From Bacteroidota bacterium (lineage in GTDB: Bacteria; Bacteroidota; Bacteroidia; Palsa-965), in assembly GCA_016194975.1 (NCBI GenBank), contig JACQAM010000018.1:1-64000 (forward strand): a stretch of 64,000 bases of DNA, written 5' to 3'. Positions 1 to 64,000 of the stretch are shown here, piece by piece (position 1 is the stretch's first letter; every line of letters starts with the position of its first letter). Under the pieces are notes generated by a model. It saw only the letters and a list, made by a program, of their open reading frames with translations, ran no database searches and had not been told where the DNA came from. The position numbers and the translations under genes were made by a program.

Positions 1-2152
1 CTTTTGCGTTTTCCCAATCGGAAGTTTTGAATAAGCCATCAGCGGCTGCAAGTGCATCTTTGTATTTTTTATCAATGTCGGCCAATGCATTTGCATCACA
101 TTTTGCGATCTGGTCTTTCGGATACTGCACATCACTCTTCACCGCGCTTGCCTGCTGGTAAATTGTTTTCGCTCCAGCCCAATCGCTCGCTTTGAATTTT
201 TCATCCGCCTGCGCGATCAGGTCGTTGTATTTTTTATCGACGCCGGCTTTCGCAAGATTCGCATCACAAATTTTTATCTGGTCTTTTGGATATTGTTCCG
301 TTGCCTTCATCGCGCTTGCCTGCGTGTACAAAGTTTTTGCTCCGGCCCAATCGTTTGCTTTGAATTTGTCATCGGCCTGCGCAATAAGATCGTTGTAAGG
401 TTTGTCTTTCGCCGCCTGAATATTTTTATCGCAGATCGCAATCTGGTCTTTCGGATACTGTACATCACTCTTCACCGCACTCGCCTGCTGGTAAATTGTT
501 TTCGCTCCCGCCCAATCGCTCGCTTTAAATTTTGTGTCGGCTTGCGCGATCAGGTCGTTGTATTTTTTATCAAGGCCCTCTTTAGCAAGATTCGCATCGC
601 AAAGTTTTATCTGATCCTTTGGATATTGTTCCGCTGTCTTTAGCCCCGACGCTTCCAAATATTTTGCTTTCGCACCGGCCCAATCCGAAGTTTTAAATAA
701 TGCATCAGCAGCGGCTATCGCATCATTGTATTTTTTATCGAGATCAACTTTTGCCAATGCCGCATCGCACAACTTCATCTGGTCTTTCGGATACTGCTCC
801 GTATTTTTCAGATCACTCGCCTGCTGGTAAATTGTTTTTGCTCCGGCCCAATCGCTCGCTTTGAATTTTGCGTCGGCCTGCGCAATTAGATCATTGTATT
901 TTTTATCGGCTCCTGCTTTCGCAATGTTCGCATCACACAATGCGATCTGGTCTTTCGGATATTGCTCTGCAGGTTTAATTCCTGACGCTTCGGTGTATTT
1001 TGTTTTGGCGCCTGTCCAATCGGAAGATTTGAAAAGTGCATCAGCAGCAGCGATCGCATCGTTGTATTTTTTGTCAATGACCGATTTATTTATTTCTGCA
1101 TCACATTTTGCGATCTGGTCTTTCGGGTATTGTTCCGTACTCCTCATTACCGACGCCTGTTGATAAATTCCTTTAGCGCCGGTAAAATCTGTCGCTGCAA
1201 ATTTTGCATCGGCCTGAGAAATGAGATCATCGTATTTTTTCTTATCGGCTAGTTTGCCAAGTTCCACATCACATTTCGCGATCTGGTCTTTCGGGTATTG
1301 CTCAGCAGGTTTCATTCCCGAAGCTTCCTGGTATTTTGTTTTCGCTCCGGTAAAATCACCGGACTTGAACAAAGCATCGGCGGCTGCAATCGCATCATCA
1401 TATTTTTTCTTGTCAGCACCCTGCTTGTTCAATTCATCATCGCATTTCGCGATCTGGTCTTTCGGATATTGTTCAGTAGCAATAATTCCGAGCGCTTCAT
1501 TGTAAGTTGCTTTTGCGCCCTCCCAGTCTTTTGCAGAGAAAGCTTTATCAGCTCGTGCAATTGCATCATCATATAATTTCTGTCTCTTCTTCGCTTCGTC
1601 GGCAAGGCGTTTGAGATTATCAATGCAGGCCTGCACTTTTGCGAGATAAACTTTATCGTAATCAAAATCGTCCACATCAGGTGCAGGATTATAAACTATT
1701 CTCGCTATGGGCTGATCGAGACAGGAATAATCCAATCCGGGATACATTTTGAAAAGCTCAATCTCCACATCATACTCACCAAACGCGCCTTCTGTTCTCA
1801 CTTGGGGAACATTGTAAGTATTGATCTCAATTTTTTTTGTGATATAGCCCGATTTTGTGATCGTCAGGATGTAATCGCTGTTCGGTGGTGTATCTACTTT
1901 GAATTTTCCATTAGAGGAAATAGTTGGTGAAGCGACGAGTGTTGATCCCGCATAAACATTTACAACGGCTCCGACAAGTGCTACATCTTTTCCTTTTACT
2001 TCATCAAATTCTGTAACGTGTCCCACAAAAGTCAAATGCCAGTCCACTGCTTCGGGCGGTGGCGCCTGCGCGTGAAGAAAACCCGGCAGAATCGCCAGTG
2101 AGAAAAAAATAATGAAGCGTGCAAGGACGCTACCCGGGCCGGTTCCCTTCAT
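1..2152 (-). CDS. Secreted tandem-repeat (TPR-like) protein with N-terminal carboxypeptidase-regulatory-like domain, partial
   Basis: The reading frame is open from an ATG at 2152 to the left edge, so the C-terminus is missing. A signal peptide (KGTGPGSVLARF then a hydrophobic stretch ending FLHAQA) is followed by a beta-sandwich segment (about residues 35-120; VNVYAG, GKFKVDTPP, KSGYITKKIEI) like the carboxypeptidase-regulatory-like domains of Bacteroidota surface proteins. From about residue 195 onward it is made of repeats of about 56 residues with the core YDDAIAAADALFKSGDFTGA and EQYPKDQIAKC. Nine copies of YPKDQI-type motif are visible, spaced 165-171 bp. The unit looks like a modified TPR/helical hairpin with A-W/F and A-K positions. 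A secreted or periplasmic scaffold is inferred; the exact function is unknown. The next gene upstream carries the same repeat. Confidence 0.85.
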   Translation of the reverse strand, partial: MKGTGPGSVLARFIIFFSLAILPGFLHAQAPPPEAVDWHLTFVGHVTEFDEVKGKDVALVGAVVNVYAGSTLVASPTISSNGKFKVDTPPNSDYILTITKSGYITKKIEINTYNVPQVRTEGAFGEYDVEIELFKMYPGLDYSCLDQPIARIVYNPAPDVDDFDYDKVYLAKVQACIDNLKRLADEAKKRQKLYDDAIARADKAFSAKDWEGAKATYNEALGIIATEQYPKDQIAKCDDELNKQGADKKKYDDAIAAADALFKSGDFTGAKTKYQEASGMKPAEQYPKDQIAKCDVELGKLADKKKYDDLISQADAKFAATDFTGAKGIYQQASVMRSTEQYPKDQIAKCDAEINKSVIDKKYNDAIAAADALFKSSDWTGAKTKYTEASGIKPAEQYPKDQIALCDANIAKAGADKKYNDLIAQADAKFKASDWAGAKTIYQQASDLKNTEQYPKDQMKLCDAALAKVDLDKKYNDAIAAADALFKTSDWAGAKAKYLEASGLKTAEQYPKDQIKLCDANLAKEGLDKKYNDLIAQADTKFKASDWAGAKTIYQQASAVKSDVQYPKDQIAICDKNIQAAKDKPYNDLIAQADDKFKANDWAGAKTLYTQASAMKATEQYPKDQIKICDANLAKAGVDKKYNDLIAQADEKFKASDWAGAKTIYQQASAVKSDVQYPKDQIAKCDANALADIDKKYKDALAAADGLFKTSDWENAK
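20..1576 (-). repeat. Tandem array of about 168-bp coding repeats
   Basis: The plus-strand phrase tggtct(t)tcgga recurs with its first base at about 111, 279, 444, 612, 780, 948, 1116, 1284 and 1455, so the period is 168 bp with two one-codon variations (165 and 171). Period is a multiple of three, the frame is kept, and each unit encodes one 56-residue repeat. Copies are diverged but several stretches are near-identical, consistent with recent duplication. The array continues beyond the left edge. Confidence 0.9.
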
Positions 2153-2270
2153 GTGCGGAAATAGAGGTGTTTTTAAGCGCTTCAAATATCGTTGAAAAAT
2201 CCTGATTTACCCAATAGTGATTTCAACAGGGTATGCAACTTAAACAGGCATTTTCTGTGCCAGAATTAGA

Positions 2271-2306
2271 ACCGAGAACTGAGAAAGGAGAACTGAGAGT
2301 TAAGAG
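2271..2306. repeat. Short phrase repeat 'gaactgagaa' in intergenic gap
   Basis: The gap 2153-2339 between two minus-strand genes holds a run of the word GAACTGAGA (gaaccgagaactgagaaaggagaactgagagt). The same word is seen as cagaactcagaact at about 18450-18470 in another gap. It looks like one of the small dispersed intergenic repeat families of this genome. No gene is seen here. Confidence 0.5.
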
Positions 2307-2339
2307 ATGCCCTTTAGAAAGAACGGAAGGTGCCATCGG

Positions 2340-2999
2340 CTAATCTTGTTTAGTGCGGGGGTAGCCCATTTTACTTTCGCACATTCCCATCTGATCTTTA
2401 GGATACTTTTCATTGGGAAAAACAGAATGTGCCAGTTGATAATAACGAAGTGCATTTTCCCAATCGGAAGAGGTATAACATTCATCGCCTTGCTTAATGA
2501 AGTAATTATATTCTTCTTTATGATTTTTTGCACTGGTCTCCGGAACTTCTGCCAATTTATCATTGCAGAATTTTATCATGACTTTCGGATAAGGATCGGC
2601 GTTCGCTTCAAAATCATCTTGTTGGTAATATTTTTTTGCCGCTTCCCAGTTTTTCGTCTTGAAACAGGAATCGCCCTTATTTAAATTAGAACGATAATTA
2701 TTGGCTGCATTCGCCATTTCTGTCGAGTCAGCAACAACTTTTTCACAATAGGCAATTTTGTCCATTGGATATTTTTCACCGGGTTTTAACTGGTGCGCCT
2801 GTTGGTAATAATATATTGCGGTATTCCAATTGTAATTGGCAAATGCATCATCAGCTTTTTTTATGAGGTCATTATAATTTTCGGGAATAACCTGACTTTT
2901 TTTTGTGGTGTCAGGAAATAAAACAAAATGATTTCCGGCAAATGATTTTTCTCCGAAAGCAAAAACAAGAGTGAAAAACAACAGAAAAACCTTTCTCAT
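2340..2999 (-). CDS. Secreted protein with three-to-four YPKDQ-type TPR-like repeats
   Basis: 219 residues. A signal peptide (MRKVFLLFFTLVFAFG, cleavage near SFA) precedes repeats of the pattern YNxLIKKADDAF..W..A.YYYQQAHQLKPGEKYPMDKI, with further copies ending ADPYPKVMI and PNEKYPKDQM. The repeat matches the unit of the large protein encoded just downstream on the same strand, so the two are paralogous and probably one functional unit in the periplasm or on the surface. No catalytic motif is visible. Start is the ATG at 2999, which gives a clean signal peptide. It could be called a TPR-like protein; the specific partner is unknown. Confidence 0.85.
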   Translation of the reverse strand: MRKVFLLFFTLVFAFGEKSFAGNHFVLFPDTTKKSQVIPENYNDLIKKADDAFANYNWNTAIYYYQQAHQLKPGEKYPMDKIAYCEKVVADSTEMANAANNYRSNLNKGDSCFKTKNWEAAKKYYQQDDFEANADPYPKVMIKFCNDKLAEVPETSAKNHKEEYNYFIKQGDECYTSSDWENALRYYQLAHSVFPNEKYPKDQMGMCESKMGYPRTKQD

Positions 3000-3059
3000 C
3001 AGAATCTCATTTACATCATTACTTTTACCGTGAATTATTTCTGAAAGTTAATTCATTCC

Positions 3060-4199
3060 ATGCAAACGCAGCTCAGTTTCTGGGAAAAGGACCGTTATTA
3101 TTCCAGCATCGACATCGTGATCGCCGGCAGCGGAATTGTGGGATTGAATTCGGCGTTGTACCTGAAGAAAAAAAATCCTTCGCTGAATATTCTTGTGGCA
3201 GAACGGGGCGCGCTTCCGTCGGGAGCCAGTACAAAAAATGCCGGGTTTGCCTGCTTCGGAAGTCCGAGTGAACTCATTGACGATCTTGCGCGCATGCCCG
3301 AAGAAGACGTTTTTTCATTGGTAGAAAAAAGATTTCTTGGTTTGCAGCGGCTTAGAGAAAATATCGGCGATGAGGCGATGCGCTTCGAGAATTTTGGCGG
3401 CTATGAAGTTTTTACGAATGATGAAACCTACAAAGAATGCGAGGATCATCTTACTTATTTCAATTCGCGCCTGAAAAAAATTACTGCTCAGGAAAAGTCA
3501 TTTCTTATTGCCGACGAGAAGATCCGCGAATTTGGTTTGGGAAATGTAAAACACCTGATCCGGATTCCGGCCGAAGGACAGATAGACACCGGGAGAATGA
3601 TGGAAGCGCTCATTGCAAAAGTAAAATCTCTGGGCGTGAAGATCATCAACGGGATCGGGATAAAAAGATTTGAGACGGATGAGAAAGGGGTTCTGCTCCA
3701 CACCGATCAGGAATATGATATCCGCGCAAAACGATTTCTCATTTGTGTGAATGGTTTTGCGAAAAAACTTTTACCGGCAGAAGATGTGGAGCCCGCGCGT
3801 GCGCAGGTGCTTATCACGCATCCCGTGCACGGACTGAAACTAAAAGGAACTTTTCATTACGACAAGGGCTATTATTATTTCCGCAATGTGAATGACCGCG
3901 TACTTTTCGGCGGAGGAAGAAATCTCGATTTCACAGGAGAAAATACGACCGATCACGCACTCACTGCTCAAATTCAGAATCGCCTCGATGAAGTTTTAAA
4001 AACAATGATCCTTCCCGGAATTGATTTTAAAGTGGACCTGCGCTGGTCGGGAACAATGGGTATAGGCGCGAAAAAAAATCCGATTGTGAAAAAAATTTCC
4101 GATCACGTGTATTGCGCGGTGCGCATGGGCGGAATGGGCGTTGCGCTCGGAAGTCTTACCGGCGAAGAAGCGGCGGATCTTGTGCTGAAAGAAATGTGA
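3060..4199 (+). CDS. FAD-dependent oxidoreductase, DAO/glycine oxidase family
   Basis: 379 residues, normal for the DAO family. An N-terminal dinucleotide-binding motif IVIAGSGIVGLNSALYL (about residues 18-35) is followed by the family pattern SGASTKNAGFACFGSP, in which the FAD contacts lie. The C-terminus has GTMGIGAKKNPIV and VRMGGMGVALGSLTGEEAA, the usual second FAD motif. No signal peptide is present, so it is cytoplasmic. The likely reaction is oxidative deamination or demethylation of an amino acid or small amine, but the substrate cannot be read from the sequence. A near-consensus -7 box (TACTTTTA, 3020-3027) lies upstream. Confidence 0.9.
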   Translation: MQTQLSFWEKDRYYSSIDIVIAGSGIVGLNSALYLKKKNPSLNILVAERGALPSGASTKNAGFACFGSPSELIDDLARMPEEDVFSLVEKRFLGLQRLRENIGDEAMRFENFGGYEVFTNDETYKECEDHLTYFNSRLKKITAQEKSFLIADEKIREFGLGNVKHLIRIPAEGQIDTGRMMEALIAKVKSLGVKIINGIGIKRFETDEKGVLLHTDQEYDIRAKRFLICVNGFAKKLLPAEDVEPARAQVLITHPVHGLKLKGTFHYDKGYYYFRNVNDRVLFGGGRNLDFTGENTTDHALTAQIQNRLDEVLKTMILPGIDFKVDLRWSGTMGIGAKKNPIVKKISDHVYCAVRMGGMGVALGSLTGEEAADLVLKEM

Positions 4200-4236
4200 T
4201 TTGATATTCAATGATTCGAAAATTCACAGGGAGCTT

Positions 4237-4782
4237 TTATTCCATTCGAATCATTTCATTTTCCTCAAAAGGTTCGGGTTGTTTTTCGGGTTCAGTAATT
4301 ATTTCCAGGTAATTTTCAGTTCCTTTTAATTTGTAATCGGCATGGAAGGCAAATGCAAACGGAATGAAATAGTGTTCTTTTTTTCCCGGCGCGGCTTTAA
4401 ATCCCATTGAGAAATAACGGCCGGATTGTAAACTTATACCTCGCTTTATTTCCATGAAAAACAATTTCAGGTAATGTTGCGCTGTATCTTTTTCCCAGGT
4501 GATGTTGCTGAAGTTCGAACTGTCATCGACATCGAACGAAACAATTAATTTCCCCTGTATACCATTTTCCTTTAACATCAGCGGATACTGAATATTTTTT
4601 GAAAACGTTTTGACGATCGTGTCCTCTACTTTCATCCATTTATGTAAACGATACGAGGAAATTTTCAGCGTCGTATCTGCTTTCAGCTTTCCATCATTCC
4701 TGTAAAAAAACGAATTGGTTTCAGTGGCCAATGAAAAACCGGAAAGGAGAAGAATGATAAAAGCCGCATAAATGGATCGCAT
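4237..4782 (-). CDS. Secreted protein with TonB C-terminal-like domain
   Basis: 181 residues with a signal peptide (MRSIYAAFIILLLSGFSLA). The segment NIQYPLMLKENGIQGKLIVSFDVDDSSNFSNI (about 63-95; YP, GIQGK, VSF.VD) resembles the C-terminal domain of TonB-like proteins common in Bacteroidota, here without the usual transmembrane anchor and proline-rich spacer. The domain is therefore secreted on its own, possibly as a periplasmic adaptor. The C-terminal acidic tail (EPEKQPEPFEENE) is unremarkable. A perfect TAnnTTTG box lies on this strand at 4836-4843. Assignment of the domain is by pattern only. Confidence 0.7.
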   Translation of the reverse strand: MRSIYAAFIILLLSGFSLATETNSFFYRNDGKLKADTTLKISSYRLHKWMKVEDTIVKTFSKNIQYPLMLKENGIQGKLIVSFDVDDSSNFSNITWEKDTAQHYLKLFFMEIKRGISLQSGRYFSMGFKAAPGKKEHYFIPFAFAFHADYKLKGTENYLEIITEPEKQPEPFEENEMIRME

Positions 4783-4835
4783 ACAATAGGAACGCGGCGG
4801 ATTTTATTTTTCCATACTTCTCAGCACTCATTTTT

Positions 4836-4843
4836 CAAAGATA
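4836..4843 (-). promoter_or_regulatory. -7 promoter box TATCTTTG for the 4782 gene
   Basis: Plus-strand CAAAGATA reads TATCTTTG on the minus strand, a perfect match to the Bacteroidota TAnnTTTG box. It lies about 54 bp upstream of the ATG at 4782. No clear -33 TTG partner is seen. Confidence 0.6.
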
Positions 4844-4866
4844 TTTTAGTAACTTTAGTGTTACCA

Positions 4867-6033
4867 ATGAAGATTTTCCGAGCCGCCATTCTTTTTCTTT
4901 TAGCGATGTTATGCATGCATGCAAGTGCATACGCTCGTGATCCGCGCGTGAAAACAGGATTGGGAAAAGGAACAGGAATCGGCGACGGAGCCAATGATAA
5001 TACAGTAAAACTTCCGATCGGGCTTCCATGCGAGATCACTGACGCGAATGAAAATTCAGGCGGTGGCGATGCAGTTTCTTCGCAACCTTCCAACATTGTG
5101 GTCACTTTCGATATGCCTGCAGAGATAGGGCCGGAAGCAATTCACCAGACGCGTGCAGCCCTCGATGAAGCTGATGATATGAATGCGGCGTATGTTCTGA
5201 TTCGCATTAACAGTGTTTCCGGGACGATGAATTCTGCGCAGGACATCAAGAATGAGCTAATGGAATTCGACCGGCCGGTTCTTGTTTATGTGAATGACCA
5301 GGCAATACCTGCGGCGAAACTCATTTCTACTGCCGGCGACAGTATTTACAAGAATCGGAAAAATAATATTCAACCGAAAAATAAAATTTCCATTCCAAAA
5401 GATATTGCAGCCACGCATCGCCACTACTCCAATGAAAAAAACGAGAACACTGTTGCCGGAAACTTCATTTCAAATTCTTCCGTCAATGCGAATTCTTCTT
5501 CAGAAGAAATGAATGCTTTTGCTAATGTTTCTTTACAGCATTTCAAAGTGGTGGAATTTCACGAAGGATTTTCCGGTAAACTCGTTGACTGGTGCCTCGA
5601 TCCTTTCGTCAGCTTTTTTCTCATTGCAGGGTTGTCTTTCGGATTGGCGTGGCAGAAAAGAAGTTTCTTCCCCGGCCCTTCCACTTTTTTCTGCATGGTT
5701 ATCATCCCGCTTCTTTTTGTTCCGCTCATTTCCAGCGGGCTTGCAAACTGGCAGGAGACTGTGATCTTTTCATTGCTGCTACTGCTTATCACTATTTTAC
5801 CAATGAAAAAACGGCCGACAAGATTTTCTCTGTTATTGCTTCTTTCAGTAGCTATCCTGTTCTGTCGCACCGGGAGCATGATCAATATAGATCTCCCTTT
5901 ACTGCTCATCAATGCGTTTCCTGTTTTTGTTGCGGTATTTGCCGGATGGAAATTTTTCGATCTTCTTAAAGGCCGCGCTCCTCTATCCGGCACACTTAAA
6001 AAATTGCGATTGAAATTTTCTGTTGTACGCTGA
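4867..6033 (+). CDS. NfeD-like membrane protein with degenerate ClpP-type serine protease domain
   Basis: 388 residues from the ATG at 4867 (an upstream GTG at 4858 is less likely because a -7-like box TAACTTTA ends at 4857). After a signal peptide (MKIFRAAILFLLAMLCMHASA), residues about 75-170 follow the ClpP-fold of NfeD long forms (IVVTFDMPAEIGPEAIHQT; RPVLVYVNDQAIPAAKLI; AGDSIY). In NfeD proteases the position here occupied by proline (about residue 148, QAIPAA) is the catalytic serine of A-S-A-G. The GG pair of the oxyanion region is also replaced (NSVSGT). A long polar linker leads to four or five membrane segments as in NfeD. The C-terminal OB-fold is absent. Predicted: an inactive membrane pseudoprotease. 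Confidence 0.75.
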   Translation: MKIFRAAILFLLAMLCMHASAYARDPRVKTGLGKGTGIGDGANDNTVKLPIGLPCEITDANENSGGGDAVSSQPSNIVVTFDMPAEIGPEAIHQTRAALDEADDMNAAYVLIRINSVSGTMNSAQDIKNELMEFDRPVLVYVNDQAIPAAKLISTAGDSIYKNRKNNIQPKNKISIPKDIAATHRHYSNEKNENTVAGNFISNSSVNANSSSEEMNAFANVSLQHFKVVEFHEGFSGKLVDWCLDPFVSFFLIAGLSFGLAWQKRSFFPGPSTFFCMVIIPLLFVPLISSGLANWQETVIFSLLLLLITILPMKKRPTRFSLLLLLSVAILFCRTGSMINIDLPLLLINAFPVFVAVFAGWKFFDLLKGRAPLSGTLKKLRLKFSVVR

Positions 6034-6034
6034 T

Positions 6035-6700
6035 TCAGTTTTTGAACCCGATCAATATCCTGTTCGGTGAATTGCCAAGATTTATTTCTTCCACTTTATT
6101 TGCCGGGAAAACTTTTCCGAACAGATCGGCCAGTTCATCCCCCCCACTCCTGTTCTCGCGCGGCATTACATTGAAAATAATTTTTCCATTCGAATTCAGA
6201 GCGCTTTTCAGAGCGAGAAGAAATTTATCTGTCCTGCATTCTTCCGGAACTATCCCTTCCACAAAAACATCGACACAAATGAGATCGAATTTTTCAGCAA
6301 CGGTTTGAATGAATTCTTCCGCGCGCGCATACACAAGCTGAAGCCCTGGGAAATTTTTCATCCCGAAAAATTCTTCTGCTATGCGGATCACTTCTTCATC
6401 GGCTTCTACCCCGGTGATCTTCAAATCTATTTTCATTTCATTCCTTACAATGGAAGCAATACTTCCGGCGCCGAATCCGAGAATGAGCATGTTGTGTGGC
6501 GGATCCTCTTTTACACGCGCCTGTTTCATTGCAAACTGAAAAACGGTGTGAAGATTTCCGAATGAATAATTCACATGCCCTGCGTTCAATACTTTTTGCC
6601 CGTTCTCGAATACTACGTCCAATCGCGGGGAAATTTTTCCTTTGACCGTAACAATAGTTTGCGGCCAGAAGAAGCTCATCATTTTTTTCAGAGCAACCAT
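6035..6700 (-). CDS. Spermidine synthase-like SAM-binding methyltransferase
   Basis: 221 residues from the ATG at 6700; a longer form from 6805 would overlap the upstream gene by over 100 bp. The Rossmann motif NMLILGFGAGSIASIV, acidic ribose contact GVEADEE, and DLICVDVFVEG correspond to the spermidine/spermine synthase-like fold. Homologues of this short form in Bacteroidota are usually called spermidine synthase or fused-MFS-type SAM-binding proteins, and the polyamine specificity is doubtful. It overlaps the upstream membrane protein by 13 bp, so the two are probably co-transcribed. It converges on the NfeD-like gene with a single base between stops. Confidence 0.8.
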   Translation of the reverse strand: MVALKKMMSFFWPQTIVTVKGKISPRLDVVFENGQKVLNAGHVNYSFGNLHTVFQFAMKQARVKEDPPHNMLILGFGAGSIASIVRNEMKIDLKITGVEADEEVIRIAEEFFGMKNFPGLQLVYARAEEFIQTVAEKFDLICVDVFVEGIVPEECRTDKFLLALKSALNSNGKIIFNVMPRENRSGGDELADLFGKVFPANKVEEINLGNSPNRILIGFKN

Positions 6701-7023
6701 AATGTTTCTGATCCTCCCTGTTGAGCGAAGAATTGTACGAGCGCGAAGAAAAATGCGCCGATCCCTCCCAGCACATTCAGGTAAAGAAAAGACATGAATA
6801 GGCAACCGAGATTACTTCCTGATGGGCGCGATTTTTTGAAAAGTTGCAACGCCATCCATCCGAGAATGACCGATGCCGCAGCAAGCAGAAGATGAAGAAC
6901 TACTTTCTGTGTCCCTGAAAATCCGTGATGGAACCATACGAATGCATTGTAAAACCAACGAATGACGATGGAAAAAATAAAAAAATAAACTGCGCTTACC
7001 CGCGTGGACTCGCCTTGGCTCAT
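6688..7023 (-). CDS. Small membrane protein, unknown function
   Basis: 111 residues from the ATG at 7023. The upstream TTG at 7041 lies inside a perfect -7 box (7039-7046), so it cannot be the start. Three or four hydrophobic segments are visible (VYFFIFSIVIRWFYNAFVWF, VVLHLLLAAASVILGWMALQLF, FLYLNVLGGIGAFFFALVQFF). No family is recognised. It is the first gene of an apparent two-gene unit with the methyltransferase-like gene. Confidence 0.75.
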   Translation of the reverse strand: MSQGESTRVSAVYFFIFSIVIRWFYNAFVWFHHGFSGTQKVVLHLLLAAASVILGWMALQLFKKSRPSGSNLGCLFMSFLYLNVLGGIGAFFFALVQFFAQQGGSETLWLL

Positions 7024-7038
7024 TGGAAAAAGTGAATG

Positions 7039-7046
7039 CAAAAGTA
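7039..7046 (-). promoter_or_regulatory. -7 promoter box TACTTTTG for the 7023 gene
   Basis: Plus-strand CAAAAGTA reads TACTTTTG on the minus strand. It ends 15 bases before the ATG at 7023, which fits a short leader and decides the start codon. Confidence 0.65.
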
Positions 7047-7117
7047 CGACCTATTCGGTGTAAAAGAAATTGAATTCATTTTGATCCTATCGGGATTTGG
7101 AAATTTTGTAACGCAGC

Positions 7118-7182
7118 TTTGAGTCTTAGCGCCTTTATGGCATCCTGTTTTTTCGCCACCAGGGCACAATGACACAAAGAAA
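7118..7182. repeat. Dispersed inverted repeat, 'cttagcgcc / ggcacaaag' family
   Basis: Within the 7024-7198 gap, an arm reading CTTAGCGCCTTTATGGC is followed after a short A/T-rich spacer by GCCACCAGGGCACAATGACACAAAG, its imperfect inverse. Further copies are at 10109-10163, 29491-29541 and 56666-56727. A half-site ATCGGGAT of the CCCGAT palindrome family lies just before it (about 7089-7095). Confidence 0.65.
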
Positions 7183-7198
7183 AACAAATGGAATTAAG

Positions 7199-7636
7199 CT
7201 ATCTGCCGCCACAATTGAAATAAATCCTGTCGAGAATTTTTCCCTGGTCATTGAGTTCCGCCTGCACAATTCCCTTCCCGCTTTTCTTTCTGAATTTTTC
7301 GAGACAGATCCTGCATTGCGTGATCATTTTTTTTCCGGACGGCGTGATCATGATCCTGAACTGCCTCTTATCACTTTTCACTTCCGAACGTTGGGCGAAT
7401 TTTTTCTTCTCGAGAATATCCACGATACGTGTCACCGACGCCGGATCTTTTGCCGTTCCCTGCGCGATCATCCTCTGGCTGGGCGCATCATGTTCTGCAA
7501 TGAACGAAAGAATGATCCACTGATCGACGGAGATATCGAGTTTTTTTTCGCGGAAAGATCCCTGCAAAGAACCCCTTGCCTGGCGCAACGTACGTTCGAG
7601 CAGGTAAAGAAGTGAAGAAGAGCGTGCGTGTTTCAT
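7199..7636 (-). CDS. MarR-family winged-helix transcriptional regulator
   Basis: 145 residues, typical for MarR. The DNA-binding core is visible as QRMIAQGTAKDPASVTRIVDIL (recognition helix) and the wing SEVKSDKRQFRIMITPSG. N- and C-terminal helices would form the dimer interface. It overlaps the upstream symporter gene by four bases (ATGA at 7633-7636), so the two are translationally coupled. It probably controls that symporter or its solute pathway. The ligand is unknown. Confidence 0.9.
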   Translation of the reverse strand: MKHARSSSLLYLLERTLRQARGSLQGSFREKKLDISVDQWIILSFIAEHDAPSQRMIAQGTAKDPASVTRIVDILEKKKFAQRSEVKSDKRQFRIMITPSGKKMITQCRICLEKFRKKSGKGIVQAELNDQGKILDRIYFNCGGR

Positions 7637-9144
7637 GTGTGCTGATTATTTTTTTCTGAAATGAGAAATAAGCCGAAGAATACCAGTGCGCCGTTAATGA
7701 TCAATAATTCATTCCCGAATTTATATCCTCCGAGTAAATGATTTGCTTTATCAAGTTTAGTGGCAAGCCCCGCAACGAAACAAAGCGCTGCAGAAAGTAC
7801 AGGAACTATGATCACACCCATGCCTTTCACTTTTCTTTTCGTGAGAATTCCGAATGAAAATAATCCGAGCAGCGGGCCGTAGGTAACGGAAGCAATGAAA
7901 AGTATGACCTCAATTATGGCGCGTTCACTCACCGCTTTCAGGATGAGAATGGAAATGAAAAGCAATACCGCAAAAGCGAGGTGAACTTTTTTTCTCGTGT
8001 TCATTTTTTCTTCCTCCGTGCGTGAAGATTTTTTTTCGCTGAATCCGAGAAAATCCATGCAGAAAGATGCCGTCAATGCGGTGAGCGCTCCATCTGCGCT
8101 CGGGTAAGCTGCGGAAATAAGCCCGATGATGAAAAATAATCCGGAGACTGTTCCCAGTGCATGAATGGCAATGTGGGGATAAAGTTCATCACTTCGGAGC
8201 ATTCCGTTCTTCACTGCGTCGGCAACGTGCGTCGTGCTGTTCCAGTCCATCGTTCCGGCGTATTCCCACAACAAAACCCCGAGCGAAAGAAAAATAATAT
8301 TCACAAGCACCATCACGAAACTGAACGTGATCATATTTTTTTTCGCGTCGTGAAGTGAGCGGCAACTGATATTCTTCTGCATCATCTCCTGGTCCATTCC
8401 CGTCATGGTCACCGCAATGAAGATCCCGCCGAGAAATGCTTTCGGAAAAAAATAACCCGACTTCCAGTCGAGATTGAAAACAGATGCGTTCACACTTTTT
8501 GAAATGTGTGAAAATATTTTCGGAATGTCGATATTCATTTTCGAAGCAATGAGGATCACACTCAGCACCAGCGACAGCAGCATGAAAGTAGTTTGGAGCG
8601 AATCGGTCCACACAATTGTTTTCACGCCGCCTTTGAAAGTGTAAGCGAGAATCAGTAGAATGAAAATTGCGGTGGTGACTGCAAATGGAATATTCCAGTT
8701 CTCAAAAACAAATTTCTGTAACACAAGCACCACGATGTACATGCGGCATGCAGCCCCGAGCGTGCGCGAAAGCAAAAAGAAAAATGCGCCGGTCCTGTGC
8801 GCTTCCTTTCCGAGCCGTTCACCGAGATAAGAATAAATGGAAGTAAGTTTCATCCGGTAATAGATCGGCAGCAACACATACGCGATGATGAAATAACCCA
8901 CAAAATATCCGAACACGATCTGCAGATACCAGAAGTGAGAATTTCCGGTATCGCCGGGAACAGACATGAAGGTCACACCGGAAAGCGATGCGCCGATCAT
9001 TCCGTACGCAACAAGAAACCAATTCGAGGAACGATTGCCGACAAAATAACTTTCGTTGTTAGCACCGCGCGAAGTGATCCACGTAATGCCGAAAAGCATC
9101 AGCGTGTAAACAGAAATGAATAGTAAAAGAGTTATTGGTTGCAT
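7633..9144 (-). CDS. Sodium:solute symporter (SSS/SLC5 family)
   Basis: 503 residues with about 13 membrane segments. Family marks are the start YTLMLFGITWITSRG, the second segment SNWFLVAYGMIGASLSGVTF with the conserved small residues of TM1, GYFVGYFIIAYVLLPIYYR, and GGVKTIVWTDSLQT. It imports a small solute with Na+ at the inner membrane; the substrate (sugar, proline, pantothenate, nucleoside or sialic acid type) cannot be decided. It is the first gene of a two-gene unit with the MarR regulator, which overlaps its stop. Confidence 0.9.
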   Translation of the reverse strand: MQPITLLLFISVYTLMLFGITWITSRGANNESYFVGNRSSNWFLVAYGMIGASLSGVTFMSVPGDTGNSHFWYLQIVFGYFVGYFIIAYVLLPIYYRMKLTSIYSYLGERLGKEAHRTGAFFFLLSRTLGAACRMYIVVLVLQKFVFENWNIPFAVTTAIFILLILAYTFKGGVKTIVWTDSLQTTFMLLSLVLSVILIASKMNIDIPKIFSHISKSVNASVFNLDWKSGYFFPKAFLGGIFIAVTMTGMDQEMMQKNISCRSLHDAKKNMITFSFVMVLVNIIFLSLGVLLWEYAGTMDWNSTTHVADAVKNGMLRSDELYPHIAIHALGTVSGLFFIIGLISAAYPSADGALTALTASFCMDFLGFSEKKSSRTEEEKMNTRKKVHLAFAVLLFISILILKAVSERAIIEVILFIASVTYGPLLGLFSFGILTKRKVKGMGVIIVPVLSAALCFVAGLATKLDKANHLLGGYKFGNELLIINGALVFFGLFLISEKNNQHT

Positions 9145-9165
9145 CAGGGAGTACGAAATATGAAA

Positions 9166-9183
9166 TCCCGAATTAATTCGGGA
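9166..9183. repeat. Perfect 18-bp palindrome TCCCGAATTAATTCGGGA
   Basis: It lies in the 9145-9386 gap between the divergent symporter and recR genes, amid tacgaaatacgaaatt phrases (9151-9240). The same CCCGA..TCGGG theme recurs at 20430-20447 and inside the hairpin at 55299-55315, with half-sites near 7089 and 28953. It could be a REP-like element or an operator; recurrence favours a repeat. Confidence 0.65.
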
Positions 9184-9386
9184 AAAAGTTACGAAATACG
9201 AAATTCCGAATACGTTCCGGAAAAAGTTTTCGTTTTTCGTACCCTGCTACAAGATTACAACTATCGGCACAGCAGTTCTCCCATTCTCCATCAGAAAATC
9301 CAACGGCCGTTTGTTGATAACCGTTTTGATAAATCGGGTGTTAATGCAGTAAAACCTGGCAGGGGAAGGAATTACTTTTACGCGAA

Positions 9387-10010
9387 ATGATGCATTATCC
9401 TTCCAGACTCATTGAAGAAGCCGTTGAAGCTTTTGCGCAATTGCCCGGCGTGGGAAGAAAAACTGCTTTACGTTATGTGCTGCATTTGCTGAGGCAGGAT
9501 GAAGAGCAAATGAAAAAATTCGGGAATACTTTTTTGAAATTACAGGCAGAACTTAAGTATTGCCGTTCCTGCCACAATCTCAGTGACCGCGACACCTGCG
9601 ACATCTGCTCCAATGAAAAACGCGATCATTCTACAGTTTGCGTGGTGGAAGATATCCGCGATGTGATGGCCATCGAGAACACCAACCAGTATCACGGAAT
9701 TTATCACGTACTCGGCGGCATCATTTCTCCTATGGACGGAATCGGCCCGAATGATATTGAGATTGATTCGCTGGTGCATAAAGTGCAATCTGGCCAGGTT
9801 CGCGAAGTGATCATGGCGCTCGGCGCAACCATGGAAGGCGATACCACCAATTTCTACATTTATAAAAAGCTGAAAGAATTCCGCATCTCCGTTTCCACTA
9901 TTGCACGCGGAATTTCCATTGGCGATGAACTGGAATATGCCGACGAGATCACACTCGGACGCTCCATTGCCAACCGTGTTCCTTACGAACGGACTTTTTC
10001 TTCGCAATAA
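9387..10010 (+). CDS. recR: Recombination mediator RecR
   Basis: 207 residues. Helix-hairpin-helix [17 protein letters not shown] (about 18-35), a four-cysteine zinc finger [16 protein letters not shown], then the Toprim domain ([15 protein letters not shown] and [19 protein letters not shown]) and C-terminal Walker B-like [20 protein letters not shown]. It acts with RecF/RecO in loading RecA at single-strand gaps. The ATG at 9387 is followed directly by a second ATG. A near-consensus -7 box (TACTTTTA, 9373-9380) ends six bases before the start, suggesting a very short leader. Confidence 0.98.
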
Positions 10011-10108
10011 TTTTTCTGCAGCACAATTTCATTTCAGATTTTCCGTTCACCATAAGCGTGAAAAATTATTTTCCCTGCGCAATGTCACTCCCGCTTTTTC
10101 CTTCATGC

Positions 10109-10163
10109 CTTGTGCCCTTGTGGCAAAAAAAACAAATTTGCCACGAAGACACTATGACACAAG
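10109..10163. repeat. Dispersed inverted repeat, 'cttgtgcccttgtggc / gccacgaag..cacaag'
   Basis: Arm CTTGTGCCCTTGTGGCAAA (10109-10127) faces TTTGCCACGAAGACACTATGACACAAG (10137-10163). It is the clearest copy of the family also found at 7118, 29491 and 56666. It sits between recR and the glycosyltransferase gene, and the transcript could fold back there. Confidence 0.7.
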
Positions 10164-10221
10164 AGATCGATGCCGGATTTTCATACCAATTATGTTCCGT
10201 ACGAGCAAACCATCATTCCGT

Positions 10222-10229
10222 TAAATTTG
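10222..10229 (+). promoter_or_regulatory. -7 promoter box TAAATTTG for the 10246 gene
   Basis: Perfect TAnnTTTG match ending 16 bases before the GTG start at 10246. It supports that GTG as the true start. No clear -33 element. Confidence 0.6.
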
Positions 10230-10245
10230 TCCATTCTTCCCCGCG

Positions 10246-12210
10246 GTGAAACTTTCCGTAGTCATAGTCAATTACAACGTAGAGCATTTTCTTGAACAAT
10301 GCCTGCACAGCGTGCGCCGTGCCGCGAAGAATGTAGAGACTGAGATTTTTGTGGTCGATAATAATTCGGTGGATGGAAGTGTGCCGATGGTGCGTGAAAA
10401 ATTTCCGGAAGTGAATCTCATTCCGAACAAAGAGAATTTCGGATTTTCTAAAGCGAACAACCAGGCCATACGCAAAGCGAATGGTGAATATATTCTCCTG
10501 CTGAATCCCGATACCATCGTGGAAGAAACCACTTTCGAAAAAGTGATCGCGTTCATGGATGCGCATGCGGAGGCAGGCGCGCTCGGCGTACAGATGATTG
10601 ACGGCAAAGGAAATTTTCTGCCGGAATCGAAACGAGGGTTGCCAACACCGGCAGTTGCATTTTACAAAATGTGCGGACTCGCGAAATTATTTCCACGCTC
10701 AAAAAAATTCGGGCGCTATCACCTCGGCTATCTCGACCGCAACCAGACGAATAAAGTTGAAATTCTTTCCGGCGCATTCATGCTGCTCCGAAAAAAAGCG
10801 CTCGACAAAGCAGGATTACTCGATGAGGATTATTTCATGTACGGCGAGGACATTGATCTTTCTTACCGCATTCTGCTCGCCGGATTCAAAAATTATTATT
10901 TCCACGACACGCGTATCATTCACTACAAAGGAGAATCGACGAGGAAAAGTACAGTGAATTATGTATTTGTTTTTTACCGCGCGATGATCGTCTTCGCAAA
11001 AAAACATTTCTCGCAGAAAAATGCGCGGCTGTTTTCCATTCTTATCAATTTCGCCGTGTGGTTGCGCGCGGGCGCGGCCATAGTCACGCGCTTCATCCGC
11101 GCTATTGCGCTTCCTGCTTTTGACGCTGCTGTTCTTTTAACCGGGCTCTATTTCATCAAATCATATTACGAATCAAACATCCGTTTCACTGCAGGCGGAT
11201 CGTATTCTTCTCACGTGGTGAATATTTTTTTCCCGGTGTACGTGGTCGTCTGGCTCACGTCGGTTTATTTCAGCGGTGGTTATGACAAGCCGATACGCGT
11301 GTTGAAAATTGCGCGTGGAATTTTTGTGGGCACAGCCGCCATTCTCATCATGTATGCGCTGCTGCCCGAAGATCTTCGTTTCTCGAGAGCGCTCATTCTT
11401 TTCGGTTCGGGTTGGGCGCTCGCCAGTTTATTTCTCTCGCGGTTTTTATTTTCACTCACTCCTATTCGTTCCATGCGCATCGAGCGCGGACAATCGCAGC
11501 GCATTGCCATTGTGGGAACGATCGATGAATGCAAACGCGTAAGTAATTTACTACGACAAACTTCTGCGAATATAAGTTTCGCCGGCTTCGTGAGTTCACA
11601 CGATGAAGAAAGTAAAGACAGCGCATTCCTCGGAAGATTCGGGCAACTCACCGACATCGTTACCATTTACGGAATTGATGAAGTTATTTTCTGCGCAAAA
11701 GATCTCGAAGCAAAGCAGATCATCGACCGCATGTCGCAGCTCGGTGATTCAAGGAAAGTAAGTTACAAGATCGCTCCGCCTGAAAGTCTTTCCATCATTG
11801 GTAGTAATTCCATTGACACGGCCGGAGATCTTTACGTGATTGACATTAACTCCGTGAATAAAACCGTGAACCGGCGCAACAAACGCGTCATCGATTTCGG
11901 AATTTCTCTTTTGTTCCTATCCACTTTTCCGCTTACGATATGGCTTGCAAAAAATCCCGGAGGATTCCTGAAAAATATTTTCTCCGTTCTTTTCGGAATG
12001 AAAACATGGGTAGGTTATGCTCCTTCTGCAAATGAAAATATTTTATTGCCGAAGATCCGTAAAGGCGTACTCGACCCGGCTGATGTTCTTCCCGCACAGC
12101 AGCGCACACGCGAGATCTGCGAACGGCTGAATCTTCTTTATGCCAAAGATTATAAAGTGGGAAATGATCTGCACATCATCAGGAAATCTTTAAGGGAATT
12201 GGGAAAGTGA
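10246..12210 (+). CDS. GT2 glycosyltransferase fused to a degenerate polyprenyl-phosphate glycosylphosphotransferase
   Basis: 654 residues from a GTG. Residues about 1-280 are a GT2 (GT-A fold) enzyme: LSVVIVNYN, DNNSVDGS, LLLNPDT (DXD-like), GEDIDLSYRI (general base region), rhamnosyltransferase/WbbL style. Residues about 290-400 have four or more membrane segments like the WcaJ/Wzx-adjacent PGT N-terminus. Residues about 405-530 are a CoA-binding-like Rossmann domain (RIAIVGTIDECKRVSNLL; GIDEVIFCAKD). The C-terminus starts like a sugar transferase (NRRNKRVIDFGISLL) but lacks the R-x-G..KFRTM and DE..P motifs, ending KTWVGYAP and LPKIRKGVL. It is inferred to transfer one sugar while the PGT half is non-catalytic. 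Confidence 0.85.
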   Translation: MKLSVVIVNYNVEHFLEQCLHSVRRAAKNVETEIFVVDNNSVDGSVPMVREKFPEVNLIPNKENFGFSKANNQAIRKANGEYILLLNPDTIVEETTFEKVIAFMDAHAEAGALGVQMIDGKGNFLPESKRGLPTPAVAFYKMCGLAKLFPRSKKFGRYHLGYLDRNQTNKVEILSGAFMLLRKKALDKAGLLDEDYFMYGEDIDLSYRILLAGFKNYYFHDTRIIHYKGESTRKSTVNYVFVFYRAMIVFAKKHFSQKNARLFSILINFAVWLRAGAAIVTRFIRAIALPAFDAAVLLTGLYFIKSYYESNIRFTAGGSYSSHVVNIFFPVYVVVWLTSVYFSGGYDKPIRVLKIARGIFVGTAAILIMYALLPEDLRFSRALILFGSGWALASLFLSRFLFSLTPIRSMRIERGQSQRIAIVGTIDECKRVSNLLRQTSANISFAGFVSSHDEESKDSAFLGRFGQLTDIVTIYGIDEVIFCAKDLEAKQIIDRMSQLGDSRKVSYKIAPPESLSIIGSNSIDTAGDLYVIDINSVNKTVNRRNKRVIDFGISLLFLSTFPLTIWLAKNPGGFLKNIFSVLFGMKTWVGYAPSANENILLPKIRKGVLDPADVLPAQQRTREICERLNLLYAKDYKVGNDLHIIRKSLRELGK

Positions 12211-12220
12211 TTTCTACTTT

Positions 12221-12263
12221 ACGAACTACGAACAACTCGCTTTGTCAGTACTTCGTAGTTCGT
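12221..12263. terminator. 12-bp perfect inverted repeat ACGAACTACGAA/TTCGTAGTTCGT between convergent genes
   Basis: Arms 12221-12232 and 12252-12263 are exact inverses around a 19-base loop, in the gap between the convergent glycosyltransferase and tamB genes. No T-run follows, so it is not a standard intrinsic terminator, but the position fits transcription ending. The word tacgaa is also repeated near 9151-9240 and 20388-20410, so it may be a dispersed repeat. Confidence 0.5.
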
Positions 12264-12329
12264 GCATTTCCTAATTCGTGCAGTAGTTGTATCGCAACAC
12301 AACCAGTGCACATTACCTGACCAACTCTC

Positions 12330-15300
12330 CTACTGCGTCGTCTTTGTTTTTTTCCTGTGAATGGAATCGTGGTAGCGCTGTTTGAGTTCTGCCCAGGAAT
12401 CAAAATCTTCTTTGTAAAAAATCCCCACGCCCTGTGTATAGGGTGAGTTTGCATTCGCATTCACGTTCGCATCGTTCGTGCGGTTGAACGCGCGCAGGCG
12501 CACTTTGCCATCGTCGGTTACTTTGTATTCTATATTCACATCGCCCACCCATTGCGTGGCGCCCACTGCAGTGCCCGTGGCCTGGCTCGCATTTACTTTT
12601 CCTGCATTCGCATCAATGGTAATTTTGTTATTCATGAGCTGTGTGCCCAGATAAACTTTCAGTTCCTGCGTGGTCATATCATCATTCGGCCTGTACTTCA
12701 CTCCCATGTTTATGTCGGAACTGATTTGCGAGAGCCAGTTGTTTAGTGTGCCTGAAACAAAATTCGAAAGTAAAGTTGTGCCTGCACTTCCTGCACTTGT
12801 ATTATTCGCAGCATTTGTTCCTTCGCGCAATTCTCCCGGCGTCATAAAACTATTGAGCACCATCAGCGAAAGTACCTGCCTGTTTTTTTCGAGATCAGAC
12901 TGCGTGTAACTGCGCACGGTTTCCTGTATGGTCTGGTCGGCGGTAGGAAGACTGATGTCGAATCCTACACGCGGATTCATGAGCCGGTCATTGAGATGCA
13001 TGATCACATCTACAGGATAACTTCTGTGATAGGCCTGGTTGGTGGAATCCATTGGGAAGAATGGCTCCACGCTAGCTGTTGCGCGATAAACTGCATCGGC
13101 ATTGATGATCGCTTCATACGGATCGCCGTTCCAGCTTATAGTTCCACCACTCGCGAGATCGAACGGAACGTACACTACGTTCTTCATCGTGAATAAATAT
13201 TTTCCTTTCGACACGCGGTAATCTCCGAACATCGTAAATTCTCCCGAAGGATAAACGTGCATTTGTATATCGCCATTCCCATTCGCCTTCAGTTCATCGC
13301 CCACCGTTTTATCAAACACGACGTTCACATTCGCATCATCGGTGGCAACCACCTCGAGTGAAAAATCGATACCGCTGCTGTTAAATCTGGGTTTCTTCTG
13401 CGAAGTGGTGTCGTGGTGATCTTCAAACACAATGAAATCATTCGAACTCACTTCACTCGTCGACGTCATGGGAATGTTGAATTCAGAGGGAATAAAATCC
13501 CTGCCACTTTTAATTTTATCCGTCTGCACTTTCATGTCGATGCTTACTTTATCATTCACATAACCGAAAACGTTCATGTATCCGGTAGCAAAAACTTTTC
13601 CGTAATACAATTCGTTCTGTTCTTCCGTAGTGTTGAGCACCATGAAATGATCGAAAGAAAAATCCATGTCGAACTGGAAATTTTTAAAATTATCATGGAA
13701 CAGGTGTCCATAAATTTTCGCGGTGTCGCTGTGTTCGTCGGTGACTTTGAAATCGTCGAAGAAAAAAGAATTCTCTTCAATGTAAACCGGCTGTGTGAAA
13801 GCAGCAAGTGAAAGCCCGAGATAATCGACGATAGCGCGGCGCACCGAAACATCCATTTTTCCATTGAGCAGCGGCTTCGACGGCGTTCCTGTTAAATGCA
13901 GTTCACCGCCGAACTGTCCTTTCATCATCGAACAATAATCTTTCAGAAGCGGTGCAAGAATTCCCAATTCCATTCCGGTGAACGAAGAATTGATATCGAT
14001 GCTGTTTTCTTTTTTTGACGGGTAATAAAAACCGTCGAAAATAATATTGTCGATCGCCTTGTTCGTAATGTCGTCGATGATGCCTTTCGTGAAGTGTCCG
14101 TGGAGATAAACAGCATTCTTTGCATTTTCCCAAACGGCATCCACTTCCCCGTCGCCTATTTTCTGATCATTGATCTTCAGTGTATGAAAATCAGAATTGC
14201 TCGTGAAGATCGGCGTGTTATAAAGATCGGATACTGCCGATTCTGAAGTAATGAAACCTGAAAGCGTAACATCATTCGGCTTCGTGAAATAATTCAAATA
14301 GGAAATATTAAAATTTTTCAGCGAAATATTCAACTCGTCGCTCTGCTTGTGCGAGATCATACCGTTGAAACCAATAGATTGATCGCCCGAATTGAAAACA
14401 AGATTTTTAAACGTGATGAGCGATGAATCGAAACGAATATTGTTGATGCTGTAAACACTCCACGCCGAATCGTTCACGTGAATATCTGCCTTGTTGAAAG
14501 TGAGACTGACTTGTTTCTGATTTTCAAACTGCAATTGAGAAATGATGAGTCCGTCGTTGAGCATTTTCGAATTATTTTTCCATTCGAATTTTGCCAGCAC
14601 TTTATTGTCGGAAGCATCGAATGTAGTTGCAAAATTATCGATGCCCATTGTGTCGTTCAACTGTATGCGCGAAGAAGAACCCTGCACCTGGATGTAATTT
14701 TTGCTGATGCTGTTGCCGGCCGTGAAATGAAAATTCTCATAGCTGATATCGTTGAACGTAACGCCGTCCTGCGAATCGATCGTAGCATCTACCGATTCAC
14801 TTTTCTTGTCGAATGATCCGCGGAAATTGGTGTTCGGTGAAATCTCCAGCCCGGGAACAAATGCTTCGATGAGTTTAGAACTTTTCCCAATGGTGATGTT
14901 CCATTTGAATTGCTGGTTGGCATCCTTGTCATGTTGTTTCGCATCGGGCACAGGAAAATAAGCAGGAAGATATTGTGACATGAGATCGGAAACCGCGTCT
15001 GGCAACTGCAACAATTCGAAATCGCCCCACACACTTGCCGATGCAACATCCGATTGCAGATTCAGCCGTCTTCCTTCGGGATCGGGCCCGGCAATGAACC
15101 AGAGTGAATTGAATTTAAAAGCTTCACCGTCCTTGCTGTAATTCATTCCGTTCACAAGCACTGTTCCGTTCACGTTGTCGATATTATCACCGGTGAGATT
15201 CATTACCATGTCGCACGACAAAAGATATTCGTGATCCTTATCAAAAAAATTCAATTCACCGAGATTTGCATTCGAGATGTTCGATTTGAAATTCAGCACC

Positions 15301-16934
15301 GGCATTTTTCCACTGAGATCGGCGCTTCCGTCAAAAGTCATTTTCACATTCGGATCATTCACCGTGAGGTCGCCATCAAAATAATTATTCCGGAGTGTTC
15401 CGCTATCAACACTTACACCCGAATAAGAATAACCATTGTATTCGATCTGGGAAAAATTTCCACTGAGCATTGCATTCATTTTTCCGTCAGCAGGAATTTT
15501 TCCTGTAGAATCAGGCCCTTCGGGAAGTCCCGATCCTTTGATGGTAACCTGCCCGGTAATGTGGCCCACATCTTTCGAACCGAAAAGAGTTCCGATGTTG
15601 AACTGTTGTGCACTCACCGCTCCGTTGTAAGAAACTACGTTGCTGTCGGCGGCATCCATCATCGCAAGATTGTCGAGTGAAAGAGAACCGATCGCAGAGC
15701 CGAGTGTTCCTTTCGCAACAAAATCATTGAGGAAACCTTCATACGTTCCGGTAAAAGTGATCTCGCCGAGAGAAGAAAAAGAAGAAGGCATGCTGATGTG
15801 ATCTTTCTTTCCCCACGGGGCAAGCGGAATTCCTTCGAGATCTTTTTTATTTGATTTCGCGAATTTGACTTTGAAATCCATATCGGTTTCATTGATGTCG
15901 GGCAAACCATCGAAACTGAAATTACCGGCTACACGGGAAATTTCTCCGAAACGCAGATCCACATTTTTGCAACGCAGATGTTCTACTGTTCCCTTCATAT
16001 CGCCGGTGAGCAATATTTTTTTTCGCATACCAATGAGATCGGGAGAGAAATAAGCAATGTCGGCCATCTCCACAATACTTTCTGAAAAATGATTATCCAT
16101 TTTCACTTTGTGAACGAAATCATCGGCAACATCATCTGTAGAAGCAAAAGTGAAACAGAGAAAACCATCCACATCACTTCCGTTACGTGTTGAGAATTTG
16201 AGATTATCGAAACGCGCAAACGTATCGCCCACTGTGACGAGTGAAGAGAAAGTTTCAAGAGTGAGTCCGCATTTTTCTTTCGCTTCCATATTCACCACGC
16301 GAACACGAAGCGAATCGCCCATCGGATCGATGTTAGAAAAATCGGCATTGATGCCCGTAACGCGAATATCATCATAATCCATTCCGCGGTCTTTATCATT
16401 CCAGCGCGTGTCTATGTAAGCCACCGTTACATTGTGCAAACCTATTCCGCCCAACTCCACTTTCCACGGAGCATTTCCTGATTTAGTGGTTGTGTCATTA
16501 CCCTGAAAATATTTCTGAATGAAACGATAACTCAATCCATGTTCGCCTTTGTACTTTTTTATTTTCACTGTTGCATCGGTGAGATCAATTGCATCAATGG
16601 ATAAATATTTATCGTTCCAGGAAAAAGTGTGAATGCCTGCTTTGAGTTCACTGGCATAAAGCAACGTATCACCATGCTGATCTTCAACGTAAATTCCTTT
16701 GAGGACCGCACTCGTGAAGAATTCGATGTCCACACTCTTTACGGATACTTTCGTCTTTAATTCTTTCGAGAGATAATTGGCCGCTTTATTTGCGAGCCAC
16801 GTCTGACAAGCAGGACTTTTCAAAGCAAAATACGCACCGATGAGCAGGACAAAAATGACCGCAAAGAACCAGGCAATTATTTTGCCGGTCTTTTTGATAA
16901 TTTTAACCACTTTTTCCCTCTTGATCCTCATCAT
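12330..16934 (-). CDS. tamB: TamB-family inner-membrane translocation and assembly/lipid-transport protein
   Basis: 1534 residues, typical of Bacteroidota TamB (DUF490). A single N-terminal membrane anchor (IIAWFFAVIFVLLIGAYFAL, about 15-35) is followed by KSPACQTWLANKAANYLSKEL and a very long beta-strand-rich periplasmic region, AsmA-like at the start. The C-terminal DUF490 part is recognised by GDIQMHVYPSGEFTMFGDY, GTISWNGDPYEA, NPRVGFDISLP, and VLSLMVLNSFM. It spans the periplasm and is thought to move phospholipids or assist outer-membrane protein insertion with a TamA/BamA partner, which is not in this window. It diverges from tsaD with 15 bp between starts. A second ATG three bases on is also possible. 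Confidence 0.95.
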   Translation of the reverse strand: MMRIKREKVVKIIKKTGKIIAWFFAVIFVLLIGAYFALKSPACQTWLANKAANYLSKELKTKVSVKSVDIEFFTSAVLKGIYVEDQHGDTLLYASELKAGIHTFSWNDKYLSIDAIDLTDATVKIKKYKGEHGLSYRFIQKYFQGNDTTTKSGNAPWKVELGGIGLHNVTVAYIDTRWNDKDRGMDYDDIRVTGINADFSNIDPMGDSLRVRVVNMEAKEKCGLTLETFSSLVTVGDTFARFDNLKFSTRNGSDVDGFLCFTFASTDDVADDFVHKVKMDNHFSESIVEMADIAYFSPDLIGMRKKILLTGDMKGTVEHLRCKNVDLRFGEISRVAGNFSFDGLPDINETDMDFKVKFAKSNKKDLEGIPLAPWGKKDHISMPSSFSSLGEITFTGTYEGFLNDFVAKGTLGSAIGSLSLDNLAMMDAADSNVVSYNGAVSAQQFNIGTLFGSKDVGHITGQVTIKGSGLPEGPDSTGKIPADGKMNAMLSGNFSQIEYNGYSYSGVSVDSGTLRNNYFDGDLTVNDPNVKMTFDGSADLSGKMPVLNFKSNISNANLGELNFFDKDHEYLLSCDMVMNLTGDNIDNVNGTVLVNGMNYSKDGEAFKFNSLWFIAGPDPEGRRLNLQSDVASASVWGDFELLQLPDAVSDLMSQYLPAYFPVPDAKQHDKDANQQFKWNITIGKSSKLIEAFVPGLEISPNTNFRGSFDKKSESVDATIDSQDGVTFNDISYENFHFTAGNSISKNYIQVQGSSSRIQLNDTMGIDNFATTFDASDNKVLAKFEWKNNSKMLNDGLIISQLQFENQKQVSLTFNKADIHVNDSAWSVYSINNIRFDSSLITFKNLVFNSGDQSIGFNGMISHKQSDELNISLKNFNISYLNYFTKPNDVTLSGFITSESAVSDLYNTPIFTSNSDFHTLKINDQKIGDGEVDAVWENAKNAVYLHGHFTKGIIDDITNKAIDNIIFDGFYYPSKKENSIDINSSFTGMELGILAPLLKDYCSMMKGQFGGELHLTGTPSKPLLNGKMDVSVRRAIVDYLGLSLAAFTQPVYIEENSFFFDDFKVTDEHSDTAKIYGHLFHDNFKNFQFDMDFSFDHFMVLNTTEEQNELYYGKVFATGYMNVFGYVNDKVSIDMKVQTDKIKSGRDFIPSEFNIPMTSTSEVSSNDFIVFEDHHDTTSQKKPRFNSSGIDFSLEVVATDDANVNVVFDKTVGDELKANGNGDIQMHVYPSGEFTMFGDYRVSKGKYLFTMKNVVYVPFDLASGGTISWNGDPYEAIINADAVYRATASVEPFFPMDSTNQAYHRSYPVDVIMHLNDRLMNPRVGFDISLPTADQTIQETVRSYTQSDLEKNRQVLSLMVLNSFMTPGELREGTNAANNTSAGSAGTTLLSNFVSGTLNNWLSQISSDINMGVKYRPNDDMTTQELKVYLGTQLMNNKITIDANAGKVNASQATGTAVGATQWVGDVNIEYKVTDDGKVRLRAFNRTNDANVNANANSPYTQGVGIFYKEDFDSWAELKQRYHDSIHRKKTKTTQ

Positions 16935-16949
16935 ACAAAAATAACGATA

Positions 16950-17963
16950 ATGCCCGTCATACTCGGAATTGAGTCATCGTGCGACGATACTGCAGCAGCT
17001 GTTATAAAAGACGGCAAATTGCTTGCCAGCATTGTCGCGGGACAGGATGTGCACCGGCAATGGGGAGGAGTCATTCCGGAATTAGCTTCGCGGACACACC
17101 AGCAGCACATTGTTCCTGTAATAGATCAAACGCTGAAGAAGGCGGGAATAGTGTGCAATGAAATTGATGCCGTTGCATTCACGCGCGGACCCGGGCTGCT
17201 GGGCGCGCTGCTCGTGGGAACTTCGTTTGCAAAATCGTTCGCGCTCGCATTGGGAAAACCGATCATCGAAGTGAATCACATGCAGGCGCACGTACTCGCG
17301 CATTTCATTGGCGATGGTACTGAAAAAGATGTTCCTGAATTTCCATTTATATGCCTTACTGTTTCCGGTGGCCACACACAACTCATTCGTGTTGATGATG
17401 CGTACACTTTTTCGATATTGGGAGAAACCATTGACGATGCGGCAGGAGAAGCATTTGACAAGACTGCGAAAATTCTTGGCTTGCAATACCCGGGTGGCCC
17501 GCTCGTAGATGCGCATGCGCAGAAGGGAAATCCTGTGGCATTTCATTTTCCCATTGCTAAAATTCCCGGATTGAATTTCAGTTTCAGCGGACTGAAAACT
17601 TCGGTGCTATATTTCATTCGCGATGAAATAAAAAAAAATGAAAACTTTGTTAATGAGCGGATGAATGATCTCTGCGCATCGGTTCAGCACACGATCATCA
17701 GAACTTTACTTCTGAAACTTGAAATTGCGGCAAAGGAAACGGGAATAAAACAAATTGCGCTTGGAGGCGGAGTGTCGGCCAATTCGGGTTTGAGAAAAGA
17801 GTTAAAGCTACTCGGCGAAAAGAAAGGATGGAAAATTTTTATTCCGCCGTTTGAATTCTGCACAGACAATGCAGCGATGATCGCGATGACGGGATATTTT
17901 AAATTCCTGAGAAAAGATTTTTCATCACAGGATGTTGCGCCGCTTCCGGGATTTCATTTGTAG
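16950..17963 (+). CDS. tsaD: tRNA N6-adenosine threonylcarbamoyltransferase TsaD
   Basis: 337 residues, normal for TsaD (Kae1/YgjD). Motifs are ILGIESSCDDTAAAV, the metal-binding NHMQAHVLAHF (about 108-118), VSGGHTQL, GEAFDKTAKILGL, FSFSGLKT, ALGGGVSANSGLR and FCTDNAAMIA. It transfers the threonylcarbamoyl group to A37 of ANN-decoding tRNAs with TsaB/TsaE. The start lies only 15 bp from the divergent tamB start. Confidence 0.98.
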   Translation: MPVILGIESSCDDTAAAVIKDGKLLASIVAGQDVHRQWGGVIPELASRTHQQHIVPVIDQTLKKAGIVCNEIDAVAFTRGPGLLGALLVGTSFAKSFALALGKPIIEVNHMQAHVLAHFIGDGTEKDVPEFPFICLTVSGGHTQLIRVDDAYTFSILGETIDDAAGEAFDKTAKILGLQYPGGPLVDAHAQKGNPVAFHFPIAKIPGLNFSFSGLKTSVLYFIRDEIKKNENFVNERMNDLCASVQHTIIRTLLLKLEIAAKETGIKQIALGGGVSANSGLRKELKLLGEKKGWKIFIPPFEFCTDNAAMIAMTGYFKFLRKDFSSQDVAPLPGFHL

Positions 17964-17984
17964 AGACAAAAGCTCATTAGTCAT

Positions 17985-18026
17985 CCGTATATTCGTACAT
18001 CTGTATATCTGTACAATCTGTAATCC
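17985..18026. repeat. Phrase repeat 'attcgtacatctgtatatctgtac'
   Basis: The short gap between tsaD and the RidA gene is filled by catccgtatattcgtacatctgtatatctgtacaatctgtaat. The same words (attcgtaat, acatctgtaaaatctgt) build the inverted repeat at 63391-63479, so both probably belong to one dispersed family. Confidence 0.5.
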
Positions 18027-18032
18027 CCCCTT

Positions 18033-18407
18033 ATGAAAAAAATAATCACTTCAAAAAATGCCCCTGCTCCTATTGGCCCGTATTCGCACGGCGTGCTTTG
18101 CGGCAATATGCTTTTTATTTCGGGCCAGGTTGGCAAACATCCCGCAACAGGAGAAATTCCTGCTGATGTGGAATCGCAAACAAAACAGGTGATGTCGAAT
18201 CTCAATGGCATACTCCAGGAATCCGGAATGGATTATTCAAACGTGGTGAAGACAACGATCTTCCTGAAAGATCTGAATCACTTTTCGAAAGTGAACGAGA
18301 TCTACGGTTCGAATTTCTCCGGGAATTTTCCTGCGCGCGAAACAGTGGAAGTTTCAAGACTACCTTTGGATGTTCTAGTAGAAATTTCAGTCATCGCTGT
18401 GAAATAG
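18033..18407 (+). CDS. ridA: RidA family reactive enamine/imine deaminase
   Basis: 124 residues, the standard length of the YjgF/YER057c/UK114 family. NAPAPIGPYSHGV at the N-terminus, FISGQVG, and the C-terminal PARETVEVSRLPLDVLVEI with the substrate-binding arginine followed by the family ETV..LP pattern are all present. It hydrolyses reactive 2-aminoacrylate-type enamines released by PLP enzymes. Cytoplasmic, trimeric by family. It stands alone between tsaD and asnB. Confidence 0.95.
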   Translation: MKKIITSKNAPAPIGPYSHGVLCGNMLFISGQVGKHPATGEIPADVESQTKQVMSNLNGILQESGMDYSNVVKTTIFLKDLNHFSKVNEIYGSNFSGNFPARETVEVSRLPLDVLVEISVIAVK

Positions 18408-18472
18408 AATGGAGAGTGGAGTATCTTGATTTATGCTTATCCAATTTCTCCCAACCCAGAACTCAGAACTAA

Positions 18473-20356
18473 ATGTGTGGAATAACCGGCGCGATCGCAT
18501 TCACTGAATCGGGAAAAAAATATCTCGGTAAAATTGCCGACGCCGTAAAATCGCTCAAGCACCGTGGCCCCGATGGTGAAGGGATTTTCCTGCACGATCA
18601 TGTTGCATTCGGCCACACGCGCCTCGCGATCATCGATACCACTTCACTCGCTTCACAACCTTTCACTTCGAACGACGGGCGATACACGATCATTCTCAAT
18701 GGGGAAATTTTCAATTATCGTGAACTGCGCGCTGAACTTGAAAAAGAAGGAATGCAATTCCGCTCGAAGAGTGATACGGAAATTCTGCTCGGCTTATTTT
18801 CGAAGAAAGGAAAAAGTTGCCTGGAAATGCTGAATGGATTTTTCGCATTCGCGATCCATGACAAAATCGATAATTCTGTTTTCATTGCACGTGACCGGTT
18901 CGGGGAAAAACCATTTTTCTATTATTCCGACAATGATGTTTTTCTTTTTGCATCGGAGCCGAAGGCGATCGCAGCTTTCGGCGTAGAAATAATTCCTGAT
19001 GAAGATGTAATGCCGCTTTTTTTTCACCTGAATTACACGCCATCGTGCGAACACACGCTACTCGCAGGCATTCACGAAATACCGCAGGGATCTTACGCAG
19101 GTTTTTCAGAAAAAAAATCTTTCCAGCTCCACAAATACTATTCGCTTCCTCATCACAAAAAAGAAATCAGCTATGAGGAAGCAAAAAAAGAATTCAGGCG
19201 GCTGCTGGAAAAAGCAGTCACCGACCGGTTGGTTTCCGATGTCCCGCTCGGATCATTTCTCAGCGGCGGACTCGATTCATCGGTGGTCACAGCCATTGCT
19301 GCGAAACACAAAGAACATCTCGAAACTTTTTCCATTGGTTTCCGCGACCAGTCGTTCTTCGATGAAACAAAATTCGCTGAATCTGTTTCTGCGCATCTCG
19401 GAACACGACATCATGTTTTCTCGGTTACGAATGATGATCTGCTGGCATCGCTTCATTCTTTCTTCAAAGAATTAGACGAGCCCTTTGCCGATTCATCTGT
19501 ACTTGCGCTGAATATTCTTTCGCAGGAAACGAAGAAACATGTTACCGTTGCGCTTTCCGGTGATGGCGCCGATGAATTGCTGGGGGGATACAATAAACAT
19601 GAAGCAGAATTGCGTGTTCGGAAAAAAGGTTTATCCAATTTCATTATTGATGTGGGCGCTCCCATGCTCGGCGGACTTCCTCAATCCAGAAATTCGCGTT
19701 TCTCCAACCGCATGCGCCAGCTCGGAAAATATGCTGAAGGACTGAAATTATCTGCCACCGAACGTTATTACCGATGGGCAGGATTCTGCACGGATGAAGA
19801 AGTGGATCGTTTATTATTAAAAAAAAGATCGAGAAATTCCCGCCACATCGAAAAAGAGATCGTCACCGGGATACATCACAACGGGGAATTCAACGAAGTG
19901 CTGCGCGCCGACATGAGAATTGTACTCGAAGGCGATATGCTCGTGAAAGTAGATCGCATGAGTATGTGGAACGGGTTGGAAGTGCGCCCGCCTTTTCTTG
20001 ATCATCATCTCGTGGATTTCGTGATGCAGCTTCCTTCCGATTTCAAGATAGAACCGGGAAACAGAAAAAAAATATTGCGCGAATCTTTTCATGATCTTCT
20101 TCCGGCAGAAATTTTTACAAGGAAAAAACAGGGCTTCGAAGTTCCGCTGTTGAAATGGTTCCGGAATGAACTCAGCGGAATGATCGAAGAATTGCTCAAT
20201 GAAAAATTCATTCACGAACAACATCTTTTCAATCCCGAAGAAATAAAAAAACTGCGACGCAGGTTGAATTCAAATAACCCCGGCGATTCTGTTGCGCGCA
20301 TCTGGGGACTGATCGTTTTCCAGAAATGGTGGAAAAAATATGTTGAGAATAAGTGA
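18473..20356 (+). CDS. asnB: Asparagine synthase (glutamine-hydrolysing)
   Basis: 627 residues. The N-terminal class-II glutamine amidotransferase begins MCGITGAIAF with Cys2 as nucleophile after Met removal, plus LKHRGPDGEG, GHTRLAI and NGEIFNYREL. The synthetase domain has the PP-loop FLSGGLDSSVV (about 260-270) and LSGDGADELLGGY. It makes asparagine or, as in many O-antigen and capsule loci, amidates a sugar uronate. Its place at the head of a polysaccharide cluster makes the second role plausible. There is no obvious -7 box; a phrase repeat (cagaactcagaact) lies just upstream. Confidence 0.93.
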   Translation: MCGITGAIAFTESGKKYLGKIADAVKSLKHRGPDGEGIFLHDHVAFGHTRLAIIDTTSLASQPFTSNDGRYTIILNGEIFNYRELRAELEKEGMQFRSKSDTEILLGLFSKKGKSCLEMLNGFFAFAIHDKIDNSVFIARDRFGEKPFFYYSDNDVFLFASEPKAIAAFGVEIIPDEDVMPLFFHLNYTPSCEHTLLAGIHEIPQGSYAGFSEKKSFQLHKYYSLPHHKKEISYEEAKKEFRRLLEKAVTDRLVSDVPLGSFLSGGLDSSVVTAIAAKHKEHLETFSIGFRDQSFFDETKFAESVSAHLGTRHHVFSVTNDDLLASLHSFFKELDEPFADSSVLALNILSQETKKHVTVALSGDGADELLGGYNKHEAELRVRKKGLSNFIIDVGAPMLGGLPQSRNSRFSNRMRQLGKYAEGLKLSATERYYRWAGFCTDEEVDRLLLKKRSRNSRHIEKEIVTGIHHNGEFNEVLRADMRIVLEGDMLVKVDRMSMWNGLEVRPPFLDHHLVDFVMQLPSDFKIEPGNRKKILRESFHDLLPAEIFTRKKQGFEVPLLKWFRNELSGMIEELLNEKFIHEQHLFNPEEIKKLRRRLNSNNPGDSVARIWGLIVFQKWWKKYVENK

Positions 20357-20429
20357 AGAATAAAATTTTTAAAAAATAAATTCCAATTTCGTACACTTTC
20401 GTATTTCGTAACTTTCAGTAACCTTTTCG

Positions 20430-20447
20430 TCCCGATTGCTATCGGGA
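20430..20447. repeat. Palindrome TCCCGAT-tgct-ATCGGGA
   Basis: A 7-bp perfect stem with a four-base loop 10 bp upstream of the GT4 start, following tacacttt-cgtatttcgta phrases (20388-20410). It is the same family as 9166-9183 and the core of 55299-55315. Confidence 0.65.
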
Positions 20448-20457
20448 TTCTCACGCT

Positions 20458-21648
20458 ATGCCTAAAGTCCTTCGTATCACCAATCGTTTCAACCTGGGTG
20501 GCATCACTTACAATGTGAGTTACCTGAGCCGCTACCTCGCGCCTGAATTTGAAACAATGCTCATCGGAGGGCCGAATGAAACAAGTGAAGAGAGTTCACT
20601 TTTCATCCCGGAATCGCTCGGGCTTCATCCCGTTATCATTCCGCAAATGAGAAGAAGTGTGAATCCGTTCAACGATCTCGCCGCATACAAGAAGATCAAA
20701 AAGATCATTCGCGAATTCAAACCCGACATCGTGCACACGCATGCATCGAAGGCAGGCGCGCTCGGTCGGATGGCGGCGTTTCATTGCAAAGTTCCCGTGA
20801 TCGTGCATACTTTTCACGGGCATATTTTTCATTCTTATTTCGGAAAAATAAAAACGGGCGTTATCCGTTCATCTGAAAAATATCTTGCGCGAAGAACAGA
20901 CGCGATCATTGCCATCAGTGAAAAACAGAAAAAAGAACTGGCCATCGATCACGGCATTTGCGGGGAAGAAAAGATTACGGTTATTCCACTTGGATTCGAT
21001 CTCGGAAGGTTCCGCATTGACATGGAACAGAAAAGAAAAAATTTCAGAAAGGAATTTGAAGTGGCTGATGATGAAATAGCGATCGTGATCATTGGCCGGC
21101 TTGTGCCGGTAAAAAATCATTTCCTGTTTCTGCGCGCATTGAAAAATGTTTCGGAACAAACAAAAAAGAAGATCAGGGCATTCATTGTGGGCGACGGTGA
21201 AGAACGTTTTGCATTAGAAATAGCGGCGCGTGAAATAGGATTTGACTTTGCGACTGAAAAGATCCGCGTGAAGAAATTACTCACTTTCACTTCATGGATA
21301 AAAGATGTGGACCGCGTTCTCGCGGGAAGCGATATTGTTTGCCTTACTTCCATGAACGAAGGAACACCGGTGAGTCTCATAGAAGCGCAGGCGGCATGCA
21401 AACCTGTCGTGAGTACGCGCGTGGGTGGCGTGGAAAATATTGTTGATCCTGGAAATACGGCATTGCTTTGCGAACCGGGCGATGAAAAAAAATTCGCAGA
21501 AAATCTTCTGACACTCGTCGAGAATGAGGCCGAACGGAACAGGATGGGGAAAGACGGATGGGATCTCGTTGGAAAGAAATTTCATTATGAAAGGCTCGTC
21601 TCCGACATGAGTAATCTTTACAACAGACTGCTACATTCAAAAGGATGA
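20458..21648 (+). CDS. Glycosyltransferase family 4 (GT-B)
   Basis: 396 residues. N-terminal GT4 domain with FNLGGITYNVSYLSRYL (acceptor-side glycine loop) and DIVHTHASKAGALGRMAA. C-terminal donor domain has IVIIGRLVPVKNHFLFLRAL, VGDGEER, and the catalytic EGTPVSLIEAQAACKPVVSTRVGG with the E-x7-E pattern. It adds a sugar from a nucleotide donor on the cytoplasmic face. It sits inside the polysaccharide cluster, so a role in the repeat unit is likely. Sugar specificity cannot be read. Confidence 0.93.
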   Translation: MPKVLRITNRFNLGGITYNVSYLSRYLAPEFETMLIGGPNETSEESSLFIPESLGLHPVIIPQMRRSVNPFNDLAAYKKIKKIIREFKPDIVHTHASKAGALGRMAAFHCKVPVIVHTFHGHIFHSYFGKIKTGVIRSSEKYLARRTDAIIAISEKQKKELAIDHGICGEEKITVIPLGFDLGRFRIDMEQKRKNFRKEFEVADDEIAIVIIGRLVPVKNHFLFLRALKNVSEQTKKKIRAFIVGDGEERFALEIAAREIGFDFATEKIRVKKLLTFTSWIKDVDRVLAGSDIVCLTSMNEGTPVSLIEAQAACKPVVSTRVGGVENIVDPGNTALLCEPGDEKKFAENLLTLVENEAERNRMGKDGWDLVGKKFHYERLVSDMSNLYNRLLHSKG

Positions 21649-21663
21649 TAAGTAGCTTTTTGT

Positions 21664-21671
21664 TACCTTTG
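21664..21671 (+). promoter_or_regulatory. -7 promoter box TACCTTTG for the export operon
   Basis: Perfect TAnnTTTG match ending 25 bases before the Wza-like start, in the 48-bp gap after the GT4 gene. It probably begins transcription of the exporter/kinase/rfbC group. Confidence 0.6.
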
Positions 21672-21696
21672 TCATTCACGAATCACCAGGGTTGCT

Positions 21697-22491
21697 ATGA
21701 AACAGATGAAGTGTGTACGACTTTTGTTACCACTGCTTTTCTTCGCCGTAATCTTCCTCGACAGTTGCCATGTACTCAACCCGAATATCATGCTGCATGC
21801 GGGCAGAAAATATCCGTATGATTCTCTTACAACAGACAGTACAGTTGCAAAAGAATTCATCATCGGCTCTAATGATATCATTGAATTCCGGCTATTCGCA
21901 AATGATGGTTTTAAAATGGTTGACATCATCGGGAATGCAACGAATACCAATATCGTGAACAACCGCCAAAATTATGAATACACGCTCGACAACAATGGCA
22001 CTGTAAAACTTCCGATCATCGGAGTTGAAACGCTGAAGGGACTTGGCGTGCGGGAAGCAGAAACCTATCTTGAACAACGTTACTCGGATTATTATGTTCA
22101 CCCTTTCGTTATCATCAAGATCGTCAACAAACGCATTACTATTTATCCCGGCGAACCCGGTCAGGCGAAAGTCATTGCGTTATCGAACAACAACACTACG
22201 GTACTCGAAGCGCTGGCACTTGCCGGCGGAATAAGTTCAAGCGGGAAAGCTTATAATGTAAAACTCATCCGGCAAACTTCCGATCCGAAAAAACCGGTGA
22301 AAGTTTACAAACTCGATCTTTCTTCTATAAAAGGATTGCCCGAAGGAAATACCATTGTGCAGAGTGGCGATATCATTTACGTAGAGCCCCGTCGTGAATA
22401 TGCAAAACGTACCTTGAATGAAGTGGCGCCTACCATTTCTCTCCTGACGAGTCTCATCACCGTTTACTACGTTATCACGAAGATTCACTGA
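21697..22491 (+). CDS. Polysaccharide export outer-membrane lipoprotein (Wza/BexD family)
   Basis: 264 residues. Lipoprotein signal with lipobox-like FLDSC (Cys about 26). The poly-export domain is seen in SNDIIEFRLFANDGFKMVDI and NNGTVKLPIIGVETLKGLGVREAETYLEQRY, then an SLBB-like domain (YPGEPGQAKVIALSNNNTTVLEALALAGG) and VQSGDIIYVEP. A C-terminal hydrophobic segment (ISLLTSLITVYYVI) would span the outer membrane. It forms the export channel with the kinase encoded 13 bp downstream. It lacks the second SLBB of the long forms. Confidence 0.93.
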   Translation: MKQMKCVRLLLPLLFFAVIFLDSCHVLNPNIMLHAGRKYPYDSLTTDSTVAKEFIIGSNDIIEFRLFANDGFKMVDIIGNATNTNIVNNRQNYEYTLDNNGTVKLPIIGVETLKGLGVREAETYLEQRYSDYYVHPFVIIKIVNKRITIYPGEPGQAKVIALSNNNTTVLEALALAGGISSSGKAYNVKLIRQTSDPKKPVKVYKLDLSSIKGLPEGNTIVQSGDIIYVEPRREYAKRTLNEVAPTISLLTSLITVYYVITKIH

Positions 22492-22504
22492 ACTGACCTG
22501 GACC

Positions 22505-24952
22505 ATGATGCAGGCACAGATCAATGACCGTAATGAAACGCTCGACCGTTACAAAGAGCGTATCACAAATTTCAGCGGTGAATTTGAGATCGGGCTTTTT
22601 CTTTTCATCGCGAAACGTTCCCTGCTCCTTATTTTTTTCTTTTTTGTTCTTGCTATCGGCGGTTCGTGGTTGTACCTGCGTTACTCGCAGCCGCAATATG
22701 AATCGAACAGTACGCTCCAGCTCAACACCGACAACAACGCAAAGACGATTAATGTCCAGAATATTTATGACATGGGAGATGAAGACATTCTTCCCGGCGC
22801 TGTGGAAATGATGCGTTCCAAACTTTTTCTCGAGCGTGTACTTTCGAAACTTCCGCTCTCGGTAAGTTATTTTGCAGAAGGAACTTTTAAAAGAAATGAA
22901 CATTACAAAACTTCTCCCTACACGATCGGAATTTCATTGAATCAAAAAGATTTTAGCGGAATAAGAATGAATATTGTTTTCAATGCAGCGCTGAACGGGG
23001 GTTCCATCTCCTTCAATGAAGATGGAAAGGAATTCAAAGAAAATTTTATCATGAATAAATGGGTGGAATTTCCGCAGGTTTCCATTCTTGTCACTTGTGA
23101 TGAAAAAAGACTGCGCCAGATGACGACGAGCGCCGGCACTTCAAATAAATATTATTTCGTCATCAATTCGCTTGATGAACTTTATGATTCCTACCTGCCC
23201 CGGCTTAATGTGAGCATTGCGAATGAAGCGGCAAAGACCCTCCGGATCTCTTTCACGGATAATAATGCCATGAAGGCGGCTGATGTGGTGAATATGATAT
23301 CCACTGAATTTATCCAGTATGATCTTGAACGCAGAAGCGAATCGGCAAACAAAACACTCGATTATATCAATTCCGAACTTGATGCGCGGCTCATGGATGA
23401 AAAACTGGTAGTGGATTCCCTCCGCGATTACCGGAGTACGCATCACATTCATGACAATGAAGTGGAGAATACTTTTACGATGAATCAATATGGTTCACTC
23501 AATGATCAGCTCACCAAAGTGCAGGTGGAGCAAAGAGTACTCGACGATATTGAAAAAAAATTACAGGATCCGAACATTGATGTGAAATCTATCCTTTCAC
23601 TTCTTTCCGGCCTCGAGAATACAGCTTCGCTTCAGTTGCCGCTCAATAATCTTTACCAGTTGCTGAATGAACGGGAAGAAGCATTACAATCTGCAAAACC
23701 GCAGAGCGACGAAATCAAAGCATACGATTACCAGATCAATGTTCAGAAGAATATGATCCTGCTAAGTGTGCAAACCATCCAGTCGCAAGTGGAAATCCGC
23801 GAAAAAGCGCTGGAAGAAAAATTGCACACTTATGATTCCAGCCTTCCTTCCGGCAATGATCAAAGCGTGGAGTATTCTTCCCTGCAGCAGATGATCGAGA
23901 TCGACCAGGAATTCATCAAGCGTCTTATTGAAAAAAAGGAAGAGCTCGAAGCATCGAAGCACGGATTCACTGCAAAACATGTTGTACTGGAAGAAGCGCG
24001 CATTTCCTCCACTCCTATTTCCCCGAGCAGAAATATTACCATCATCACTGCGATCATTCTTGCAATATTTTCTTCTCTTGCACTTGTAATTATCCGTTAT
24101 CTGCTGCACGACAAGATCAGTTCGCTGAACGAGATCATGAAACATACGCAGGCATCAATCTCTGCACTGGGAATAATTCCGCGTTATAAAAATGAAGTTC
24201 CTATTTCGCAATTACTCGTCGATAAAAATCCGAAGTCGCTCATCGCTGAATCATTCCGCTCACTCCGCACCAATCTCCAGTTCATTTCTGCTGCAGAAGG
24301 ACCGAAAGTAATGGCGGTAACTTCCACTATTTCCGGTGAAGGAAAAACTTTTGTTGCGATCAATCTTGCCGGCATCATCGCTTATTCCGGAAAAAAAGTG
24401 ATCATCCTCGATCTTGATATGCGCAAGCCGAAGATCCATCTCGGTTTCAATGTTGACAATGAAAAAGGAATGAGTACGCTTCTCATTGGAAAAAATAATC
24501 TCGGAGATTGCATCCGTCATAGTTCGCTCGATAACCTGGATTTCATTACGGCCGGCCCTATTCCACCCAATCCTTCTGAATTGATCATCAGCGACCGCAT
24601 GAAAAATATTGTTGATGAATTGAAAAAAACGTACGAACTGATCATCATTGATAATCCTCCGGTAGGATTAGTGACAGATGGCATCGCTATCATCAAGGAA
24701 GCAGATTACCCGGTTTATATTTTCCGCGCCGACTATTCCCGCAGAAATTTTATACAGATCGTGGACCGCTTGTACAATGAGAGTAATATCAAAAAACTTT
24801 CCGTGGTGCTGAATGGTGTGGATGTTGACCGCAAAAGTTACGGTTACAATTATGGATATGGTTACGGATATGGTTATGGTTACGGTTATGGATACTACGA
24901 TGATCAGCATGGAAAAAAACGGTCGTCGAAAAGAAAAATGCCGGGCAAATAA
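22505..24952 (+). CDS. Polysaccharide co-polymerase/tyrosine autokinase (Wzc family)
   Basis: 815 residues. N-terminal Wzz domain with a first membrane segment (LLLIFFFFVLAIGGSWLYLRY, about 40-60), a long coiled periplasmic region, a second segment (NITIITAIILAIFSSLALVII), then the BY-kinase: Walker A STISGEGKTFVAINLAG (about 605-620), A' IILDLDMRKPK, and B LIIIDNPP. The extreme C-terminus has 11 tyrosines alternating with glycine (24839-24898), the autophosphorylation cluster of the family in an extreme form, followed by a basic tail. It controls chain length and opening of the exporter. Directly after the Wza-like gene. Confidence 0.95.
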   Translation: MMQAQINDRNETLDRYKERITNFSGEFEIGLFLFIAKRSLLLIFFFFVLAIGGSWLYLRYSQPQYESNSTLQLNTDNNAKTINVQNIYDMGDEDILPGAVEMMRSKLFLERVLSKLPLSVSYFAEGTFKRNEHYKTSPYTIGISLNQKDFSGIRMNIVFNAALNGGSISFNEDGKEFKENFIMNKWVEFPQVSILVTCDEKRLRQMTTSAGTSNKYYFVINSLDELYDSYLPRLNVSIANEAAKTLRISFTDNNAMKAADVVNMISTEFIQYDLERRSESANKTLDYINSELDARLMDEKLVVDSLRDYRSTHHIHDNEVENTFTMNQYGSLNDQLTKVQVEQRVLDDIEKKLQDPNIDVKSILSLLSGLENTASLQLPLNNLYQLLNEREEALQSAKPQSDEIKAYDYQINVQKNMILLSVQTIQSQVEIREKALEEKLHTYDSSLPSGNDQSVEYSSLQQMIEIDQEFIKRLIEKKEELEASKHGFTAKHVVLEEARISSTPISPSRNITIITAIILAIFSSLALVIIRYLLHDKISSLNEIMKHTQASISALGIIPRYKNEVPISQLLVDKNPKSLIAESFRSLRTNLQFISAAEGPKVMAVTSTISGEGKTFVAINLAGIIAYSGKKVIILDLDMRKPKIHLGFNVDNEKGMSTLLIGKNNLGDCIRHSSLDNLDFITAGPIPPNPSELIISDRMKNIVDELKKTYELIIIDNPPVGLVTDGIAIIKEADYPVYIFRADYSRRNFIQIVDRLYNESNIKKLSVVLNGVDVDRKSYGYNYGYGYGYGYGYGYGYYDDQHGKKRSSKRKMPGK

Positions 24953-24957
24953 AAACT

Positions 24958-25500
24958 ATGCGCATCTCCCCTGTTTTCATTGAAGGATTAAAGATCATTC
25001 AGCCGGATATTTTCACCGACGATCGCGGTTATTTTTTTGAATCTTGGAATGAAAATGATTTTATGAAGAATGGCATCGCGGAAAAATTCGTGCAGGACAA
25101 TCAATCTTTTTCCCACAAAGGAGTTCTCCGTGGTTTGCATTTCCAGTCGCCACCCCATGCGCAGGGAAAATTAGTGCGCGTGATAGCCGGAAAAGTTCTC
25201 GACGTAGCGGTCGACATCAGAAAAAATTCGGCAACCTTCGGAAAATATTTTTCTATTGAACTTTCTGCAAAGAACAATACCCTGCTTTTCATTCCGAACG
25301 GATTCGCCCACGGATTCGTGGCGCTGGAAGAGGATACGATCTTCGCTTACAAATGCACCGGCTATTACGATAAAAATTCTGAAATAACGATCCGGTGGAA
25401 TGACCCGCAGATCGGCATTGAATGGGGAATAAAAAACCCTTCTGTTTCGGCAAAAGATGCCGCTGGAAAATTTCTCCGTGAAATAGTTTCACCTTTCTGA
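24958..25500 (+). CDS. rfbC: dTDP-4-dehydrorhamnose 3,5-epimerase
   Basis: 180 residues, normal length. Catalytic region RGLHFQSPPHAQGKLVRV with the general-base histidine, then IPNGFAHGFVALEEDT and the tyrosine motif CTGYYDKNSEITIRWNDP, all as in RfbC/RmlC. It makes dTDP-4-keto-L-rhamnose in the dTDP-L-rhamnose route. Only five bases separate it from the kinase gene, so it is in the same operon. rfbA, rfbB and rfbD are not in this window. Confidence 0.95.
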   Translation: MRISPVFIEGLKIIQPDIFTDDRGYFFESWNENDFMKNGIAEKFVQDNQSFSHKGVLRGLHFQSPPHAQGKLVRVIAGKVLDVAVDIRKNSATFGKYFSIELSAKNNTLLFIPNGFAHGFVALEEDTIFAYKCTGYYDKNSEITIRWNDPQIGIEWGIKNPSVSAKDAAGKFLREIVSPF

Positions 25501-25591
25501 AAATTATTGAAGAATTCATTATGGTCACAGGGAAACTTTGCACCTCCGGCTTTCGTATTTCATTATAAACATCCATCTATAGCATTGAAAA

Positions 25592-26683
25592 ATGAATAAC
25601 GATCTCGTACTGGTCTATTCCGGATATTTCATCTGCTCGATTGTTCTTGCATTCCTGCTCAATGCGCTTTTTCTCCGTTTCTCACGCACCATGGGCATAC
25701 GCGTGAATACGGAACACGTGCGGTGGAGCTCCACCCAGAAACCTTCGGTAGGCGGCATTTCTTTTTTCGTGCTTTTCCTTTTGTCGATCGCCTGTTACGC
25801 AGTTTTTTTTCCTAATCGTTTTGTTCCGCTCGATAAAAAACTACTCGGGTTGCTTTGCGCATGCACCGTTGGATTCGTGATCGGCCTTGCTGATGATGCC
25901 TACAATACAAAACCACTTCTGAAATTATCTGCACAGATTCTTTGCGGTTTCATTCTGATCGCAACCGGCCAGCAGATCGATCTTTTCCGCAATGAAACAC
26001 TCAATGTAATTCTTACCATAATATGGGTCGTGGGCATTATGAATTCGATCAACATGCTTGACAATATGGATGCGATCACGGCAAGTGTTTCTGTTTTCAT
26101 TCTGCTTGAAGCGCTCATCACACTCTACATCACTCGCGATTTTTACAACGTATTCATCATTACCATTCTCGGCGTCATAGGAAGTTTGTGCGGATTTCTT
26201 TTTTTCAACTGGCATCCGTCAAAATTATTCATGGGCGATACCGGCAGCCAGTTCCTGGGAATTCTGCTCGCAGTAGTGGGCATTCGTTTTTTCTGGAACA
26301 ATCCTGATTTCGGTGGAAATATTTTCAGATCGAAACAAATCGTTGTCACGCTTCTCGCCTTCATCATTCCGATTACCGATACAACAACGGTCATCATCAA
26401 TAGAATTTTAAAATTACAGAAGCCGTGGATCGGAGGAAAAGACCACACCACCCATCATCTTTCCTATCTCGGATTAAGCGACAGCCAGGTGGCATTGCTT
26501 TTTCTCGGCATATCACTCATCTCACTCATGCTCATTTTTGTCATACAGGGAACTATTGTAAACTGGACCGGGAAACATGTCCTCATCTTCGGATCGTGGT
26601 TCGTTCTCGTCTTCGGAACGCTGTATGCGGTGAGCAGGTACACGAAACAACCTCTCACCGAAAATGGGAACGGATCGAAATAA
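25592..26683 (+). CDS. Undecaprenyl-phosphate sugar-1-phosphate transferase (WecA/MraY family)
   Basis: 363 residues with about 10-11 membrane segments. Signature motifs are STQKPSVGGISFF, the DD pair GLADDAYNTKPLLKLSAQI, NSINMLDNMDAITA (variant of the NxxDGxDGLA loop, as common in Bacteroidota), and LFMGDTGSQFLG, plus the histidine-rich GGKDHTTHHLSYLGLSDSQV. It starts a lipid-linked glycan on undecaprenyl phosphate, the first step for this polysaccharide. GlcNAc-1-P is the usual donor but that is not proven here. Confidence 0.92.
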   Translation: MNNDLVLVYSGYFICSIVLAFLLNALFLRFSRTMGIRVNTEHVRWSSTQKPSVGGISFFVLFLLSIACYAVFFPNRFVPLDKKLLGLLCACTVGFVIGLADDAYNTKPLLKLSAQILCGFILIATGQQIDLFRNETLNVILTIIWVVGIMNSINMLDNMDAITASVSVFILLEALITLYITRDFYNVFIITILGVIGSLCGFLFFNWHPSKLFMGDTGSQFLGILLAVVGIRFFWNNPDFGGNIFRSKQIVVTLLAFIIPITDTTTVIINRILKLQKPWIGGKDHTTHHLSYLGLSDSQVALLFLGISLISLMLIFVIQGTIVNWTGKHVLIFGSWFVLVFGTLYAVSRYTKQPLTENGNGSK

Positions 26684-27698
26684 TGAAAGAATTAACTGGT
26701 TTCGCGAGCAGGGAATCCCGGTTCTGTTCTTTGCGATCGTGCTTTTCCTGGTCATACTTTCCGATCCCGACAAACCTGCTGCACCAACTCCTGCAGCTGT
26801 TGAAAACGATAGCGGATTCTATGTGCGCAATGTAAAGATCCCTCCTCTTTTTTTCTGCGGCGAAAAAGTTCCCATCGAAGATTCTGAAGTAAGAAAAAGA
26901 ATTACAAAACAATTACTCGCTTATACATTCGATCAGCCCTCCACACTTTACCTGAATAAAAAAGCGGCGAGATGGTTCCCGGTAATGGAACCCATCCTGA
27001 AAAAAAACGGCGTGCCGGAAGATTTTATTTACGTGGCCATTCTCGAAAGTGGGCTCATCAATTCTCCCGATCAACCGAAGGCCGGAGGATTCTGGCAATT
27101 GCAAATTCCCGTAGCGCAATCGTACGGACTCATCATCAACGATCATATTGACGAGCGATTCAATATTGAAAAGTCGACTGATGCTGCATGCAAATGTTTC
27201 AAGGACGCTTACAAACATTATGGCAACTGGACCCTGGCTGCGGCGGCTTATGATCTTGGTATTGGAGGACTCGACAAACAGATCGACAAACAGGATAAAC
27301 GCGATTATTACAAACTGAAACTTTCGGAAGAAACTTCAGATTATGTTTTCCGTTTGCTCGCATTCAAAGAACTCATTACACATCCTGAACTTTATGGTTA
27401 TACCATTTCGAAAAGACAACTTTATTCCCCGCTCATCTGTAAAAAAATTGAAGTAGATTCTTCCATTCCTGATCTTCCAAAATTTGCTTCGGACAATGGA
27501 ACAGATCTCGTAACGCTCAAATGGATGAACCCGTGGATCAGCAGCGACAGTACACTAATCGATGATGAAGGAACGAAATTATGGATCAGTATTCCGCCAA
27601 AAGGAATGAAAATTTACGGAATGAATAATGACATCCGCAAGAATGAAGATTCAGTGCTGATCGATTCTGCGTGGAGAGATACTACCGGTACGAAGTGA
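26664..27698 (+). CDS. Lytic transglycosylase (SLT family)
   Basis: 344 residues with an N-terminal membrane anchor (GIPVLFFAIVLFLVILS). The goose-type lysozyme-like SLT domain has FIYVAILESGLIN with the catalytic glutamate (about residue 127), GGFWQLQIPVAQSYGL (the GLWQ/MQI region) and WTLAAAAYDLGIGGLDK (the A.AYN.G motif with D for N). The C-terminus is LysM-linked-like but no LysM is clear. It cleaves peptidoglycan at the MurNAc-GlcNAc bond. The start overlaps the preceding gene by 20 bp. Confidence 0.88.
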   Translation: MGTDRNNERINWFREQGIPVLFFAIVLFLVILSDPDKPAAPTPAAVENDSGFYVRNVKIPPLFFCGEKVPIEDSEVRKRITKQLLAYTFDQPSTLYLNKKAARWFPVMEPILKKNGVPEDFIYVAILESGLINSPDQPKAGGFWQLQIPVAQSYGLIINDHIDERFNIEKSTDAACKCFKDAYKHYGNWTLAAAAYDLGIGGLDKQIDKQDKRDYYKLKLSEETSDYVFRLLAFKELITHPELYGYTISKRQLYSPLICKKIEVDSSIPDLPKFASDNGTDLVTLKWMNPWISSDSTLIDDEGTKLWISIPPKGMKIYGMNNDIRKNEDSVLIDSAWRDTTGTK

Positions 27699-27757
27699 CC
27701 ACTCCTGTTTTTTTCCGGATGAATGCGGAATTTTATCAGCGAGAAACTGAATTTCAT

Positions 27758-27765
27758 TATCTTTG
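27758..27765 (+). promoter_or_regulatory. -7 promoter box TATCTTTG for the 27813 gene
   Basis: Perfect TAnnTTTG match 47 bases before the ATG at 27813. A terminator-like hairpin (27774-27807) lies between it and the gene. Confidence 0.6.
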
Positions 27766-27773
27766 ATCAACAT

Positions 27774-27807
27774 CCCGTCAAGGCACTGCCGCGATGGGCT
27801 TTTTTTT
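27774..27807 (+). terminator. Terminator-like hairpin with eight T, in the predicted leader of the 27813 gene
   Basis: Outer stem CCCGTC (27774-27779) with GATGGG (27793-27798), inner stem GGC-ACT-GCC, then CTTTTTTTT. It may end transcription of the lytic transglycosylase gene. Since the -7 box at 27758-27765 is upstream of it, it would also lie in the leader of the TPR gene and could attenuate it. Confidence 0.6.
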
Positions 27808-27812
27808 AAAAC

Positions 27813-28814
27813 ATGAAAAATATTTTCTTCCTTTTCGTTTTTTCATTGCTCGTTTATTCCTGCGGAAATGATTCGGGTAAAACAACAAATGATTCTTTGA
27901 AACCGAACGATTCTGTTTCGCTGATCAATGAACAGATCCGGAAGGATCCGGCAAACCTCGATCTGTATGTGAAACGATCTCGGCTTGAAATGAACCGCAA
28001 ACAATTCGGGCCTGCACTCGATGATATGAATCGCGTGATAGCAGTGGACAGCAACAAGGCAGAATATCTTATTGCTGCTGCCGATATAAATTTTTTCACG
28101 ATGCATACATTGCGCGCCGACTCATTGCTCAGCCGCGCGGTACGGCTCCATCCTGATAATGTGGATTGCTTATTGAAATTGGCAACGATGGATCATTATC
28201 TCACAAAGTATGATGATGAATTGAAATTGCTCGATGCAGCTTTGCACGTGGATGTGCACAACTCACAGGTTTATTACATGAAGGGAATGATGTTCAAGGA
28301 ACGTCATGATACAATGAAAGCCATTTCCAGTTTTCAGACGGCGGTTGAACAGGATCCTGATCATTACAATGCGTTCATGCAACTCGGACTTTTATTTTCC
28401 ACAAAAAAAGATCCGTTGGCAGAACAATATTTCATGAATGCAATATCGCTCAACCCGAACAGCGAGGAAGCGATCTATGCACTCGCACTTTTTTACCAGC
28501 AGGAAGAGAACTGGAATCGCGCAATAGAAACCTACACCACTTTATTGAAAATAAATCCGCATCACTTCGATGCACATTACAATCTCGGGATCATTGACGT
28601 GGTGAATCTGAAAATGACGGATGACGGAATGAAATATTTCAACCTGGCCATTGAAGATAATCCTAAAGAACCACGCGGCTATTACGGACGAGGATATTGT
28701 TACGAAGTGAAAGGCGATGTAACCAACGCAGAAGCAGATTACCGGATGGCGCTCAAGCAGGATCCGAATTACGACAAAGCAACTTTTGCGCTGAATAAAT
28801 TATTGGGACAATAA
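27813..28814 (+). CDS. TPR-repeat lipoprotein
   Basis: 333 residues. A signal with lipobox-like VYSCGND (Cys about 17) is followed by about eight tetratricopeptide repeats. Units can be seen as LYVKRSRLEMNRKQFGPALDD, VYYMKGMMFKERHDTMKAI, YNAFMQLGLLFSTK, AIYALALFYQQEENWNRAIETY, and HFDAHYNLGIIDV. It is likely an outer- or inner-membrane anchored adaptor facing the periplasm. No enzyme domain is present. The partner is not known. Confidence 0.88.
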   Translation: MKNIFFLFVFSLLVYSCGNDSGKTTNDSLKPNDSVSLINEQIRKDPANLDLYVKRSRLEMNRKQFGPALDDMNRVIAVDSNKAEYLIAAADINFFTMHTLRADSLLSRAVRLHPDNVDCLLKLATMDHYLTKYDDELKLLDAALHVDVHNSQVYYMKGMMFKERHDTMKAISSFQTAVEQDPDHYNAFMQLGLLFSTKKDPLAEQYFMNAISLNPNSEEAIYALALFYQQEENWNRAIETYTTLLKINPHHFDAHYNLGIIDVVNLKMTDDGMKYFNLAIEDNPKEPRGYYGRGYCYEVKGDVTNAEADYRMALKQDPNYDKATFALNKLLGQ

Positions 28815-28964
28815 AAATTCAATGATTCAATAATTGATTCTGAACTTTTTCAACTCGGACATTTCTGCGGGGTTCATAGAAATGAATTCACAGGGACTTA
28901 CTCATGAATTTTGTTTCTCAAAAAAAATAAAATAATTTCGTTTTCATAACTATCGGGATGAATT

Positions 28965-29408
28965 TCAAATGCTTCCCACCGCAAGAAGTCCGATCATCAC
29001 AATGAGAAAATAGCCGGTAAGTGAAACGGCTCCCCCGTATTCTTTTGAAATTCTCTGGCCGGTGAGCAGCATCAGCAAAGTGAGTGCACAACAAACCAAA
29101 CCCACTTTCAGATAAAATTCATCGTGATACCAGAAACACCATGCACTTCCGAAAACAGAAATTCCGCCAGAAAATAATTCCAGCAACATGATGAATGGAA
29201 CAAGTACAGGGATCATGCTCTTGAAAAATGTTTTCTCAAATTGTTTGCTCATCCATGAAATATTCCCCTTTCTGTCCGTCAGCTTGTCGAGCCCCGACTG
29301 AATGAACGTGATGGAAATAAAAAATGCGCAGAGAATGGAAACAGTGAGAAACGCAAGTTCCTGCCCGGCCCAACCGTGATAAGAATGGATGTATGGTGGC
29401 AAATGCAT
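28965..29408 (-). CDS. DoxX-like membrane protein
   Basis: 147 residues with four hydrophobic segments (LAFLTVSILCAFFISITFIQSG; IPVLVPFIMLLELFSGGISVFG; VGLVCCALTLLMLLTG; GYFLIVMIGLLAVG). The pattern F..SGLDKL.DRKG with a glutamate in the third segment (LLELFSGG) is that of DoxX-like quinone-interacting proteins of Bacteroidota. The exact role is unknown. It stands alone. The 28815-28964 gap downstream contains only short phrases (attcaatgattcaataattg) and an ATCGGGAT half-site. Confidence 0.7.
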   Translation of the reverse strand: MHLPPYIHSYHGWAGQELAFLTVSILCAFFISITFIQSGLDKLTDRKGNISWMSKQFEKTFFKSMIPVLVPFIMLLELFSGGISVFGSAWCFWYHDEFYLKVGLVCCALTLLMLLTGQRISKEYGGAVSLTGYFLIVMIGLLAVGSI

Positions 29409-29739
29409 CTTAGCTATTGAAGTAAAAGTACAATTTTAAAGCATGATCAGTTTTTCATACTACGGTTCACAAATTTATCAGTTGCTTTTTCTTTGTGCCT
29501 TAGTGGCTGTCTAAAATTCAGTCGGCCACAAAGACTCAAAGATTAATACAGAATAATTTAACTGATAAGCTTACGATTATTCTCCTGCACAATTTACAGA
29601 AATGGGGTACACTACATTTTTACATTCAACAAAAGTTATTTAGATAAAAAAAGGGGCTCACTCAAACGGCTTGATAAAAAACTGTAGTTCTACAACTTTA
29701 ATCTCCCGTCTCAACTCTTATCTCTATTTTTACGATCCT
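29409..29739. other. 331-bp intergenic gap between divergent genes
   Basis: No gene or RNA is recognised. The gap holds one copy of the 'ctttgtgcc..ggc' inverted repeat (29491-29541) and, at its right end, a near-consensus -7 box TATTTTTA (29725-29732) seven bases before the ATG at 29740. Confidence 0.6.
29491..29541. repeat. Dispersed inverted repeat CTTTGTGCCTTAGTGGC / GCCACAAAGACTCAAAG
   Basis: Arms 29491-29507 and 29525-29541 are close inverses around a 17-base spacer. Same family as 7118-7182, 10109-10163 and 56666-56727. Confidence 0.7.
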
Positions 29740-30891
29740 ATGCCATACACCAGCAAACACGAAGTACACATTCTCCTCGGTTGCGCAGATGCGCGCGATC
29801 TTTCGCAGATTCAGATTGATGCTATCCGCCATGTATCTGCAGAGTGGAGAGCGAAAGGAATTGATGTGGATTATCATACCATTCGCGCAGCAGGATCTTT
29901 TGTTACGCCCGATGTGGTGATGGATATTAAACGCACTATTGAAAATGAATTGCGCCAGTCGCATGATGTGCATCGCCCCGTTCGTTTTTATGTGCACATA
30001 CAAAGTCATGGGCATCTTACGGAAGATTCGAGCAAAGAATATATTTCTCACGTGCACGATCTTCATCTCGTAGATGGTTCACCTCTGAATTGCGGAATGC
30101 TTCACGCTTCATCACTCGGAATTGAACTCGAACAATTATTACTCGAAGAACAACCGGAAGTGATTATTGCCGGACAGAAAATAAAAATTGACGACGACAG
30201 CAAGATCCGTTCGTTGCTCAACACTGTTTACAATCACGATGGTTATCTTGCCGGCGACTGGATCAAGAGCATCGATCTCCTGCGCACACATCCGCGCAAC
30301 CAGCGCACCATGCTCGAGCGCGCAATCAAGAACGATCCTGAATTAAAAAATCTTGACATACGCATCACCGCCGGAATACAGGATTATTCCATTCACGCAC
30401 TCATTCGTGTTGATGGTGGAGATCCTGTTGCGCCCTGGTGGGATGAAGTGCAGCATTACGTTCGCCATCACGGAAACAACGAACGTTTGAAAAAAGAAAC
30501 ATTATTGCGCCAGGCAGAAAAACAAAAACCGCTTGCCGGATTACTTTGCATGTCTGATCCGAGAATGTCGTCGCGCATTGCTGCAGCGCAATATTATTTA
30601 GCATTGAAAGATATTTCTACCGGCGCCGATTATATGCCGAATACAGTTTTCAATATTTCAGGAAGTAATTTTGATATTCCGCTTACACCTTTCGGCCCGT
30701 ACGTGATCGCAGGATTTTATTTCAGCGTACATTATTTAAAACTCACCGACCAGATGGTGATGGGTTATGATCCGCAACAAACCAACCGCATTCTGGCGAA
30801 GATCGAACATGACCCACTGATGAATCTCATTGTAAAAAAATACAAGGTGAATTTAATTCCGGTGAACCAGGTGGATGTGACGTCTCAGTAA
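29740..30891 (+). CDS. Uncharacterised protein, possible tandem beta-carbonic-anhydrase-like fold
   Basis: 383 residues from the ATG at 29740; an upstream TTG (29671) would add a tail lacking sense. The N-terminal half reads VHILLGCADARD (Cys15-x-Asp17-x-Arg19, the exact C-x-D-x-R of beta-carbonic anhydrases), IRAAGSFVT (compare R-N-A-G-N), and RFYVHIQSHGHL where the enzymes have GH-x-x-CG. A second half repeats the order more weakly: AGLLCMSDPR, VFNISGSNF, and LTDQMVMGYD. The usual H-x-x-C zinc pair is not intact. No signal peptide. I do not recognise a named family; carbonic anhydrase activity should not be assumed. Short-leader promoter TATTTTTA at 29725-29732. Confidence 0.75.
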   Translation: MPYTSKHEVHILLGCADARDLSQIQIDAIRHVSAEWRAKGIDVDYHTIRAAGSFVTPDVVMDIKRTIENELRQSHDVHRPVRFYVHIQSHGHLTEDSSKEYISHVHDLHLVDGSPLNCGMLHASSLGIELEQLLLEEQPEVIIAGQKIKIDDDSKIRSLLNTVYNHDGYLAGDWIKSIDLLRTHPRNQRTMLERAIKNDPELKNLDIRITAGIQDYSIHALIRVDGGDPVAPWWDEVQHYVRHHGNNERLKKETLLRQAEKQKPLAGLLCMSDPRMSSRIAAAQYYLALKDISTGADYMPNTVFNISGSNFDIPLTPFGPYVIAGFYFSVHYLKLTDQMVMGYDPQQTNRILAKIEHDPLMNLIVKKYKVNLIPVNQVDVTSQ

Positions 30892-30953
30892 ATCAGAGAT
30901 TCGAAATTTGAGATTTAAAACTGCAAAGAGTTGATGAGAATATTTTGCTGCAC

Positions 30954-31424
30954 TTATTTTGAATCAGGAAACTTTCGGAACAACTTCGGAGTAATTCCGA
31001 ATACGATCAGCGACAATCCGCAAAGAGAAGTAATTATTATTGGAATTGCGCCGGCCATTGTAAGATAGATCGACGGTGCCCAGAAAACAAAAGTGAGTAC
31101 GATACTTGTGAATAGTGCGAAAAAGATCATCAGTATTCCAATAACTATATGCAAGATTCTCCATCCAATATTTTTCGGATTGATAAAATTTCTTATAGTT
31201 AATAGAGCAAATAATGGCATTAATACACTCATCAGGAACAGAGAAACTCCGTACCAATGTCCATCCCCGATTAGCACTGCTACGTTTTTATAATAATCAG
31301 TGAACACAAAATCTCTCCATTGATTTTCCGGATCGGGAATATGAATGATAGGGAAGAAGAAACAAATGACATCTGCAATAATTAATACCAACATCACTGA
31401 AGTATGAAATTGCTTACTCTTCAT
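30954..31424 (-). CDS. Small multi-pass membrane protein, unknown
   Basis: 156 residues with four hydrophobic segments (VMLVLIIADVICFFFPII; GVSLFLMSVLMPLFALLTI; ILHIVIGILMIFFALFTSIVLTF; IPIIITSLCGLSLIVFG). No family recognised. It lies 11 bp behind another membrane protein gene on the same strand and is probably co-transcribed. The short gap after it contains the phrase agattcgaaatttgagattt. Confidence 0.7.
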   Translation of the reverse strand: MKSKQFHTSVMLVLIIADVICFFFPIIHIPDPENQWRDFVFTDYYKNVAVLIGDGHWYGVSLFLMSVLMPLFALLTIRNFINPKNIGWRILHIVIGILMIFFALFTSIVLTFVFWAPSIYLTMAGAIPIIITSLCGLSLIVFGITPKLFRKFPDSK

Positions 31425-31435
31425 TTCAATTGCTA

Positions 31436-31951
31436 TTAATCACGCTCATCGAAAAACTGCGCCCACTTTCCGTTCGGATTTCCGAGTACCACAAAAAGAT
31501 AAACAGCGATCACAATATTCTGTACAAATAAAATATCTCCCCCGATTGCCAATTCTGTTTTGTGCACGTCTTCATAAAAATTTCCATTCTGGTAAGTAGC
31601 AATATAATAACAGTAAGGCGCGCCAAGAAAAAGTAAAAGCGCTTCGAGCTGAAGAAATGTACGCGCCGGAAATGAAAAAGGGCGTTTCAGGTTGAACGAT
31701 TCCCATACAATGAAAAAAGGCATGAGCATGAAAAATAATAACGCTGCAATTCCACCTGGATGGCCATTAAAACCAATAGCGACAGAACTGCTTACCACCT
31801 GATTTTTTTTTACGAGATGGCTGGTCGTCGGTGTGTCGCCTTCGTAATGGCCGGAAAGAATATCTTTTCTTACAGGAATGAAAATAAGGCCTATCATCCA
31901 GAGAAAAGTCAGTAGTAGGAGAATTCTCCGGCGGAGTAAAGAAATTTTCAT
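31436..31951 (-). CDS. Multi-pass membrane protein, unknown
   Basis: 171 residues from the ATG at 31951; the longer form from 32014 would overlap the upstream gene and starts with a non-hydrophobic tail. Segments are LLLLTFLWMIGLIFIP, IAALLFFMLMPFFIVW, TFLQLEALLLFLGAPYCYYI, and IVIAVYLFVVLG. No family recognised. It lies in a three-gene same-strand run with 11-bp gaps. Confidence 0.7.
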   Translation of the reverse strand: MKISLLRRRILLLLTFLWMIGLIFIPVRKDILSGHYEGDTPTTSHLVKKNQVVSSSVAIGFNGHPGGIAALLFFMLMPFFIVWESFNLKRPFSFPARTFLQLEALLLFLGAPYCYYIATYQNGNFYEDVHKTELAIGGDILFVQNIVIAVYLFVVLGNPNGKWAQFFDERD

Positions 31952-31962
31952 CTGGAAAATTA

Positions 31963-32451
31963 TCAGAGAACAAGCATTCTGGAATGCCAACTCATTTTTA
32001 CCGGCACCTCCCACTTCGTTTGCATTTCTCCTTTTGTAGAAATCAGATTATTGAAAACGATCGTATCTCCATTCAATTCTTTTTTTTCCATCAGTTGTTC
32101 GAACACATGAAGCTTAACGGTTTGAATACGATTTGTTTTATCGCGATAAGCCACCAGCATCCTATCGAATAAATTCAATCTGTAATCTTTTTCGATCTGC
32201 TGAACAAAGCGAACTGAATTGTCGATCCCGCATCCACTCGCACTTGCTGCTTGTTCATCTGCAGCCACAACTATAAAACGATTATACAACACATCGAAAG
32301 TTGCCATCATAAGATTTCCGTGCGAGGTCCAGTCGAGCAAAAACATATTTGCTTTCTGCTTCATCTCCGAAACTTCAGCATCGGTAATATCCCGATCACT
32401 CTGGTAGATCCAGACTCGGGAGTGAGCGGGCATTTGAGAAAAAGGTACCAT
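31963..32451 (-). CDS. Conserved Bacteroidota protein (often mis-annotated 'ABC transporter ATPase')
   Basis: 162 residues from the ATG at 32451, giving MVPFSQMPAHSRVWIYQSDR, which matches the usual beginning of this family. Other family marks are LLDWTSHGNLMMATFDVLYNRFIV, DEQAASASGCGIDNSVRFVQQIE, and LNLFDRMLVAY. There is no Walker A or ABC signature, so the transporter label given to homologues is not supported. Cytoplasmic. Function unknown. It leads a run of three genes. Confidence 0.8.
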   Translation of the reverse strand: MVPFSQMPAHSRVWIYQSDRDITDAEVSEMKQKANMFLLDWTSHGNLMMATFDVLYNRFIVVAADEQAASASGCGIDNSVRFVQQIEKDYRLNLFDRMLVAYRDKTNRIQTVKLHVFEQLMEKKELNGDTIVFNNLISTKGEMQTKWEVPVKMSWHSRMLVL

Positions 32452-32477
32452 AGTGAAAAAAATAAATCTCAAATTCC

Positions 32478-32536
32478 AAAAACCAGTGCGTCGGTCACTG
32501 CGAACAAAGTGAAGCAGTCTTGAGCGCTGGCTTTTG
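32478..32536. repeat. Dispersed 'gtcattgcgaa..gaagcaatct'-type palindrome, terminator-like
   Basis: GGTCACTGCGAACAAAG followed by GTGAAGCAGTCTTGAG forms an inner stem (ACTGC 32497-32501 with GCAGT 32514-32518). It is enclosed by CCAGTGC (32483-32489) and GCGCTGG (32524-32530) flanked by A and T runs. The inner phrase is very like the intergenic GTCATTGCGAG..GAAGCAATC repeats known in many bacteria. It lies between the desaturase gene and the 32451 gene, both minus strand, and would fold in their transcript. Confidence 0.65.
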
Positions 32537-32549
32537 AAAATTTTTTATT

Positions 32550-33641
32550 TTATCCTCTTCCGAATTCGCGGAGAAGACGCGTGTGCGACACGAGCGCGCC
32601 TATGAATGTGCGCTTGGAGATGTAAGGATAATTAAATTCTTCTGCGGTTTGTTTTACGATCGGAGAGATCTTTTTATAATGAATGTGGCTCACCGATGGA
32701 AAAAGATGATGCTCCACCTGGTAATTCAATCCACCAACATACCACGAGAGCAACCAGTTTTTCGGCGCAAAATTCGCAGTCGTGAAAAGCTGGTGAACGG
32801 CCCAGTCATTTTCCATATTTCCACTTGCATCCGGTTTCGGATAAGAAGTCTCTTCGATCACATGTGCGGGCTGGAAAACCATGGCAAGAATTAATCCACA
32901 GGTGAAATGCATGGACAAAAATCCAATGAGAAATTCCCACCATGAAATATTCATAACGTACAATGGAAGTACCACTACCCATGCATAATAAAAAACTTTA
33001 CTTGCGGTGAGAATGAAAAGCTGCATGGCGTAAGATTTTTTCGCGGCTTTCACAAGTCCACGTTTATTATAACGACTCAATTGCTGAAAATCTTTTGTCG
33101 TGATCCACATCAGCGTCATCATTCCGTAAAAGAACCATGCATACAGATATTGAAAGCGATGGATCTTTCTGTACGGCGCGTGCGGAGAAAAACGAAGGAA
33201 TCCGAGCGGGGCAATATCTTCATCATGTCCTTCGATGTTCGTGAAAGTGTGATGCAACATATTGTGCTGGATCTGCCAGTTCAGATAATGTCCGCCGATG
33301 AAATTCATCGAGAACGACATCACTCTGTTCAGCACTTTATTATTGGAATAACTTCCGTGATTCGCATCGTGCATCACTGATAAGCCAACTCCCGCCATTC
33401 CTGCTCCCATAGCAATGCTCAGCAAAAGCAATCCCCACCAAACAGAAACCACGCCGAAGATCATGAGAAAATAAGGGGCGAGAAAGAAGCCAAGCATCAG
33501 GAAAGTTTTCATCAAAATTCGAAAACCGCCGGTGCGTTTGATCTCGTTCGATTTGAAATAGGTGTCGACGCGCGATTGAAGCGTCTGTAAAAATTGCCGC
33601 TGCTTATTCGCGTACCTGATTCTTACTTTTTCTGTGCTCAT
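32550..33641 (-). CDS. Membrane fatty acid desaturase (front-end/acyl-lipid type)
   Basis: 363 residues from the ATG at 33641. The three histidine boxes that bind the di-iron centre are present in order: HDANHGS, QIQHNMLHHTFTN (HNxLHH), and QVEHHLFPSVSHIHY (the Q/H-x-x-HH box of front-end desaturases). There are four membrane segments (FLMLGFFLAPYFLMIFGVVSVWWGLLLLSIAMGAGMAG; KVFYYAWVVVLPLYVM). No fused cytochrome b5. It introduces a double bond into membrane acyl chains for fluidity control. A separate ferredoxin or cytochrome donor would be needed. Confidence 0.93.
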   Translation of the reverse strand: MSTEKVRIRYANKQRQFLQTLQSRVDTYFKSNEIKRTGGFRILMKTFLMLGFFLAPYFLMIFGVVSVWWGLLLLSIAMGAGMAGVGLSVMHDANHGSYSNNKVLNRVMSFSMNFIGGHYLNWQIQHNMLHHTFTNIEGHDEDIAPLGFLRFSPHAPYRKIHRFQYLYAWFFYGMMTLMWITTKDFQQLSRYNKRGLVKAAKKSYAMQLFILTASKVFYYAWVVVLPLYVMNISWWEFLIGFLSMHFTCGLILAMVFQPAHVIEETSYPKPDASGNMENDWAVHQLFTTANFAPKNWLLSWYVGGLNYQVEHHLFPSVSHIHYKKISPIVKQTAEEFNYPYISKRTFIGALVSHTRLLREFGRG

Positions 33642-33851
33642 ACTTTTTTGATTTGTGAGAGGGGGTATGCGCAATAATTTCCGCAAAGTTCGCATTTATT
33701 CCGGAACGATTGCCCAATGAAAGTGAGGTTACTAACAGGATAAGACTTAAAAAATACTAAAAAGTCAGATTTCAATGTAAAAATGCAGGATTTCGGATAA
33801 AATATGCCAAGTTTTAATCCCAAAACTATTGACCGGAATTTCTCTTAAAGC

Positions 33852-34649
33852 TCATTCGCCCCGAATACTCGAGGCAATCAACTCCGCGACGTCCATCACT
33901 TTTGTTTTTTCTTCTTTGTTGAAATGCTTCACCCCGTCTGTCATCATCGTCATGCAAAACGGGCAACCCACCGCGATCACATCAGGGTTCAATTGCAATG
34001 CTTCTTCGGTCCGCTCCACGTTTACTTCTTTATTTCCTTTTTCCGCTTCTTTGAACATTTGCGCTCCGCCTGCACCACAACATAAACCTTTTTCCCTGCT
34101 GCGTTTCATTTCTGCCAATTCCACATCGAGTTTCTGAATTACGGAACGTGGCGCTTCATAAATATTATTTCCTCTGCCGAGATAACAGGGATCGTGAAAA
34201 GTAATTTTCTTCCCTTTGAAAATTCCACCCTGCACTTTTAATTTTCCGGAATCAATAAGTTGCTGAACTAATTGCGTATGATGAATGACTTCGAATTTTC
34301 CGCCGAGTTCCGGATATTCATTCTTAAGCGTGTTGAAACAATGCGGACAGCCGGTGACAATTTTTTTCACCTGGTAATTATTCAGCACCGTAATATTATT
34401 CATGGCCTGCATCTGGAAAAGAAATTCATTTCCTGCGCGCTTCGCGGGATCGCCTGTACACGCTTCTTCGGTTCCGAGCACAGCGAATTTAATTCCCACG
34501 TGATTTAAAATTCCAACAATTGCTTTCGTGACCTTTTTTGCGCGATCGTCAAAACTTCCCATACATCCCACCCAGAATAATATTTCCGGAACTTCACCTT
34601 TCGCAGTGAGTTCTGCCATTGTGGGAACATGTAATTTTTCGTTGTTCAT
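33852..34649 (-). CDS. CCG-domain (Fe-S) protein, HdrB/GlpC-like electron-transfer subunit
   Basis: 265 residues with two cysteine-rich CCG domains: VGCMGSFDDRAKKV, EEACTGDPAKR, VTGCPHCFNTLKNEYPELGG, then FHDPCYLGRGNNIYEAPR, GLCCGAGGAQMF and VGCPFCMTMM. This is the pattern of HdrB-type subunits and of LutA/GlpC partners. It would bind an unusual 4Fe-4S centre. Its usual partner, a membrane HdrC/D-like ferredoxin protein, is at 35511-36836, with two unrelated genes between. It is cytoplasmic and probably passes electrons to quinone. The donor is not known. Confidence 0.88.
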   Translation of the reverse strand: MNNEKLHVPTMAELTAKGEVPEILFWVGCMGSFDDRAKKVTKAIVGILNHVGIKFAVLGTEEACTGDPAKRAGNEFLFQMQAMNNITVLNNYQVKKIVTGCPHCFNTLKNEYPELGGKFEVIHHTQLVQQLIDSGKLKVQGGIFKGKKITFHDPCYLGRGNNIYEAPRSVIQKLDVELAEMKRSREKGLCCGAGGAQMFKEAEKGNKEVNVERTEEALQLNPDVIAVGCPFCMTMMTDGVKHFNKEEKTKVMDVAELIASSIRGE

Positions 34650-34704
34650 ATTCTCTATTCGTGTGCCAGCCGGGAACGCCGCTTATTTAAAAGATTTATA
34701 CAGA

Positions 34705-35124
34705 TCAGGATTTAAAAACCTGTATCGTTGCTTCGCGTTCTATGAGGTCGGTGAATTTTCCATCGAAACGTGTAGCACGCACCATGTGATTATCTATCCA
34801 GTGATAATTTCCTCCGCGTGGTTTTCCCATGAGTAATCCGTGCCAGCGAAAACCATTTTTCAGCAACCATTCTTCGGTGATGTCGCGGTGTTCTTCGGTG
34901 CGCGAAGTGAAGAACGTGATGATGTGTCCTTCATCGTACCATTTATTTACCGTCTCCAGCGCCTGCGGGTAAACTTCCGCATCGTGCATTCTCCACGGTT
35001 CTTCATTGGGAATATCATCGCAGATCGTCCCATCAATATCGATGAGAAAATTTTTGATGTTCGCGGGAAGAACCGGGGATATTTTTTTTCCGTTCTCTTC
35101 GATGTTAATCAGTTCGTTATTCAT
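34705..35124 (-). CDS. HAD-superfamily phosphatase-like protein
   Basis: 139 residues. The HAD nucleophile motif I FLIDIDGTICDD (Asp-x-Asp, about 26-37), motif II TFFTSRTEEHRDIT, and a conserved lysine MGKPRGGNYHWIDNH fit a small polynucleotide-kinase/LNS2-like HAD with no large cap. Homologues in Bacteroidota are sometimes named phosphoheptose isomerase, which the sequence does not support. Substrate unknown. Four bases follow the upstream gene, so it is in the same transcription unit. Confidence 0.8.
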   Translation of the reverse strand: MNNELINIEENGKKISPVLPANIKNFLIDIDGTICDDIPNEEPWRMHDAEVYPQALETVNKWYDEGHIITFFTSRTEEHRDITEEWLLKNGFRWHGLLMGKPRGGNYHWIDNHMVRATRFDGKFTDLIEREATIQVFKS

Positions 35125-35128
35125 CCAG

Positions 35129-35518
35129 TTATTTTTGCTTTGACAAAATAAGTTTATCTATTCTACTCTTCATTTCCGGCGTTTCGCGGCACAGTTTAAG
35201 TTCCTGTTCAAATACAACTTGCTTATTCCGGAATATTTTTAAAGTCGTACTACATATCGAATCACAAGGAAATGCATGGGCGATGAAAGTACCATTTCCT
35301 TTTGAAATAATTTCTGCGCCGCCGCACACAATTGATTTTGTATCATTAAAAGGACTGCCGTCACAGTACAATTTTATTTCATTGTCGAAATCATAAAGCA
35401 AAGTATCCCGCAGCGGAAAAACAGAAATGCTGTAGATTGATCCGGAAATAATTTTCATTTCGGAAAATAAAAAAGCAATGCAAATTAATACAAACACTAT
35501 TTTCATTTTATTATTCAT
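35129..35518 (-). CDS. Small secreted protein, unknown
   Basis: 129 residues with a signal peptide (KIVFVLICIAFLFSEMKIISG). The remainder is beta-strand-rich with paired cysteines (LYCDG, IVCGG, FPCDSIC, LKLCRE), which suggests disulfides in the periplasm. The order NEIKLYCDGSPF, GGAEIISKGNGTFIAHAF, TTLKIF recalls the repeat domains of GldM but too weakly to assign. The start overlaps the stop of the upstream Fe-S gene by eight bases; a second ATG at 35506 is also possible. Confidence 0.7.
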   Translation of the reverse strand: MNNKMKIVFVLICIAFLFSEMKIISGSIYSISVFPLRDTLLYDFDNEIKLYCDGSPFNDTKSIVCGGAEIISKGNGTFIAHAFPCDSICSTTLKIFRNKQVVFEQELKLCRETPEMKSRIDKLILSKQK

Positions 35519-36836
35519 TCGCCCAATTCATTCTGTCAGCAGGAGAAAATTGCCAGGGCGCGGCATTGTTCTCAATATTCGTCATCATCATGTTCAGTTC
35601 ATTCGGCGCGGACGATTGTTCCATTACCATGAATCTCCGGAGGTCAATGATAATGGAAAGCGGATCGATATTCACCGGGCATTCCTGCACGCACGCGTTG
35701 CACGACGTACACGCCCACACTTCCTCGGGCGTAATGAGATCGCCAAGCAATGATTTTCCATCGTCAACAAATTTTCCTTTATTCTCATCGCGGTTTTTTC
35801 CAACAGCTTCAAGACGATCACGCGTGTCCATCATTATTTTCCTGGGCGAAAGTTTTTTCCCAGTAATATTCGCCGGGCAACTCGAAGTGCATCTTCCACA
35901 CTCCGTACACGAATATGCATCCATCAATTGTTTCCAGGAAAGATCAGTAACATCTTTAGCACCGAAACGTTGAACCGTTCCTTCCGGAGGTGGCGGCGGA
36001 GTGAAAGAAGGATCGAGCATGGCTTTCACTTCATTGGTCACGGAAGGAAGATTGCTGAATTCTCCTTTCGCTTTTAAATTGGAATAAAATGTATTCGGGA
36101 ATGCAAGAAGAATATGAAAATGTTTCGAATAAGGAATGTAATTCAGGAACGCCATGATGCCCACAATGTGAAACCACCAGCAGAAACGTTCCGCCATCAC
36201 TAATCCTTTTAACGATGCGCCACCATAAAATCGAGCAAGATGTGAACTCACCGGGAATGCAGAAGAAGAAACTTTCACTCCTGCATAATGGCCGAAATGG
36301 ATCCACTGCAAACGCAGATCGGCTGCATTCATGAAAAGAAATGCCGTCATCAGCAGCATTTCCATTATGAGAATATAATTTGCATCCGATCTCGGCCATC
36401 CATCGAGATCCTTACTCGCAAGGCGTTTTACCTTTGCAATATTTCTCCGGCAGAAAAAAATGAAACACCCGAGAAAAACAAGCACCGCAAGAATTTCAAA
36501 TGTGGCAATGAGAATGGAATAAAGCGGCCCGAGAAAAGAAAGTACACGATGTGTACCGAAAGCTCCGTCGACAATAATTTCTATCACTTCAATATTGATG
36601 ACAATGAATCCGACGTAAACAAAAATGTGCAGTACAGCAGGCAACGGACGCGAAACCATTTTCGATTGCCCGAGCGCTACACGAACCATGGTCATCCATC
36701 TTTCTTTTTTGTGATCGCTTCGGTCTGTATTTTTTCCAAGCAGAATATTTCTGCGGATCTTCCGAACGTTGATCGTAAAGAGCACGGATCCCGAAATGAG
36801 AAGAAGTATGAAAAGAGTTTGGGCGATGTATTCCAT
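35511..36836 (-). CDS. Membrane (Fe-S) protein, HdrC/D and nitrate-reductase-gamma-like
   Basis: 441 residues. The N-terminal half has five membrane segments with histidines (ALPAVLHIFVYVGFIVINIEV; SILIATFEILAVLVFLGCFIFF; LMTAFLFMNAADLRL) like the cytochrome-b-type gamma subunit of nitrate reductase. The C-terminal half carries two 4Fe-4S motifs, CTECGRCTSSCPAN and CTSCNACVQECPVN. It would take electrons between a cytoplasmic Fe-S partner and quinone. Its CCG partner is encoded at 33852-34649. It follows the MCE gene by 26 bp on the same strand. Confidence 0.88.
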   Translation of the reverse strand: MEYIAQTLFILLLISGSVLFTINVRKIRRNILLGKNTDRSDHKKERWMTMVRVALGQSKMVSRPLPAVLHIFVYVGFIVINIEVIEIIVDGAFGTHRVLSFLGPLYSILIATFEILAVLVFLGCFIFFCRRNIAKVKRLASKDLDGWPRSDANYILIMEMLLMTAFLFMNAADLRLQWIHFGHYAGVKVSSSAFPVSSHLARFYGGASLKGLVMAERFCWWFHIVGIMAFLNYIPYSKHFHILLAFPNTFYSNLKAKGEFSNLPSVTNEVKAMLDPSFTPPPPPEGTVQRFGAKDVTDLSWKQLMDAYSCTECGRCTSSCPANITGKKLSPRKIMMDTRDRLEAVGKNRDENKGKFVDDGKSLLGDLITPEEVWACTSCNACVQECPVNIDPLSIIIDLRRFMVMEQSSAPNELNMMMTNIENNAAPWQFSPADRMNWANE

Positions 36837-36862
36837 TACCGGGAATTAAATGCAGGCAGGAA

Positions 36863-37825
36863 TTAATTTTTTCTTCCGAAAATAGAAATATACTTTTTCG
36901 GATGAGCTTGCAGATCCACAATGAGCGAATCAAGATCTGCATTTGTTTTTGTAAGATCGTTGTAGAGTTTTTTATCGTTGACCAGCAATCCCATCGATCC
37001 CTGCCCGTCATTTATTTTTTCCATGATGCCGGCCACATTCGACATGACCACGCTTGCGCTGTCGATGGTTGCTTTCAAATGCGATTTAGCAATGGAATCG
37101 CTGATGTCGGCAAAATTATTTATTGCTTTTGAAAGTGGTTCGTTGTTGTTCGCAAGATTGGTGGAAATGGACTGGATCTTCGTAAGAATATCGGCAAATC
37201 TTTCTTTCTCCGAAGCAACAAGTGTATCCATCCTCTTCGCAGTTTTTTCGAACGTTTCAATAGAAGTGCGAATGCTCGCGAAACTTGCGACAAGATCTGT
37301 TCGTGCATTCTGATTGAGAACCGCCTGAAAAATATTCACCACCGAATCTACAGACGAAACAAGCCCTTCTAATTTTTTCTTCAATGGCAATACCACTTCA
37401 CTCACCTGGTCTTTCAGCCCGCTTTCATTTGTGCCCATCAGTGTATCGCCTTCTTTCACCTTTGGATTTTTCGGATCGGCCATGATCTTGATCGCTTTGT
37501 AACCGAGAAGTCCGTCGCTGAAGATCATGCACTGCGAACCTTTTGTGACGATCGCGTTATCATCTGTGATGATGAAATGAACAACAAGGCGGTTGGTTTT
37601 AGGGTCGAGTTTGATGTCGCGCACCGTTCCTACTTTAAATCCGTTTATCTGTACTGTATTATTTGCCGTGAGTCCGTCCACCTGGTCATACACCGCATAC
37701 AGATCGGTACTCATCGAAAAAATATCGCGCCCCTTGAGGAAGTTGAACCCGTAAATGAAACAGGCGAGTGCAACTATCACTACAACTCCTGTCTTGATCT
37801 CTTTGGAATATTTCTTCTTAGCCAT
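36863..37825 (-). CDS. MlaD-family (MCE) lipid-transport protein
   Basis: 320 residues. One N-terminal membrane anchor (TGVVVIVALACFIYGFNFL), the MCE domain (about 35-115: LYAVYDQVDGLTANNTVQINGFKVGTV and GDTLMGTNESG), then a long helical region with heptad pattern (about 150-300) that would form a coiled barrel. It is the periplasmic substrate-binding part of a phospholipid transport system. The MlaE permease and MlaF ATPase are not next to it here. A perfect -7 box lies at 37835-37842. Confidence 0.92.
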   Translation of the reverse strand: MAKKKYSKEIKTGVVVIVALACFIYGFNFLKGRDIFSMSTDLYAVYDQVDGLTANNTVQINGFKVGTVRDIKLDPKTNRLVVHFIITDDNAIVTKGSQCMIFSDGLLGYKAIKIMADPKNPKVKEGDTLMGTNESGLKDQVSEVVLPLKKKLEGLVSSVDSVVNIFQAVLNQNARTDLVASFASIRTSIETFEKTAKRMDTLVASEKERFADILTKIQSISTNLANNNEPLSKAINNFADISDSIAKSHLKATIDSASVVMSNVAGIMEKINDGQGSMGLLVNDKKLYNDLTKTNADLDSLIVDLQAHPKKYISIFGRKN

Positions 37826-37834
37826 TTAACAGTA

Positions 37835-37842
37835 CAAATGTA
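37835..37842 (-). promoter_or_regulatory. -7 promoter box TACATTTG for the MCE operon
   Basis: Plus-strand CAAATGTA reads TACATTTG on the minus strand, ten bases upstream of the ATG at 37825. A TCATTGG phrase repeat lies just beyond it. Confidence 0.65.
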
Positions 37843-37858
37843 CTAAACAAATAAAGAT

Positions 37859-37968
37859 GGTCATTGGACATTTGTCATTGGGATTTGTCATTGGGAATTA
37901 GGAATTTGTTAATTGGTCATGAGGAAAATTATTTAAACACAAGCCCTAATTACAATTGGCCAATGACC
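37859..37968. repeat. 'ggtcattgg' phrase repeat flanked by GGTCATTGG/CCAATGACC
   Basis: GGTCATTGG (37859-37867) and CCAATGACC (37960-37968) are exact inverses. Between them are further copies of tttgtcattggga and of aattaggaatttgttaattggtca. It fills the gap between the amidase and MCE genes. Confidence 0.65.
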
Positions 37969-37971
37969 CTC

Positions 37972-39276
37972 TTATCTTCCATTCAGTTTTTTCGCCTGGT
38001 CGGTGGTAATGCGGTTTCCGCTCTTGTCAAACGCCACGATAAATGCCTGCGGAAAATTCTGGCGGATTATTGTTTGTTCTTTTGTCGCTTCGGCCATGGA
38101 ATAATATTCTCCGCTCGTGTATTTATAAATTCCATTCTGCTCATAATGCCATACGTCCTGCGATCCTTTGAATTCCGCCGCATCATCAGCAAGTAATTTA
38201 TCGGTAGAAAATAGCTGCACACGATAAATTGCTTTTGCATTATCTCTTTTTATTTTTTCTGAATCGACAACTATCGGGACATCCTGTACAATACTGTCCT
38301 CATTTTTTTTCACACTGTCGTTTTTCGCAGGGGAAACTCCTCCTGTCACATAGTTGAAAGGTTTTCTAAGCCCTGCTGTGTCTTCGGGCAAAATCCTGTA
38401 CGGTTTCATATTTGCAATGTCATCATCGTACGTAATATTATTTCCTTCCACATCATCTTTCCAGGAACGGAATGCACGGAAAATACTTGCCGCCATATAA
38501 TCCTGTCCTTTTTCTCCCGATAAAAAACGTTCTTCCTGCGGGCTCGACAAAAATCCTGTTTCAATGAGCACCGATGGCATACTCGTTTTCCAGAGCACGA
38601 GAAATCCCGCCTGCTTCACACCTTTATCTTCACGTCCCGCATTGGTGGAAAATTGCTGTTGGCACAATTGAGCGAAACGCATGCTCTGCTCGAGATAAAT
38701 ATTCTGATACCAGCTGTAAATGATCTCCGCTTCATCTGAATTAATATCGAGATTGTATTTGTTCTGGTAATTATCTTCCATCGTCACTACATCATTTTCT
38801 CTTTTTGCAACATCAAGATTTCCTTCTGCTTTGTGCAAACCCATTACATACGTTTCTGATCCGTTGGCTTCTTCGTTGCAGAGATCGTGATATTTTCCAT
38901 GCGCGTCTTTTTTTCTCACACAGGCAGAATTGCAGTGAATGCAAATGAAAATATCAGCGTTGTTGCGGTTCGCGATTGCTGCGCGCTCGTTCAATTCCAC
39001 GAACACATCCGTAGTGCGCGTGTACACGACTTTGACATCGGGATAATGATCAGAAATATATTTACCAAATTTTAACGCCACAGCAAGAGCAACATCTTTT
39101 TCCTTCGCGAAATCTCCGTGACAACCGGGATCTTTACCTCCATGGCCTGCATCAATGCAAACGACTCTTATTTTTTTTGTTTCGGGCTTGATTTTTGTTG
39201 CAAAAGAGCCCGTCAGCAGCATAACCATCGATGCTGCCAGGAAAATAATAACAGGCCTTACTACGTTACGATTCAT
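37972..39276 (-). CDS. N-acetylmuramoyl-L-alanine amidase with C-terminal SPOR-like domain
   Basis: 434 residues. Signal anchor (PVIIFLAASMVMLLTG), then an Amidase_3 domain: VVCIDAGHGGKDPG (zinc His), NERAAIANRNNADIFICIHCNSA (zinc His), ESMRF-type linker and MPSVLIETGFLSSPQEE with the catalytic glutamate. The C-terminal part (IYRVQLFSTDK; YYSMAEATKEQTIIRQNFPQAFIVAF) resembles SPOR domains that bind denuded glycan at division sites. A role in septal peptidoglycan splitting is likely. It diverges from lptD. Confidence 0.92.
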   Translation of the reverse strand: MNRNVVRPVIIFLAASMVMLLTGSFATKIKPETKKIRVVCIDAGHGGKDPGCHGDFAKEKDVALAVALKFGKYISDHYPDVKVVYTRTTDVFVELNERAAIANRNNADIFICIHCNSACVRKKDAHGKYHDLCNEEANGSETYVMGLHKAEGNLDVAKRENDVVTMEDNYQNKYNLDINSDEAEIIYSWYQNIYLEQSMRFAQLCQQQFSTNAGREDKGVKQAGFLVLWKTSMPSVLIETGFLSSPQEERFLSGEKGQDYMAASIFRAFRSWKDDVEGNNITYDDDIANMKPYRILPEDTAGLRKPFNYVTGGVSPAKNDSVKKNEDSIVQDVPIVVDSEKIKRDNAKAIYRVQLFSTDKLLADDAAEFKGSQDVWHYEQNGIYKYTSGEYYSMAEATKEQTIIRQNFPQAFIVAFDKSGNRITTDQAKKLNGR

Positions 39277-39308
39277 TCAGGATAAAACGCAATACAAACG
39301 ATTTTATT

Positions 39309-39316
39309 TAGTTTTG
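39309..39316 (+). promoter_or_regulatory. -7 promoter box TAGTTTTG upstream of lptD
   Basis: Perfect TAnnTTTG match in the gap between the divergent amidase and lptD genes. Its last three bases are the TTG given here as the lptD start, so the true start may be further downstream. Confidence 0.5.
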
Positions 39317-41908
39317 AACTCATTGCTGTACTTCCCACAAAAATACCGCCAAACGAAAGTCCCTAAGGAGACAGCAAACCGACTTTTCCTCCCTGTTTTG
39401 TTAATAATCGCCGGCCTCTTCACATCTTTTAATCTTTTTTGTGCTCCTGTAAATCCACTCGCTCCAGACACCGGAAAGATCATTGTGAAAAAGAGTAGCA
39501 ACGCACTCGATTTCCAGATTGATTACAGCGCGAATGATTCCATTCATTTCGATCTTGAACACAAATTGGTTTATCTCTACGACAGCGCGAAAGTAGATTA
39601 CAACGACATTCATCTCGAGGCCGATTACATTGTGATCGATTTTAATAACAATGTTGTTTCTGCCGACGGCCCCAGAGATTCAACAGGAAAATATACAGGC
39701 AAAGCACATTTCAGCAACGCCGACCAGGATTTTGAAGCAACGCATCTCGCTTACAATTACAAAACACAGAAAGGAAAAATTTCGGAAGTCACCACCGAAG
39801 AAGGCGACGGAATTCTTCACGCCGACATCGTGAAAAAAGATACCGGCAAAGTCACTTATGGTTATAAAGGATTTTTTACCACCTGCGATCTCGATCACCC
39901 GCACTACGCGATCTACGCAAAGAAAATGAAAGTGATACAGGACGATAAGATCATTACGGGACCTGCTTACCTGAAGATCGCTGATGTTCCCACACCACTC
40001 GGTGTTCCTTTCGGATTTTTTCCGAATAAGAAAGGGAGAAAATCAGGCATCATCATTCCCACTTACGGTTCGTCGCCCACGCTCGGATTTTTTCTCCGCG
40101 ACGGCGGTTACTATTGGGGAATTTCAGATAAAATGGATATGGCGGTGCGCGGCGATATTTATTCGAAAGGAAGCTGGGGTGCAAAAGTGTACACGAATTA
40201 CAGAGTACGCTACAAGTACAGCGGAAATCTTGCGCTGAAATATTCGCGCATCATCACCGGCGAAAGTGAATTGCCCTCGCGTTATGCGCGCAATGATTTT
40301 TTCATCAACTGGTCGCACACGCAGGATGCGAAAGCCAATCCTTCCATTCGTTTTTCTGCGAATGTGAATGCAGGAACTTCTTCCTACAATAGAAATAATG
40401 GTTCGCGTCCAACAGATTATCTCTCGAATACTTTTCAGTCCAACATCTCGTGGAGCAAAGCGTGGAAATTCGGATCGCTCTCGGCGAATATCCGCCATAG
40501 CCAGAATACGCAAACGCACAATGTGAATTTGAGTGCACCTACGCTTTCACTTACAATAAACCGGTTTTATCCATTCCGGAATTCAAGCCGCACGCACACG
40601 AGCTGGTACAACAAGATCGGTGATAAAGTTTCGGTGAGTTATGCATCCGAATTCCAGAACAACATCAGCATCGGCGATTCTTCTCTCAAATACGAATGGC
40701 GCGATTATGTGGCTTCGCGTTTTAAGAATGGAATACGGCAAAGCATGCCGGTTTCCGCTTCGTTCAATTTGCTTCATCATTTCACAATTACGTTTGCTTC
40801 TACCATGAATTCCATTACGCAATTCAAAACTATTAATCGTTATTGGAACGGCGAAAGTGTGATCACAGATACCGTAAACGGCGCGCATATTAGTTTCGAT
40901 TACAATGCAAGCGCTACCATGACCACGAAAATTTACGGCATGTTCCATTTACGCCACACTAAATTTTCCGTCATACGCCACACGCTCACGCCTGCGCTCT
41001 CGTTCACGTACATGCCCGACTTCACGAATCCGAAATATGGTTTTTATCGTTCCGTGCAATCGAGTGAATTCGGCGCTGTGACAAAATATTCCATTTTTGA
41101 AAACGGGATTTATGGAGCGACTCCTGCCGGAAATCTCGGCGCTATCGGTTTTAATCTCATGAATAATCTTGAAGCAAAAAAACGTCCGAAGGATAATGAC
41201 ACAACAGCTACCGAACAGCGCGTGACTTTACTCGACGCGCTCAATTTCGCTTTCAGTTATAATCTCATGGCGAAACATTTCAACTGGTCGTACATCACCG
41301 GCGGATTCCGCCTGAAGCTTTTCAAAAAATTCGATGTCAACGGAACATTTAACGCCGATCCGTATCGAATAGATGCAAACGGAATTCGAATAGAGCGTTT
41401 CGAATGGAGAACAGAAAATCGCCTCGCGCGGCTAACGGGCGCGGCAGTGAGCATGAATACTTCATTGCGGAAAGGAGGGTTGAGTGCGTCGAATCATTAT
41501 TCTTCCACGCGGGGAACAGAACAGGAACTGAATATGATCAACGCCAATCCGAATGCTTACGTTGATTTTAATATTCCCTGGTCGCTCAATATCGGTTACA
41601 CATTGAGCTGGAGTAAACCTTCACTCATTTCCACGACTACACAAACTGTACATTTTTCCGGCGACATGAATGTAACTCCGAAGTGGAAAGTAGGATTCGA
41701 TTCGAATTATGATATTCAGAAACAGAAATTTTCCAGCGCATCCATCAACGTGTACCGCGATCTTCATTGCTGGCAAATGCAGTTCAACTGGATTCCATTC
41801 GGTGTGCGGCAGAGTTACAACATCACCATCAATGTAAAATCGGCCATGCTGCAGGATCTGAAACTCACGCGCAAAAGAGAATGGTTTGATTATAGTACGC
41901 TGTATTGA
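39314..41908 (+). CDS. lptD: LPS-assembly protein LptD homologue
   Basis: About 865 residues. The start is uncertain: an in-frame ATG at 39155 lies inside the divergent amidase gene, and the TTG at 39314 overlaps a -7 box. Another TTG lies at about 39398. A hydrophobic signal (FLPVLLIIAGLFTSFNLF) precedes an OstA/LptA-like region (KLVYLYDSAKVDYNDIHLEADYI; GKAHFSNADQDFEATHLAYNYKTQKGKI) and the long beta-barrel, with VPFGFFPNKKGRKSGIIIPTYG as in Bacteroidota LptD. The C-terminus alternates polar and aromatic residues. It inserts lipopolysaccharide in the outer leaflet with LptE. Confidence 0.88.
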   Translation: MNSLLYFPQKYRQTKVPKETANRLFLPVLLIIAGLFTSFNLFCAPVNPLAPDTGKIIVKKSSNALDFQIDYSANDSIHFDLEHKLVYLYDSAKVDYNDIHLEADYIVIDFNNNVVSADGPRDSTGKYTGKAHFSNADQDFEATHLAYNYKTQKGKISEVTTEEGDGILHADIVKKDTGKVTYGYKGFFTTCDLDHPHYAIYAKKMKVIQDDKIITGPAYLKIADVPTPLGVPFGFFPNKKGRKSGIIIPTYGSSPTLGFFLRDGGYYWGISDKMDMAVRGDIYSKGSWGAKVYTNYRVRYKYSGNLALKYSRIITGESELPSRYARNDFFINWSHTQDAKANPSIRFSANVNAGTSSYNRNNGSRPTDYLSNTFQSNISWSKAWKFGSLSANIRHSQNTQTHNVNLSAPTLSLTINRFYPFRNSSRTHTSWYNKIGDKVSVSYASEFQNNISIGDSSLKYEWRDYVASRFKNGIRQSMPVSASFNLLHHFTITFASTMNSITQFKTINRYWNGESVITDTVNGAHISFDYNASATMTTKIYGMFHLRHTKFSVIRHTLTPALSFTYMPDFTNPKYGFYRSVQSSEFGAVTKYSIFENGIYGATPAGNLGAIGFNLMNNLEAKKRPKDNDTTATEQRVTLLDALNFAFSYNLMAKHFNWSYITGGFRLKLFKKFDVNGTFNADPYRIDANGIRIERFEWRTENRLARLTGAAVSMNTSLRKGGLSASNHYSSTRGTEQELNMINANPNAYVDFNIPWSLNIGYTLSWSKPSLISTTTQTVHFSGDMNVTPKWKVGFDSNYDIQKQKFSSASINVYRDLHCWQMQFNWIPFGVRQSYNITINVKSAMLQDLKLTRKREWFDYSTLY

Positions 41909-41979
41909 TTTTTTTTGCGCTTGTGAAATGAGGAATTCGCCACTCCTAATATTTTCGCCCGGCATAAAATAAGCATCAT

Positions 41980-41987
41980 TATCTTTG
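41980..41987 (+). promoter_or_regulatory. -7 promoter box TATCTTTG for the M28 peptidase
   Basis: Perfect TAnnTTTG match ending 17 bases before the ATG at 42005. Confidence 0.65.
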
Positions 41988-42004
41988 ACCTTAATTCTTT
42001 CCCG

Positions 42005-43411
42005 ATGAAAAAAATAATTTTTCCTTCCTTTCCCGTTCTCGTCTTCGCAATTCTTTCTTTTTCCAATGCGCCGCACGAAGTGGTGAATTCCGGCGACAAC
42101 GATTCGACTGTAGTCTCCAAAATTTTCCGCGAGTGCATGGCGAATGGTGAAGCGTATGAAAATCTTCGCGGCCTTTGCATTGCTGCGCCAAAACGACTGA
42201 GCGGTTCGCCGGGTGCACAAGCTGCAGTGGAATACATGAAAAATGTAATGGATAAATGTGGCTTCGATAAAGTTTGGCTGCAACCCTGCATGGTTCCTCA
42301 TTGGGTGCGTGGCAATCCGGAATTCGGCGCGATCAAATATACCAATGCAAAAAGAAAAGATCACGTGGTGAATGTGTGCGCACTCGGCGGATCAGTTGCA
42401 ACTCCTAAAGAAGGTTTGACCGGTGAAATTGTAGAAGTGCAGAACTGGAAACAACTCGACTCGCTCGGGAAAAACGGGGTGCAGGGAAAAATTGTTTTCT
42501 ACAATCATCGTTGGGACGATAAAAAAATTTCCACGTTCGCTGCGTATGGTGAAACGGTTGATTACCGATGGGATGGCGCGCATCGCGCAGAACAATACGG
42601 AGCCATTGGTTCTATGGTGCGTTCCTGCACGAGTTCCATTGATACATTTCCACACACAGGAACTGCGCGCAACGATTCACTGATGGCAAAAATTCCTGCA
42701 GTTGCTATTGCAACAAAAGATGCTGATTTTCTTCACAATGAAATTATTGCCAATGGGAAAGTGAAATTCATTTTAAAAATGAATTGCCAATGGATGCCTG
42801 ATGAAAAATCGTACAACGTGATCGGAGAAATAATCGGCAGTGAACATCCCGAACAGGTGATCGTCGTGGGCGGACATCTCGACGCGTGGGAACTGGGTGC
42901 GGGCGCGAATGACGATGGCGCGGGCGTAGTTCAATCGGTGGAAGCCATTCGTTTGTTTAAACAGCTTGGTATTCGTCCCAAACACACGATACGTTGTGTT
43001 GCATTCATGAATGAAGAGAACGGCGGCCGCGGAGGAAAAGCGTATGCCGATTCTGCCAAAGTGAAAAATGAAAAACACATTGCCGCAATAGAATCAGATG
43101 CCGGCGGATTTACTCCGCGCGGATTCGGAACAGAAATGGATTCGCTCAAAAAAATAAAAATTCAATCGTGGAGAAATCTTTTTCTTCCTTACGGAGTTTA
43201 TGATTTTGATCATGGTGGCGGTGGCGCTGACATAGGCCCGCTTAAAACACAGGGGACTCCATTACTCGGCCTTCAGCCCGACGGCTCGCGCTATTTCGAT
43301 TATCATCACACGGAAGATGATCAGTTTAAAAATGTGAATCGCCGCGAATTACACATGGGCGCTGCATCCATGGCGGCAATGCTATTTCTCATTGATAAGT
43401 ATGGATTGTGA
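42005..43411 (+). CDS. Secreted M28-family metallopeptidase (carboxypeptidase Q-like)
   Basis: 468 residues with a signal peptide (MKKIIFPSFPVLVFAILSFSNA). A PA domain insert (about 140-250) precedes the di-zinc catalytic domain, whose ligands are seen as GGHLDAWELG (His, Asp), NDDGAG (bridging Asp), MNEENGG (Glu-Glu), ESDAGG (Asp), and FDYHHTEDD (His). This is the order of plasma glutamate carboxypeptidase-like M28 enzymes. It cleaves peptides in the periplasm or outside. No lipobox and no T9SS domain is seen. Confidence 0.92.
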   Translation: MKKIIFPSFPVLVFAILSFSNAPHEVVNSGDNDSTVVSKIFRECMANGEAYENLRGLCIAAPKRLSGSPGAQAAVEYMKNVMDKCGFDKVWLQPCMVPHWVRGNPEFGAIKYTNAKRKDHVVNVCALGGSVATPKEGLTGEIVEVQNWKQLDSLGKNGVQGKIVFYNHRWDDKKISTFAAYGETVDYRWDGAHRAEQYGAIGSMVRSCTSSIDTFPHTGTARNDSLMAKIPAVAIATKDADFLHNEIIANGKVKFILKMNCQWMPDEKSYNVIGEIIGSEHPEQVIVVGGHLDAWELGAGANDDGAGVVQSVEAIRLFKQLGIRPKHTIRCVAFMNEENGGRGGKAYADSAKVKNEKHIAAIESDAGGFTPRGFGTEMDSLKKIKIQSWRNLFLPYGVYDFDHGGGGADIGPLKTQGTPLLGLQPDGSRYFDYHHTEDDQFKNVNRRELHMGAASMAAMLFLIDKYGL

Positions 43412-43418
43412 TTCAGGG

Positions 43419-43500
43419 AGCGGAATGCGGGATTTGCGGACCTGCGAAAAATAATATTTCTCAAAAAAAGTCCGCACGTCTGCAAATTCCGCATTCCGCT
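43419..43500. repeat. 82-bp inverted repeat AGCGGAATGCGG...CCGCATTCCGCT
   Basis: AGCGGAATGCGG (43419-43430) pairs exactly with CCGCATTCCGCT (43489-43500); ATTTGC (43432-43437) pairs with GCAAAT (43482-43487). It starts eight bases after the M28 stop and would form a long hairpin at the transcript end. It is built of ggaatgcgg words, a style seen in other intergenic repeats here. Confidence 0.75.
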
Positions 43501-43549
43501 ACCAATAGACATATAGACAAAACTAATTTCCCCCTGAAGTTTTTCTCTA

Positions 43550-43557
43550 TACATTTG
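43550..43557 (+). promoter_or_regulatory. -7 promoter box TACATTTG for trxA
   Basis: Perfect TAnnTTTG match 44 bases before the trxA ATG at 43602. Confidence 0.65.
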
Positions 43558-43601
43558 TATCAGACAATTCACTCAATCATTTCAAATAAAAATAATTTCA
43601 A

Positions 43602-43919
43602 ATGGCACTCCAGATCACAGACAGCAATTTCGAAGAGATCGTTCTCAAATCAGACAAACCCGTTATCGTTGACTTCTGGGCAGAATGGTGCGGCCCGTGC
43701 AGAATGGTTGGTCCAATTGTAGAAGAGATCGGGAAAGAATACGATGGCAAAGCGATCGTAGGAAAAGTGGACGTCGATAATAATCCGAATGTTTCGATGC
43801 AATTCGGCATCCGTAACATTCCTACCATTCTATTTTTCAAAGGAGGAAAAATGGTGGACAAACAAGTGGGTGCTGTTGCGAAAAGTGTATTGACACAAAA
43901 ACTCGAAGCGCAACTCTGA
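43602..43919 (+). CDS. trxA: Thioredoxin
   Basis: 105 residues, the usual length. Active site AEWCGPCRM with the CGPC redox pair, the cis-proline loop NIPTILFF, and KVDVDNNPN are all present. No signal peptide, so cytoplasmic. It reduces disulfides in ribonucleotide reductase and other targets with thioredoxin reductase. It has its own promoter (43550-43557) and intrinsic terminator (43942-43972), so it is a single-gene unit. Confidence 0.98.
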   Translation: MALQITDSNFEEIVLKSDKPVIVDFWAEWCGPCRMVGPIVEEIGKEYDGKAIVGKVDVDNNPNVSMQFGIRNIPTILFFKGGKMVDKQVGAVAKSVLTQKLEAQL

Positions 43920-43941
43920 AAATTTCACATAATGAATTCAG

Positions 43942-43972
43942 AAAGCAGGTTGGCAACGATCTGCTTTTTTTA
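43942..43972 (+). terminator. Intrinsic terminator after trxA
   Basis: Stem AAAGCAG (43942-43948) with CTGCTTT (43961-43967), a 12-base loop and a following T-run, 22 bases after the stop. Confidence 0.8.
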
Positions 43973-44032
43973 TTTCGTCTGAAATCACTATTTGTATTTT
44001 CGCTTTCACAATTTATTCCTCTGACGAAGTTG

Positions 44033-44040
44033 TATCTTTA
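44033..44040 (+). promoter_or_regulatory. Near-consensus -7 box TATCTTTA, four bases before the DUF58 start
   Basis: TATCTTTA differs from TAnnTTTG only in the last base. It ends four bases before the ATG at 44045, so the transcript would start at or very near the start codon. Confidence 0.45.
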
Positions 44041-44044
44041 TTGA

Positions 44045-44968
44045 ATGGCTCTCGATCACCAGGAACTCCAGCAGTTCTCGCATCTCGAACTTCTCGCACG
44101 GCAGGTGGTGGAAGGATTTATCACGGGCCTTCACAAAAGTCCATTTCACGGATTCTCCGTTGAATTTGCAGAACATCGTTTGTACAACAGCGGCGAGCCC
44201 ACAAAACATATTGATTGGAAATTATATGGCCGCACGGATAAAATGTTCGTGAAGCGTTATGAAGAAGAAACAAATCTCCGTTGCCAGGTGGTGATTGACA
44301 ATTCTTCTTCCATGCATTTTCCTGAAAAAGGAAAAGACGAAATTGAAAATAAAATTACTTTCTCTGTAAAATGTGCTGCGGCCCTAACTGAATTACTCAA
44401 GATGCAGCGCGATGCCGTTGGCCTTTCCGTTTTTTCAGAGTTTGTGGAGTTGCACACGCCCGCGCGGAGCAATACGGTTCACAACAAGATGCTTTATCAT
44501 GAACTGGGAAAACTACTGGATGTAAGGACAGATTTCTCCAATAAAAAAACCTTCGCGGTACAGGCATTGCACGAGATCGCAGAAAGCATTCACAAAAGAT
44601 CACTCGTTATTATTTTCAGCGATATGTTCGATTCGGGAACGAACAATGATGAACTTTTTTCAGCGTTGCAGCATTTGCGTCACAACCGGCATGAGGTCAT
44701 TCTCTTTCACGTTACCGATAAAAAGCACGAACTCGATTTTGATTATGAGAACAGGCCTTACACATTTGTGGATATTGAAACGGGTGAAGAACTGAAAGTG
44801 CAGCCGAATGAAGTGAAAGATCATTACCTGAAAGCGATCACCGATTACAAAATGGAACTCAAACTCCGTTGCGGGCAATACCGCATTGATCTCGTGGAAG
44901 CAGATGTGAACGAAGGATTCAAACAGGTGCTGCTGCCCTACCTGCTCAAGCGCACGCGCCTGCTGTGA
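44045..44968 (+). CDS. DUF58 domain protein (MoxR-associated, vWA-like)
   Basis: 307 residues. N-terminal LELLARQVVEGFITGLHKSPFHG, then the DUF58 core EFAEHRLYNSGEPTKHIDWKLYGRTDKMFVKRYEEET and the vWA-like VVIDNSSSMHF (MIDAS D-x-S-x-S). In many bacteria it works with a MoxR AAA ATPase and further vWA proteins of the aerotolerance (Bat) operon. No such partner is next to it here. Cytoplasmic. Role not determined. Confidence 0.92.
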   Translation: MALDHQELQQFSHLELLARQVVEGFITGLHKSPFHGFSVEFAEHRLYNSGEPTKHIDWKLYGRTDKMFVKRYEEETNLRCQVVIDNSSSMHFPEKGKDEIENKITFSVKCAAALTELLKMQRDAVGLSVFSEFVELHTPARSNTVHNKMLYHELGKLLDVRTDFSNKKTFAVQALHEIAESIHKRSLVIIFSDMFDSGTNNDELFSALQHLRHNRHEVILFHVTDKKHELDFDYENRPYTFVDIETGEELKVQPNEVKDHYLKAITDYKMELKLRCGQYRIDLVEADVNEGFKQVLLPYLLKRTRLL

Positions 44969-45075
44969 ACGGAAATGCGCTGTACATTTCAGCCGGAATA
45001 ATCTATTGATATTTATTTATGAATTACAACACCAATAATATTTTTTTGACGCCATTTCTGCGTTTTGTAAACTCA

Positions 45076-45083
45076 TAACTTTG
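45076..45083 (+). promoter_or_regulatory. -7 promoter box TAACTTTG for kup
   Basis: Perfect TAnnTTTG match ending 20 bases before the kup ATG at 45104. Confidence 0.65.
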
Positions 45084-45103
45084 CTCCGGCTTTCACAAAG
45101 GTC

Positions 45104-47104
45104 ATGTCAAAAGACGACCATCTTAACCTTCACAAAAAAGTAACTTTCGCCGGGCTCCTTGTTACTCTTGGAATCATTTACGGCGACATTGGAACTTCCC
45201 CGCTTTACGTTCTGCAAACCATAGTCGGCACTGACAATAAAATTGACGGTGAAATTATTTTCGGCGCGTTATCCTGCATCGTCTGGACACTTACTTTACA
45301 GACCACAATAAAATATGTACTGCTTACTTTACGTGCAGATAACAACGGTGAAGGTGGAATTTTTGCGCTGTATGCACTGGTGCGGCGCACAAAAAGAAAA
45401 TGGCTTTTACTTCCTGCGATCATTGGCGGTTCCATGCTGCTTGCCGATGGAATAATTACTCCGCCAATTTCTGTAACAGCCGCGGTGGAAGGTGTGAGCG
45501 GCGTGAGTAAAAATTTTCCGATCGCATCGGTAACCATCGGTATTCTCGCTGCACTTTTCATCATCCAGCAATTCGGAACAAAATTCGTCGGCAAATTTTT
45601 CGGGCCGATGATGTTCGTTTGGTTTTCCATGCTTGCCGTTCTCGGAATTTCACAGATCAAAAATGACTATACCATTCTCAATGCACTCAATCCTTATTAT
45701 GCCATTCATTTACTTCTTACGCATAAAGGAATGGCGCTTGGAATTCTCGGTGCAGTTTTCCTTTGTACAACGGGAGCAGAAGCGCTGTATTCCGATCTCG
45801 GCCATTGTGGAAGAAAAAATATCCGCATTACCTGGACGTGTGTAAAAATTTGTCTTGTGCTGAATTATTTCGGACAAGGCGCATGGCTCATCAGTCATGA
45901 AGGGCACAAGCTGAGTGAATTTGCTGATCGTGCAAATAATCCTTTTTACACGATCATGCCTGATTGGTTTTACGGAGCGGGAATCGTGATTGCAACTGCA
46001 GCAGCTATCATCGCAAGCCAGGCGTTGATCACCGGCTCATTCACACTCATCAACGAAGCGATACGATTGAATTTCTGGCCGAAGGTGCGCATTAAATATC
46101 CAACCAATCTGAAAGGGCAACTTTACATTCCATCTGTAAACTGGTTATTGCTCATCGGTTGTATTGGTATCGTAATCTTTTTTCATCAGTGGCCCGCTTC
46201 TTATCCCGGTGAACCCGATTCGTCAAAAATGGGAGCTGCTTACGGCCTCGCGATCATTGTCACGATGTTAATGACCACCATCCTGCTCAGTTATTATTTG
46301 CTGATGAAACGTACGAAAGTTTGGCTCGTTGTATTGGTACTCATCGTTTACCTGCCCATTGAATTACTTTTTCTTCGTGCGAATCTCGAAAAATTCCGGC
46401 ATGGCGGTTTCATTACCGTGATGGTAGGAATTCTGCTCATCGCACTAATGTGGATATGGTATGATGCAAGGAAGATCCGTAACCGGTATGTTGAATTTGT
46501 AAAACTGGATGAATATCTGCCGATGGTTGCGGAACTCGGACAGGATACTTCTATTCCCAAGTACGCAACACATCTTGTTTATCTCACGAGCGCCGACATC
46601 AAAGACGAGATCGAATCGAAAATAATTTATTCCATTCTGCAGAAACGTCCGAAACGAGCGGACGTGTACTGGTTCGTGCACGTGCATGGCACGGACAGCC
46701 CGTACACGATGGAGTACAAAGTGAATGAACTCGTGGCTAAAGAAGTTTTTCGGATTGATTTTTTCCTCGGCTTCCGCGTTCCCACAAAAATAAATCTGCT
46801 GTTCCGGAAAGTGGTGCAGGAAATGGTAACGAATCACGAAGTGGATATTACGTCGCGTTACGAATCGCTGAATAAAGCGAATGTCATTGGCGATTTCCGT
46901 TTTGTGGTGCTTGAAAAATATCTTTCTGCCGATAATGAACTCCCGGTTTACGAAAAAATTATTCTCGATATTTATTATTTCATGAAACCGATCACGCTCT
47001 CCGAAGAAAGTGCTTTCGGTTTGGATACGAGTTCCGTCACCGTTGAAAAAGTTCCGATCGTTATTGCACCCGGAAAAGAATTCAACATGAGAAGAATTTC
47101 CTGA
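45104..47104 (+). CDS. kup: KUP-family potassium uptake protein
   Basis: 666 residues. Twelve membrane segments, beginning with the family motif GIIYGDIGTSPLYVL, then GEGGIFALYAL, GSMLLADGIITPPISV, and TTGAEALYSDLGHCG. The hydrophilic C-terminal domain (about 460-666) is cytoplasmic, as in Trk/Kup proteins. It takes up K+ with H+ at the inner membrane. It has its own -7 box. Confidence 0.97.
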   Translation: MSKDDHLNLHKKVTFAGLLVTLGIIYGDIGTSPLYVLQTIVGTDNKIDGEIIFGALSCIVWTLTLQTTIKYVLLTLRADNNGEGGIFALYALVRRTKRKWLLLPAIIGGSMLLADGIITPPISVTAAVEGVSGVSKNFPIASVTIGILAALFIIQQFGTKFVGKFFGPMMFVWFSMLAVLGISQIKNDYTILNALNPYYAIHLLLTHKGMALGILGAVFLCTTGAEALYSDLGHCGRKNIRITWTCVKICLVLNYFGQGAWLISHEGHKLSEFADRANNPFYTIMPDWFYGAGIVIATAAAIIASQALITGSFTLINEAIRLNFWPKVRIKYPTNLKGQLYIPSVNWLLLIGCIGIVIFFHQWPASYPGEPDSSKMGAAYGLAIIVTMLMTTILLSYYLLMKRTKVWLVVLVLIVYLPIELLFLRANLEKFRHGGFITVMVGILLIALMWIWYDARKIRNRYVEFVKLDEYLPMVAELGQDTSIPKYATHLVYLTSADIKDEIESKIIYSILQKRPKRADVYWFVHVHGTDSPYTMEYKVNELVAKEVFRIDFFLGFRVPTKINLLFRKVVQEMVTNHEVDITSRYESLNKANVIGDFRFVVLEKYLSADNELPVYEKIILDIYYFMKPITLSEESAFGLDTSSVTVEKVPIVIAPGKEFNMRRIS

Positions 47105-47154
47105 AGTAATTTTTTCTTTATTTCTGCCAGTTCTCAAGTCTCCCCTCTCTTTCT

Positions 47155-47162
47155 TATCTTCG
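47155..47162 (+). promoter_or_regulatory. -7-like box TATCTTCG for the sigma-factor operon
   Basis: Differs from TAnnTTTG at one position (C for T). It ends 16 bases before the TTG start at 47179. Confidence 0.4.
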
Positions 47163-47178
47163 CTATTCAATTCTCCGC

Positions 47179-47727
47179 TTGTCTCCGAAAACCAGATTAC
47201 CTTCTGAAGAAATTCTCGTTGCGAAACTGAAAGATCACGACGAAGGCGGATTGCGTTTGCTTTACGATAATTATTCTTCTGCACTTTACGGAGTAATTTT
47301 CAGGATCATTCGGGAAAAGGAAACAGCAGAAGATGTTTTGCAGGAAACTTTTCTCAAGATCTGGAATAATATCGCAAGTTATGATACAACAAAAGCGCGG
47401 CTCTACACCTGGTTGCTGAACATTGCGCGGAATTCTGCCATTGACAAAATCCGTTCGAAAAATTTTCGCAAGAATGAACAAGTCCGCAGCATAGAAGATT
47501 ACGTATATACCGTTGACCGGCAACATAACCAGGTAACGGGTACCGATCATATCGGTTTAAAAAAACTTGTGGATGGACTGAAGCCGGAACAACGACAACT
47601 GATCGAACTTTTATATTTCGGCGGCTATACACAAAGCGAAGTTTCAGATGAACTCGGAATTCCCCTCGGCACAATTAAAACACGCGTTAAAGCAGCGATG
47701 ACCCGTTTGCGCGAACTCATGAAATGA
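47179..47727 (+). CDS. ECF (extracytoplasmic function) RNA polymerase sigma factor
   Basis: 182 residues from a TTG; no ATG is available in frame nearby. Sigma-2 region: YDNYSSALYGVIFRIIREKETAEDVLQETFLKIWNNI and TWLLNIARNSAIDKIRSK. Sigma-4 region: LKPEQRQLIELLYFGGYTQSEVSDELGIPLGTIKTRVKAAMTRLREL. It overlaps the anti-sigma gene by four bases (ATGA at 47724-47727), which couples the two. It may control the lipoprotein/adhesin genes downstream. Confidence 0.95.
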   Translation: MSPKTRLPSEEILVAKLKDHDEGGLRLLYDNYSSALYGVIFRIIREKETAEDVLQETFLKIWNNIASYDTTKARLYTWLLNIARNSAIDKIRSKNFRKNEQVRSIEDYVYTVDRQHNQVTGTDHIGLKKLVDGLKPEQRQLIELLYFGGYTQSEVSDELGIPLGTIKTRVKAAMTRLRELMK

Positions 47728-48563
47728 ACCCGCAGGAATACATATCGACCGGAATTCTCGAGCTGTATGTGCTCGGGGCTGCATCGCACGATGAGATTCG
47801 TGAAGTGGAAAAAATGGCGGCGCTTCATACGGAGATTCGTTACGAGATAGAACGTTTGCAGATCGCGATGGAAAAATATGCGGAGGAACACCGGATCATT
47901 CCCGATAAAAAAAATAAATTGAAAATTCTGAGCATTGTTTCCGGCGAAAAAGTTCAAAAAAAATCTGATGATGAAATTGTCTCAGGAAAAACTCCATTTA
48001 CATTTTCATGGAAACCATTTGCTGTTGCAGCATCACTTCTTCTTATCATCAGCATCAGCGTGAATTTTTTCCAATGGCATAATCTCAATGCTACGAAAGA
48101 AAATGATGATGCCGTTCTTGCTGCATCCAACCACATCACCGACACGGCGCTGGATGGAATGACGGGAAGAACTGCCATCGTCCGCAGAAAAATGGACAGT
48201 GTGCGGCGTGTTCTGAATTTTTTGCGCGACCCGATGACGCAGAATGTTGCACTGGAAAGTAAAATTCCGGGACATCCGATGAAAGCAGTCGTGCACTGGA
48301 ATATGAAATCAATGGAAGTGGCTGTTGATCCGATGACTTTACCAATGACCTCTCCTGATCAGAAATATGTTTTGTGGGCTTTTGTCAATGGAAATCCTAT
48401 AAATGAAGGAAGTTTTTCTGTTAATAATAATTCCGGAATTCAAATGATGAAAACGGTGCAACAGACAGAATCATTTGCAGTTTCATTGGAGAAATCAGGT
48501 GACGTTATTGCCCCGCTGGGGCCTGTTTATGTAATGGGCGATCCTGCCCGTTCGCAACCCTGA
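47724..48563 (+). CDS. Anti-sigma factor, RskA-like, membrane-anchored
   Basis: 279 residues. An N-terminal cytoplasmic part (YISTGILELYVLGAASHDEIREVEKMAALHTEIRYEI; the ELYVLG..S..E motif of the anti-sigma domain) is followed by one membrane segment (PFAVAASLLLIISISVNFF, about 90-110). The extracytoplasmic anti-sigma-K domain (AVHWNMKSMEVAVDPMTLPM; YVLWAFVNGNPI) comes last. It would hold the ECF sigma factor at the membrane. Translationally coupled to it. Confidence 0.92.
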   Translation: MNPQEYISTGILELYVLGAASHDEIREVEKMAALHTEIRYEIERLQIAMEKYAEEHRIIPDKKNKLKILSIVSGEKVQKKSDDEIVSGKTPFTFSWKPFAVAASLLLIISISVNFFQWHNLNATKENDDAVLAASNHITDTALDGMTGRTAIVRRKMDSVRRVLNFLRDPMTQNVALESKIPGHPMKAVVHWNMKSMEVAVDPMTLPMTSPDQKYVLWAFVNGNPINEGSFSVNNNSGIQMMKTVQQTESFAVSLEKSGDVIAPLGPVYVMGDPARSQP

Positions 48564-48585
48564 TTTTTTTACGATCTTTGGAAAC

Positions 48586-49602
48586 GTGAAAAAAATCTCA
48601 TATTACATTTTTCGTTTCATTTTTATTCCTGCATTCATCCTCGTGGTTTACGGTGGCTGCAAGAACACGCTCGACATTAATGCCGATTACAAAGATGTGC
48701 TTGTATGTTACGGGCTGCTGGATCCACACGATTCTGTTCAATATGTGCGTATCGATAAAGTTTTTCTTGGCGAAGGCAATGCGCTGGTGATGGCTCAGAA
48801 TAATGATACGATCAGTTTTGCTCCGGGGCGGCTGGATGTGAAAGTGGAACGCTGGTACAATGGAAATTTCATGACTTCTTACCAGTTGTATTCTGACACA
48901 ACCTTACCCAGGGACAGTGGATTGTTTGTCCATCCTTACCAGGTTTTATACCGCGGAACTTTCCCGGTGCTGAAAGACGGAAGCGAATACAAGATCGTGG
49001 TGAAAGATCTCGTGAAAGGAACTACGGCAACTTCCATTACAAAAATCCCCGGCGATGTAACCATCACTGATCCCGTCAGCAATTTCATGCCGCTGAATTT
49101 GTGGGATACCACCAACATTGTTATGCGATTCAAAACCGGCGTGAACGGATATCGTTACCGGATGATCCTGCGTTTTCATTACACCGAACAATTTGTTTTC
49201 GATACCACCCAGACTTCTCAGAAATATGTGGATTGGTATTTCACCGAACAGGATGCTTCTTCGAATGCGGGAAATCTGCAACTGGAATATGCTTTCGAAC
49301 GCCATACTTTTTTCAATGTGCTGAAAAATCTTATTCATGTTGATCCGATGGTTCACCGCATTACAGGAAAAGTTGATCTCATTTTTGTAGGGGCAACAGA
49401 TGATGTGGCGACTTACATGAACGTGGCAACTGCAAATAGCAATTCGGCAGCCGACCTTCCTCCTTTCTCCAACATTTCCGGCGGGTACGGATTATTCGCA
49501 GCGAGAACAACTACCGCTTCGCTCAATTACTGGCTTGACCAGAACACGGTTCATTATCTATACGTGGATCCTGTGACACAACCGCTCGACTTCATCCGCT
49601 GA
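48586..49602 (+). CDS. DUF4249-like putative lipoprotein A
   Basis: 338 residues from a GTG. A signal with a lipobox-like VYGGC (Cys about 25) and the beginning CKNTLDINADYKDVLVCYGLLDPHD are like DUF4249 outer-membrane lipoproteins. The beta-rich body has QYVRIDKVFLGEGNALVMAQNNDTI and GYGLFAARTT near the end. A close paralogue (YGLLD, YIRIEKAFLG, NGYGVFSSR) lies at 52130-53152, with a T9SS adhesin between. It follows the sigma/anti-sigma pair by 22 bp and may be under its control. It abuts the convergent adhesin gene with no gap. Confidence 0.8.
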   Translation: MKKISYYIFRFIFIPAFILVVYGGCKNTLDINADYKDVLVCYGLLDPHDSVQYVRIDKVFLGEGNALVMAQNNDTISFAPGRLDVKVERWYNGNFMTSYQLYSDTTLPRDSGLFVHPYQVLYRGTFPVLKDGSEYKIVVKDLVKGTTATSITKIPGDVTITDPVSNFMPLNLWDTTNIVMRFKTGVNGYRYRMILRFHYTEQFVFDTTQTSQKYVDWYFTEQDASSNAGNLQLEYAFERHTFFNVLKNLIHVDPMVHRITGKVDLIFVGATDDVATYMNVATANSNSAADLPPFSNISGGYGLFAARTTTASLNYWLDQNTVHYLYVDPVTQPLDFIR

Positions 49603-52017
49603 TCAGTCTTTCACGATCTTACCGCTGAACGATCTTCCATCTGCAGTTTCTATTCTCAGGAAATAAATTCCATTCGCCAGCGAAGAAATGTCGAAACTGA
49701 AATGATCTCCATTCATGATACCGGAATAATTTTCTGCGCTGATCTCCTGTCCTGTCACGTCATAAATTCCGGTGCGTGAAATTTTTTCTGAAATATTTTT
49801 TGTACTGACCGTGAAAATTCCATTGGTAGGGTCAGGAAATAACTGCATGAAAGACGATTGCTCAATTTCATTCACCGATGTAATGTTATTGATATTGATC
49901 ATGGAGAGGTTCGGATGATAACGATAACCGATGTTGGAAAAAGATCCGCCTGCAAATAACCAATCCTGGGTGGCAGCCATCGTTACGGGAAAAGCATCCG
50001 GCATTGGTGTCCACGCTTCGAATGAAGAAGTGAAATTATCATAATCACAAACTCCGGGGTAATAATTTGAAGAACCTACAATGGAAAATGCTCCTGAAAT
50101 AAAAAGATCCCTGTTGTAACGCGCAAAACTTCTTGTGTATTGATCGAACATCGGATTGTCGGCAAGCACAGTTCCGGAAGCCGTGTCGACTGAAGCAAAA
50201 TAAACGCGAGGAATTCCTGCAACCTGACTGAACCATCCGCCAAGAAATAATTTTCCGTTGTAAAGGTCCATATCATAAATTCCATTGTCCGTATTGCAGA
50301 TCCAATTCCAGTCCACAAGCGCTGTTGTTGTGCTCACACGTGCAAAATTATCGCGCATCTGCCCGCCTATCTGCGGAAAAAATCCCGCCACATACAAATG
50401 ATCATTATCGAGAATAAGTTTATTCACCGTTCCTGTACAACCGGGATTCCATGCTGTGGCAAGAGAATTATTTATTGTAACACATGCAATATTATTTCTC
50501 GCCTGTCCGGCAATGGTTGTAAAATTTCCGCCGAGGAATGCAATGGAATCATTCAGCGCAATGCTGCGGATCAATCCATTTGCCCCGGGATTGAATGCAT
50601 TCACATTGCCGGTAGAAAGATCGAATGAAGCAATGCGTGCGCGGTTTTGCGAATTTACAAGGCCGAAATCTCCGGTAATGAAAAGTGAATTTGTATTTGC
50701 AGTGATGTAGTGCACCTGCGCATCAAGCGTGGGCGCCCACAACGTTGGCGTTTGCGTGTAAATATTTATGGAACACAAATTGGAACGCAAAACTCCTCCT
50801 GCTCCTGTAAAATCTCCTCCGCAGAAAATTTTTCCATTCCGTCCCGGCATCATGGCGTTCACCGGAGCATCGAACATTGGATTCCATGCATGAACATTTC
50901 CTGCGCCGGTTGAATCAATGATGGCGGCAAAAAAAACAGTATCAGTTGCCACACGTTTGAATTTTCCTCCTATACAAATTGCATCATTCCACGGCTGAAT
51001 ACAAAAAACTTCATTGTACACGACCGGTGCCCACGGGAGCACGTGCATCGCAAGCGTGAGGCACGCGAGATAAAATCTGTTCTGCCCGTCAGCGATCGTG
51101 AATGCACCGCCAATATAAATTCTGCTGCCAACGAATTTCATGTCATTCACAATTCCATTCAGCCCCGCATTGAAACTTAAATCAAGATTTCCGGAACTGA
51201 GATAAACCACAGCCATTCCCTTCCGCTGTGTGGTAGCGAATGAAGAAAATTCTCCTGCGATGTATGCGTAACCAAAAGTTCCTTCAACCTCTATACATTT
51301 CACCGGGCCATCAACCGTTGTTCGCCATGGAAACGGCCCGCTCAGAATATAAATTCCGGTTTGCGGATCCACTTTCGTAAGATAAGTTGCGGGCTGGCCT
51401 CCCACGTTCAGGAATTTTCCTCCAATAAGCATTAGTCTTGTCACAGTATCCATTCCAAAAGCGTAAATAATATCATCTGTCTGCGGATCGAATGCGAGTA
51501 AAGAATCATTTCCCGGCGTTTGCATGGAATCTGTAACATGAAATGATGCGCCACGTTCGCGGGGAAAGCCCTCAATATTTGTAAAATTTCCGCCCACATA
51601 AAGTGTGTCTTTGAAAACATAAAGCGATGTTACTTCTGCATCGGGATCTGGACGAAAAGTTGCATCGAAATTTCCATTTGCGTCGAGACGGAAAAGATTT
51701 TTCCACGGAACAATTCCAACTTCACTGAAATTTCCTCCCACATAAATTCTTCCCAAACTGTCTTTCGCAATGCAATTTACTTTTCCTCTTACCATCGGGA
51801 ATGGAAGAACCGTAGCAGCAGTCACCGAATCATTTGCAGTGAAATGTCCGCTCACCGGGCTGATCTGTGAAAAATTTCCACCGACATAAAGAATACTATC
51901 GCGCAGGTAAACTGAATTCACCGGGCCATTCGGAATCCACAAAGCGGTATCGGAAACCTGTGCGAACAATGAAATCTTTATGATGAAAAAAAAGAAGAAA
52001 ACCAGAAATCGTTTCAT
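49603..52017 (-). CDS. T9SS-secreted delta-60/DUF5122 beta-propeller protein
   Basis: 804 residues from the ATG at 52017, which gives the signal MKRFLVFFFFFIIKISLFAQ; the upstream start at 52062 would overlap the divergent promoters. About twelve repeats of the type LYVGGNFSQI / YVGGNFTNI / IYIGGAFTIADGQNRFYLACL / LFITGDF / IAFLGGNFTTIAGQARNN are spaced about 50-60 residues. The C-terminus is a type A sorting domain (MQLFPDPTNGIFTVS; GIYDVTGQEI; LANGIYFLRIETADG; GKIVKD). It is exported through the type IX system and attached or released outside. Adhesin role inferred. Confidence 0.93.
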   Translation of the reverse strand: MKRFLVFFFFFIIKISLFAQVSDTALWIPNGPVNSVYLRDSILYVGGNFSQISPVSGHFTANDSVTAATVLPFPMVRGKVNCIAKDSLGRIYVGGNFSEVGIVPWKNLFRLDANGNFDATFRPDPDAEVTSLYVFKDTLYVGGNFTNIEGFPRERGASFHVTDSMQTPGNDSLLAFDPQTDDIIYAFGMDTVTRLMLIGGKFLNVGGQPATYLTKVDPQTGIYILSGPFPWRTTVDGPVKCIEVEGTFGYAYIAGEFSSFATTQRKGMAVVYLSSGNLDLSFNAGLNGIVNDMKFVGSRIYIGGAFTIADGQNRFYLACLTLAMHVLPWAPVVYNEVFCIQPWNDAICIGGKFKRVATDTVFFAAIIDSTGAGNVHAWNPMFDAPVNAMMPGRNGKIFCGGDFTGAGGVLRSNLCSINIYTQTPTLWAPTLDAQVHYITANTNSLFITGDFGLVNSQNRARIASFDLSTGNVNAFNPGANGLIRSIALNDSIAFLGGNFTTIAGQARNNIACVTINNSLATAWNPGCTGTVNKLILDNDHLYVAGFFPQIGGQMRDNFARVSTTTALVDWNWICNTDNGIYDMDLYNGKLFLGGWFSQVAGIPRVYFASVDTASGTVLADNPMFDQYTRSFARYNRDLFISGAFSIVGSSNYYPGVCDYDNFTSSFEAWTPMPDAFPVTMAATQDWLFAGGSFSNIGYRYHPNLSMININNITSVNEIEQSSFMQLFPDPTNGIFTVSTKNISEKISRTGIYDVTGQEISAENYSGIMNGDHFSFDISSLANGIYFLRIETADGRSFSGKIVKD

Positions 52018-52049
52018 AGCTACCATTGGCAATGCTATACACGCCACCT

Positions 52050-52057
52050 CAAAAGTA
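52050..52057 (-). promoter_or_regulatory. -7 promoter box TACTTTTG for the T9SS delta-60 gene
   Basis: Plus-strand CAAAAGTA reads TACTTTTG on the minus strand, 33 bases upstream of the ATG at 52017. It confirms that the start at 52062 is not used. Confidence 0.65.
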
Positions 52058-52085
52058 ACCAATCAGAATGAAGGACAAAACTTCG

Positions 52086-52093
52086 TATGTTTG
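52086..52093 (+). promoter_or_regulatory. -7 promoter box TATGTTTG for lipoprotein B
   Basis: Perfect TAnnTTTG match ending 36 bases before the ATG at 52130. It forms a divergent promoter pair with 52050-52057. Confidence 0.65.
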
Positions 52094-52129
52094 CAGCCAC
52101 AATTCCAGCTTGTTTTCATTACCGCATTC

Positions 52130-53152
52130 ATGAAAAAAATTCTTCTTTTTCTTTCGCTCGCCCTTGTTTTCTGGACGTGTAAAAATGAACTCGATATTCT
52201 CGACAAATGGAAAGAAACCACCATCGTTTACGGACTTCTTGACCAGACGCAGCCCAAACAATACATCCGTATAGAAAAAGCATTTCTCGGCCCCGACAAT
52301 GCGCTTGCAATGGCGCAGCAATACGACAGTATCAATTATGCGCATCAACTTTCTGTCTGGCTACAGGAACTCGATGCGAATGGCTCCATGATCACTGCTT
52401 ATGCGCTGGCGCCTGATACGTTGACCACAAAAGATTCAGGAATGTTCAATTTTCCCGAACAGGTAATTTATTCCATGAATACTCCGTTGATGGATCCGAG
52501 CCACAAATACAAAATTGTCATTGATAATAATCAAACCGGCAACCATGTGGAATCAACGACGCACCTCGTCGAGGATTTCAACGTTACACGGCCGAGTACG
52601 ACCACTATTGGTTTGGTACAAATAAACACCACAACGAAATTCACAGTAGAATGGCAGGGATCTGCGTCAGCAAGAATTTACCAGGTGGGAATGAAATTTC
52701 ATTATTACGAGATTGATGTAAATGGCGATACTACTTTTGTTACCACTCCTGAATGGGTGATCGGTTCTGTAGTTACCGACGGTGAGAACGCAACTACACT
52801 TCACACGGTAGAATTTGCACCGAATGATTTTTATCGTTTCATCCGCAGCGTGGTTCCTGATAATCCACTCATCGTAAAAAGAAAAGACAACGGTATCGAT
52901 TTCACTGTGTATGGTGGCGGAGAAGAATTGTACACTTACATGCAGGTGAATGCGCCTTCTTCTTCCATTGTACAGGAAAAACCTTATTACACGAATATTG
53001 AAAACGGGTACGGCGTTTTCTCTTCGAGAATTTCCAAATCAAAAAGCGGTCTTTCCATCACACCGCAAACAGAAGATTCACTCGCGCGCGGACAATTCAC
53101 CTGCCCTCTGAAATTCGAAGACAGAAATGGTGCAGTGCCAGGTTGTCAGTGA
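52130..53152 (+). CDS. DUF4249-like putative lipoprotein B (paralogue of 48586-49602)
   Basis: 340 residues from the ATG at 52130; the longer form from 51980 would overlap the divergent gene and run through its promoter. Signal MKKILLFLSLALVFWTC with a less typical lipobox (F-W-T-C). CKNELDILDKWKETTIVYGLLDQTQ and QYIRIEKAFLGPDNALAMAQQYDSINYAH align closely with lipoprotein A (YGLLD, Q-Y-R-I-K-F-LG, NALxMAQ). The end again has NGYGVFSSRI. It is an outer-membrane or periplasmic beta protein of unknown ligand. Confidence 0.8.
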   Translation: MKKILLFLSLALVFWTCKNELDILDKWKETTIVYGLLDQTQPKQYIRIEKAFLGPDNALAMAQQYDSINYAHQLSVWLQELDANGSMITAYALAPDTLTTKDSGMFNFPEQVIYSMNTPLMDPSHKYKIVIDNNQTGNHVESTTHLVEDFNVTRPSTTTIGLVQINTTTKFTVEWQGSASARIYQVGMKFHYYEIDVNGDTTFVTTPEWVIGSVVTDGENATTLHTVEFAPNDFYRFIRSVVPDNPLIVKRKDNGIDFTVYGGGEELYTYMQVNAPSSSIVQEKPYYTNIENGYGVFSSRISKSKSGLSITPQTEDSLARGQFTCPLKFEDRNGAVPGCQ

Positions 53153-53177
53153 TCAAAAATCTGATTTCTATTCTTAC

Positions 53178-53205
53178 AAGGCAATGGTATTCCCATTGCC
53201 TTTTT
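53178..53205 (+). terminator. Intrinsic terminator after lipoprotein B
   Basis: Stem AAGGCAATGG (53178-53187) with CCATTGCCTT (53193-53202), five-base loop, and T-run. It separates lipoprotein B from dnaK. Confidence 0.85.
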
Positions 53206-53318
53206 GACATTCATACTCCGGTAATTAATGCCGTTTCCTGCCATTAATTCTTCATTCGCCCGCTGGCACAGGAATTGACCATTCATTATTGAAAAAAACA
53301 TTTTTAAAAAAAACTATT

Positions 53319-55244
53319 ATGGCTAAAATAATCGGAATTGACTTAGGTACCACCAACTCCTGCGTGGCAGTCATGGAAGGAAATGAACCAGTTGTTATCC
53401 CCAACAGCGAAGGTCACCGCACGACTCCGTCTATTGTTGCATTTGTTGACAATGGCGAACGGAAAGTTGGTGAACCTGCAAAACGTCAGGCCATCACGAA
53501 CGCAAAAAAAACCGTGTACTCCATCAAACGTTTTATGGGACATCTTTTCAATGAAGTAACGGAAGAGTCGAAGCGCGTTCCATATACTGTTTTGAAAGGT
53601 GATAATAATACACCGCGCGTTCAGATCGACGACAGAAAATATACTCCGCAGGAAATTTCTGCAATGATCCTTCAGAAAATGAAGAAGACCGCAGAAGATT
53701 TTCTCGGAACTGAAGTGACCGAAGCCGTGATCACTGTTCCCGCTTACTTCAACGATTCGCAGCGCCAGGCCACGAAGGAAGCCGGAGAAATTGCCGGACT
53801 CAAAGTGCGCCGCATCATCAACGAACCCACTGCTGCTGCTCTTGCATACGGACTCGATAAGAAACATCATGATATGAAAATTGTTGTGTTCGACTGCGGT
53901 GGCGGTACGCACGACGTTTCTGTTCTTGAATTGGGTGATGGTGTATTCGAAGTAAAATCTACCGATGGTGATACACACCTGGGTGGTGATGATTTCGACC
54001 AGAAAATAATTGAATGGCTCGTTGCTGAATTTAAAAGTGAAAATGGAAATCTCGATCTCACTAAAGATCCGATGGCATTGCAGCGTTTGAAAGAAGCAGC
54101 GGAAAAAGCAAAAATCGAATTGTCGAGTTCGGCTACCACAGAAATAAATCTTCCATACATAATGCCGGTCGACGGAATTCCGAAACATCTCGTGCGCTCA
54201 CTTACACGCGCGAAGTTCGAACAACTTGTTGACGATCTCATCAAACGTACTATTGAGCCGTGCAGAAAAGCATTGCAGAATGCAAATCTTACGGTGAATG
54301 ATATCAATGAAGTAATTCTCGTTGGCGGATCAACACGTATTCCTGCGATCGTAGATGCGGTTCAGAAATTTTTCGGCAAAGCTCCTTCGAAAGGAGTGAA
54401 TCCTGATGAAGTGGTTGCTGTGGGCGCTGCAATTCAGGGCGGCGTGCTCACCGGCGAAGTGAAAGATGTATTGCTGCTCGACGTTACTCCGCTTTCACTC
54501 GGCATTGAAACGTACGGCGGTGTTTGCACCAAACTCATTGAGTCGAACACTACTATTCCTTCAAAAAAATCAGAAACTTTTTCTACCGCTTCCGACAACC
54601 AGGCAAGCGTGGAAATTCATATTCTGCAGGGCGAACGTCCGATGGCGAAAGATAATCGTACGCTTGGAAGATTCATTCTCGATGGAATTCCTCCTGCGCC
54701 CCGCGGCGTTCCGCAGGTAGAAGTGATCTTTGATATTGATGCAAATGGAATTCTGAATGTTTCGGCAAAAGACAAGAAGACCGGAAAATCGCAGAACATT
54801 CGCATCGAAGCAAGTTCCGGGCTCTCGAAAGAAGAGATCGAAAAAATGAAACGCGAAGCAGAAGTGAATGCCGACGCCGATAAAAAAGCGAAAGAAGAAG
54901 TTGAAAAAATAAATCAGGCCGACGCACTCATCTTCCAGACGGAAAAACAACTGAAAGAATTCGGCGACAAACTTCCGGCCGATAAAAAACAACCGATAGA
55001 AGATGCACTTGCAGAATTGAAAAAAGCGCACACTGCAAAAGATATTCCTGCCATTGACGCCGGACTTGCAAAACTGCAAGGTGTTGTGCAGGGAATGTAC
55101 GAAGCGATGCAGCAAGCAGGTGCAAATCCGAATGCAGAAGCAACTGATGCAAATGCAAATCCTGCTGACAATGCCGACCAGAAAAAAGGAGACGGAGAAG
55201 TACAGGATGTGGATTTTGAGGAAGTGAAGGATGAGAAAAAATAA
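53319..55244 (+). CDS. dnaK: Chaperone DnaK (Hsp70)
   Basis: 641 residues from the ATG at 53319, giving [20 protein letters not shown]; the TTG at 53289 would add an unusual tail. ATPase motifs: [45 protein letters not shown] (the usual FDLGGGTFDVS with C, H changes), [10 protein letters not shown]. Substrate domain with [14 protein letters not shown] and the C-terminal lid with an Ala/Asn-rich tail ending in an acidic EEVKDEKK. Cytoplasmic folding chaperone with DnaJ/GrpE, not adjacent here. No CIRCE element is seen upstream. Confidence 0.98.
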
Positions 55245-55281
55245 TGTGCTGATTGAGTTAGCGCACGAATAAATTGTGAAG

Positions 55282-55334
55282 ACCGCTGCTGGGAGATAGC
55301 CCCGAATTATCGGGGCGAACGGTGGCGGTTTTTT
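55282..55334 (+). terminator. Composite hairpin after dnaK containing the CCCGA..TCGGG palindrome
   Basis: Inner stem GCCCCGA (55299-55305) with TCGGGGC (55309-55315). Outer stem ACCGCTGCT (55282-55290) pairs with GGTGGCGGT (about 55321-55329) through wobble pairs, followed by TTTTT. It fits an intrinsic terminator of dnaK and lies immediately before the SIR2-like start at 55340, so it could also limit read-through into that gene. Confidence 0.7.
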
Positions 55335-55339
55335 ATGTA

Positions 55340-56368
55340 ATGAAAAAAGTTGTTATAGTTACAGGAGCTGGTTCGAGTTGTGAACTTGGCGTTGATGGCG
55401 GGATCAGTCTATTGATGCGAATTGCTGATGATATCGGCGATTCGGCTAGATTTAATAGTGAAGCCCTCGATCTTATCAATCAATTTCTCAGTCGAGAAAA
55501 ATCGAAGCGCTTAAATAATCTCCCTGATATTGTGAGAAGAAAAATTTACTTTGAAAATATCTTACGATTCAAGGATCCTCTTGTTAATTGGGGAAAAAAT
55601 GGTAATTCAATTGATTCTTTTCTCCGAAATGAAACAAACGCCCCTTTTCGGGAGTTTGGGCAATTTGCAATTTCATATTTTATGATTGGTGCTGAAGATT
55701 GGCTTATGAGGCAAAACCTTTATGGTATAAAGTCAAATTGGCTTAAGAACTTCCTTGAGTTGCATTTGGAAAACAATATGAGTCGAATAATTTCAGGAGA
55801 ACTCGAGCTACAACTCATTACCTTCAATTATGAACGAATTCTTGAGCATTTCATTTACAATTTCGTAAGACACAAAATGCAAAACCCATTGAAAGGACTT
55901 GAAAATGGTAATGACCAAGCAAATGATTTTATAACCCGGCTCAATATTCAACATATCTACGGAAAAATTGCAGATCTAGAATGGCAGAATAGTGCGGAAA
56001 AGAAACACGTTCGTTTCGGGGAAAGAAATGATAACATGCTTTATACTAGTTTAGCAATGGGAAACATTCGATTAATTGGCGAGCCCCTCGGACGAATTGA
56101 TGAAGATAAAATCAGCTGCATTCGAAAGTCAGTGCAGTCGGCAGATAAAGTGTACTTATTAGGTTTCGGATATGATGAATCGAATTTGAATATTCTTTTC
56201 GGCGATATTTCGAACTTATCAAAACCAAGTAAACAGAAAATTGTTAGCACAGTTTGGGGAGACAAAGAATTCATTTACGATCTGACTAAGAGGTACGCTT
56301 CAATTGCCTTTCATGAAAGGCGTTGCTCTGAATTTGTTGGCGATAAAGCAGTCTTCAATTTAGATTGA
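55340..56368 (+). CDS. SIR2-like NAD-binding protein, candidate defence effector
   Basis: 342 residues from the ATG at 55340. SIR2-like Rossmann fold: VVIVTGAGSSCELGVDGG (about 4-20; glycine-rich NAD loop), QLITFNYERILEHF (about 162-175; the Asn that NADase SIR2 proteins use), NIQHIYGKIADLEW where the catalytic histidine region would be, and VYLLGFGYDESNLNIL near the end. Only the SIR2 domain is present. Related SIR2 proteins act as NAD-depleting phage-defence effectors (ThsA, DSR2 type). The segment is more A+T-rich with different codon choice from its neighbours, which suggests transfer. No -7 box seen. A 57-residue HigA-like gene follows. Confidence 0.8.
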   Translation: MKKVVIVTGAGSSCELGVDGGISLLMRIADDIGDSARFNSEALDLINQFLSREKSKRLNNLPDIVRRKIYFENILRFKDPLVNWGKNGNSIDSFLRNETNAPFREFGQFAISYFMIGAEDWLMRQNLYGIKSNWLKNFLELHLENNMSRIISGELELQLITFNYERILEHFIYNFVRHKMQNPLKGLENGNDQANDFITRLNIQHIYGKIADLEWQNSAEKKHVRFGERNDNMLYTSLAMGNIRLIGEPLGRIDEDKISCIRKSVQSADKVYLLGFGYDESNLNILFGDISNLSKPSKQKIVSTVWGDKEFIYDLTKRYASIAFHERRCSEFVGDKAVFNLD

Positions 56369-56410
56369 TCGATTAACCAACCAATTAAGGCACTTCAAAA
56401 AAATTAAGAT

Positions 56411-56442
56411 TTTTCTCCGCGTAACCTCCGCGTCCCCGCGGC
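56411..56442. repeat. Phrase repeat 'ctccgcgtaacctccgcgtccccgcggc'
   Basis: In the 56369-56478 gap the words ctccgcgtaac, ctccgcgtcc, and ccgcggc follow each other. The style (direct repeats of a short word in a gap) matches phrases described elsewhere in the window. Confidence 0.5.
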
Positions 56443-56450
56443 AAATAAAT

Positions 56451-56458
56451 TATCTTTG
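56451..56458 (+). promoter_or_regulatory. -7 promoter box TATCTTTG for the 57-residue gene
   Basis: Perfect TAnnTTTG match ending 20 bases before the ATG at 56479, the best support that this very short gene is expressed. Confidence 0.65.
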
Positions 56459-56478
56459 AAAAGCAAACTACAAATCAA

Positions 56479-56652
56479 ATGGGTACTTCAGAATTTCTTC
56501 GTACAGAATCCGATTACAATTCTGCTCTTAGCCGGATCGATGAACTCATTGCCAAAAATCCTGTTGTCGGTTCAAAAGATTTTATTGAGCTTGATCAATG
56601 GGGAACACTTGTTTGCGAATACGAAGACATCCATTTTCCAATAGAAGAATAG
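56479..56652 (+). CDS. 57-residue HigA-N-terminus-like small protein
   Basis: A very short frame read directly from the sequence: ATG at 56479, stop TAG at 56650-56652. Its middle, YNSALSRIDELIAKNPVVG and FIELDQWGTLVCEYEDIHFPI, follows the N-terminal segment of HigA-type antitoxins (Y..AL.RI..L....G...ELE.L..LVE.YE..H.PI). The helix-turn-helix half (about 80 residues) is absent and the frame ends after FPIEE. It has its own -7 box. It may be a decayed antitoxin, or a stand-alone immunity-like protein for the SIR2 gene upstream. No HigB toxin is seen nearby. Confidence 0.7.
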   Translation: MGTSEFLRTESDYNSALSRIDELIAKNPVVGSKDFIELDQWGTLVCEYEDIHFPIEE

Positions 56653-56665
56653 TTCTCCTTCTCCA

Positions 56666-56727
56666 TTTTCCCGCAAAGGCACAAAGGCGCGAAGAAAACT
56701 TAGCGCCTTGGCGTCTTAGCGGTAAAA
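56666..56727. repeat. Dispersed inverted repeat 'ggcacaaaggcgc / gcgccttggc'
   Basis: Arm TTTTCCCGCAAAGGCACAAAGGCGC (56666-56690) faces TTAGCGCCTTGGCGTCTTAGCGGTAAAA (about 56700-56727), with a short spacer. Fourth copy of the family at 7118, 10109, and 29491. It lies between the 57-residue gene and the MarR gene. Confidence 0.7.
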
Positions 56728-56746
56728 TTATTCTTAATCCGTAGTC

Positions 56747-56758
56747 AACTACGTAGTT
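56747..56758. promoter_or_regulatory. Palindrome AACTACGTAGTT, candidate MarR operator
   Basis: A perfect 12-bp palindrome whose right edge is seven bases upstream of the -7 box (56766-56773) of the marR-type gene at 56778. It lies where RNA polymerase would sit between the -7 and -33 regions. MarR proteins usually bind such palindromes and repress their own promoter. Confidence 0.55.
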
Positions 56759-56765
56759 TATTACC

Positions 56766-56773
56766 TATATTTG
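56766..56773 (+). promoter_or_regulatory. -7 promoter box TATATTTG, four bases before the MarR start
   Basis: Perfect TAnnTTTG match ending at 56773; the ATG is at 56778. By the usual spacing the transcript would begin at or within one or two bases of the ATG (leaderless). Confidence 0.6.
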
Positions 56774-56777
56774 CCTC

Positions 56778-57257
56778 ATGGCAATCATCGACGACATAGG
56801 CCCTCTCGCAGTAGCAGCGCGTTTGCAGCGGCTCGCAGATACGATTCGAAGAGACGGCGTGCTCGTTTACAAAGAGCATGGCATAGACTTCGAACCGAAA
56901 TGGTTCCCGGTGGTTTATGTGCTGCATAAAAAAGGTGCGATGAGCGTGGTTGATCTTGCTGCGGAAGTCGGCATCGCACACCCTTCTCTTATTCAGCTCG
57001 TGAAAGAACTCGAAGCGAAAAAATTGGTCCGTTCTTCAAGCGACAAAAGCGACGGGCGCAGGCGCGTACTTGCACTCACGCCTAAAGCGCACACGCTCGT
57101 CAGAAAAATGCAACCCGTTTGGAAAAAGATCAGCGCGGCGGTGACTCAGATGGTGAAGACAGAGAATAATTTAATGAAGGCGATGGAGGAATGTGAAGAC
57201 CGATTGAAAACTGAAAGTTTTTTTTCCAGAGTGAATAGACAACGTTCAACAAAATAA
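56778..57257 (+). CDS. MarR-family transcriptional regulator
   Basis: 159 residues. The winged-helix core is MSVVDLAAEVGIAHPSLIQLVKELEAKKLVRSSSDKSDGRRRVLALTPKAHTLV (about 52-105), with a long helix at each end. It is followed after 43 bp by a GNAT acetyltransferase gene. A candidate operator (56747-56758) and a -7 box lie directly upstream, so autoregulation is likely. The signal molecule is unknown. A TGTCAGACTGAGCTTGTCGAAG repeat lies between it and the GNAT gene. Confidence 0.92.
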   Translation: MAIIDDIGPLAVAARLQRLADTIRRDGVLVYKEHGIDFEPKWFPVVYVLHKKGAMSVVDLAAEVGIAHPSLIQLVKELEAKKLVRSSSDKSDGRRRVLALTPKAHTLVRKMQPVWKKISAAVTQMVKTENNLMKAMEECEDRLKTESFFSRVNRQRSTK

Positions 57258-57258
57258 T

Positions 57259-57286
57259 TGTCAGACTGAGCTTGTCGAAGGCTGAC
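57259..57286. repeat. Dispersed phrase TGTCAGACTGAGCTTGTCGAAG in the MarR/GNAT gap
   Basis: The sequence has GTCAG and CTGAC flanks (57260-57264, 57282-57286) around GAGCTTGTCGAAGG. I recognise this phrase (also read as cttcgacaagctcagtctgaca) as a common intergenic element in Bacteroidota and other genomes, found repeatedly but unexplained. One copy here. Confidence 0.6.
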
Positions 57287-57300
57287 TAATAAGAAGGACT

Positions 57301-57801
57301 ATGACACACACCATTTCTCCAATGAAAAAGAAGATCAGCGAAGATCTTTGCATTATTGAATTCAAAACAGAACATTCGAAAATTTTCAAAGATCTCAACA
57401 TCGCGTGGATCTCAAAAAGTTTTTTCGTTGAAGAATCGGATGAAACTGTTCTCAGCGATCCGGAAAAATATATTCTTGAAGGCGGGGGAGCTATTCTTCT
57501 CGCGAAATACAAAGAAGAGATCGTGGGCACATGCGCACTCACGTATGAAGACCACAATATTTATGAATTGACAAAAATGGCCGTCGATGAAAATTTCCGT
57601 GGACTGAAGATCGGTTATCATCTCGGCGTAGCAACACTTGAAAAAGCAAAACTAATCGGCGCAGAAAAAGTAATTCTTCATTCCAATAAAAAGGGTTCTG
57701 CTGCCGCAATACAATTGTATTACAAATTGGGATTCAAAGAAATTCCATTGGGAAATGCACCGTGGGCAAGAGCGGATATTAAGATGGAAATTTTGGTTTG
57801 A
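57301..57801 (+). CDS. GNAT-family N-acetyltransferase
   Basis: 166 residues. Acetyl-CoA-binding motif A: AVDENFRGLKIGYHLGVATLEKA (V-x-x-x-x-R-G-x-G/I-x pattern), plus GAEKVILHSNKKGSAAAIQLYYKLGFKEIP. It transfers an acetyl group to an amine; the substrate is unknown. Start MTHTISPMKKK at 57301 has a GGA close by; a second ATG at 57322 would also do. Its gene follows the MarR regulator and its stop abuts the convergent T9SS gene (TGATCA). Confidence 0.9.
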   Translation: MTHTISPMKKKISEDLCIIEFKTEHSKIFKDLNIAWISKSFFVEESDETVLSDPEKYILEGGGAILLAKYKEEIVGTCALTYEDHNIYELTKMAVDENFRGLKIGYHLGVATLEKAKLIGAEKVILHSNKKGSAAAIQLYYKLGFKEIPLGNAPWARADIKMEILV

Positions 57802-59730
57802 TCAGTTCACCACCAGCTTCTTCGTTCCTATCACCTCTCCTTTTTCATTGGAGATCCGCACAAAATAAATTCCGGCATTCAACGCAGCAACATCGATGGA
57901 AGTTTTCCCGGAAAATTTTATTGGCGGAAGAATTTCCCTTCCGGAAATATCCGTGACCACAGCAGCATAATTCTCATTCGCATTTTTCATTTCAAGATTC
58001 ACCGTTCCATTTGCGGGGTTCGGATAAAGTGAAAAATTATTTCCCGCAGAATTTTCTGCAATGCCGGAAACATCGTACGCATTATAAAAAACCGGCCGCA
58101 TCATGAGCGATCCATTGTAAATGGAAGTGTACCAGTTGCCGGTGGTGTTGTAATAGATCTTGTCGTGATGATCGGTATTGAAATCAAAACCGAGATAAAG
58201 AATGTCGGCCGTCGATTGCACCCAACCGATATAATATTTCTGTCCCGACTGCAGCGCTACTGTTCCGCTATCAATAGTGTACGTTACAAAACGATCGGTC
58301 GATTCAAATTTTCTCCCGATATGCTGGTTGCGCTGGCGATAGATCACTGAGCCCGGAGCATTACCCACATCATTCCAAACTGTAAGTTGAAAATCATAAA
58401 CATCAAGATCAAGCAGGTCGCGCACAGGAAGAAAATACATCTGCACAGCTTTCAGCGTATCATTAATACCAATGGGCATCGTGAATTGATACGCAAGAGA
58501 AGAATTCGTTCCGATAAGTCCGTAACCTACTTCAGCAGTTCCATCATCGTAGGCATAATAATTATAGAATTTCTGATTCTGCACCATGGTGTCAATGTCA
58601 GTCGAACTGTGCAAAATATGCTGCACGCGAAAAGTTGTAGTGTCTGATTGAAGCGAAAATTGCGTGTAGTTCCATCCGATGGGCGGATCTGTGATTGGCG
58701 CATAACTCATGTATCCCGAAGTGGCGAAAGGCATGATCGTTTGAGTAACTCCTGCTGCATTCGGATAGATCGGAGTGAGCAACGTGTTATCTGATTTTAA
58801 AACATCGTACCAATACGTAACACTTCTTCCTGTAGAAATTGTATCGTGATTCGCGATCTGCACTTCGAAATTCGAAGCCATCATCGAAGGTTTGAAATGT
58901 GTAACAGGAACAGCCCAGTAATCCGTGAGGCCGGAACTCGCAGGATAAACAAAATCGACATGACGTGAAAAAGTATCAGCCGCACTGCGCAGACTTTTCA
59001 TATACACATCATCAATATGCCAATGATCATTGCTTCCGCAACGGGATCCCCAATTGATAAAACGGAATTTCAATCCTTTCACAAAATAAGATGCGCTATC
59101 GAGCTTGAACATCACGATATGAAAAAGTGTATCAGAGATCGATGGATTGTATCCTTCAAGAAACCAAACTGTTTTCCAGTTCGTGATCGTTTGATTGGGA
59201 TTCCATCCGCGCGCACTCACTTGCAGGATGAGCGAGTCCATTGTATTCGGCGCATAACCTCTTCCCTTCGCCTGGTACCAGAAACTCAGGTAAACAGAAT
59301 CGGCAACAGAATATGCACTGAGATCGAGCGGGCGCGATGTAAGACTATCACAACGGCCGGTGCTGTTCGGCGCCGCAAGCGAATCATACGGCATTCCGTT
59401 TATGTCAAGGCCGTCGAATGTACACACACCAAGATCGGGAGGACAGAACGCCCATGTGCGATTCACAAAAACAGGAGGAGATATTGTAAGATCCCATATC
59501 GTGGTATCGGGTTGATGCGAATCGTAAGAAAAATTATCGCGCAATCCTGCAGAAGGAAGCGCAACCGTATCGTTGGGGAAAGTGGCAGTTCTCTGCGTAG
59601 ATCGCAACAGGGATTCCTGTTTCTGAATCGCATTCTCCGTGAGCGGAATTAATTTTTCTCCGTTCGAAGAAGTCTGCGCGAAAATTAATGTTGCAGAAAA
59701 AAATATTATGGATGAAAAAATAAATTTCAT
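57802..59730 (-). CDS. T9SS-secreted protein with type A sorting domain
   Basis: 642 residues from the ATG at 59730 (a TTG at 59736 is the alternative). Signal MKFIFSSIIFFSATLIFAQ. After a linker, a beta-sandwich resembling MAM/jelly-roll extracellular domains appears (YLSFWYQAKG, LKFRFINWGSRCGSNDHWHIDDVYM, about 165-255), followed by a second beta-rich part with GQKYYIGWVQSTADILYLGFDF. The C-terminal sorting domain is FSLYPNPANGTVNLEM, VTDISGREI, ALNAGIYFVRISNEKGEVIGTKKLVVN. Probably the last gene of the ddl-PASTA-T9SS group (12-bp gap). Ligand unknown. Confidence 0.92.
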   Translation of the reverse strand: MKFIFSSIIFFSATLIFAQTSSNGEKLIPLTENAIQKQESLLRSTQRTATFPNDTVALPSAGLRDNFSYDSHQPDTTIWDLTISPPVFVNRTWAFCPPDLGVCTFDGLDINGMPYDSLAAPNSTGRCDSLTSRPLDLSAYSVADSVYLSFWYQAKGRGYAPNTMDSLILQVSARGWNPNQTITNWKTVWFLEGYNPSISDTLFHIVMFKLDSASYFVKGLKFRFINWGSRCGSNDHWHIDDVYMKSLRSAADTFSRHVDFVYPASSGLTDYWAVPVTHFKPSMMASNFEVQIANHDTISTGRSVTYWYDVLKSDNTLLTPIYPNAAGVTQTIMPFATSGYMSYAPITDPPIGWNYTQFSLQSDTTTFRVQHILHSSTDIDTMVQNQKFYNYYAYDDGTAEVGYGLIGTNSSLAYQFTMPIGINDTLKAVQMYFLPVRDLLDLDVYDFQLTVWNDVGNAPGSVIYRQRNQHIGRKFESTDRFVTYTIDSGTVALQSGQKYYIGWVQSTADILYLGFDFNTDHHDKIYYNTTGNWYTSIYNGSLMMRPVFYNAYDVSGIAENSAGNNFSLYPNPANGTVNLEMKNANENYAAVVTDISGREILPPIKFSGKTSIDVAALNAGIYFVRISNEKGEVIGTKKLVVN

Positions 59731-59742
59731 TTTCAATCTAAT

Positions 59743-60573
59743 TTACGGTCTTTTCACTTTGGTTGTATCGCCGCTGCTGATCTGCAATTTGTCTCCTGAA
59801 ACACGAAGATCAATCGTCGATCCCTGCAACATTCTTTTATCTCTTCCTGCAGGAGGATCCTGGTTGTAGATGATCGCATTCAGCGTATCCTTCACACCGG
59901 GATCAGGAATGAGCACCCATTCCACACCGAGGTCTGTCATTTTTCCGCGCGCTGCACGAAACGTCATTCCCACAAGTTGAGGAACTGCAAAACCGGAGCT
60001 GCTGTTGGCAGAACCTTTTCCGACATTCAACGTGATGAGTGATCCTTTTTCGATCATCGTTCCGGGTGCAATATGTTTTTTATCGTATAGCATACTCACC
60101 ACGAGATCCTGTCTTTCATCATCGACCATGGTGATGCTCGTGCGTAATCCGTAACTCTCGCAAACGCGAACCGCTTGCCGGTCCGACATTGGCTTATTGC
60201 TTTTTGTTCCATCCAGATCGGGCATTGCAATTTTCGGTGGCTGACTGGAAGTAACGTAGAGATAAATTTTTCTTCCCTGCTTCACTTTGTCGCCAGGATC
60301 AGGATCCTGTTTGATGACGGTTCCTTTTTCTTGTTTCGGATCGTAAATGGAATCGATGATCTCGTAGGAAATATTTTTATCGGCAACAAAATCATCGAGC
60401 TGGCGGATCTTTAAATTTCTAAAATCAGGAACAGTGATCGTGTCGTTGTGATGCGTGTACGATGCGAGCCACAGAAAAATGCACCAGATCACCAATGGCA
60501 ATGCGACGATCGCAATCCCGATATTGATAAGGAACGTGCGGCTTTTGAGGAAAGTGAAAATATTTTTAAACAT
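59743..60573 (-). CDS. PASTA-domain membrane protein
   Basis: 276 residues from the ATG at 60573; the longer form from 60648 would overlap the ligase gene. One N-terminal membrane segment (FLINIGIAIVALPLVIWCIFLWLA), then about three PASTA domains: TVPDFRNLKIRQLDDFVADKNISYEII with IKQDPDPGDKVKQGRKIYLYV; IAMPDLDGTKSNKPM..QAVRVCESYGL; and AVPQLVGMTFRAARGKMTDLGVEWVLIP. PASTA domains bind unlinked peptidoglycan. There is no kinase domain. Five bases from the ddl fusion gene, so co-transcribed. Confidence 0.92.
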   Translation of the reverse strand: MFKNIFTFLKSRTFLINIGIAIVALPLVIWCIFLWLASYTHHNDTITVPDFRNLKIRQLDDFVADKNISYEIIDSIYDPKQEKGTVIKQDPDPGDKVKQGRKIYLYVTSSQPPKIAMPDLDGTKSNKPMSDRQAVRVCESYGLRTSITMVDDERQDLVVSMLYDKKHIAPGTMIEKGSLITLNVGKGSANSSSGFAVPQLVGMTFRAARGKMTDLGVEWVLIPDPGVKDTLNAIIYNQDPPAGRDKRMLQGSTIDLRVSGDKLQISSGDTTKVKRP

Positions 60574-60577
60574 GGGA

Positions 60578-63280
60578 TCAGGCAGTTTTTTTGACCTGCC
60601 GTTGCTTGCGGGCGAATGCGAAGTCGAGAATTCTGTCAATGAAATCATACGGTTTGTAACGCTGGATCGCGGCCTGGTGAAAGATGCACGTGGCGGGTGT
60701 CATTCCCGGGAGAGAATTCACCTCCACAAAAATTATTTCCGATTTTCCATCGGCGTACACGCGTACGAACGCATCAATGCGCGCGTAACCCTGTACATGC
60801 AACAGACGCGCGGCTGCCCCGAGAGTTGCCTTAACATTATCCGAAATTTTTCTGCGTTTCACAGGATCGTGATCATAACGTGCGGGCGTGATGTTCTGTC
60901 CCTGCCCGGCAAGAAATTTTTCTTCGAGCGAAAGCACTTCTCCTTCTGATAAAGCTTCGGAAGCTTCGAACACTTCATACTCCAGTTCACCTTTATCGTC
61001 ATACTTCGTGATCAGTCCGCCGGTGACCTCGAGAAAATGTGCGGCATCTTTTTTACTGATGAGTTCTTCAACGAGAAAAACTTTTTTCCGCGGAAATTCT
61101 TCTTTGGGTTTTACCCTGAGCAATTCTGCTTTTGACGCATCGAATTCCTCTGTTTTGCGGAAGATCAATTCTGCAAAGGCCGCCAGTTCTTCTTTGTTCC
61201 TGATCCTTCTCACTGCGCTGCTGCATCCATCATCGACAGGTTTTGCAATGAAGGGCCATTTTATTTTCTCATCGATACGGCGGAGAACTTCGTTTTTATT
61301 TTCATTCCATTCTTTCTCGCCTACGAGCAGGTGCGCGGCTGCGAGAAATCCATTCTGCATCAGGATCTCATTCGTCCGGAATTTATCGATCGTGATCTCT
61401 GAACTGCTTTTCCCGGAACCGTTGTATGGAATTCCAAGCGCATCAAGTTTTTCCTGCACAGCGCCATCTTCACCGGGACGGCCGTGCAGCGCAATGAAAA
61501 CCACATCGGCCATTGCGGCAAGTTCTTCGTAAGAAATTTTCTTAGGAGCAGCAAGCGCACCGGGTGAAGAGAATTTTTTTGTGATCCATTCGCAACGGCG
61601 GATAATATTTTTCACAACCGGGTGAACTTTCCAACTCATAATTTTTTCCCTGATGTCGTCGGCATTATCCTTCAGCAAAACATTTACGGGAATAGTATAA
61701 AGTTCATGATCGTTATTATCGCCGGAAAGAAAAACCGGGAGCGGAGCATACTTGGTGGAAGAGGAAAGTTTTTCATACACATTCCTTCCGCTCTCGACTG
61801 AAATATGGCGCTCGGATGAATAGCCACCGAGGAGAACAGCCGTTTTTATTTTTCTTTCCTGCTTTTCTTTCGAACGGTCGATCGCCTCATTCAATTGCTT
61901 CAGCATTTCTTCAGCGTGTCCCGAATTCTTTTCCTGCTTCATCCGGCAGCGGAGAGAAGTGTGAATGATATACGTGAGAAACCGGGAAGGATCCAACCCG
62001 ATCTCAGCGGCCTGGTGAAAGAAAAAAGAAGACGGCATCATTCCCGAAGTGGTGTTCGGATCATTAAGGAAAATTTTTCCTTCCGGTGAAATGAATCCAT
62101 CGATGCGCGCATACACATCGAAATCCAGTGATGAAAAAAGACGCTCGCATTCTTTCCGGATCTCTTCGATCTGTTCATCGGGTAATTCTATCGGCGTGAT
62201 CTTGCGTGAAAGCCCCGGAAGATATTTTGAACGGTAATCAAAAAGTTCTTTGCCCTTACGGATCTCTGTGGGTGGAAGAGCAACCGGTTTTCCATTCTCA
62301 TCTTCCACCACGATACAGGAAAATTCTTTCCCGGTGATGAATCCTTCGATCAGCACTTCCGATTCACCATCCAGCGAAACCAGGTGGATTACATTATCAT
62401 TTTTTTCAAAATATTTTTCAATCCTTTCGAGAAGAACATCAGGGTGGTGAATAATTTCAGAATTTCCACTCGTGCGCATCTGCACGGGCATGCCTATGCC
62501 TTCGCGTATATCGGCAAGCACGCGCACGTAATCATTTTTTTCCTGTGTTGAGAAAGTTTTCCATTCAGCAGCAGCGAGGTGTCTCTCAAAAAAACTTCTT
62601 TCCACCGCATTGGCAAACGACTCTTGATTTTTTTCCCTGAGAATACTCACCCCGATGGATGAACCCTGGTTCGCAGCTTTCACCACTAAAGGAAAGCCGA
62701 TCTCTTTTTCAGCACGTGCAAAACAAGAATGAGGATCCTTGGTCCATTCATTTTTCGTAACGGAAAAAAACTGCGGAGAATTAAATCCGGCATTCACCAT
62801 CAGTTTTTTCTGGATCACTTTATTGATGCCGATTGCCGAAGGAAGAACGCCACTCCCGGTATATGGAATGCCGAGATATTCAAACATTCCCTGGATGCGG
62901 CCATCCTCCCCGAAAGGCCCGTGAAGGCAGAGAAATGCGAGGTCGAAATTATTTTTCAGTTCAGAAGGAAGAATTTTTTCCCCGAGCACCGTTATCATTT
63001 CATCGATCACTTTCTCACCGGGATTCAAACTTTCGGCATAGACCTGGAATTCGCCGGGAGAATCCGGCACCATTTCAACAGGAGGATAAAAATCGCGGAT
63101 GCTTCCTTTGTAAATGAATTCCCAATTGAGCAGGATGAAATTTCCGAAACTATCCACAAAAACAGGAACAGCATCGAAAAGCGATTTGTCGAGATTATCA
63201 AAGACGGTTCTTCCACCTGCAAATGAGATCTCCCGCTCTTTTGAAAAACCACCGAAAATGATACCAATACGGATCTTCAT
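60578..63280 (-). CDS. ddl: Tandem D-alanine-D-alanine ligase fusion (Ddl-Ddl)
   Basis: 900 residues from the ATG at 63280 (TTG at 63286 not needed). Two full ATP-grasp Ddl domains in one chain: domain 1 about 1-445 (FGGFSKEREIS, LHGPFGEDGRIQG, PYTGSG, VKAANQGSSIGVS, LNDPNTTSGMMPSS), domain 2 about 478-895 (LGGYSSERHISVESG, LHGRPGEDGAVQEKL, PYNGSG, KPVDDGCSSAV, VEVNSLPGMTPATC). In domain 1 the usual Mg-binding E-x-N is D-P-N and there is about 65 residues of extra sequence after the GSS loop. Domain 2 keeps E-V-N and the DK of TIDKF. It joins D-Ala for peptidoglycan; which half is active is open. Confidence 0.93.
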   Translation of the reverse strand: MKIRIGIIFGGFSKEREISFAGGRTVFDNLDKSLFDAVPVFVDSFGNFILLNWEFIYKGSIRDFYPPVEMVPDSPGEFQVYAESLNPGEKVIDEMITVLGEKILPSELKNNFDLAFLCLHGPFGEDGRIQGMFEYLGIPYTGSGVLPSAIGINKVIQKKLMVNAGFNSPQFFSVTKNEWTKDPHSCFARAEKEIGFPLVVKAANQGSSIGVSILREKNQESFANAVERSFFERHLAAAEWKTFSTQEKNDYVRVLADIREGIGMPVQMRTSGNSEIIHHPDVLLERIEKYFEKNDNVIHLVSLDGESEVLIEGFITGKEFSCIVVEDENGKPVALPPTEIRKGKELFDYRSKYLPGLSRKITPIELPDEQIEEIRKECERLFSSLDFDVYARIDGFISPEGKIFLNDPNTTSGMMPSSFFFHQAAEIGLDPSRFLTYIIHTSLRCRMKQEKNSGHAEEMLKQLNEAIDRSKEKQERKIKTAVLLGGYSSERHISVESGRNVYEKLSSSTKYAPLPVFLSGDNNDHELYTIPVNVLLKDNADDIREKIMSWKVHPVVKNIIRRCEWITKKFSSPGALAAPKKISYEELAAMADVVFIALHGRPGEDGAVQEKLDALGIPYNGSGKSSSEITIDKFRTNEILMQNGFLAAAHLLVGEKEWNENKNEVLRRIDEKIKWPFIAKPVDDGCSSAVRRIRNKEELAAFAELIFRKTEEFDASKAELLRVKPKEEFPRKKVFLVEELISKKDAAHFLEVTGGLITKYDDKGELEYEVFEASEALSEGEVLSLEEKFLAGQGQNITPARYDHDPVKRRKISDNVKATLGAAARLLHVQGYARIDAFVRVYADGKSEIIFVEVNSLPGMTPATCIFHQAAIQRYKPYDFIDRILDFAFARKQRQVKKTA

Positions 63281-63288
63281 AATCAAAG

Positions 63289-63296
63289 CAAAGATA
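63289..63296 (-). promoter_or_regulatory. -7 promoter box TATCTTTG for the ddl operon
   Basis: Plus-strand CAAAGATA reads TATCTTTG on the minus strand, eight bases upstream of the ATG at 63280. Short leader. Confidence 0.65.
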
Positions 63297-63390
63297 GGAG
63301 TTTGAATGCGGGAGTGCGACGTCCTCCCAATGGGTTTTCAAGAAGTGTTGTTAAAAACTGTATAAGTGTAGGGGAGGATTACGGACGTGT

Positions 63391-63479
63391 TACGGAGAAT
63401 ACAAATTACGGATGTAAACAGATGTACAAATAAGTCCACATCTGTAAAATCTGTCTATTCGTAATCAGTATTCTCCGTA
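63391..63479. repeat. 89-bp inverted repeat TACGGAGAATAC...GTATTCTCCGTA
   Basis: TACGGAGAATAC (63391-63402) and GTATTCTCCGTA (63468-63479) are exact inverses; inside, ACAGATGT (63418-63425) and ACATCTGT (63438-63445) pair. Between are words (acggatgta, atctgtaaaatctgt, attcgtaatc) shared with 17985-18026. It lies between rdgB and the ddl promoter. Confidence 0.75.
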
Positions 63480-63496
63480 TAAATCAGTAACCACCT

Positions 63497-64000
63497 TCAT
63501 AAAATTATCCGAAGCCAATAAATGAAATCTCGTACCGCTTTCGCCCTGTGGCTGAATTTATTTTTTTCTTCCGGTTCCATCTCAGCAAATGTGCGCGTTT
63601 CATTTTCCGGAATAAAAACAGGATCGTAGCCAAAACCTTTATTTCCTTTTTTTTCTTTTGAAATTTTGCCATTCACAATTCCCTCGAAGATCATTTCCTT
63701 TTTTCCATCGGTAAAAGCTATAATGGTCCTGAATCTTGCAGAACGGTCTTTGCTGTTTTTCATTTCCAAAAGTAATTTTTCCATATTGGTGACAGGATCT
63801 TTTGCTTCGCCCGCATAACGCGCCGAAAGCACTCCCGGTTTGCCTCCGAGTGAATGAACCTCAAGCCCGGTATCATCGGCGAAACATGCTTTGCCGGTGC
63901 GCCGGAAAATTTCTTTCGCCTTGTGCATTGCATTTTCCTCAAGCGTAAGGAACGGTTCATCAATTTCTTCATTCAGATTCAATTCGCCGAGTGAAAAAAC
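63497..64000 (-). CDS. rdgB: RdgB/HAM1 non-canonical purine NTP pyrophosphatase, partial
   Basis: The frame is open to the right edge (begins ...VFSLGELNLNEEIDEP), so the N-terminus with the N-x-x-K metal/base motif is outside. Visible motifs are TLEENAMHKAKEIFRRTGKACFADDTGLEVHSLGGKPGVLSARYAG, and FEGIVNGKISKEKKGNKGFGYDPVFIPEN with the family GFGYDP, FAEM, KNKFSHRAKA. It hydrolyses ITP/XTP/dITP to monophosphates to keep deaminated purines out of nucleic acid. Not fully observed. Confidence 0.95.
   Translation of the reverse strand, partial: VFSLGELNLNEEIDEPFLTLEENAMHKAKEIFRRTGKACFADDTGLEVHSLGGKPGVLSARYAGEAKDPVTNMEKLLLEMKNSKDRSARFRTIIAFTDGKKEMIFEGIVNGKISKEKKGNKGFGYDPVFIPENETRTFAEMEPEEKNKFSHRAKAVRDFIYWLRIIL

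Follow-up and report, generated by a model that had tools for sequence, protein, structure and literature searches.

A widespread tandem of two unlike D-alanine–D-alanine ligase halves in Bacteroidota, fused to a PASTA protein in one family

The tandem ddl locus

The window, which is the whole 64,000-nucleotide stretch of Bacteroidota DNA that was analysed, carries on its reverse strand a gene in which two D-alanine–D-alanine ligase (Ddl) halves, here called D1 and D2, follow each other in one protein (Table 1). Motifs by which the halves can be recognized are INK at residues 152-154 of D1 and DK (632-633) and EVN (853-855) of D2. The product of the adjoining gene starts with a hydrophobic helix, as read from the sequence, and continues with PASTA domains, as identified by a Pfam scan. 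Beside this PASTA gene, at window positions 57802-59736 (-), lies a gene for a secreted protein with a C-terminal sorting tail of the type IX secretion system (PF18962), and a similar PF18962-type secreted protein is encoded nearby in 30 of the 60 tandem loci with enough sequence. On the other side, 8 nt upstream of the tandem ddl ATG, the stretch TATCTTTG at 63289-63296 (-) fits the Bacteroidota -7 box, TAnnTTTG, and the tandem ddl transcript may be nearly leaderless.

Table 1. Positions of the tandem ddl gene, its parts and the adjoining PASTA gene in the window
Feature	Position	Strand	Remarks
Tandem Ddl gene	60578..63280	(-)	900 aa; ATG 63280, TGA 60580-60578; one open frame
Half 1 (D1)	61883..63280	(-)	residues 1-466
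Half 2 (D2)	60581..61855	(-)	residues 476-900
Joint of D1 and D2	61856..61882	(-)	about residues 467-475; frame kept in every full-length orthologue
D1 insertion	62372..62590	(-)	73 aa, residues 231-303; single Ddls lack it
NDPN metal-site motif of D1	62054..62065	(-)	residues 406-409
GC of serine loop, D2	61223..61228	(-)	residues 685-686; Ser150 to Cys
KF of omega loop, D2	60914..60919	(-)	residues 788-789; Tyr216 to Phe
PASTA-domain membrane protein	59743..60573	(-)	276 aa; ATG 60573 is the likely start, 4 nt downstream of the ddl stop

Two complete folds with different active sites

An earlier note on this DNA had read the gene as two complete Ddls in one protein, and this reading holds: the Pfam scan places Dala_Dala_lig_N and Dala_Dala_lig_C (PF01820 and PF07478) in each half, and the AlphaFold2 model, made with 75 orthologues (pLDDT 86.8, pTM 0.87), contains two complete Ddl folds. 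In this model, D1 (residues 1-449) matches the Thermus Ddl 6u1d with a Z of 36.9, an rmsd of 2.0 and 322 aligned residues, and D2 (residues 477-899) matches the Ddl-family ligases 1ehi (Z 36.5) and 3tqt (Z 35.9). Low confidence is limited to the omega loops, at residues 353-355 and 779-794, and these loops are mobile in known Ddls. The two halves are only about 24% identical to each other, and each is 28-29% identical to single Ddls. The whole protein scores 370.7 bits against the NCBIfam model for D-alanine–D-alanine ligase (TIGR01205), above the cut-off of 245.65 bits, and the halves taken singly both fall below it, D1 at 233.6 bits and D2 at 143.6 bits. By this curated model, D1 therefore counts as a Ddl slightly off centre, and D2 as a Ddl-like ligase that has diverged. 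Neither half reaches the NCBIfam models of the VanA/B/C/G type, since D2 scores 57-103 bits and D1 at most 156 bits against cut-offs of 495 (VanG) to 775.

The active sites were compared in an alignment of D1 and D2 to 18 single Ddls, E. coli DdlA and DdlB among them; ligand sites carry the numbering of E. coli DdlB, and counts refer to 108 tandem sequences. In all 108, D1 retains E15, H63, E68, K97, K144, S150, S151, E180 and E187 as well as K215, Y216, R255, D257 and N272, and Gly153 is also kept. The position of Glu270 is occupied by Asp (D407) in every D1, within the NDPN motif that the earlier note had correctly seen in place of E-x-N. In D2, on the other hand, E15, H63, E68, K97, K144, S151, E180 and E187 are retained in all 108 sequences, as are K215, R255, D257, N272 and Glu270, but Ser150 is replaced by Cys (C686) and Tyr216 by Phe (F789) without exception, and Gly153 by Ala (A689) in 107 of the 108. 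Thus, among E15, S150, K215, Y216, R255, D257, E270 and N272, D1 misses only E270, and D2 misses S150 and Y216. Even the most diverged tandems (38-46% identical) repeat this Asp/Cys/Phe pattern wherever it can be read, whereas S150, Y216 and E270 are all present in each of the 48 single Ddls compared. A published survey found the Glu270 equivalent to be 98-100% conserved among Ddls and the Tyr216 equivalent to be 40-50% conserved, with other aromatic residues as substitutes (PMC6899670). Taken together, the published and the present conservation data mark Asp for Glu270 in D1 as a rare event and, within the set compared, Cys for Ser150 in D2 as another.

The idea, put forward in the earlier note, that the halves are unlike is borne out by these comparisons, and so is the large insertion in D1. 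The ranking implied there, with a degenerate D1 and an ordinary D2, is not supported, because D1 is closer to a canonical Ddl by both HMM score and pocket residues and D2 is the more remodelled half. EVN and DK are indeed kept in D2, as had been pointed out, but the changes at C686, F789 and A689 were overlooked. The N of SAIGINK, which had been listed as a peculiarity of D1, is ordinary: the column of N153 holds D in 65 and N in 40 of the 108 orthologues, and mostly N or S in the single Ddls of Bacteroidia.

Selection appears to have kept both sites. All 15 aligned ligand sites are invariant in D1 and likewise in D2, compared with 27-29% of columns in the background (p about 2e-9 and 4e-9), which is the expected look of two working ATP sites, although conservation is no proof of turnover. 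In addition, the mean pairwise identity among orthologues is similar for D1 (57%) and D2 (61%), so that neither half is decaying.

Distribution, origin and the PASTA partner

How widespread the fusion is, a matter raised in the earlier note, was followed in two sets of genomes. Among 59 related genomes, the one studied here included, the tandem occurs in 34 (most at full length, the others truncated at a contig end or interrupted locally) and a single Ddl in 22; three show neither and none shows both. Among 395 genomes sampled evenly across the class, a D2 profile matches 171, belonging to 82 of 197 genera, and a set of 95 genomes with a single Ddl shares no member with these 171; no genome with a tandem and a single Ddl together was found in the genomes surveyed. 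At least 536 related loci occur among GTDB species genomes, and the matches listed include Pontibacter ramchanderi, Rufibacter psychrotolerans, Sediminibacterium and Sphingobacteriaceae, with cultured Pontibacter and Rufibacter among the carriers. No stop interrupts the joint in the other 28 full-length orthologues, which come from separate assemblies. This recurrence in separate assemblies and in cultured organisms refutes the idea that the tandem is an artefact of assembly or frameshift, or a fusion peculiar to this one locus. The tandem is a real and widespread new variant of Ddl.

A search for other ddl genes in the genome, which the earlier note had in view, returned none besides the tandem: the remaining PF07478 matches are two biotin carboxylases, PurT and CarB, which leaves the tandem as the only candidate Ddl. 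Outside the class, the D1 motif was absent from about 295 sampled genomes of other Bacteroidota classes, by an exact-pattern search that diverged tandems could escape, and IMG/VR gave no match that would indicate viral carriage. No convincing stand-alone D2 was seen; most of the short frames lie on small contigs or where a contig begins. Three genomes of the class (G029, G034 and G519) have no clear match to either a tandem or a single Ddl and are either incomplete assemblies or carriers of a further diverged Ddl. A tandem Ddl 66% identical to that of the window is filed under Candidatus Saccharibacteria (L081); the contig probably belongs to Bacteroidota and was misassigned.

A tree built from 40 halves and 18 single Ddls recovers D1 and D2 as two monophyletic groups, each with 100/100 support, apart from the singles and on long stems (3.59 for D2 and 2.27 for D1). 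By this topology, the tandem arose once, early, and its halves evolved separately afterwards. Within one family (f44), genome G054 has the tandem and genome G474 a single Ddl, and this patchiness among related genomes suggests that an essential gene has been replaced or horizontally transferred. The Ddl type also differs between G231 and G092 of another family (f50).

Of 174 good genomes from the class, 171 encode the PASTA protein, almost without exception once each. Its gene directly adjoins the tandem in at least 62 of the 101 loci with enough sequence, as counted by tblastn, which diverged PASTA proteins escape; in some tandem genomes it sits elsewhere. Many genera of the family to which G231 belongs encode Ddl-Ddl-helix-PASTA as a single frame of about 1190-1340 codons, and other genera of the same family keep the tandem Ddl and the PASTA protein as two adjacent genes. 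Four such loci (L174 at 1290-4841, L187, L190 and L191) read through into one hydrophobic helix followed by PASTA-type sequence, and in L174 the PASTA domain was confirmed by Pfam. The linkers differ among these fusions, which therefore do not go back to one sequencing error. As far as seen, the fusion is confined to this one family. The tie between the tandem and the PASTA protein, for which the earlier note had pointed to the shared operon, is thereby drawn closer, and the in-frame fusion of the genes is strong evidence, at the level of sequence, that the two proteins work together.

Possible roles of the two halves and known counterparts

Based on the results presented above, our preferred explanation, in which we place about even confidence, is that the asymmetric tandem serves as the sole Ddl in this bacterium and in much of its class, that D1 makes D-Ala-D-Ala, and that D2 is a remodelled ATP-using site, the whole being coupled to a PASTA protein. 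Of the two halves, D1 is the likelier D-Ala-D-Ala ligase: it has an intact substrate pocket, and the dipeptide, which D1 would hand to MurF, has to come from some enzyme. D2 is probably a further ATP-using site whose pocket has been remodelled: it would still bind ATP and Mg and would probably still ligate, but with Cys for Ser150 and Phe for Tyr216 in its D-Ala pocket, either its substrate or its role towards D1 should differ. It may make the same dipeptide with other kinetics, make another product, or gate D1. The partner of the pair would be a membrane protein with one helix and with PASTA domains outside the cytoplasm, and in the fusion the ligase would lie on the cytosolic side of that protein. 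Such coupling could hold dipeptide synthesis at the sites of wall synthesis or make it respond to wall fragments. The outer parts of PASTA kinases bind wall fragments, and an extended form of the proposal is a receptor-like wall ligase, in which the periplasmic PASTA part senses fragments and, by way of the one membrane helix, regulates a two-site cytosolic Ddl, D2 gates or complements D1, and the state of the wall sets the supply of D-Ala-D-Ala; this form seems to us quite unlikely.

Several points weigh against the preferred explanation. Every D1 has Asp where the metal ligand Glu270 would stand, and the impaired half could therefore be D1. F789 says little by itself, because the position of Tyr216 often holds another aromatic residue in Ddls (PMC6899670). 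Conserved ligand sites are no proof of turnover, the PASTA fusion is limited, as far as seen, to one family, and some tandem genomes have the PASTA gene elsewhere. The assignment may be reversed, with D2 as the working Ddl and D1 as the impaired partner; Asp stands in D1 where all of the single Ddls compared have Glu, D1 carries the 73-aa insertion, and D2 keeps E-V-N. We consider this distinctly improbable, however, since Asp is a conservative metal ligand, Ser150, Tyr216 and Gly153 are kept in D1, D1 scores 90 bits above D2 against TIGR01205, and the two invariant pocket changes are found in D2. A somewhat unlikely reading is that D2 is catalytically silent and acts as a regulatory or structural partner, which would bind ATP or D-Ala and either stabilize D1 as an intramolecular pseudo-dimer or gate it. 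The loss of Ser150 and Tyr216, the longer stem of D2, its score far under the Ddl cut-off and the packing of both halves into one confident body in the AlphaFold2 model are consistent with such a role; on the other hand, all other aligned ATP, Mg and catalytic-loop residues of D2 are invariant, and pseudoenzymes usually lose some of these.

The earlier note had also proposed that the halves make two different dipeptides. This would be a special case of the preferred explanation, with D-Ala-D-Ala as one product and a D-Ala-D-X dipeptide or depsipeptide as the other. Phe at the Tyr216 position is also found in ligases of the D-Ala-D-Lac and D-Ala-D-Ser type; Cys at Ser150, to our knowledge, occurs in none of them. 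The best solved match of D2 in the full model is LmDdl2, a D-Ala:D-lactate ligase (Z 36.5), but when D2 is folded alone, LmDdl2 is merely tied with ordinary Ddls (Z 31.1 vs 32.0), and the fold was therefore set aside as a sign of D-Ala-D-lactate ligation. Scores far below all Van-type cut-offs argue against this special case as well. Nor does the number of MurF proteins follow the tandem. This genome has two (G000:C8:310025-311311 and G000:C4:131216-132481), one a plain 470-aa frame and one an 832-aa frame that is presumably the MurF-alanine racemase fusion of Bacteroidota, but two MurF proteins occur throughout the class, in tandem and single-Ddl genomes alike, and the pair was rejected as an indication of two dipeptides. 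Two products are accordingly rather unlikely.

Ddl, which is essential in most bacteria and a target of D-cycloserine, is usually taught to be a small enzyme and a single one. In about two fifths of the sampled genomes of one large Bacteroidota class, which is among the commonest classes of bacteria, an asymmetric double Ddl replaces that single enzyme, and if D2 regulates D1 or makes something else, it would be a new control point or a new product in wall synthesis. Sequence databases surely carry these proteins as D-alanine–D-alanine ligase, but the architecture, asymmetry and spread of the tandem seem to be undescribed: a search of the open literature, with subscription journals mostly outside it, found no paper on a bacterial tandem Ddl or a Ddl-PASTA fusion.

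Among known systems, the single-chain Ddls (E. coli DdlA/DdlB, TIGR01205) share with each tandem half the fold, the ATP and Mg residues and most of the D-Ala residues; they differ in having one domain in which S150, Y216 and E270 are all present. VanA, VanG and LmDdl2 share their fold with D2 and likewise have Tyr216 replaced, but by score D2 stands well apart from VanA and VanG. The large subunit of carbamoyl phosphate synthetase, CarB, also combines in one chain two ATP-grasp halves that differ from each other and use an ATP each, but family and substrates differ and the likeness is an analogy only. As a parallel for the fusion, the chlamydial MurC-Ddl protein (NCBIfam NF011171) joins Ddl to another enzyme of wall synthesis, although its partner is MurC and it has only one Ddl, unlike the tandem. 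PASTA Ser/Thr kinases (PknB/Stk1) resemble the triple fusion in combining a cytosolic enzyme, one membrane helix and an extracytoplasmic PASTA part; the triple fusion, however, has no kinase domain in the Pfam scan, and its cytosolic part is the double Ddl. In architecture, the tandem resembles the plastid DDL of plants, such as Arabidopsis At-DDL and Physcomitrium PpDDL, which has two DDL units per polypeptide, as in the bacterial tandem, throughout the plant lineage (PMC9954125), and the moss Ddl has been reported as closest to the Fibrobacteres-Chlorobi-Bacteroidetes group (PMC9434261). Any connection of the plant tandem with the bacterial one, likened here by architecture alone, is only a lead, but the tandem offers a bacterial counterpart to the fused plant enzyme, and with it the purpose of a double Ddl becomes testable in a bacterium.
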